In this document: positions 1 through 27,204 of the stretch, piece after piece | Layout of the letters: every line of letters starts with the position of its first letter | How positions within the stretch are numbered: position 1 is the stretch's first letter | Virus record (IMG/VR): IMGVR_UViG_3300034061_001626 | Location: 1-27,204 of that record | Strand: one strand, 5' to 3' | DNA length: 27,204 nucleotides | Source of the DNA: a virus | Translations under genes and position numbers: made by a program | Notes under the pieces: generated by a model | What the model was told of the DNA's origin: nothing | Seen by the model: the letters and a program-made list of their open reading frames with translations, nothing else | Databases searched by the model: none

Positions 1-1082
1 TGATGCCTCAGGTCATTGCAGGTAGCTTGAACATTGTTGATTCAACAATTCGTGCTTCAAGCAACACAGCCAATGCTGTCACTGCCAGTGTTGGCACTGT
101 GGTTACCTTGATGAACAATCAGATAGTGACCCCTGCGTCTGACACCGTGGCTCGTATAAGCATAGCAGGATATCACAGCATTATCAGCGTGGTCTATGAC
201 AAGGCCAACAGCACACTCAGCAACAGCCTCAATAGTGTGGGTTATTTCCAAACAGTCAATGTAGACAGTCTAGTAAGTTCTGGTAAGGTAACAATGAATG
301 GTACTGTTGTTTTAGCCAATACAGACTTTTCAGCAACCGAGTCAGCATTTACGATCACAGCAGCAGGAAGTTCACAGACTCCAACACAAGCCGGTACATT
401 GATGCAATTGACCAGCAAAGCAAACACACCAGCCAGAGTGTTGGTTGATTCTTTTGGTACATCAAATACAGCATATCCTGTCATTGCTGGTAGAAATGCA
501 AGAGGTACAGTGGTAGCACCAACACCAACACAGAACAATGATATTCTGTTGCGTATTGCTGGTAACTCATATGGTACTACAGGATATGCGCCATTTGGTG
601 ATGCAAGAATTGATTTTGTTGCTAGTGAAAATCATTCAGACACAAATCGTGGTTCTAGAATAAGATTCTGGAATACACCAAACGGTTCAAATGTTGTTAA
701 TGAAATTGCTTCGTTCAATGCCGATTCTGTATATTTTACTGGTGTTTTGGCACCACAAAAAGGATTCATTTATTCACCAACAGTTTTACCTGGTGCTCAG
801 ACAGCATTTACAATTGACTTTTCAACAACATCATTAATTAAAGCATCACTTTCCGCAGACTTAACCATCACACTTTCAAATTATGTTTATGGTAAAGTTG
901 TTGAAGTTTGGTTAACAAACACTGGCGGACTTACAAGAACAATTACACACGGTTGTACCGCAACAAATTCAACCGAAAATTCTACTACATTTACAATGTC
1001 ACCAACCAGTTCCGCATATCTGAGATATTTTAGTATTGATGGGGACAATGCAAATACCTTCGTAGCAATTCAACACGCTTAA
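1..1082 (+). CDS. Fibre/beta-helix-like structural protein, 5' end outside window
   Basis: The reading frame is open from the left edge and stops at 1080-1082. An ATG at position 3 exists, but no ribosome-binding site is visible before it and the protein pattern is already in full swing there, so the true start probably lies upstream. The first ~80 residues show regularly spaced small, beta-branched and Asn residues (NIVDSTIRASSNTANAV, then VTLMNNQIVTPASDTV), like the rungs of a right-handed beta-helix. The rest is Ser/Thr/Asn-rich beta structure (VASENHSDTNRGSRIRFW) as in phage fibre domains. The C-terminal ~100 residues (TFTIDFSTTSLIKASL-type segment, ending TFVAIQHA) look like a compact beta domain. 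It ends 10 bases before gp8, so a baseplate-periphery or short-fibre role is plausible. Positions 61-240 are about 51% GC by hand count, against about one third further on. I do not recognise a specific family. Confidence 0.6.
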   Translation, partial: MPQVIAGSLNIVDSTIRASSNTANAVTASVGTVVTLMNNQIVTPASDTVARISIAGYHSIISVVYDKANSTLSNSLNSVGYFQTVNVDSLVSSGKVTMNGTVVLANTDFSATESAFTITAAGSSQTPTQAGTLMQLTSKANTPARVLVDSFGTSNTAYPVIAGRNARGTVVAPTPTQNNDILLRIAGNSYGTTGYAPFGDARIDFVASENHSDTNRGSRIRFWNTPNGSNVVNEIASFNADSVYFTGVLAPQKGFIYSPTVLPGAQTAFTIDFSTTSLIKASLSADLTITLSNYVYGKVVEVWLTNTGGLTRTITHGCTATNSTENSTTFTMSPTSSAYLRYFSIDGDNANTFVAIQHA

Positions 1083-1092
1083 TAAATAAATC

Positions 1093-2475
1093 ATGGCAAA
1101 TCAAAATATAGTTACATACGGAGCAAGCTTAACATCTGTTAGGGAGAATTATTATTCTCCTGTTGCTCAAATATTTTCTACAGGTGAATTTGTAGAAACC
1201 TTTTATTGCTTTTTAGCAAAAGTCGATCCATGGCCTGAAGAAAATGTTCCTCCTGTTCCAACACAAGATCAAATGAATCTTAAAAAGATATATAAAAATA
1301 TCTTTGCAGTTGAGAAAATAGGAATAAACAATATTTCTCCAGTTGTTGAGAGAATTGATTGGGTGTCTGGAGCAGTTTATGATTATTATCAAGATAATGT
1401 TGATATGCTAGAAACTGATGAAAATGGATTTTTAGTTAGAAAGTTTTATATCAAAAATCGTTTTGATCAAATATTCAAATGTCTTTGGAATAATAACGGC
1501 GGCGCAGTTTCAGACGAACCGTATTTTCAACCAGGAACATACTCATCAAATAATCTTTACATAGGTTCTGATGGATATAAATGGAAATACATTTATACTG
1601 TTGACATTGGTTCAAAATTGAAATTTATGGATACAGTTTGGATGCCAATTCCTATAGGAAGAACGGGACCAACATCGTTATATTATCCACCGTGGCAAAC
1701 AACACCTGCAGGCTCAGGTAACATCGATGTCATTAATGTTACACACGGTGGTTCAGGATACAATCCAATAACTAATCCAGTCACAGTAACCGTAGTAGGC
1801 GATGGTACTGGTGCAACAGGCTCAGTACAAATTTCAGCAAATGTCGTTACAGATATAATTGTTACAAATCAAGGGTCAGGTTACACATATGCTAATGTAG
1901 TAATTTCATCGTCAGAAGGTTCTGGAGCAACAGCTATATCACCAGTTTCTCCAATTTCTGGACACGGTACAGATCCAATTTCTGAATTAGGTTGCTCTCA
2001 TGTAATGTTCACCGCAGAGTTCAATGGGGATGAAGGTGGGTTAATTCCAACCGATATTGATTTTCGTCAAATAGGTATTATTGTCAATCCATTTTCCCGT
2101 GCAAATTATCCAAATCCAGCAAATTCGGCAATATACAAAACAACCACAGATTTAGGTTTAGTGTCTGGAACTGGAACATATATCAGTGATGAAATAGTAT
2201 ATCAAGGAACAAGTCTAGCGACAGCATTCTTTAAAGCTACTGTTTTGAGTTTTGATGATGCAACAGGTGTAATTAGACTACTAAATACTACAGGAACACC
2301 TGTGATTAACAGCACTCTTTTTGGTGATTCATCTGGAACAGCAAGAACTACAACCACGATAAGCAATCCTGACTACGACATTTTTTCTGGCCACATTATT
2401 TTTGTAGAGAACAGAAGTTCAATACAGAGAAGTGCGGATGGAATAGAACAACTAAGGTTTGTATTAGGATATTAA
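1093..2475 (+). CDS. 8: Baseplate wedge subunit gp8
   Basis: This is the homologue of T4 gp8, a dimeric wedge protein that contacts gp6, gp7 and gp10 in the baseplate of the contractile tail. Landmarks shared with T4 gp8 appear in the right order: a DPWPEEN segment near residue 48 (T4 has EPWS), a V-x-R-x-DW motif near residue 90, DGYKWKYIYTV near 162 (T4 GYVWEYLFEI), FRQIGIIVNP near 326 (T4 FRQISIITNP), and the C-terminal GHIIFVENRSSIQ followed by EQLRF (T4 GEMIYMENRPPI, EEINILF). At 460 residues it is longer than T4 gp8 (334). The extra length is explained by two insertions. One is a GSGY-type tandem repeat at about residues 211-290; the other is a GE/DE-x-V-x-Q small beta module at about 355-420. 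The start at 1093 follows AT-rich DNA with no good Shine-Dalgarno site. The next gene starts 9 bases after the stop. Confidence 0.9.
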   Translation: MANQNIVTYGASLTSVRENYYSPVAQIFSTGEFVETFYCFLAKVDPWPEENVPPVPTQDQMNLKKIYKNIFAVEKIGINNISPVVERIDWVSGAVYDYYQDNVDMLETDENGFLVRKFYIKNRFDQIFKCLWNNNGGAVSDEPYFQPGTYSSNNLYIGSDGYKWKYIYTVDIGSKLKFMDTVWMPIPIGRTGPTSLYYPPWQTTPAGSGNIDVINVTHGGSGYNPITNPVTVTVVGDGTGATGSVQISANVVTDIIVTNQGSGYTYANVVISSSEGSGATAISPVSPISGHGTDPISELGCSHVMFTAEFNGDEGGLIPTDIDFRQIGIIVNPFSRANYPNPANSAIYKTTTDLGLVSGTGTYISDEIVYQGTSLATAFFKATVLSFDDATGVIRLLNTTGTPVINSTLFGDSSGTARTTTTISNPDYDIFSGHIIFVENRSSIQRSADGIEQLRFVLGY

Positions 2476-2484
2476 AGGAAAAAA

Positions 2485-5400
2485 ATGGCTCTAAATTTTA
2501 ATGTCGATCCGTATTTTGACGATTTTGACCCAACAAAGAATTTTCATAGAATATTATTCAAGCCAGGATTTGCAGTTCAAGCAAGAGAACTAACACAGGC
2601 TCAAACTATTCTACAAAATCAAATTAGTAACTTTGCCGACCATATTTTCACACAAAATTCTCCTGTTTCTGGTGGTAAAGTAACAACGAATCTGAATAAC
2701 TATTATCTGAAATTAAATTTAACAACACCAATTGGCGAAGAAGTTGTTGCTGAAAATTTTCTTAATAAAGATATTCAAGATGCTGAAGGAATAGTGAGAG
2801 CAAAAGTAATTGCAACAACAGAAGCTTCTCAAGCAGATCCACCAACTCTATATGTTTCGTATTATTCTGGTGTACAATTTTCTGATGGAGAACAAATATT
2901 CTGTACCGACGGATCAAATTTTACAGCAACAACAATAGATTCTAATAGTACTGGAAAAACATCCACAGCTTCTATATCTCAAGGTATTTTTTACATTGTA
3001 AATGGATACAACTTATCCTCTACACCTAATCCGGATGGTACATTTACAAAATATTCAATTGGGCATTTTGTTCAAGTTTCACCACAAACAATTGTTCTAG
3101 ACAAATATAGCAATACCCCATCATATCGTATAGGTCTTTCTATCACAGAAAGCATTGTTGATTATATCAATGATCCTTCTCTTTTAGACCCTGCTGTTGG
3201 CGCATCAAACTATCAAGCGCCAGGTGCAGATAGATTTAAAATTAGCTTAGATTTAACCTCATTACCTTTAACTTTAGGTAACGATGATCAATTTATAGAA
3301 TTGGTTAGAATAAGCAATGGTACTGTCATTAAACAAGTAGATGGTAGTGTTTATTCTGTTATCGATGATTATTTTGCAAAAAGAGACTATGAAAGTAACG
3401 GAGATTATATTGTAAATGACTTTAAACTGACACCATCTTCAAATACAGTTAACCCAGCACAATATGATTTAAAAATTGGTAAAGGCCTTGCATATGTCCA
3501 TGGTTATAGAATTGAAAACCAGTCGGATGTAGTTTTAGGAGGTATTAGTAGAGCTAGAACTACAGAAAACATAAACAATAATGCAGTCTATATTGATTAT
3601 GGTAGCTATCTAACTGTAACATCTGCAAACGGAATATTTGATGTTACTACGATGCCAGTAATTGACTTACATTGTACACCAAACAGTGATATTATAACAA
3701 CAAATACAGCAACATATTCTTCGACTTTAGTTGGTTCTGCTCGTATTAGAAACATACAATATAATAGTTCGGGTTCTAATGCTAACACTCCATCATATGT
3801 TTATAAAGCATACATTTCAGATATTAATACTACAAATTTAAACGGAGTTGTTTCTTCAGGAACACCAACAACCATCAGTTTCTCTGGTACCGGTGCTGGA
3901 GGTAAATTCTCTACTGCCGCAAATGCGTATTATGGAGCAACAATTGCACTCACTAGTGGTACAAGTGTAGGTGATATTAGAAGAATCGTTTCATATAATG
4001 GTGCAACAAGAACAGCAACCGTAGATGCACCATTTACGGTTACGCCAGACAATACGACTAATTTTAGTTTGAAGTTTTCAACTTCAATCGTAGACTCCAT
4101 TGTTGCTAGAAATAGTAGTAATGTGATTATTGCTACAGCAGACATTGCCAATGCAGGAAAAGTAAGCGGTGTTGCTTCTGGTGATACCATACTGGAAAAT
4201 CCAACTGCTCCAGAAATGCTTTTCCTTGTTGGTTATCCTTATGTTGCAAACATTGCTAATAGTGATTATGTTTCAACTAAAGTATTCAGAGCAAAAACAT
4301 TTACTGCGTCAGGTGGAAACTTTGTTTTAACAATCACTATTCCTAGTGGTACTCCATTGACCTTCTTGGGAACAGGAACATTATCTGCTGATGTTATTAA
4401 ACAAAACTTTACTGTTATCAATAAAACAACAGGAAAAATATTAGATTTCTGTTCTGCTGGACAAACTGTCGCCTTGTCTCTAGATAAGAAAACAGTTACC
4501 TTCACAACAAATACTTATGGTGGTGTGATTGTTGATGTCATTGCAGCAGTTAATGTTGCAAATGCTGATAATGTTACCAATGTATTGAAAACAAAGAATC
4601 TTGTTACTGGTAATACAACAGTGGCAAGTATTGCTGGACCTGATGGAATAATTAACAATACTTATATTGATTTAACTAAAGGTCAAGTATACATTAAAAA
4701 TTCGGATATTGGGGCGATAACTTCTTTATATGTTTCTGATGTGAAGAAAATCAGAAAAATTATTGATACAAAATCACCAGGCACGGCAGCAACAGATGCA
4801 ATGTTGACCAATTCTGCTTTTGATATAACACGCCTATTCCAATTAGACAATGGACAAAGAGACAATTACTATGATCATGCGGCACTAAATCTTGTTGCTG
4901 GTGCAAACAAACCAGCAGGAAATATTTTAGTCATATTTGATTATTATTCACATACGGGTGGTGATGGATATTTTGATGTCAATTCATATCTTGCTCCTAT
5001 TTCTACATCACCAGAATATTATGAAGAAATTGCTACCTATTTAAGCACAAATGGAACAACATATCAACTTTCTGATTCATTAGATTTTAGACCAGTCAGA
5101 AAGAATGCACAAGCAGCATTCATATTCAACTATACAGGAAATCCTGCTGTTGATGATAGTGGTATTTTAATTCCACAGAACCTGAGCGAATATGTTAGTG
5201 ATTACGATTATTATTTAGGAAGAAAAGACAAACTCGTATTAACTAAAGATAGATCCTTCGTAATGATTCCGGGAACTCCTTCAGTTAACCCTGTGTTTCC
5301 CAAAGAACCTGATGGGTCACTCGTACTAGCAAATCTTACTTATGATCCATACACTGCTTATGTTCCGGGAGAAGTTCCTAATGGTGGACAACCTGATCTG

Positions 5401-7902
5401 TCAATAGAAAAAATTGTACATAAAAATTGGATCAAACGAGACATCACCGATCTACAAACCCGTGTCAATGATTTAGAATATTATACTTCATTGAGTCTAT
5501 TAGAAACTAATGCACAATCTTTGCAAGTTCCTGATGTTAATGGATTAAACAGATTCAAGAATGGTATTCTTGTTGATGACTTTTCATCTTTTTCTACCGC
5601 AGACACAGCAAACAAAGATTTTGGTACAAAGATTAACACTACTAAGAAAAGATTAAGCCCAATAAGCACAATTGATAATTATCAGTTACAAAATCCTATT
5701 GTTCTAAATTCTTTAGGAACACTAAAAACATTTAACAATTTAGCCGTTTCCAGTATTAATGGTACAGGAACTAATATATTCACTTTACCATATACTTCAG
5801 CAAATGTTGTTACACAATCTCTAGCGAGTTCTGTGGTTAGTTTAAACCCATTTAATGTTGTTGAATATGAAGGTGTTGCAACTATTACTCCACCTATGGA
5901 TAACTGGGTTGATAATAGCCAAGCTCCTGATTTATTGATAGTTAATCCGGGAACACAAATCTATCAGCAAACAAATGGCGTTAATGTAACTAATGCTGGT
6001 GATTGGACTACCATTCCGGGAACATCGTACAGTACAACTTCGACCACTACAGCAACAACAGGTAGAGCAACAGTAACAACCACAACAACACAAGCATATT
6101 CTGATCAAATAAGAAATATAACAACCGCAGGAAGCTATGCTCAAGTATCATCAACAACTGGATTTAATAATGGTTATTTAACAAATGTTTCTATTTTACC
6201 ATATATCAGACCTCAACAGTTGATATTCAAAGCAGAAGGATTATTAGTTAATAGTCCAGTTTCTACTTTCTTCGATGGCGTGAATGTTGATAACTATATT
6301 ACATCTCCAAATACTATTGAATTAACTAGTGTTAGTGGAACATTCAGTGAAAACGACATTGTAGGATTTTATTATAGCAACAAATTTAATCCTATTGGTC
6401 GTGTGGTATCAATATACAGATACCCATCAACAAATAGAGTTAGATTGTATATTGCAAACCTATTAGGCGCACCATCATATTCACCAACAAATGTTGTTCA
6501 AAATGCGTTCTTCAATTCTTCTGGAACATATACATCAACTAGTGCAAGTGGAACGATAAACACATCAGCAGCGACCGCTAGATTGTCAACCTCTGGTGTT
6601 TTAAGTGGTGTTGGTGGAAGTTATAATAATACAATTACGAGTGGATTACAACTCTATAAAGTTCAAAACTCCACTGGTTGGGGAACATTCTTAAATCAAT
6701 ATGGTGTTTGGGGAGACCTAAGAGCTTCAGCCTCATACTCTGCAACTTTTGCTGTTGATCCTGAAGTAGCTGGAACATATAAAATTCAAGTTTCTTCTTC
6801 TGGTGCATACACATTAACTGCTAATGGTTCTACTGTAGCATCCGGTTCTGCAAATCCGACATCAGTAAACCAAGTGAACTATACACTATCATCAGCACAA
6901 TTAGGAGTTTTAACTCTTGCATGGTCTGTAACTGGTTCTCCTGGACCTTCTGGAATTGGTGTTGTAGTTAAAGATCCTTCAGATCAAATAGTTTTTGCTT
7001 CTACTGCTCCAACAAACTTAGCATATGATAGTGTTGCTCAACAAGTTGTTATGCCTGAAGGTGGTGCATGGTTCACTGGAGTAACAAAGGTTAAGTTAGA
7101 TGGCAATGCAGCAAATGTTGCTAACTATTATGTGGGAACAAAAATTAGTGTTACCTCAACCTATGTGTATGCTTATACAACTCAGACAGCAACTTATGTT
7201 CCTCCACCAACACCACGCCGAGCAGGAGGAGGAGGTTGCTTCATAGAAGATACTTTAGTTCTTCTAGAAAATGGAGAAACTAAGAAAATTTCTGAAGTTC
7301 AAATTGGTGAAAAAGTATATAACTGGAATAAAACAAAAATTAACACAGTAACTTTTGTCGAAAAAACTTTAGATGATAAATTTGAAGCAATTTATTCGGT
7401 GAAGAAAAAAGAGAAACCTTTTGCAACCATCAATCATCCACTGTATATTGATGGTGAATTATCCAGTCCAATTTCAGAAAAAGTTTATGAAATGTATCCT
7501 TGGTTAGGTAAAGCAAAACAAATTGAAGCAGGAAAGACAATACCCGCACAAGGAAAATTAGTATACAATCTATGGGTAGACGGAGATGGCACATATCAAG
7601 TCAATGGATATGGTACTACATCAATTATTGGTGAAGGTGGTGTTCTTCGTAAAGTAACCGAAAGAGAAATGATAACTTCAGAAAGAGCATCTGAGCTATT
7701 ATTTAAGTTTACCGATGAAGGAAAAAATCTTGCGTATGGAGCATATTTGTTAAATAATTATTTTGGTAAACTAGATATTGGATTAATCAACTCAATACTA
7801 GTTAGAGCATTCAAAAATGATGAAAATAAATTTACTCAAAAATCAGTAATGTTGTTATTTAAGATTTTTGGAAAATTGGCTTGTATTGTCAATGGTAAAT
7901 AA
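2485..7902 (+). CDS. DUF4815-like giant virion structural protein with C-terminal Hint domain
   Basis: A protein of 1,805 residues preceded by AGGA at 2476-2479. The N-terminus (VDPYFDDFDPTKNFHRILF, then GFAVQARELTQAQTILQNQI) is the hallmark of DUF4815-type structural proteins found beside baseplate genes of aquatic T4-like phages. A GEEVVAEN small beta module sits at residues ~83-150. The middle holds many Ser/Thr/Asn-rich beta segments and a DFRPVRK element near 869. Residues ~1180-1215 are a run of Thr and Ser. The structural part ends in PPPTPRRAGGGG (residues 1573-1584). It is followed by a Hint domain starting at Cys1585 (CFIEDTLVLLENGE), with T1648-I-N-H1651, and a further ~90-residue helical tail. 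The following gene looks like the missing second half of this family. The N-half probably belongs to the baseplate periphery or fibre network (inference from gp8 linkage). No transmembrane segment or signal peptide is evident. Confidence 0.8.
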   Translation: MALNFNVDPYFDDFDPTKNFHRILFKPGFAVQARELTQAQTILQNQISNFADHIFTQNSPVSGGKVTTNLNNYYLKLNLTTPIGEEVVAENFLNKDIQDAEGIVRAKVIATTEASQADPPTLYVSYYSGVQFSDGEQIFCTDGSNFTATTIDSNSTGKTSTASISQGIFYIVNGYNLSSTPNPDGTFTKYSIGHFVQVSPQTIVLDKYSNTPSYRIGLSITESIVDYINDPSLLDPAVGASNYQAPGADRFKISLDLTSLPLTLGNDDQFIELVRISNGTVIKQVDGSVYSVIDDYFAKRDYESNGDYIVNDFKLTPSSNTVNPAQYDLKIGKGLAYVHGYRIENQSDVVLGGISRARTTENINNNAVYIDYGSYLTVTSANGIFDVTTMPVIDLHCTPNSDIITTNTATYSSTLVGSARIRNIQYNSSGSNANTPSYVYKAYISDINTTNLNGVVSSGTPTTISFSGTGAGGKFSTAANAYYGATIALTSGTSVGDIRRIVSYNGATRTATVDAPFTVTPDNTTNFSLKFSTSIVDSIVARNSSNVIIATADIANAGKVSGVASGDTILENPTAPEMLFLVGYPYVANIANSDYVSTKVFRAKTFTASGGNFVLTITIPSGTPLTFLGTGTLSADVIKQNFTVINKTTGKILDFCSAGQTVALSLDKKTVTFTTNTYGGVIVDVIAAVNVANADNVTNVLKTKNLVTGNTTVASIAGPDGIINNTYIDLTKGQVYIKNSDIGAITSLYVSDVKKIRKIIDTKSPGTAATDAMLTNSAFDITRLFQLDNGQRDNYYDHAALNLVAGANKPAGNILVIFDYYSHTGGDGYFDVNSYLAPISTSPEYYEEIATYLSTNGTTYQLSDSLDFRPVRKNAQAAFIFNYTGNPAVDDSGILIPQNLSEYVSDYDYYLGRKDKLVLTKDRSFVMIPGTPSVNPVFPKEPDGSLVLANLTYDPYTAYVPGEVPNGGQPDLSIEKIVHKNWIKRDITDLQTRVNDLEYYTSLSLLETNAQSLQVPDVNGLNRFKNGILVDDFSSFSTADTANKDFGTKINTTKKRLSPISTIDNYQLQNPIVLNSLGTLKTFNNLAVSSINGTGTNIFTLPYTSANVVTQSLASSVVSLNPFNVVEYEGVATITPPMDNWVDNSQAPDLLIVNPGTQIYQQTNGVNVTNAGDWTTIPGTSYSTTSTTTATTGRATVTTTTTQAYSDQIRNITTAGSYAQVSSTTGFNNGYLTNVSILPYIRPQQLIFKAEGLLVNSPVSTFFDGVNVDNYITSPNTIELTSVSGTFSENDIVGFYYSNKFNPIGRVVSIYRYPSTNRVRLYIANLLGAPSYSPTNVVQNAFFNSSGTYTSTSASGTINTSAATARLSTSGVLSGVGGSYNNTITSGLQLYKVQNSTGWGTFLNQYGVWGDLRASASYSATFAVDPEVAGTYKIQVSSSGAYTLTANGSTVASGSANPTSVNQVNYTLSSAQLGVLTLAWSVTGSPGPSGIGVVVKDPSDQIVFASTAPTNLAYDSVAQQVVMPEGGAWFTGVTKVKLDGNAANVANYYVGTKISVTSTYVYAYTTQTATYVPPPTPRRAGGGGCFIEDTLVLLENGETKKISEVQIGEKVYNWNKTKINTVTFVEKTLDDKFEAIYSVKKKEKPFATINHPLYIDGELSSPISEKVYEMYPWLGKAKQIEAGKTIPAQGKLVYNLWVDGDGTYQVNGYGTTSIIGEGGVLRKVTEREMITSERASELLFKFTDEGKNLAYGAYLLNNYFGKLDIGLINSILVRAFKNDENKFTQKSVMLLFKIFGKLACIVNGK
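7237..7641 (+). other. Hint (hedgehog/intein-type) autoprocessing domain, residues ~1585-1719
   Basis: The domain begins at Cys1585 right after a glycine run. The opening CFIEDTLVLLENGETKKI with IGEKVYNWN matches intein block A (Cys, T-x-V, then a G-D/E-x-V turn). Block B is present as T1648-I-N-H1651-P, the TxxH motif that promotes the N-S acyl shift. A block-F-like strand follows (YNLWVDGDGTYQVNGYG, residues 1694-1710). The usual block F His/Asp position appears to be Gly1702. The block G His-Asn pair is missing: the aligned residues are Thr1712-Ser1713, and no Cys/Ser/Thr extein splice junction is evident. At about 130 residues it is a minimal Hint fold with no room for a homing endonuclease. 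By family knowledge, such a domain could form a thioester at Gly1584-Cys1585 and then be released by hydrolysis or by attack of another nucleophile, as in Hog or bacterial intein-like domains. Splicing is unlikely. Confidence 0.85.
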
Positions 7903-7925
7903 CTACAATTTTATTGGGAAGATAA

Positions 7926-10118
7926 ATGGCTTACACTTATAAAGTAGAACCAACAGAGTATCTAAAAGAAACATCTACTGATGTTGCAACTGTAACGGCT
8001 TATGATAATATAAACAAAATCGTAACTTTAGATACTCCTATTAATGTATCTCTTGGTTATAATAGTAAAGTTGGAGATGTTACTTCTCAATATAATTTCA
8101 TAGGAAGCACAGTCACAACAATATCGCAGGCATTACAACTAGGAAATACTGTCTCTAAACTTTCTACTGATGAAGCAGGAAATTTTGTCGGTGTTTTTAA
8201 TGTTCCTGGTGGAGTTTTTCAAACGGGAACAAGAGTTTTTAGAGTGGATAATAGATCAGTACCTACTGATCCTACAACAGCAACAACATTCGCTGAAGCA
8301 TCGTTTACGGCATCTGGACTCTCAACAACTTCACAAAAGTTAGAATTTGCTCCATCGATTGACTCTGCTGCCACTGCCTTCACACAAGTTAGTCAGAGAC
8401 AGAATCAGTTAATTCAAACGAGCATTATTCAAACTGTAACTTATCGTGATCCTATTGCTCAAAGTTTTATTATTGAAAAAGTTAACTTCCCAAATGGATT
8501 ATTTCTTCGTTCAGTAAAAGTATTCTTTCAATCAAAACCAACAACTAATATCCCAGTTACTCTATCAATTGTTGGAACATTGAATGGATATCCTAATGGT
8601 AAAAAATTAGATTATTCTACTGTAGTATTAAATGCTAATCAGGTTGTTACATCACAAAATCCACATTATCTGGATGCGTCAACCTATACTGAGTTTGTAT
8701 TCAAGGCTCCAGTTTATATTCAAGGTGATGTGCTTTATGCGATTATGCTACAATCAAGCAGTGCAGATTATAGAGCGTACTATGCTCAACAAAATTCTAT
8801 TGCCGTGGCATCTACTGCAAAGGCTTTACCAACAGATCCTAACCCAAGTAACCCATCAAAAATTGGTCAAACACCATATGTTGGTGCATTGTTTGAATCA
8901 CAAAATGCAATAACTTGGACAGCAGATCAAAGCAAACAACTCATGTTCGTTATTGATAGATGTGTGTTTAATACTTCCGTAACACCTACTATTCAGTTTT
9001 CTATACCAAAAGGATTACCGTATAGAAAACTTGGAAATCAAGACATTCAATATACACTTGATGCTAACACAGTTACGAATTTGTATGGAAATTCTGGAAC
9101 AACAACTTGGTCAGATGCTATTAACTTAACTACAACAGATTTCATACCTACTAGCACCAATATTGGATATAGTTACACTAATATTCTTGCTGCTGGTAAT
9201 GTACCTGTTGGACCATTCTCAGCAACTCCAGGAAAATTAGGTTCTCCAACAACAGACGATATCACATTTGATGATGGTAAAGGACAGAGAGCATTGATAA
9301 GCACAATCAATGATACTTTCTCAATGTATGCTACTCTATCTTCAAGTGATCCTAATGTTAGTCCAATCGTTTCTGATGATGGTGTAACCGTATATAATGT
9401 CAGAAACATTATCAATAATATGGGAATTTCAAATAATGTTATATCAGTAGCAAATACTGGTTCGGGATATACTGATGCAACAAACACATCAATCACGATT
9501 AGTGCTCCAGATATAGGTTCTGATCCTGCTGTTCTTGGATTTACTGTTGCTAATAATGGAACATCAAATGTAATTTCTTCCGTCTATGTTACATACGAAG
9601 GTTCTGGATACATTACCACACCGACTATTACAATTACTGGTGCGAATACAAGTCCAGCAAATGTTGTTGTATATGGTGAAACTTCAAATCGTGGAGGAAA
9701 CTCATTCGCAAGATACTTTACGAAGAAAGTTGTGTTGACACCAGGAAATGATTCGGGAGACCTAAGAGTTTACTGTACTGTGTACAAACCTTTTGGTACA
9801 GGAATCTATGTGTACTACAGAATATTAAATAGAAATGATACTCAAGTATTTGAAGATGGTAATTGGAAACTGATGACCCAAGTAGGTAATCCTAATGTAT
9901 TCTCATTAGCTAAAGATAACTTGATTGAATATGAGTTTGCTCCAGGAGTAGATAATGTAGCAGACAATTACATTTCTTATACAAGTACAAATGGTGAAAC
10001 ATATACTCAATTCAGTCAATTTGCTATTAAAGTTGTATTCTCGTCAGATGATAGTACAAAAGTTCCTTATCTGACAGACATTCGTGCATTGGCTCTACCA
10101 TCAGGAACAGGAATCTAA
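7926..10118 (+). CDS. Structural protein resembling the C-terminal half of the DUF4815-type family
   Basis: A 730-residue protein starting 23 bases after the Hint-bearing gene. A weak GGGAAG lies at 7916-7921. Landmarks are LSTDEAGNFVGVFNVPGG at about residues 79-96, GTRVFRVDNR near 100, FAEASFTASGLSTTSQ near 122, RDPIAQSF near 174, LFLRSVKVFFQSKPTTNIP with NGYPNG at about 195-224, and ALPTDPNPSN near 299. As I recall, this DPxAQSF / SVxxFFxxKP / NGYP string normally lies downstream in the same polypeptide as the DUF4815 N-terminus in related phages. I therefore read it as a separately encoded second half. Residues ~500-590 carry two GSGY repeats like those inserted in gp8. The C-terminal ~130 residues (RVYCTVYKPFGTG, YVYYRILNRNDTQVFEDGNW) form a further beta domain ending VPYLTDIRALALPSGTGI. 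A baseplate-peripheral role is inferred. Confidence 0.75.
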   Translation: MAYTYKVEPTEYLKETSTDVATVTAYDNINKIVTLDTPINVSLGYNSKVGDVTSQYNFIGSTVTTISQALQLGNTVSKLSTDEAGNFVGVFNVPGGVFQTGTRVFRVDNRSVPTDPTTATTFAEASFTASGLSTTSQKLEFAPSIDSAATAFTQVSQRQNQLIQTSIIQTVTYRDPIAQSFIIEKVNFPNGLFLRSVKVFFQSKPTTNIPVTLSIVGTLNGYPNGKKLDYSTVVLNANQVVTSQNPHYLDASTYTEFVFKAPVYIQGDVLYAIMLQSSSADYRAYYAQQNSIAVASTAKALPTDPNPSNPSKIGQTPYVGALFESQNAITWTADQSKQLMFVIDRCVFNTSVTPTIQFSIPKGLPYRKLGNQDIQYTLDANTVTNLYGNSGTTTWSDAINLTTTDFIPTSTNIGYSYTNILAAGNVPVGPFSATPGKLGSPTTDDITFDDGKGQRALISTINDTFSMYATLSSSDPNVSPIVSDDGVTVYNVRNIINNMGISNNVISVANTGSGYTDATNTSITISAPDIGSDPAVLGFTVANNGTSNVISSVYVTYEGSGYITTPTITITGANTSPANVVVYGETSNRGGNSFARYFTKKVVLTPGNDSGDLRVYCTVYKPFGTGIYVYYRILNRNDTQVFEDGNWKLMTQVGNPNVFSLAKDNLIEYEFAPGVDNVADNYISYTSTNGETYTQFSQFAIKVVFSSDDSTKVPYLTDIRALALPSGTGI

Positions 10119-10119
10119 T

Positions 10120-10341
10120 ATGTCACTAGTAAGAGTTACCGGAACACATTTTGTTAGAGATACTAAAAGTATGGCAATAATTAATACTGATGAAAATACA
10201 AAAAATGAGTATTATGCAAAAGCAAAAATGCTTAAGACTCAGAAAGAAGAAATAAATACAGTTAAGGAAGAAATTGTTGGCATCAAAAATGATATGGAAG
10301 AAATAAAACAGTTGATGCTGAAACTAATAGAAAAAGGCTAA
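10120..10341 (+). CDS. Small coiled-coil structural/assembly protein
   Basis: I place the start at the ATG at 10120, which gives 73 residues beginning MSLVRVTGTHFVRDTKSMA. An in-frame ATG at 10084 would overlap the previous gene by 35 bases and add an unconvincing MHWLYHQEQESN leader. The N-terminal ~20 residues (VRVTGTHFVRDTKSMAIINT) are probably a short beta hairpin. The rest is a charged heptad-like helix (EEINTVKEEIVGIKNDMEE) predicting a coiled coil. Small proteins with this VxGTxFVRDxxSMAxINTD start occur, as I recall, in the structural clusters of T4-like aquatic phages, without known function. It is the last gene before the fibre array, so it could be a trimer-forming connector or a chaperone (inference). 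The next gene begins one base after its stop. Confidence 0.75.
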   Translation: MSLVRVTGTHFVRDTKSMAIINTDENTKNEYYAKAKMLKTQKEEINTVKEEIVGIKNDMEEIKQLMLKLIEKG

Positions 10342-10342
10342 A

Positions 10343-13303
10343 ATGGCTAATACAGTTACTTTATTAAGTTATGCCAATACTTTTGGGGATTGGGTAGTTA
10401 CAACAAACAAGCTTGCACAAGAAAATAATGACTTTGCAGCAAACAACTTTGTAAAACCTACAGGAACATTATTTCTTAGTTCTCCTAGTCTCGGTCTACA
10501 AGTAGCAAACAATGCTGTTATTCAAGGACAGCTTCAAGTTTCTGGTGTTGGTTCATCTGTCTTTATTCAAAAGAATATGCAGATTGATGGTCAAATCATA
10601 GGAGCATCAAATAATTATTTCATAGCAAATGACAGCAACAATATATTCAATATCACACAATCAGGTTCTGGTCTAGCATTACGCATCAATAGTCAACCTG
10701 GTGGTTCGGGAACAGCAGGACAAAATACAACTGTAATTGATGCGAATGGTAATGTGTATATTGGCTCTGCATCAGCAGGAACATTCAAATTAAATGTTGC
10801 TAATGGTAATGTAAACTTTGCACAGAACCTTACGGTAGGTTCTAATATCACTTCACAGATAGTTCGTACAACAAATCATGTTGTTTCAAAAGATGTTACT
10901 GCTTCTGCGAATGTCTTGGGTGATAGAATTCAAGCAAATACGAACTTAATATCTCCAACTCTAGCAGTTAGTGGTGTTGCATACATCAACTATGTTCAAG
11001 CAAACACAGCAGTAAATACTGCGATTGCTACTGTTGATACAATTTATGCTGCTATACATATAAATTCCCCTACGATAACTGCAACAAACAATGTTATTGG
11101 TGATATAGTATCTGGTAACACTAGAGTGGTTTCACCATCTATATTAGGAACAACCAGTGTAGTTGGTGGAGTGATATTTGCTAACACTCATATAAGTTCA
11201 AATACAGTAACAGGATCAAACAATGTAATTGGAAACATTGTTTCTGGTAACACTAGGGTTATTTCTCCTACAGTTATAGGCATATCTTCTGTTACTGGAA
11301 ATCTAATCACTGCAAACTCTACAGTAGTAACACCATTATTAACAGTAACAACTAGAGTGGATGCGAATACAGCAGACATATATGTCCGTGATGTAATTGC
11401 TAATACAATATCAGTTCAAGGTAATTTTATTGTTAGTGGAAATACAGTATATAATTCTGATATTTTAACTATTAATGCTGATGCGGCGGTACCCACAACT
11501 GGAACATTTGCGTCATCTAGAGGGTCGGGAAATGCTAACGCTGAAATAAGATGGAATGAATTGCAAGATTATTGGGATATTCGTGATGTAAATAATCCTT
11601 CAAGCTATTCTAAAATACTAACAGCAAATTTAATTAGTGATTCTACTGTATTAGTAAGCTCAGATAATCTTGCAAGTTCTAGATCAGTAAATTATTTACA
11701 AAATGTTGCCAACACTCAAAATTCTGCAATTTCTGCGGGTAATACTTTTGCACAAATGGCATCTTTTACTGCCAATGCTGCATGGATTGGTGCCAATACT
11801 GCTAATACTAATGTCGCATCAGTCAACACCTTTGCTAATATGGTTGCATTCACAGCCAATCAAGCATGGATAGGTGCTAATACAGCTAATGGTAACATAA
11901 GTGCTTTACAGGCACAAATGACTACCACAAATACAAATATTGCCTCCACTAACACCTTTGCAGCAGCAGCCTTCAATAGAGCAAACACAGGAACTCTTGC
12001 ATCAAATACATTTGTTGGTACTACTGGTATTGCAACACCCAGTATTGGTGTAATATCTTTCAGTAGTAACAATGGTGTTACTGTATATGGTTCTTCAAAT
12101 GTACTGAACATTAGCACATCACAAGATTTAAGAACTACTGCATCACCAACATTTGCTGGATTAACTCTTTCATCTCCTCTTGGATTATCACAAGGTGGTA
12201 CTGGAGCAACATCAGCATCGAGTGCTTTAACAAACATATTACCAACAGGAACAACTGCTGGATATGTTCTGACAACTGGTGGACCAGGAAACTTCTATTG
12301 GTCAGCATCAGGTGGTGGGGGTGGTGGAGCTACACCAGGAACAACCATCAACTCAACAAGACTGTCTTATACTGCATCGGGTACACAAGTAACCTATACA
12401 ACACCGACATTCTCTGCGGCTACACAGTTAAGAGCATATATTAATGGTGTTAGACAGTTTGAATCAGAATATAGTGTAAATATTTCAAACTCTACGATTT
12501 CATTCTCTGTCGCACCTGTACTAAACGATGCAATTCTACTTGAAGTGGATGGATTTATCAATAATCCATACTATGCAAACAATATTGCATATACTATTAA
12601 TGCTGACATTTCAAGTACAGCTAATACGATTCAGTTAGCTATCGATGGATTAACATCTAAATTAACTACATATTATGCTAATACGAATGGTGGCACACAA
12701 ACATTCACTAATGTTGTGCTTGCACCAACACCAACAATCAATAGTTCTACTGGAAATACACAGGTAGCCACTACAGCGTTTGTCAACAACAAAGCAAACT
12801 CTGGTGTAACATTCTCACATAGCATCACTGGCTCTGCTGGTTCTGTAGCTAACACTGGAATTATTGGAGCAGTTGGACCTACAATAACAGATGATACCAC
12901 AAATTCTGGTGCTAGATATGTAACATTTACGACACAAACTTCTGGTACACAAACAATTGCTAATGTTTCTAGTAGCAAATTAACCTTTGAGCCATCGACA
13001 GGTACTTTGTCTGCTACAGTAATGACTTCAACTTCAGACGAAAATCTGAAAGAAAATATTGTTGAAATTTCTAATGCGTTAAATACTGTAATGAGACTAA
13101 AAGGTGTTGAGTACAATTGGAAAGATACTGGAGAAAAAGGTATGGGTCTGATTGCTCAAGATGTTGAGAAGATTATTCCGTACCTCATAGCAGAAAACGA
13201 AAATGGAAAATCTGTCATGTATCAAAACATGATTGGATTATTAGTTCAAGCAATTAAAGAGTTAAAACAAGAAATAGACAGATTAAAGGGTGATAACAAA
13301 TGA
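10343..13303 (+). CDS. Long tail fibre with C-terminal S74 intramolecular chaperone domain
   Basis: A 986-residue fibre, rich in Asn, Thr, Ser, Val and Ala. The first ~350 residues contain tandem beta repeats (VIGDIVSGNTRVVSPS and VIGNIVSGNTRVISPT). Residues ~456-552 hold the NTFA-x-x-A-x-F-x-AN type repeat. A Gly6 linker lies near 657, followed by a LNGV-type beta module (RAYINGVRQFESEYSV, about residue 699). The C-terminal ~93 residues are a Peptidase S74 (endosialidase-type) chaperone domain with a Ser898-Asp-Glu-Asn-Leu-Lys903 dyad, then GVEYNWKD, MGLIAQDVEKIIPYL, and a terminal trimerising helix (AIKELKQEIDRLK). In this family the domain folds the trimeric fibre and then self-cleaves just before the serine. 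The mature fibre should therefore end near residue 897. The stop overlaps the next ATG (13300-13303). It is a likely receptor-binding protein, but the receptor is unknown. Confidence 0.88.
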   Translation: MANTVTLLSYANTFGDWVVTTNKLAQENNDFAANNFVKPTGTLFLSSPSLGLQVANNAVIQGQLQVSGVGSSVFIQKNMQIDGQIIGASNNYFIANDSNNIFNITQSGSGLALRINSQPGGSGTAGQNTTVIDANGNVYIGSASAGTFKLNVANGNVNFAQNLTVGSNITSQIVRTTNHVVSKDVTASANVLGDRIQANTNLISPTLAVSGVAYINYVQANTAVNTAIATVDTIYAAIHINSPTITATNNVIGDIVSGNTRVVSPSILGTTSVVGGVIFANTHISSNTVTGSNNVIGNIVSGNTRVISPTVIGISSVTGNLITANSTVVTPLLTVTTRVDANTADIYVRDVIANTISVQGNFIVSGNTVYNSDILTINADAAVPTTGTFASSRGSGNANAEIRWNELQDYWDIRDVNNPSSYSKILTANLISDSTVLVSSDNLASSRSVNYLQNVANTQNSAISAGNTFAQMASFTANAAWIGANTANTNVASVNTFANMVAFTANQAWIGANTANGNISALQAQMTTTNTNIASTNTFAAAAFNRANTGTLASNTFVGTTGIATPSIGVISFSSNNGVTVYGSSNVLNISTSQDLRTTASPTFAGLTLSSPLGLSQGGTGATSASSALTNILPTGTTAGYVLTTGGPGNFYWSASGGGGGGATPGTTINSTRLSYTASGTQVTYTTPTFSAATQLRAYINGVRQFESEYSVNISNSTISFSVAPVLNDAILLEVDGFINNPYYANNIAYTINADISSTANTIQLAIDGLTSKLTTYYANTNGGTQTFTNVVLAPTPTINSSTGNTQVATTAFVNNKANSGVTFSHSITGSAGSVANTGIIGAVGPTITDDTTNSGARYVTFTTQTSGTQTIANVSSSKLTFEPSTGTLSATVMTSTSDENLKENIVEISNALNTVMRLKGVEYNWKDTGEKGMGLIAQDVEKIIPYLIAENENGKSVMYQNMIGLLVQAIKELKQEIDRLKGDNK

Positions 13304-14574
13304 CAACGAAAGTAACGGGTTCGGTACTTGCAAATACAAGTGTTGTAGCAGGAACATACGGAACTGCTTCTCAAGTCCCAATTATTACGATTGATGCACA
13401 AGGTAGAATTACCAGTGCAACAGCGGCTACTGTTTCTGGTGCTGGTGCAGGTGTTGGTGCAACAAGCTATACTGTAACTAAGTTCACTGCAACTGCTGGA
13501 CAAACAGTATTTACCGTAAACTATACTGTTGGATATGTACAAGTATATCTAAACGGTGTTCTGTTAGATTATGCGACAGACTTTACTGCATCTAACGGTA
13601 CAAGTATTACACTAGCTACTGCTGCTGCATTAGATGATATTATCACTGTCTATGCTTTCTCTGTCAGTGCCGTGGCTAACATTACTGGTGGTGCAGCAGG
13701 TGCTGTACTGTATCAATCAGCAGCTAATACTACTTCTAATACTGATGTTGGAACATCAGGACAACTGTTAGTGAGTGGTGGTTCAGGTAAACCTGTGTGG
13801 ATTGCACAGACTGCTTTGAGTATTGCGAATACTAAGATTACTGGTTTGATTACAAGTCCACAAATTGCAACTGTAGCAAATACTCAGATTACTGGTTTGA
13901 TTACAGGACCACAGATTGCTCCTTCAGCGATTCCTGCTGGCGGATTTAGTAATATATCAGTAATTACAAACACAGCACCAGGACAAACTTGGACAGCACC
14001 ACCAACGACTACTAAAGTTAAAGTTACTGTGGTTGGAGGTGGAGGTGGATCCGGCGCATCGAGTGCAAGCTGCGGCACACGAGGCAACGGTGGAGGAGGA
14101 GGTGGAGGTGGAACTGGTATCCGGATAATTCCTGTGGTTGGTGGTACGCCATATCCTGTTGCTGTTGGAGCTGGTGGTACGGCTTCGCCACCATCGGGTT
14201 CGGGCGGCACAGGAGGAACAAGTAGCTTTGGTTCTCCAGCTTTAGTTAGTGCAACAGGAGGTGCCGGCGGTACCCCCGGCACCGGTGGCGGCTGCGCCTT
14301 CCCAGGATTTGGTGGAACGGGCGGAATAGGATCTTCGGGAGATTTAAATGCCGCTGGTGGCGGAGGTGGGCGTGGTGATGCGGTAGGTAACAGCTTTCCC
14401 TCACTCGGCGGCATGGGAGGAGGTACTTCTTTAGGTGGAGCGGCGGCGGCGACCACGGGCCCGGCATCAGCAGGTAGAGCTTATGGTAGTGGTGCAACAG
14501 CAGCCGGCGGGCCATTCCCTGGGCCGGGTCCGGTAGCTGCTGGTGCCTCCGGAGTAGTCATAGTAGAATGGTAA
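13300..14574 (+). CDS. Glycine-rich tail fibre tip/adhesin protein
   Basis: A 424-residue protein whose ATGA start overlaps the stop of the S74 fibre, so the two are probably translationally coupled. Residues ~8-48 carry a GTYG...PIITIDAQGRITSAT module also seen in the 1,087-aa fibre and in diverged form in the 812-aa fibre. Residues ~60-125 form a beta module with QVYLNGVLLDYATDFT. Two copies of the ITGLIT...PQIA repeat follow at about 176-212. From about residue 245 the protein becomes extremely Gly-rich (VVGGGGGSG, GGGGGGGGTG, several GGTGG and GGAGG blocks), with a few Cys, Pro and aromatic residues. It ends in GVVIVEW. Polyglycine tip domains recall the T2/T6 gp38-type adhesins and other fibre tips that hold specificity loops on a glycine scaffold (family knowledge; homology not established). 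The Gly-rich part is far more GC-rich than its neighbours; 14281-14340 is about 63% GC by hand count. Confidence 0.75.
   Translation: MTTKVTGSVLANTSVVAGTYGTASQVPIITIDAQGRITSATAATVSGAGAGVGATSYTVTKFTATAGQTVFTVNYTVGYVQVYLNGVLLDYATDFTASNGTSITLATAAALDDIITVYAFSVSAVANITGGAAGAVLYQSAANTTSNTDVGTSGQLLVSGGSGKPVWIAQTALSIANTKITGLITSPQIATVANTQITGLITGPQIAPSAIPAGGFSNISVITNTAPGQTWTAPPTTTKVKVTVVGGGGGSGASSASCGTRGNGGGGGGGGTGIRIIPVVGGTPYPVAVGAGGTASPPSGSGGTGGTSSFGSPALVSATGGAGGTPGTGGGCAFPGFGGTGGIGSSGDLNAAGGGGGRGDAVGNSFPSLGGMGGGTSLGGAAAATTGPASAGRAYGSGATAAGGPFPGPGPVAAGASGVVIVEW
13825..13955 (+). repeat. 131-bp direct repeat, copy 1 (fibre tip linker)
   Basis: This segment codes for two ITGLIT...PQIA units and the SAIPAGGFSN linker of the 424-aa protein. 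It is closely similar, at the same length and with no gap, to 14915-15045. Most of the differences are single bases. Confidence 0.85.
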
Positions 14575-14600
14575 TTTAATTCAATAGGAGAAAGAAATAA

Positions 14601-14837
14601 ATGAAAAAAGCGTTAATTAGTCCACAAGAACAAGTTAACAACTTTGATGGTACTACAGGTTATCGTGTTGCTCAAGTAGAAGAAGCAGAAAACATTTTTG
14701 ATGTTGCTGGAGAACTACATTGGGTTGATTGTGCTGATGATGTAGTCGCTGATCAGTTTTATTTTGATACTACAGCCAATGCTATTTTAGAGAAACCTGT
14801 TCCACCACCTTCACCATCAGCAAATACAGCAGTATAA
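14601..14837 (+). CDS. Small conserved-type protein of unknown function between two glycine-rich adhesins
   Basis: A 78-residue protein with a clear Shine-Dalgarno AGGAG at 14586-14590, 10 bases before the ATG. The N-terminus (MKKALISPQEQV) and the core (TGYRVAQVEEAENIFDVAG, ELHWVDCADDVVADQFYFD) suggest a compact beta-rich domain. The last 15 residues are Pro/Ser-rich (PVPPPSPSAN), probably a flexible tail. I recall similar MKKALISP...GYRVAQVE...WVDC small proteins beside fibre genes in aquatic phages, but I know no function for them. It sits exactly between two glycine-rich tip genes that share a DNA repeat. It could be a fibre-tip cofactor or assembly factor (inference). Confidence 0.7.
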   Translation: MKKALISPQEQVNNFDGTTGYRVAQVEEAENIFDVAGELHWVDCADDVVADQFYFDTTANAILEKPVPPPSPSANTAV

Positions 14838-14854
14838 AATAACGGAGAATAACA

Positions 14855-15598
14855 ATGGCAGTCAATAGAAATTTAGGTGGCTTTGCGGCTTCTGCAAACA
14901 TCTCTGGTTTTGTAGCGAATACTCAGATTACTGGTTTGATTACAGCACCACAGATTGCTTCGGTGGCAAACACTCAGCTTACTGGTTTGATCACAGCACC
15001 ACAGATTGCTCCTTCAGCGATCCCTGCGGGCGGATTTAGTAATATGCAGGTGTTTACTTCTCCAGGAGCATTCACAACACCACCAACGACTACCAAATTA
15101 AAGGTTACTGTGATTGGTGGAGGTGGTGGAGGGGGCGCAGCGCCGGGACAATTAGGTGGCTGCGGCAGTCAAAATGGTGGTGGAGGTGGAGGAGGAACTG
15201 CAATAAGAGTTACTACTGTCACAGCAGCAACACCATATCCTGTCTCAATTGGCTCAGGAGGAACAGGATGGTCTCCGCCTTCTGGTGTTGGAGGAGCTGG
15301 AGGAACATCATCATTCGGTAGTTTAGCGAGTGCTACTGGCGGCAGTGGAGCGACTCTTTTAGCCGGAGGTGCTGGTGGAACAGGTAGTATTCCTGGAGCT
15401 ACAAATTGTGGTTTCACAATACCAGGAGGCCGGGGTGGGTTCCTGTGCCTGAGCCAGGCGTCTGGAGGAGGAAGCTTCTTTGGTAACGGCACTGCCGGCT
15501 CGCTGTCGCCGGGAGCGGCGTCAGTCTACGGTAACGGTGGTGCAGGTTCGACCACACCTACAGCAGGAGCGGCTGGGATTGTTGTAGTAGAATGGTAA
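14855..15598 (+). CDS. Second glycine-rich tail fibre tip/adhesin-like protein
   Basis: A 247-residue paralogue of the C-terminal part of the 424-aa protein, with GGAG at 14844-14847 as ribosome-binding site. After a short leader (MAVNRNLGGFAASANISGF) it has two NTQxTGLITAPQIA repeats and the SAIPAGGFSN linker. Then comes a strand (TTTKLKVTVIGGGGGG) and a polyglycine domain with the same layout as its paralogue: a Cys-containing turn (GGCGSQNGGGGGGGTAIRV), TPYPVSIGSGG, GGTSSFGS, then variable loops, ending GIVVVEW. It lacks the N-terminal beta modules of the longer paralogue, so it may be an alternative tip or a stand-alone adhesin docking on a shared fibre. The conserved frame with differing loops (LCLSQASGGGSFF here) fits a receptor-specificity role (inference). 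Confidence 0.75.
   Translation: MAVNRNLGGFAASANISGFVANTQITGLITAPQIASVANTQLTGLITAPQIAPSAIPAGGFSNMQVFTSPGAFTTPPTTTKLKVTVIGGGGGGGAAPGQLGGCGSQNGGGGGGGTAIRVTTVTAATPYPVSIGSGGTGWSPPSGVGGAGGTSSFGSLASATGGSGATLLAGGAGGTGSIPGATNCGFTIPGGRGGFLCLSQASGGGSFFGNGTAGSLSPGAASVYGNGGAGSTTPTAGAAGIVVVEW
14915..15045 (+). repeat. 131-bp direct repeat, copy 2 (fibre tip linker)
   Basis: Second copy of the segment at 13825-13955. It again codes for the ITGLIT...PQIA units just before the glycine-rich domain. The two copies are 1,090 bases apart (start to start) in the same orientation and flank the 424-aa tip domain plus the 78-aa gene. Confidence 0.85.
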
Positions 15599-15617
15599 TT
15601 TAATAGAACTTAAACAT

Positions 15618-15647
15618 GCCTGCCACGGTATTGGCGTACCCGCAGGC
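15618..15647. other. GC-rich hairpin in the largest intergenic gap
   Basis: GCCTGC at 15618-15623 pairs with GCAGGC at 15642-15647. Inside that stem, GGTA at 15627-15630 pairs with TACC at 15637-15640 around a 6-base loop, with a small asymmetric internal loop (CAC against C). No T-tract follows, so it is not a canonical intrinsic terminator. The 79-base gap (15599-15677) otherwise holds only an AAGGA site for the next gene. It could be an RNA processing or stability element, a weak terminator, or a leftover of a recombination event. Confidence 0.5.
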
Positions 15648-15677
15648 TCTATGTCTAAAATACAATAAGGAAAACAC

Positions 15678-16028
15678 ATGGCTTCTGCTGGGTATCAAGA
15701 TTTATTCTTAGAACAAGGAACCACATTCACTACGCAGATGACTCTTGCGGATAACACTGGTGCACCTTATAATCTTACAGGCTTTACCGTAAGAAGTCAA
15801 GCAAGAAACTCATATTATTCTTCTAATGTTGCTATCAATTTTACTGCAAGTGTAGCTAATGCAAACTCTGGTATCATTCAGTTGTCTGCAAACTCTGCAA
15901 CAACTGCAAATGTTTCTACTATGCAAAAATTAGTGTACGATGTCATTATTATTGAAACGGGAACACAAAATGTTACTAGAGTTCTTGAAGGACAAATATT
16001 TGTTTCACCATCTGTAACAAGAAACTAA
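15678..16028 (+). CDS. Small Ig-like/BppU-N-type virion structural protein
   Basis: A 116-residue protein with AAGGA at 15667-15671 upstream. Its pattern is an early QDLFLEQGTTFTTQMTL strand, then GAPYNLTGFTVRSQAR, a NSGIIQLS strand, and a KLVYDVIIIETGTQNVTRVLEGQIFVSPSVTR ending. This matches a widespread class of ~110-residue single beta-sandwich phage proteins related to the N-terminal domain of baseplate/fibre protein BppU. In those proteins the L-x-G-x-T/V-x-x-x-x-R centre and G-x-I-x-V-x-P-x-V-T-R end recur (family recollection). It probably acts as a docking or decoration domain in the fibre/baseplate assembly. The stop is one base before the next ATG. Confidence 0.65.
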   Translation: MASAGYQDLFLEQGTTFTTQMTLADNTGAPYNLTGFTVRSQARNSYYSSNVAINFTASVANANSGIIQLSANSATTANVSTMQKLVYDVIIIETGTQNVTRVLEGQIFVSPSVTRN

Positions 16029-16029
16029 A

Positions 16030-16329
16030 ATGCCAAATGTAATAGTCAATCCTGTACAACAGATTAATGTCAGGGTTAATCAAGGAAACCAACAGACAGT
16101 TCACAGCACAGCATCATTTGTTGGTGCTTCAGCAGCCGATGCAGCACAAGCATTACAATTAGCACAAGCAGCATATAATAGTGCAAATGCAGGTATAACT
16201 TTAGCAAACTCAGCTTACAGTACAGCAAATACAAAAGTAAGTAAGTCTGGAGATACCATGACTGGAAACTTGATAATTACTGAGCCAGGAGTGCTTCAAG
16301 CCAAAATTGACGGTGGCACTTTTTCATAA
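16030..16329 (+). CDS. Mini tail-fibre-like protein with DGGTF C-terminus
   Basis: A 99-residue protein. The N-terminal ~30 residues (VIVNPVQQINVRVNQGNQQ) form a beta segment. Then comes an Ala/Asn/Gln-rich stretch (AQALQLAQAAYNSANAGIT, LANSAYSTANTKVSKSGD) like the coiled or helical repeats of the long fibres. The protein closes with the fibre-type SGDTMTGNLII motif and a short ending, AKIDGGTFS. The terminal DGGTF(S) is echoed by DGGSF at the ends of the two proteins encoded next but one and next but two from the 116-aa gene. It therefore looks like a complete small protein rather than a broken long fibre, perhaps a fibre-attachment adaptor (inference). There is no strong Shine-Dalgarno site; translational coupling to the preceding gene is likely. 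Confidence 0.65.
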   Translation: MPNVIVNPVQQINVRVNQGNQQTVHSTASFVGASAADAAQALQLAQAAYNSANAGITLANSAYSTANTKVSKSGDTMTGNLIITEPGVLQAKIDGGTFS

Positions 16330-16332
16330 ATA
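16325..16332 (+). promoter_or_regulatory. Candidate T4-type late promoter (CATAAATA)
   Basis: CATAAATA fits the NATAAATA late-promoter consensus reported for T4-like phages and differs from T4 TATAAATA only in the first base. It overlaps the stop of the 99-aa gene and lies 33 bases before the ATG of the 812-aa fibre, which has AAGGA at 16354-16358. The match is short in AT-rich DNA, so confidence is limited. Confidence 0.4.
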
Positions 16333-16365
16333 TAAGAATAATTATAATAAAAGAAGGACAATCAT

Positions 16366-18804
16366 ATGTCATCAAATACAGAGATTCTGATTAAACGCTC
16401 CCTGTCAACGGACACACCTGCTTCGTTGCTACAAGGTGAATTAGCGTACTCATACTCATCTAATACATTATTCATTGGTACTCCAAGCGGTACAGCATCA
16501 TTAAGAATTGGTGGATATCGTGATTTCAGTTCCAACTATTCTAGTGGTGCTGGACAATATGGTAATACAACAACTATTCCAGTTATTACTGTTGGTGCTA
16601 ATGGTCTAGTTACAGCAATTAGTACAGCATCAATCTCTACAGAATTAGATATTACCGCAGATTCTGGTGGTCCTTCTGCTGTTAATTTACTAACACAAAC
16701 ATTAAACATTGCAGGTGGTGATGGTCTTACATCCTCAGTATCAGGACAGACAATAACATTAAATGTAGATAATACTTTAGTTCGTGCAAACACTCCACTC
16801 ACAAATCAATATATTGATTCTGATGTTCAGATTTCTGGTAACTTGACTGTTCTGGGTACAGAAACCATCATCAATGTTGATGTTTTAAAAGTTGATGACT
16901 CACTGCTTCAACTTGCTGCAAATAATACAAGTGATATCGTTGATATTGGTTTTATTGGTCACTATGGTGATGGAACAGCAAGACATACTGGTCTATTCCG
17001 TCATGCAGCAGATAAACAATACTATCTGTTCAGTAACTATACAGTAGAGCCATCAGCAAACACAATTACACCGTTTGCTAATGAATTTGCACTATCAACA
17101 CTTCGTGCTAACATTACAGCAAATACAGCTAATGTACTGAACATTCTAACACTACAGAGTGGTTCTCAGTTATATGCTAATGGTAATGCATGGTTTGATG
17201 GTACTCCAATATTTAATAATGGAGCATCATTTAATCAAGTATTGAATTTAAATACCGGTAAACCAATAAGATTATATAATACAGATGGCTCAGCGTCAGC
17301 AAACATTAACAATAATGGTACTTCTGGATCAAACATAATAACAGTATCATCAGATTTTGAATCTACTGGTAACTTAATTTCACTAAGAAAAGTTCTTGCA
17401 GCACAATCAACAGGCACAGTAAATGGTGGTTTCTCGTTTGGTGGAACAGAAGGCAATTATGATTCTGGTATGTTCAGCCCATCTGATGGTGAAGTTCATT
17501 TGTATGCAAACAATACTGATGTTGCAGAATTTACTTCTTCAACATTTAAGATCAAGCAAGCAACATATCTAACTGGTCTAGCAAATACTCAAACAGCAAA
17601 TATCATTTACTTTGATGCTACCACTGGTCAGTTGTCATATGGAAGAGCAAACGATATCAATCCTGATGAGATTGCAAATGGTGCATTCCGTATGTTCATC
17701 AGTAGTATTGATGGTCGTGTATCAACAAATGGTTCCGGAATTCAATTAGCAAATGGCGCCATCATCAAGGATACTTCTGCTAGTACACTCATATTAGCAC
17801 CTGGCGCTAATTATGCTCCTGGTGTTAATGATCAATATATTGTTGTTGACCCAACATTACCAAATCATATTCATCTTCGTGCTGGTGGAGCAATTGATAG
17901 TTCAAATGCTATACTATATCTAGGTGGTGAAGAAACTAATGTTCTAGTAAGCGACTTTAACAAACAAACTTACATTACTGCAAATAATAAACTTTGGACA
18001 TTCCAAAACAACGGAACATTAAATACCGCAGGAAAAATATTAACCACACAAAGTGTAGGAACTGTTGGAGGTGGTTTCTCATTTGGTGGAACAGAAGGTG
18101 ACAACGATTCCGGTATGTTCAGTCCTGCTGATGGAGAAGTTCATTTTTATGCTGATAGTATAGATGTCGCAGTGTTTGATCCAACAGCATTTACAATCAA
18201 AAGACCAACTTTTTTAACAGCAATCAATCAAGGTGCCACAGGAAATCTTGTTTACTTTAATGCTTCAACTGGAGAATTAACATATTCTTCTGATAATGCA
18301 TTAACACCAACATCTATTGCTAACGGATCATTCTCGTTATCAATTCAAAGTACAGACGGTTTACTAGTACATAATGGTGCAGGAATTCAATTAGCAAACG
18401 GTGCTATCATCAAAGACACTTCTGGTGATGCAGTTGCCTTTGGTCAAAATGCTGGTACAATAACTCAAGGAACACAAGCCGTAGCAATTGGTGATTCTGC
18501 TGGTTACAATGCTCAAGGTGCGTATGGTGTAGCAATCGGTTACGGTGCTGGTAGCGGAAATACCTCTGCAATAGGAATCAACACGATTGCAATTGGTAAC
18601 AAAGCAGGTTTTGAATCTGGATTTGCAAACAGCATTATTCTGAATGCTTCTGGACAAAATCTTGTTTCTCTGGCTTCTGGATTCTATGTTAATCCAATTC
18701 GTTACACAGCAGCACAAGATGCAAACAATGACGGCATTATGTTCTATAACTCAAGTACAAAAGAAGTTCGTTATTCATATGCCTTAGATGGAGGAAGCTT
18801 TTAA
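16366..18804 (+). CDS. Tail fibre with MTD-like N-terminus, internal duplication and YadA-like head repeats
   Basis: An 812-residue fibre. The N-terminal ~50 residues (TEILIKRSLSTDTPASLLQGELAYSYSSN, printed here in part: LLQGELAYSYSSNTLFIG) match the short domain found at the N-terminus of Mtd-like and other phage receptor-binding proteins. Residues ~145-250 hold a VDDSLLQLAANN / DIGFIGHYGDGTARHTGLFR module also present in the 1,087-aa fibre. Residues 345-472 and 560-690 are diverged copies of one ~128-residue unit (both have GGFSFGGTEG, DSGMFSP, GIQLANGAIIKDTS). Residues ~691-768 carry YadA/Hia-like head repeats (AVAIGDSAG, GVAIGYGAG, TIAIGNKAG) that normally form a left-handed trimeric beta-roll. 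The protein ends YALDGGSF. It has no S74 domain, so folding help would have to come from elsewhere. The likely role is a trimeric adhesin. Confidence 0.82.
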   Translation: MSSNTEILIKRSLSTDTPASLLQGELAYSYSSNTLFIGTPSGTASLRIGGYRDFSSNYSSGAGQYGNTTTIPVITVGANGLVTAISTASISTELDITADSGGPSAVNLLTQTLNIAGGDGLTSSVSGQTITLNVDNTLVRANTPLTNQYIDSDVQISGNLTVLGTETIINVDVLKVDDSLLQLAANNTSDIVDIGFIGHYGDGTARHTGLFRHAADKQYYLFSNYTVEPSANTITPFANEFALSTLRANITANTANVLNILTLQSGSQLYANGNAWFDGTPIFNNGASFNQVLNLNTGKPIRLYNTDGSASANINNNGTSGSNIITVSSDFESTGNLISLRKVLAAQSTGTVNGGFSFGGTEGNYDSGMFSPSDGEVHLYANNTDVAEFTSSTFKIKQATYLTGLANTQTANIIYFDATTGQLSYGRANDINPDEIANGAFRMFISSIDGRVSTNGSGIQLANGAIIKDTSASTLILAPGANYAPGVNDQYIVVDPTLPNHIHLRAGGAIDSSNAILYLGGEETNVLVSDFNKQTYITANNKLWTFQNNGTLNTAGKILTTQSVGTVGGGFSFGGTEGDNDSGMFSPADGEVHFYADSIDVAVFDPTAFTIKRPTFLTAINQGATGNLVYFNASTGELTYSSDNALTPTSIANGSFSLSIQSTDGLLVHNGAGIQLANGAIIKDTSGDAVAFGQNAGTITQGTQAVAIGDSAGYNAQGAYGVAIGYGAGSGNTSAIGINTIAIGNKAGFESGFANSIILNASGQNLVSLASGFYVNPIRYTAAQDANNDGIMFYNSSTKEVRYSYALDGGSF
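17398..17785 (+). repeat. Intragenic fibre repeat, unit 1 (pairs with 18043-18432)
   Basis: This codes for residues 345-~473 of the 812-aa fibre, including GGFSFGGTEG, DSGMFSP, EVHLYAN and IQLANGAIIKDTS. A second diverged copy begins at residue 560 with TTQSVGTVGGGFSF. The offset between copies is 215 residues at the start and 218 at the end, so a small indel separates them. Confidence 0.85.
18043..18432 (+). repeat. Intragenic fibre repeat, unit 2 (pairs with 17398-17785)
   Basis: Second copy of the ~128-residue module, residues 560-~689, with GGFSFGGTEG, DSGMFSP, EVHFYAD and IQLANGAIIKDTS. The differences are concentrated in the middle of the unit (IDVAVFDPTAFTIKRPTFL against the first copy's TDVAEFTSSTFKIKQATYL). 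Confidence 0.85.
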
Positions 18805-18844
18805 ACACAATGACTATATAATCTTTTAATGATAGGAGTTTGAA

Positions 18845-19462
18845 ATGAGTCAGGAAAAATATGTTGAACAATATTTGGATATATTAACAAAGACGATGCA
18901 AGATAGCATCATCAAAAATATATCTTTACAAGCAAATTTGAAAGTAACTGAAGGTGTAATTAAAGAGTTGCAAGATGGAAGCAGCAGTACCATTCAAAGT
19001 TTACAGAAAAAAATAGATGAACTAAATGTTACTATTGCCAATTCTCAAAAAGAATTGAATTCACTTAGAGACAATAAAATCTCTGCTGAAAATTCCAGAT
19101 TGCAACATCTTCAAACCACAATTGATGATTTGAGAAAAAAACTAGTTGATCATGAAATAGTAAAAAGAGAATATGAAGAAGTAAAGCATCAAGTTCAACA
19201 TATTGATACATTTAGAAATGAATTGAATAAAACAAGAGATGAGTTGCAAAATAATAATGATGTACATAAAGTTGAAATTGAAAAAGTAAAATCTGAATAT
19301 GAACATACTATTAGAGAATTGAATGATCAAATCATTTATTTGAAATTAACTCCTGCCAAAAGAAAAAAGATTGATGAGGCTAAAGCTGCACAAGAAAACA
19401 GCTTGGTACCAGAAGAACCTGTAATTACAGATGAAGTCATCAAGGACGGCGGAAGTTTCTAA
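18845..19462 (+). CDS. Coiled-coil structural protein with DGGSF C-terminus
   Basis: A 205-residue protein with AGGAG at 18834-18838, 6 bases before the ATG. A TATATAAT at 18815-18822 resembles a sigma70 -10 box, but I see no clear -35. Residues ~5-170 are almost wholly charged alpha-helix with heptad-like hydrophobics (IQSLQKKIDELNVTIANSQ, LQHLQTTIDDLRKKL, EVEKVKSEYEHTI-like segment), predicting a long coiled coil. The tail is KLTPAKRKKIDEAKAAQEN, then an acidic linker and VIKDGGSF. It lies between two fibre genes, and its stop is followed three bases later by the next ATG. It might be a fibre shaft/connector or a fibre-folding chaperone (inference). I do not recognise a named family. Confidence 0.7.
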   Translation: MSQEKYVEQYLDILTKTMQDSIIKNISLQANLKVTEGVIKELQDGSSSTIQSLQKKIDELNVTIANSQKELNSLRDNKISAENSRLQHLQTTIDDLRKKLVDHEIVKREYEEVKHQVQHIDTFRNELNKTRDELQNNNDVHKVEIEKVKSEYEHTIRELNDQIIYLKLTPAKRKKIDEAKAAQENSLVPEEPVITDEVIKDGGSF

Positions 19463-19465
19463 TAA

Positions 19466-22400
19466 ATGTCAAATACAACGATACAGTTAAAAAAATCAGG
19501 ACAATCAGGGAATACGCCAGCTGACCTAAATTACGGTGAGGTGGCGATTAACTACGCCGACGGAAAACTGTTCTATAAGAATGGTGTTGGTATTAAATCA
19601 ATTGAAAACCAAAAAACATTTTCAACGATTAATGCCAACAACTCACTGATTATTGCAACTACACCAACAGATATTTTATCTTTGGTTGCTGGTTCAAACA
19701 TCACAATTAATTCCAACACAACAACAAAAACTGTTACGATTAATTCAATTAGTGATGACACTGTAGCGTTCGCTGCATATGCTCAAGCGAATACCGCAGC
19801 AGCAAATACCGTTTATCTAAATGCTGTTAACGATCTTCAAAACACTAACATTACCAGTGTTAATACATTCACTCAAGCAGCATACAACAAAGCAAATAAT
19901 GCATTAGCAAATACGGCAGGTGCTATATTTGGTGGTGATTTATTAATTGGTGCAGGAGGAAAACTAAATGTACTAACAGTTGGGGGTGATGAAGGTGGAG
20001 AAATTCTACTAGGCAAAGCAGTATCCAATACTACACTAGATGGTGTTGGTGTAACAATTGATGTTTATCAAAATAAAATAAGATTTTTTGAACAAGGTGG
20101 CTCTGCCCGAGGATTTTACTTAGATATTTCTACGGGCGGAGGTGGTGCTTCTACCAATATAATGTCTGGAGGTGGAGGCGATGATACGGTAGCGTTTGCT
20201 GCATACGCACAAGCAAACAACGCATCAGGCAACACCGTGGCTTTACAGTCACAGATGACTACAACAAACACCAATATTACTAGTGTTAATACATTTACTC
20301 AGGCAGCATTTAATACAGCCAATACAGCAGCATCTAATACAATATATTTACAAACAGTAAACGATAATCAAAACACTAGTATATCTGCAATTGATACCCT
20401 AGCTACTGCTGCCTACGGTAAAGCGAATGCTGAGGGTGAGATTAATAATACTCAAAATACCAACATTACTAGTATTAACACCTTTACTCAAGCAGCATAC
20501 AATACAGCAAACTTAAAATTTAATACTTCTGGTGGTACAATAACAGGAAACACCACAATACAACAGAATCTTGTTGTTGAAGGTGATTTGAGTGTACTAG
20601 GTAATTCTGTTACGATTGGAACTTCAAGTTTAGTTGTTGAAGATTCGTTAATATTCTTAGCTAATGGAAATATAACCACTGATGCTGTAGACATAGGTGT
20701 AGTAGGCCAGTATAATCCAGGATCAGGATTAGAGCATACTGGTATATTCAGAGACCCAAATTTAAAAGAATGGATATTATTTCAAGGTTATACTCCCGAA
20801 ATTCTGTCTAATACCTTAATTAATTTTTCTAATCCCAGCTTTAGATATGCTAATCTATATGCAAATGTAGTAAAGTCAAATGTAATTTCAAGTTATATTA
20901 GAGTAAATGGTCTTGATGTAAACAACACAATGACCAATGCTTGGAACTCCGCAAATGCTGGAGTAGCCTTAGCAACAGCAGCATATGTTGCAGCAAACAC
21001 TGCACAAGCAACACCTAATGTAAGAGGTATTTCATCATCCGGCACTTATTATCCTATTTTTGTTGATTCAAATAATGCTGTTGCAACAGCAGAATCTCTT
21101 TACACTGATGGTGGTCTTAGTTATGATCCTGCCACAAATTTCTTGACTGCGGGTTTTTTCATTGGACCAATTAGTGGTACCACAGGAAGTTTTTCTTCAT
21201 ATGTTCAAGTAACCGGCGATAATGATTATGTTGCATGGGGTGCAAATACTGACACTAGAATGATGTATAATGGAACTGCAAACACTATTAATTTGCAGAT
21301 GCAATTTGATGCTACAAGTTTTGACATTGACTATTTTAATGGTGTAACTAGTGCAAATAAGTTTAGATTCTATAGAGCAAATGGTGATTTTCAAATATTT
21401 GATGGAGGCATTGTTTTCCGTGATGGTACTAAACAGAATACAGAAACACTGACCATAGCAACTGCTGCCTATGCTCAAGCCAATAATGCTTCTGGTAATA
21501 CAGTAGCACTACAAGCAGTTAATAGTACACAGAACACAAATATAACTTCGGTTAATACCTTAGCAACTGCTGCTTATGGTCAAGCCAACGCAGCAAGTTC
21601 TGTTAATAGCACACAAAATACCAATATTACTAGTGTCAATACTTTTGCTCAAGCAGCATATAATGAAGCAAATGGTGCAGTACAAACAGGATTTACTACA
21701 ATATCTGCAAATGCGGTTTCAATTACACCAGCAAGTAATGCAGACACTTTAACGATTTCTGCTGGCAATAATATCTCTATTTCTGCATGTACGACCACAA
21801 AAACAATTACAATAAGCTCTACAGCAAGTGGTGGTGGAAGTAGTGGAGGTTTCACTTACAATACAACACCACCAGCATCAGGAAACACCGCAGGAGATCG
21901 TTGGGTAGATAGTGATGATGGTACATTGTACACCTATGTGAATGATGGTAATTCATCTCAATGGGTAGATTTTAGTACCTCTGCAACTTCTTCTTCTGTT
22001 GGTGGTGGTGCAGCAAATGCTATCTTATATCAAGCAGGAGTAGGAAATACAACATTTACTTCCGTCGGCACTCAAGGTCAACTATTAATGGCGGGTGTTG
22101 GTGGTGTTCCTATTTGGGCCGCTCAGACAGCATTGCGTATTGCCAATACTCAGATTACAGGATTGATTGCTTCAGCACAACTATCAAATACAGCAGTAAC
22201 AACTGGAACATATGGTGGTTCAACTGCAATTCCTGTTATTACAGTTGACCAACAAGGTAGAATAACAGGTGCGGCAAACGCTAATATCACATCTGGAACA
22301 ACCATCACTAATGAAACAGCAAGTGGTTCTACATATTATCCTATAGTTACTGTTGCAACTTCGGGTTCTATTTCTGTCGCCAATGTTTCGAGTACAAAAC

Positions 22401-22729
22401 TTACTTATGTTCCATCTACTGGTACATTATCTTCTACCATTATTACATCAACATCAGACGAAAAACTAAAAGAAAATATTGTTACAATTTCTAATCCTAT
22501 AGATACTATTAAGAAACTGAGAGGAGTAGAATATAATTGGAAAGATAATGGTAACAAGAGTATGGGTGTTATTGCTCAAGAAGTTGAAAAAGTTCTACCT
22601 TATCTTGTGTCAGAGAACGAAAATGGAAAAACAGTTATGTATCAAAACATGATAGGACTATTAATTGAAGCAGTCAAAGAACAACAAAAACAAATTGATG
22701 AGTTAAGAGGTAAATTAGATGCCAATTGA
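19466..22729 (+). CDS. Long tail fibre with MTD-like N-terminus and S74 chaperone C-terminus
   Basis: A 1,087-residue fibre. The GGAAG at 19451-19455 inside the previous gene's GGSF codons can serve as Shine-Dalgarno site. The N-terminus (IQLKKSGQSGNTPADLNYG, then EVAINYADGKLFYKN) is the MTD-type fibre head. Repeated ITSVNTFTQAAYNxAN / AYAQANNASGNTVALQ units occur at about residues 100-145, 245-290, 310-352 and 665-735. A VEDSLIFLANGN / DIGVVGQYNPGSGLEHTGIFR module (about 390-435) is shared with the 812-aa fibre. A GDRWVDSDDGTLYTYVNDG module sits near 808. The GTYGGSTAIPVITVDQQGRI module precedes the end. The C-terminus is an S74 domain with Ser997-Asp-Glu-Lys-Leu-Lys1002, GVEYNWKD and MGVIAQEVEKVLPYL. 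Cleavage is expected just before Ser997. The end overlaps the next gene by 11 bases. Confidence 0.88.
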   Translation: MSNTTIQLKKSGQSGNTPADLNYGEVAINYADGKLFYKNGVGIKSIENQKTFSTINANNSLIIATTPTDILSLVAGSNITINSNTTTKTVTINSISDDTVAFAAYAQANTAAANTVYLNAVNDLQNTNITSVNTFTQAAYNKANNALANTAGAIFGGDLLIGAGGKLNVLTVGGDEGGEILLGKAVSNTTLDGVGVTIDVYQNKIRFFEQGGSARGFYLDISTGGGGASTNIMSGGGGDDTVAFAAYAQANNASGNTVALQSQMTTTNTNITSVNTFTQAAFNTANTAASNTIYLQTVNDNQNTSISAIDTLATAAYGKANAEGEINNTQNTNITSINTFTQAAYNTANLKFNTSGGTITGNTTIQQNLVVEGDLSVLGNSVTIGTSSLVVEDSLIFLANGNITTDAVDIGVVGQYNPGSGLEHTGIFRDPNLKEWILFQGYTPEILSNTLINFSNPSFRYANLYANVVKSNVISSYIRVNGLDVNNTMTNAWNSANAGVALATAAYVAANTAQATPNVRGISSSGTYYPIFVDSNNAVATAESLYTDGGLSYDPATNFLTAGFFIGPISGTTGSFSSYVQVTGDNDYVAWGANTDTRMMYNGTANTINLQMQFDATSFDIDYFNGVTSANKFRFYRANGDFQIFDGGIVFRDGTKQNTETLTIATAAYAQANNASGNTVALQAVNSTQNTNITSVNTLATAAYGQANAASSVNSTQNTNITSVNTFAQAAYNEANGAVQTGFTTISANAVSITPASNADTLTISAGNNISISACTTTKTITISSTASGGGSSGGFTYNTTPPASGNTAGDRWVDSDDGTLYTYVNDGNSSQWVDFSTSATSSSVGGGAANAILYQAGVGNTTFTSVGTQGQLLMAGVGGVPIWAAQTALRIANTQITGLIASAQLSNTAVTTGTYGGSTAIPVITVDQQGRITGAANANITSGTTITNETASGSTYYPIVTVATSGSISVANVSSTKLTYVPSTGTLSSTIITSTSDEKLKENIVTISNPIDTIKKLRGVEYNWKDNGNKSMGVIAQEVEKVLPYLVSENENGKTVMYQNMIGLLIEAVKEQQKQIDELRGKLDAN

Positions 22730-24209
22730 TTTTCCTTCAAACCCTACATTAAATCAGATATTTTCTACTAACACCAAATCTTGGATTTATGGAACTAGTG
22801 GGTGGAAAGCTTATGACATTCAAGGAACGGTAGCTAATACTGCGGTAAGACAAATAACAGCAACAAATGGACAAACATCATTTACTGTTCCTAATTATGT
22901 TCAGGGACAAAATCAGATCAGAGTTTTCATAAATGGTGTTAGACAAAATAATGTTGTTGACTTTGCAGAAACAACACCGACAACTATTACATTAACATCT
23001 GGTGCTACTGTTGGTGATAATGTAGCATTTGAAGTTATAACCTATGCAGGAACTCCAGTATTTACAGGAGTATACCCATCAATCATAGATGATACTGTAA
23101 CAAACGCTACGAGATATCCTTTGTTTGCTCAAGGAACAGGAGGTAGTTTAAGTATCGTTAATACTGATAGCACAGGCTTAACTTTTAATCCTTTAACAGC
23201 AACACTGACTGTAGGATCATTAGGGTTTACTGATGGTACAACACAAAATACGAATGCTTTAACCCTAGCTCAAGCTGCATATACTCAAGCTAATACAGTA
23301 CCAACAAATATCAACACCCGAGGCATACAAACAAATGCTAGTTATTTTCCTACATTTGTTGATGCTAATAACGCTACAAATGCAACTGAAACTGTTCATA
23401 CACACGCTAACTATAACTTTAATCCAAGCACAGGTGCTCTTTCTGCTACATCATTTACTGGAAGTCTTAATGGTGGTTCCATATTTGGCAATTTTATTAT
23501 AGGTAACGCTACTAGCCCAAACACAAACTATTTTCAATTTGGAGATAACACCGGTTGGACATTTAGATTCCTGACAAATGTAAGCGGTACCCCAACTACA
23601 AGGTTTAGTTTTGTTGATAATGGTAATTTTACTGCTGTTGGTTCTGTTACTGCCACTTCTTTTTCTGGAGCAGGAACTGGATTGACAGGAACTGCTTCTG
23701 GATTCACCGCAAACAGTACAACATTCTGGGCAGGGCTACCTTTACCTACAGCCGGTGCTGTACCTGGTGCAAGTAATATTCCTAGAACGGATACAAACGG
23801 ATATCTATTCCTAAACTATATAAACAGCAATACTGCTTCCGCTGAAAATCCTACTGTTGGTAATGTTATCGTTACTAACAATTCAGATAATGCATATTTC
23901 AGAAAATCAACACCGGCAAACTTATATGGTGGTTCATGGTCATCATGGTATGCTGGACAAGTAGCACATGATCAGTTAGGTTCATATGCATACCTAGGAT
24001 ATGCTGCTGCATCAACTACAGCTATTACTGCGGGTACCAACCAAGCAGGTTCAGGTTTAAGATTTTGGGGAAGTGCGGGTGCGGTTAACGCCACACAAGT
24101 TTCAACACAGGCTGTAGGTGCCACACCATCTGGAACATGGAAACCGGTAGGAACAGTAACACAAACAACATCACTAGTTAAACATACAATATGGGTAAGG
24201 GTGGCATAA
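22719..24209 (+). CDS. Tail fibre protein with LNGV-type beta module and beta-sandwich tip
   Basis: A 496-residue protein starting inside the 3' end of the S74 fibre (11-base overlap), so probably translationally coupled. The N-terminus (DFPSNPTLNQIFSTNTKSW, IYGTSGWKAYD) is a small module common at the start of phage fibre proteins. Residues ~50-108 (GQTSFTVPNYVQGQNQIRVF, INGVRQNNVVDF) form the beta module shared with the 424-aa and 986-aa proteins. The middle is Asn/Thr-rich fibre with a QAAYTQAN unit (about 187). The C-terminal ~150 residues (TNNSDNAYFRKSTPANLYGG, SWSSWYAGQ, GLRFWGSAG, GTWKPVGTV) form an aromatic-rich globular tip ending TIWVRVA, with no S74 domain. It is directly followed by an assembly-chaperone-like gene, as many distal receptor-binding proteins are. 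Receptor unknown. Confidence 0.78.
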   Translation: MPIDFPSNPTLNQIFSTNTKSWIYGTSGWKAYDIQGTVANTAVRQITATNGQTSFTVPNYVQGQNQIRVFINGVRQNNVVDFAETTPTTITLTSGATVGDNVAFEVITYAGTPVFTGVYPSIIDDTVTNATRYPLFAQGTGGSLSIVNTDSTGLTFNPLTATLTVGSLGFTDGTTQNTNALTLAQAAYTQANTVPTNINTRGIQTNASYFPTFVDANNATNATETVHTHANYNFNPSTGALSATSFTGSLNGGSIFGNFIIGNATSPNTNYFQFGDNTGWTFRFLTNVSGTPTTRFSFVDNGNFTAVGSVTATSFSGAGTGLTGTASGFTANSTTFWAGLPLPTAGAVPGASNIPRTDTNGYLFLNYINSNTASAENPTVGNVIVTNNSDNAYFRKSTPANLYGGSWSSWYAGQVAHDQLGSYAYLGYAAASTTAITAGTNQAGSGLRFWGSAGAVNATQVSTQAVGATPSGTWKPVGTVTQTTSLVKHTIWVRVA

Positions 24210-24210
24210 A

Positions 24211-24621
24211 ATGATAAAATTAGTATCAGCAAGAGATCCTAAATGGACTAGTCCAGAAAAAGTAAGTATAGATATTATTGCACGATTTGAAGGAGTGGAT
24301 GAAGATTTTCCTTTTACTGCAACTCCTTGGGATGAAATGGAACATGGTAAAGATATTTTTGAAAGAGCAAAAGCAGGTGAATTTGGTTCAGTACAAGATT
24401 GGCAAGATGTTCCATATGAAGAAAAAATTCAACAAGCTAGACACGACAGAAATGTTCTTTTAGTAGAACTTGATAATATAGTGAATAATCCACTGAGATG
24501 GAATTCATATACAGAAGAATACAAACAGCAACTTGCAACATATAGACAATACCTACTTGATGTTCCCGATCAAGAAGGATTCCCATATAATGTAGTATGG
24601 CCAAATAAGCCATGGGAATAA
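24211..24621 (+). CDS. Tail fibre assembly chaperone-like protein
   Basis: A 136-residue protein whose ATG follows the fibre stop by one base. The N-terminal half is an acidic beta domain (EKVSIDIIARFEGVDEDFPF). The C-terminal half has the signature of phage tail-fibre assembly/tail assembly chaperone proteins: a helix with R-x-x-L-L-V-E-L-D, then NNPLRWNSYTEEYKQQLATYRQ, LLDVPDQEGFPYNVVWPNKP. The spacing of R...L...YR..L.D.P.Q..FP..V.WP..P is characteristic (family knowledge, as in lambda Tfa/Mu-type fibre assembly proteins and their DUF relatives). Its place straight after the 496-aa fibre argues that this fibre is its client. No frameshift signal is needed: the frame is intact. Confidence 0.72.
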   Translation: MIKLVSARDPKWTSPEKVSIDIIARFEGVDEDFPFTATPWDEMEHGKDIFERAKAGEFGSVQDWQDVPYEEKIQQARHDRNVLLVELDNIVNNPLRWNSYTEEYKQQLATYRQYLLDVPDQEGFPYNVVWPNKPWE

Positions 24622-24624
24622 ATA
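24617..24624 (+). promoter_or_regulatory. Candidate T4-type late promoter (AATAAATA) ahead of gp13
   Basis: AATAAATA fits the NATAAATA late consensus and overlaps the chaperone stop codon. It lies 28 bases before the gp13 ATG, which has GGAG at 24644-24647. It would start a separate transcript for the neck/tail genes. The motif is short in AT-rich DNA. Confidence 0.4.
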
Positions 24625-24652
24625 GAAAGATATAACATAAATTGGAGAAGAA

Positions 24653-25432
24653 ATGGCGTCAATTACCAACAGACAAGAGTTTAAAGATTACTGTCTGCGC
24701 CGACTAGGATTTCCTGTAATTGATATTAACATAGATGATGAACAGGTAGAGGACAGAATTGATGATGCCATGCAATACTGGCAAGACTATCATTTTGATG
24801 GCCTCCAAAAAGTGTATTATATTAAGGCAGTGACTCAGCAAGATATAGATCAACGATATATTGATATGAGACCATCTGTCACCAAAGACGCTGCAAATAA
24901 TTCATTAAACATTGTCGGTGTAACTCGTATATTTCCTATTCAAGATTCACAGGCAACTATTAATATGTTTGACCTGAGATATCAATTGCGTCTGAACGAA
25001 CTCTACGACTTTACTTCAGCATCTTATATCAACTATACAATGACAATGCAACACCTGCGTTCTTTAGAAATATTATTTACTGGTGAAGTACCTATTCGTT
25101 TTCAAAGACACATGCACAAACTCTTTATCGATTGGGCATGGGGATACTCAGAAGCACCTGTTGGTACTATTGTCGTTGCTGAATGCTATGCTATGATTAA
25201 TCCAGATGTCTATAATGCTGTCTGGGATGATCGTTGGCTCAAACGATATGCTACAGCCCTCATCAAACGCAATTGGGGAGACAACCTTAAAAAATTCCAA
25301 GGTGTTCAGTTGCTAGGTGGTGTCACATTGAACGGCGATAAAATTTATGAAGATGCCGTAGATGAAATAAAACAATTGGAAGAAGAAATGGAATCCAATT
25401 ATGGTGCTCCGTTAGAGTGGTTTATGAACTAA
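24653..25432 (+). CDS. 13: Neck protein gp13
   Basis: The homologue of T4 gp13, which with gp14 forms the neck that closes the DNA-filled head and receives the tail. The N-terminus (ITNRQEFKDYCLRRLGFPVI, then DINIDDEQVEDRIDDAMQYW) and QDYHFDG are typical of gp13 from aquatic T4-like phages. Later landmarks are MFDLRYQLRLNELYDFTSAS near 104, HKLFIDWAWG near 155, and the C-terminal DRWLKRYATALIKRNWGDNL with KFQGVQLLGGVTLNGD. The length of 259 residues is somewhat shorter than T4 gp13 (309). The start is set by GGAG at 24644-24647. The gp14 gene follows one base after the stop, the standard 13-14-15 order. Confidence 0.92.
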   Translation: MASITNRQEFKDYCLRRLGFPVIDINIDDEQVEDRIDDAMQYWQDYHFDGLQKVYYIKAVTQQDIDQRYIDMRPSVTKDAANNSLNIVGVTRIFPIQDSQATINMFDLRYQLRLNELYDFTSASYINYTMTMQHLRSLEILFTGEVPIRFQRHMHKLFIDWAWGYSEAPVGTIVVAECYAMINPDVYNAVWDDRWLKRYATALIKRNWGDNLKKFQGVQLLGGVTLNGDKIYEDAVDEIKQLEEEMESNYGAPLEWFMN

Positions 25433-25433
25433 T

Positions 25434-26321
25434 ATGCCAGTTAGCCACTATTTCAATAATTATAATGCTAAGTACACCGAACAGCGTTTGGTGGAAGATT
25501 TGATTGTTGAATCCATTAAGATAATGGGTGTGGGCTGTTATTATATTCCTAATTCTAATGATGCTGCAAGAGACTTGCTATTTGGGGAAGATCCTCTCAA
25601 GAAATTTACCGCAGCGTACCCTATCGAATTATATCCAAGTAATGTCATGGACTACAAAGGAGATAAAGACTTCTTTAGTAAATTTGGTCTTGAAATTAAG
25701 AACCATATGACTGTAGTAATGTCAAAAAGAAGTTTTCTTCAAAGAGTTCCTGTTGATCCTAAATATGATAGACCAAAAGATGGTGACTTAATTTATATTC
25801 CTCCACTCAATGGTGTAGGCGAATTGTATGAAATCAAGTTTGTTAACCAAGACATGGACATGGCTATGCTTGGTCGTAGAGTACCATATTTCTATGAATT
25901 AGAATTAGAGAAATTCAAGTATTCACATGAAACTATCAATACTGGTATTCCCGATATTGATATTGTACAGCAAGAAGATGCGTATGCACAAAGATTTAAA
26001 TTAACTGGAGTTTCGGGTGTTTTTGCTATAGGAGAAACTATTTTTGTTAGCCCAGATATTACTTTAGCAAATGCAACTACGACAGGTATTATTGCAGCTT
26101 ATGACTCCGTATCTGCAAACTTGGATATCAATACGATAGTAGGAACATTCTCTGTTGGTAATTTAGCTAGAGGAGCAACATCAAACGCTAGAGCAACTTT
26201 ATCAACAACGAACATATATGAACATGCAGAGTATTATGCAGACTATGACAATAAACAAATTAATGCAGAAGCTAATTCTATAATTGACTTCTCAGAAAGC
26301 AATCCTTTTGGTAACATATAA
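25434..26321 (+). CDS. 14: Neck protein gp14
   Basis: The homologue of T4 gp14, partner of gp13 in the neck ring. Recognisable parts are the N-terminal HYFNNYNAKYTEQRLVEDLI, VESIKIMGVGCYYIPN, and YPIELYPSNVMDYKGDKDFF, and the central SKFGLEIKNHMTVVMSKRSF followed by RPKDGDLIYIPP. At 295 residues it is longer than T4 gp14 (256). The excess is explained by a small beta module at about residues 188-260 (VFAIGETIFVSPDITLANAT, then FSVGNLARGATSNARATLS). The same kind of module is seen in gp8, gp15 and the DUF4815-like protein of this window. The C-terminus (NAEANSIIDFSESNPFGNI) is the typical gp14 ending. Its TAA shares one base with the gp15 ATG. Confidence 0.92.
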   Translation: MPVSHYFNNYNAKYTEQRLVEDLIVESIKIMGVGCYYIPNSNDAARDLLFGEDPLKKFTAAYPIELYPSNVMDYKGDKDFFSKFGLEIKNHMTVVMSKRSFLQRVPVDPKYDRPKDGDLIYIPPLNGVGELYEIKFVNQDMDMAMLGRRVPYFYELELEKFKYSHETINTGIPDIDIVQQEDAYAQRFKLTGVSGVFAIGETIFVSPDITLANATTTGIIAAYDSVSANLDINTIVGTFSVGNLARGATSNARATLSTTNIYEHAEYYADYDNKQINAEANSIIDFSESNPFGNI

Positions 26322-27204
26322 TGTCCAATTATCACAGAATCATTAGAAAACTTGTTGTTGGTTTTGGTAGTTTGTTTGATAACATCACCTTAACTCGCTA
26401 CAAAACAGATGGCACCGAAGATAGAAAAGTCAAGGTGCCTATTATCTATGCTCCAAAAGAAAAATATGTTGCTCGTCTAGTAGGTGATCCAGACTTAAAT
26501 AAGAAAGTTCAAATTACATTACCTAGAATGTCTTTTGATTTGATAAGTATGGAATATGACGCATCAAGAAAACAAATAACTAATTTAAAGACTACAGCAG
26601 CATCAGGAAATCCTAACGCAAAGCTTTCACAGTATACTCCTGTACCATATAACTTTGAGTTTTCATTATACATTTATGTCAGAAATATAGAAGATGGTAC
26701 TCAAATAATAGAACATATATTACCGTTTTTTACTCCTGAGTACACAATAAAACTAAATCTTATTCCTACGATGGGTGTAACAAAAGAAGTACCAATTAAT
26801 TTAAACTCAGTAAACTATGATATTGAGTATGAAGGATTGCAAGACTCTGATGCTAGAGTAATTATTTGGACTTTAAATTTTACAGCAAAAGCTTTTGTAT
26901 ATGGTGCAGTATCTCAAGCAAAGATAATCAAAAATTCTTTTGTCAACATATTAGATTTAGATTCATCTGTTAATGATGGAAAAGTTACTTTCAATATGAG
27001 TCCTGCCGGCTTTGGGATTTACAAAGAAGGTGAAACAGTTTATCAAGGATATTCATTAGATACCGCTAGTGCTACTGGTACAGTATTATATTACAGTAAC
27101 ACCACGGATCAAATGGTAATTACTGATATAAATGGTGGGTTTAAAACAAATACAGAAATTATAGGACTAGATTCTTTCGCAGAATATACTTTATTATCAG
27201 TTGA
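26321..27204 (+). CDS. 15: Tail terminator/sheath stabiliser gp15, 3' end outside window
   Basis: The frame opens at the ATG at 26321 (TAATG junction with gp14) and stays open to the window edge: 294 codons plus two bases. It matches T4 gp15, the hexameric protein that caps the tail tube and sheath and joins the tail to the neck. Shared landmarks are an N-terminal helix with GSLFDNITLTRYKTDGTEDR (T4 GDLFSNIQIKRQ), VPIIYAPKEKYVARL (T4 VPITYASKEHFMMKL), ITLPRMSFDLISMEYDASRK, QYTPVPYNFEFSLYIYVR, and QIIEHILPFFTPEYTIKLNL. The T4 protein has 272 residues. Here a C-terminal extension from about residue 225 on carries a GETVYQG...ATGTV...GGFKTN small beta module and continues past the window. Confidence 0.92.
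   Translation, partial: MSNYHRIIRKLVVGFGSLFDNITLTRYKTDGTEDRKVKVPIIYAPKEKYVARLVGDPDLNKKVQITLPRMSFDLISMEYDASRKQITNLKTTAASGNPNAKLSQYTPVPYNFEFSLYIYVRNIEDGTQIIEHILPFFTPEYTIKLNLIPTMGVTKEVPINLNSVNYDIEYEGLQDSDARVIIWTLNFTAKAFVYGAVSQAKIIKNSFVNILDLDSSVNDGKVTFNMSPAGFGIYKEGETVYQGYSLDTASATGTVLYYSNTTDQMVITDINGGFKTNTEIIGLDSFAEYTLLSV

Follow-up and report, generated by a model that had tools for sequence, protein, structure and literature searches.

A C-terminal Hint module on a VrlC-type baseplate protein and on other tail proteins of uncultivated phages

Hint domains are known for protein splicing (inteins), lipid attachment (Hedgehog proteins) and the release of secreted domains (BIL and pretoxin proteins). 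What such a domain might do at the end of a phage baseplate protein is the question raised by a viral DNA sequence from IMG/VR (record IMGVR_UViG_3300034061_001626), whose positions 1 to 27,204 are analysed here as one stretch of 27,204 nucleotides, called the window. Searches of PMC full text under open licences turned up no account of a Hint domain with a role in a phage tail, and the passages on Hint domains in the phiCbK and CBB papers deal with terminase and ribonucleotide reductase inteins or with Rak2-like terminases, not with tail proteins. UniProt-derived names already include 'Hint domain containing protein [uncultured Caudovirales phage]'. While fold and chemistry are familiar, the literature searched does not describe this phage family, the proteins it is fused to, the Hints inside VrlC proteins or the probable tail role.

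The baseplate giant and its C-terminal module

The giant protein of the window carries a DUF4815 domain (Pfam, E 1.1e-57), its residues 3-1362 align with positions 5-1293 of phrog_358 (profile match, E 1.5e-238), and its stop codon lies at 7900-7902. VrlC is encoded by two genes here, with the Hint located at the split. The relevant features are as follows.

2485..7902, + strand: VrlC/DUF4815 N-terminal part and Hint module, 1805 aa, with DUF4815 and phrog_358 matches
6733..7005, + strand: beta-sandwich core of the pre-Hint segment, PA14-like (a sugar-binding fold); best Foldseek match 6m8m, E 1.3e-5
7201..7236, + strand: low-complexity linker PPPTPRRAGGGG, whose last residue, Gly1584, is the predicted scissile residue
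7237..7638, + strand: Hint domain proper, module residues 1-134, from Pfam, AlphaFold, Foldseek and the family profile
7237..7239 (TGC), + strand: Cys1585 (module Cys1), predicted thioester nucleophile
7360..7362, + strand: Glu1626 (module Glu42)
7426..7437, + strand: block B Thr1648-x-x-His1651 (module Thr64 and His67; codons ACC at 7426-7428 and CAT at 7435-7437)
7564..7605, + strand: block F strand YNLWVDGDGTYQVN, with Gly at the block F His position (His in 11 of 62 relatives)
7618..7623, + strand: Thr1712-Ser1713 where the C-terminal His-Asn of inteins and BILs belongs (block G); no C-terminal cleavage predicted
7639..7899, + strand: C-terminal extension of 87 aa, basic, with five predicted helices (AlphaFold model)
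7926..10118, + strand: second gene, encoding the C part of this VrlC protein (phrog_358 positions 1300-1628, E 9.2e-95)
8448..8468, + strand: DPIAQSF motif, the site of Hints in the VrlC of other phages

Because the genes around VrlC encode a baseplate wedge subunit, Ad2 and Hc2 neck proteins, a sheath stabiliser and tail fibres (with gp8-, gp13/14- and sheath-stabiliser-like products), the setting is that of a T4-like tail module, and the profile match together with this context identifies the giant as a VrlC/DUF4815 baseplate protein. VrlC/DUF4815 is a baseplate protein of pelagi- and cyanomyophages and corresponds to TmpG of Twort-like phages (PMC7029224); in the window this protein is represented by the first 1,360 residues of the giant together with the product of the following gene. 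The DUF4815 part also matches 1,486 cultured phage records (tblastn, 320-aa query), annotated as VrlC, TmpG or adsorption-associated tail protein. Compared with these cultured proteins, however, the window protein is split over two genes and has a Hint at the end of the first, a module found in no cultured VrlC relative.

In the same tail cluster, two tail-fibre genes (10343-13303 and 19466-22729) end in S74 endosialidase-type chaperone domains, S74 being another C-terminal domain type known for self-cleavage. Two Gly-rich fibre-like genes (13300-14574 and 14855-15598) have common stretches around ITGPQIAPSAIPAGGFSN and are probably paralogues.

The first-pass annotation had proposed that this T4-like baseplate giant ends in a Hint domain with intact-looking N-terminal chemistry, and the frame, the coordinates and the residues are as claimed, including the PRRAGGGG immediately before Cys1585, the block B residues and the block F strand. 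Three Pfam models (Hint, Hom_end_hint and Vint) recognise the C-terminal piece, with E values from 2.6e-5 to 3.4e-4; the window module stays below the curated cut-offs (Vint, 20.9 bits against 27), whereas some relatives pass that of Hint (L023, 29.9 bits against 29.7) or of Hom_end_hint (L005, 36.5 against 32.1). The best PDB match of the family profile is the BIL of C. thermocellum (2lwy, E 1.8e-4). An AlphaFold model of the module, built from an alignment of 27 relatives, reaches a pLDDT of 94.7 and matches 23 Hint-fold chains of the PDB at E ≤ 0.001 in Foldseek, led by BIL2 of Tetrahymena BUBL1 (6y75, 2.5e-7) and followed by Vint (1.3e-6), the gp41-1 intein (1.6e-5), the C. thermocellum BIL (9.5e-5) and Hedgehog (3.1e-4). 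The Vint of T. thermophila (8r2c) has the Hint fold in common with the module, as the weak Pfam match also indicates, but no VWA domain was found in the phage protein and the C-terminal part differs. The fold, the N-terminal Cys of block A and the TxxH of block B are those of the HINT superfamily, and, judged from the profiles and the predicted model, the Hint match is more than chance. The proposal is thereby borne out by Pfam, the family profile, the structure prediction and the baseplate context.

N-terminal thioester chemistry looks intact in the module, as had been suggested, because no relative that covers these positions, down to about 33% identity, deviates at Cys1, Thr64 or His67. With the His-Asn of block G missing, splicing and C-terminal cleavage would be impossible, and therefore only N-terminal chemistry possible. 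Inteins end in His-Asn followed by Cys, Ser or Thr; in the window module Thr-Ser replaces His-Asn and there is no C-extein, which rules out protein splicing by sequence. Measured against the VrlC locus L001, dN/dS is about 0.18 in the Hint part (dN 0.149, dS 0.848) and about 0.08 in the VrlC core (dN 0.094, dS 1.172), and it is low in the C-terminal tail as well (dN 0.119, dS near saturation). By these rates the Hint is under purifying selection, clearly constrained though less strictly than the VrlC core.

The Hint domain had been drawn over the C-terminal ~220 residues, of which the Hint proper takes up about 134; the last 87 are a separate helical extension, conserved across partner proteins too, with a hydrophobic last helix. 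This tail is left unaccounted for by the known folds because the best Foldseek matches span only about 130-175 alignment columns, and searches of Pfam and the PDB gave it no match outside the family. On the other side of the linker, the AlphaFold model of the pre-Hint segment (A2, mean pLDDT 46) is mostly at pLDDT 58-88 in residues 97-187 and below 50 in the remainder; being poor outside the beta-sandwich core, it was used for the PA14-like core only. According to this model, a sugar-binding PA14-like domain would sit beside the predicted thioester.

The module family and the internal Hints

Two scans of viral contigs gave 37 and 70 loci, which yielded 62 distinct modules. Where these positions are covered, Cys1 is present in 60 of 60 modules and Glu42, Thr64 and His67 in 61 of 61 each, and the complete module is C-terminal in every ORF that is uncut by a contig end. 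Residue -1 is Gly in 33 of the 62 and the linker varies as well, so that no particular extein appears to be needed. The placement on one giant protein, as first described, holds for the VrlC case and understates the spread: besides VrlC giants, the partners include gp5-like hub proteins (L030, L067, L069, L074 and L080), collagen-like and Gly-rich fibres, small proteins beginning like MATPVTFTLYNNSST, and others. A tree of 57 modules with 11 partner labels calls for at least 13 partner changes. Exactly one complete C-terminal module was found in 44 of the 47 contigs searched (21 and 23), the other three having internal Hints only, a count to be read with the caution that the set may include incomplete contigs and near-duplicates. 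That the module is conserved, moves between tail proteins and is found once per contig points to a function under selection.

The family was seen almost only in uncultivated phages. Modules from the window, L017 and L032 had no match at E ≤ 0.01 in a tblastn search of 50,697 phage records, and the one match among prokaryote genomes of 84,980 species is a short phage-like contig in a MAG. In phages whose gp5-like hub carries the module, the VrlC/DUF4815 giant is encoded in a single frame (2016-2032 aa), and the two of these giants that were inspected show no Hint start.

Beside the C-terminal kind of Hint described at first, the VrlC family has a second kind, arranged in internal arrays. VrlC giants with one to four Hints inside are found in L107 (523-9579, 3,019 aa), L104, L115, L116, L118, L119, L123 and L126-L129; in L104 (one Hint) and L107 (four) VrlC is unsplit, with the C part, a separate gene in the window, joined to the N part. 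One or more extra Hints also lie ahead of the C-terminal module in L024, L027, L028, L045, L061 and L075. With the internal Hint of L104 as query, 19 cultured phage records were found, including Hints on tail proteins of the Achromobacter phages JWF and 2-1.

Internal Hints have Arg, Thr, Pro or other residues at the position of Glu42 and terminate in His-Asn followed by Lys (21 of 21 in the first set), often directly before the next Cys. They are BIL-like, of type A, ending in His-Asn without a Cys, Ser or Thr after it as in the bacterial BIL (2lwy), whereas the window module lacks the His-Asn end. An invariant Lys after His-Asn as a rule for an isopeptide nucleophile was considered and dropped because Arg takes this place in a few further loci (L115, L123 and L126); another list of internal Hints, selected on His-Asn-Lys, is no evidence for such a rule.

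In the VrlC of about a dozen contigs, the Hint array or single Hint stops just before DP(L/I/V)(A/S)Q(T/S)F. In the VrlC loci with a C-terminal module, the downstream gene begins at or near the DPLAQTF motif in about 11 of 18 cases (e.g., MKPIGQTF), and in the window it begins 174 residues before DPIAQSF. Since internal arrays and downstream gene starts both fall at a DPLAQTF-type motif, the Hints of the two architectures sit where the N part of VrlC meets the C part, and separate N and C parts fit both architectures because the split gene often starts at the (DPLA)QTF site of internal Hints. Trans-ligation to the product of the ORF at 7926-10118 was also considered and is unlikely, as this product starts with MAYTYK and has no N-terminal Cys for joining in the style of native ligation.

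Cleavage, transfer and other readings

Attack of a Cys on the preceding residue to form a thioester is established Hint chemistry. In the mechanism that we infer, the last 221 residues would be an autoprocessing Hint module in which His1651 and Thr1648 assist the attack of Cys1585 on the Gly1584-Cys1585 bond (an N-to-S acyl shift). The 1,584-residue VrlC part would become a thioester on Cys1585, and water, a thiol or another nucleophile would resolve it, parting VrlC from the module. The conserved basic helical tail would probably set when, where and with what this happens, as the extension does in Hedgehog-type Hog domains.

The best explanation, which we hold with moderate confidence on the strength of the residues and the model, is that the module is cleaved from VrlC during tail assembly or maturation; we rank it ahead of transfer to a defined nucleophile. 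That BIL domains give mostly cleaved products (PMC7664689) counts for it, as do the purifying selection, the frequent change of partners with a single module per contig, the variable linker, and the gene starts of split VrlC at the site of internal Hints. Against it count that VrlC works without a Hint in cultured phages, where the absence of the module is taken from null tblastn searches, and that the block F His is mostly Gly. The mere removal of a dispensable tag is also hard to reconcile with the family, because the 87-residue tail is strictly conserved and each contig has a single copy.

The second reading is covalent transfer as in Hog or BUBL proteins, in which the helical tail or the PA14-like domain supplies a defined amine or hydroxyl that attacks the thioester; we regard it as possible, though tentative. 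Its outcome, equally tentative, would be a bond between the C-terminus of a tail protein and a lipid, a host-surface group or a second tail protein. The nearest solved fold, BIL2 of BUBL1 (6y75, 6tmm; TM 0.65 by target length), speaks for it, as Tetrahymena BIL2 creates isopeptide bonds at Lys and attaches one protein to others (PMC8616854). Cys1 and the block B His are common to both, but BIL2 keeps its C-terminal Asn and lies between two ubiquitin-like domains, whereas the phage module has lost His-Asn, has a helical tail and is located on tail proteins. Swappable N-terminal parts, the loss of the C-terminal splice site and a conserved extension behind the Hint make up the layout of Hog (1at0), a likeness of architecture only, as the fold match is weaker and the phage extension has no sequence match to that of Hog. 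The PA14-like core adjoining the Hint and the hydrophobic, membrane-like segment right before Cys1 in L005, L014, L044, L046, L070 and L085 point the same way, but the acceptor is putative and most of the model behind the PA14 match has low confidence. Glu42 lies near Hedgehog Asp46 by eye only; the hhalign match to Hedgehog stops at residue 30, and the C. thermocellum BIL also has Glu at this position, so that an equivalence of the two residues is suggestive by eye and unsupported by alignments. The fuller picture, in which a phage-restricted, portable, Hog-like Hint family with one copy per phage activates the C-terminus of a tail protein as a thioester and passes it to a nucleophile on another tail part or the host surface (for covalent linkage or adsorption), while related internal BIL-type Hints (His-Asn-Lys/Arg) process VrlC elsewhere, seems to us slightly more doubtful still.

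That the released module, Hint and basic helical tail together, is itself the active product, working on or inside the host once the tail has delivered it, like the C-terminal cargo of spike proteins or Hint-released domains, is unlikely. The C-terminal position on the gp5-like hubs and other tail proteins, the single module per contig and the basic tail with its hydrophobic last helix would suit such a payload. Searches of Pfam and the PDB, however, matched the helical tail to nothing beyond the family, and this tail is conserved across partners, whereas pretoxin-Hint systems of polymorphic toxins carry a variable toxin domain behind the Hint.

It is improbable that the module is a passive appendage, the remnant of a mini-intein or BIL whose C-terminal splice site was lost once the gene had split: BIL-type Hints inside VrlC just before DPLAQTF in other phages, near the gene break, recall such an origin, but the catalytic residues are invariant where covered, dN/dS is low, and the module has a conserved new tail and many unrelated partners besides VrlC. 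Least probable is a Hint fold serving only as a cap, trimerising or chaperone domain, as C-terminal domains of phage fibres often do and as the S74 domains of the window might recall, since a pure scaffold has no need of invariant Cys1, Thr64 and His67.

Modules at the ends of so many tail proteins suggest an undescribed way to cut or covalently join tail parts. A conserved, portable module that forms a thioester on baseplate and spike proteins would add a new maturation step to tail assembly, or it would give the phage a means of covalent attachment to its host. The module may also serve protein engineering as a partner-tolerant, N-cleaving Hint.

Sequences beside the Hint in other loci

Asn-Cys repeats (NCNCNCNC or NCNCDCNCNC) stand directly before the C-terminal Hint in tail proteins of an uncultivated phage (L017:7026-10893) and of Achromobacter phages JWF (L110:8065-11586) and 2-1 (L132:2071-5577). 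Two genes past each of them lies a radical-SAM protein, 43-44% identical over 447 aa, and tail protein and radical-SAM protein together look like a peptide-modification cassette in one uncultivated and two cultured phages. Radical-SAM-like genes with a CxxxCxxC motif also lie no more than a few kb from the Hint gene in the non-VrlC loci L005, L008, L014, L037, L046, L061, L070 and L085; the same motif revealed none in the window or around VrlC-Hint loci. In L005, L008, L014, L044, L046, L070 and L085 the Hint Cys directly follows a hydrophobic, membrane-like segment (for example, GGGGGGWDIIPILLIIAGIGE then CF); in most cases a Gly-rich stretch precedes this segment, which recalls C-terminal sorting signals. 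Many VrlC forms have Cys-rich peptides (CGCG or CC, then CF) right before the Hint Cys (L006, L011-L013, L016, L050, L079, L115, L123 and L127-L129).
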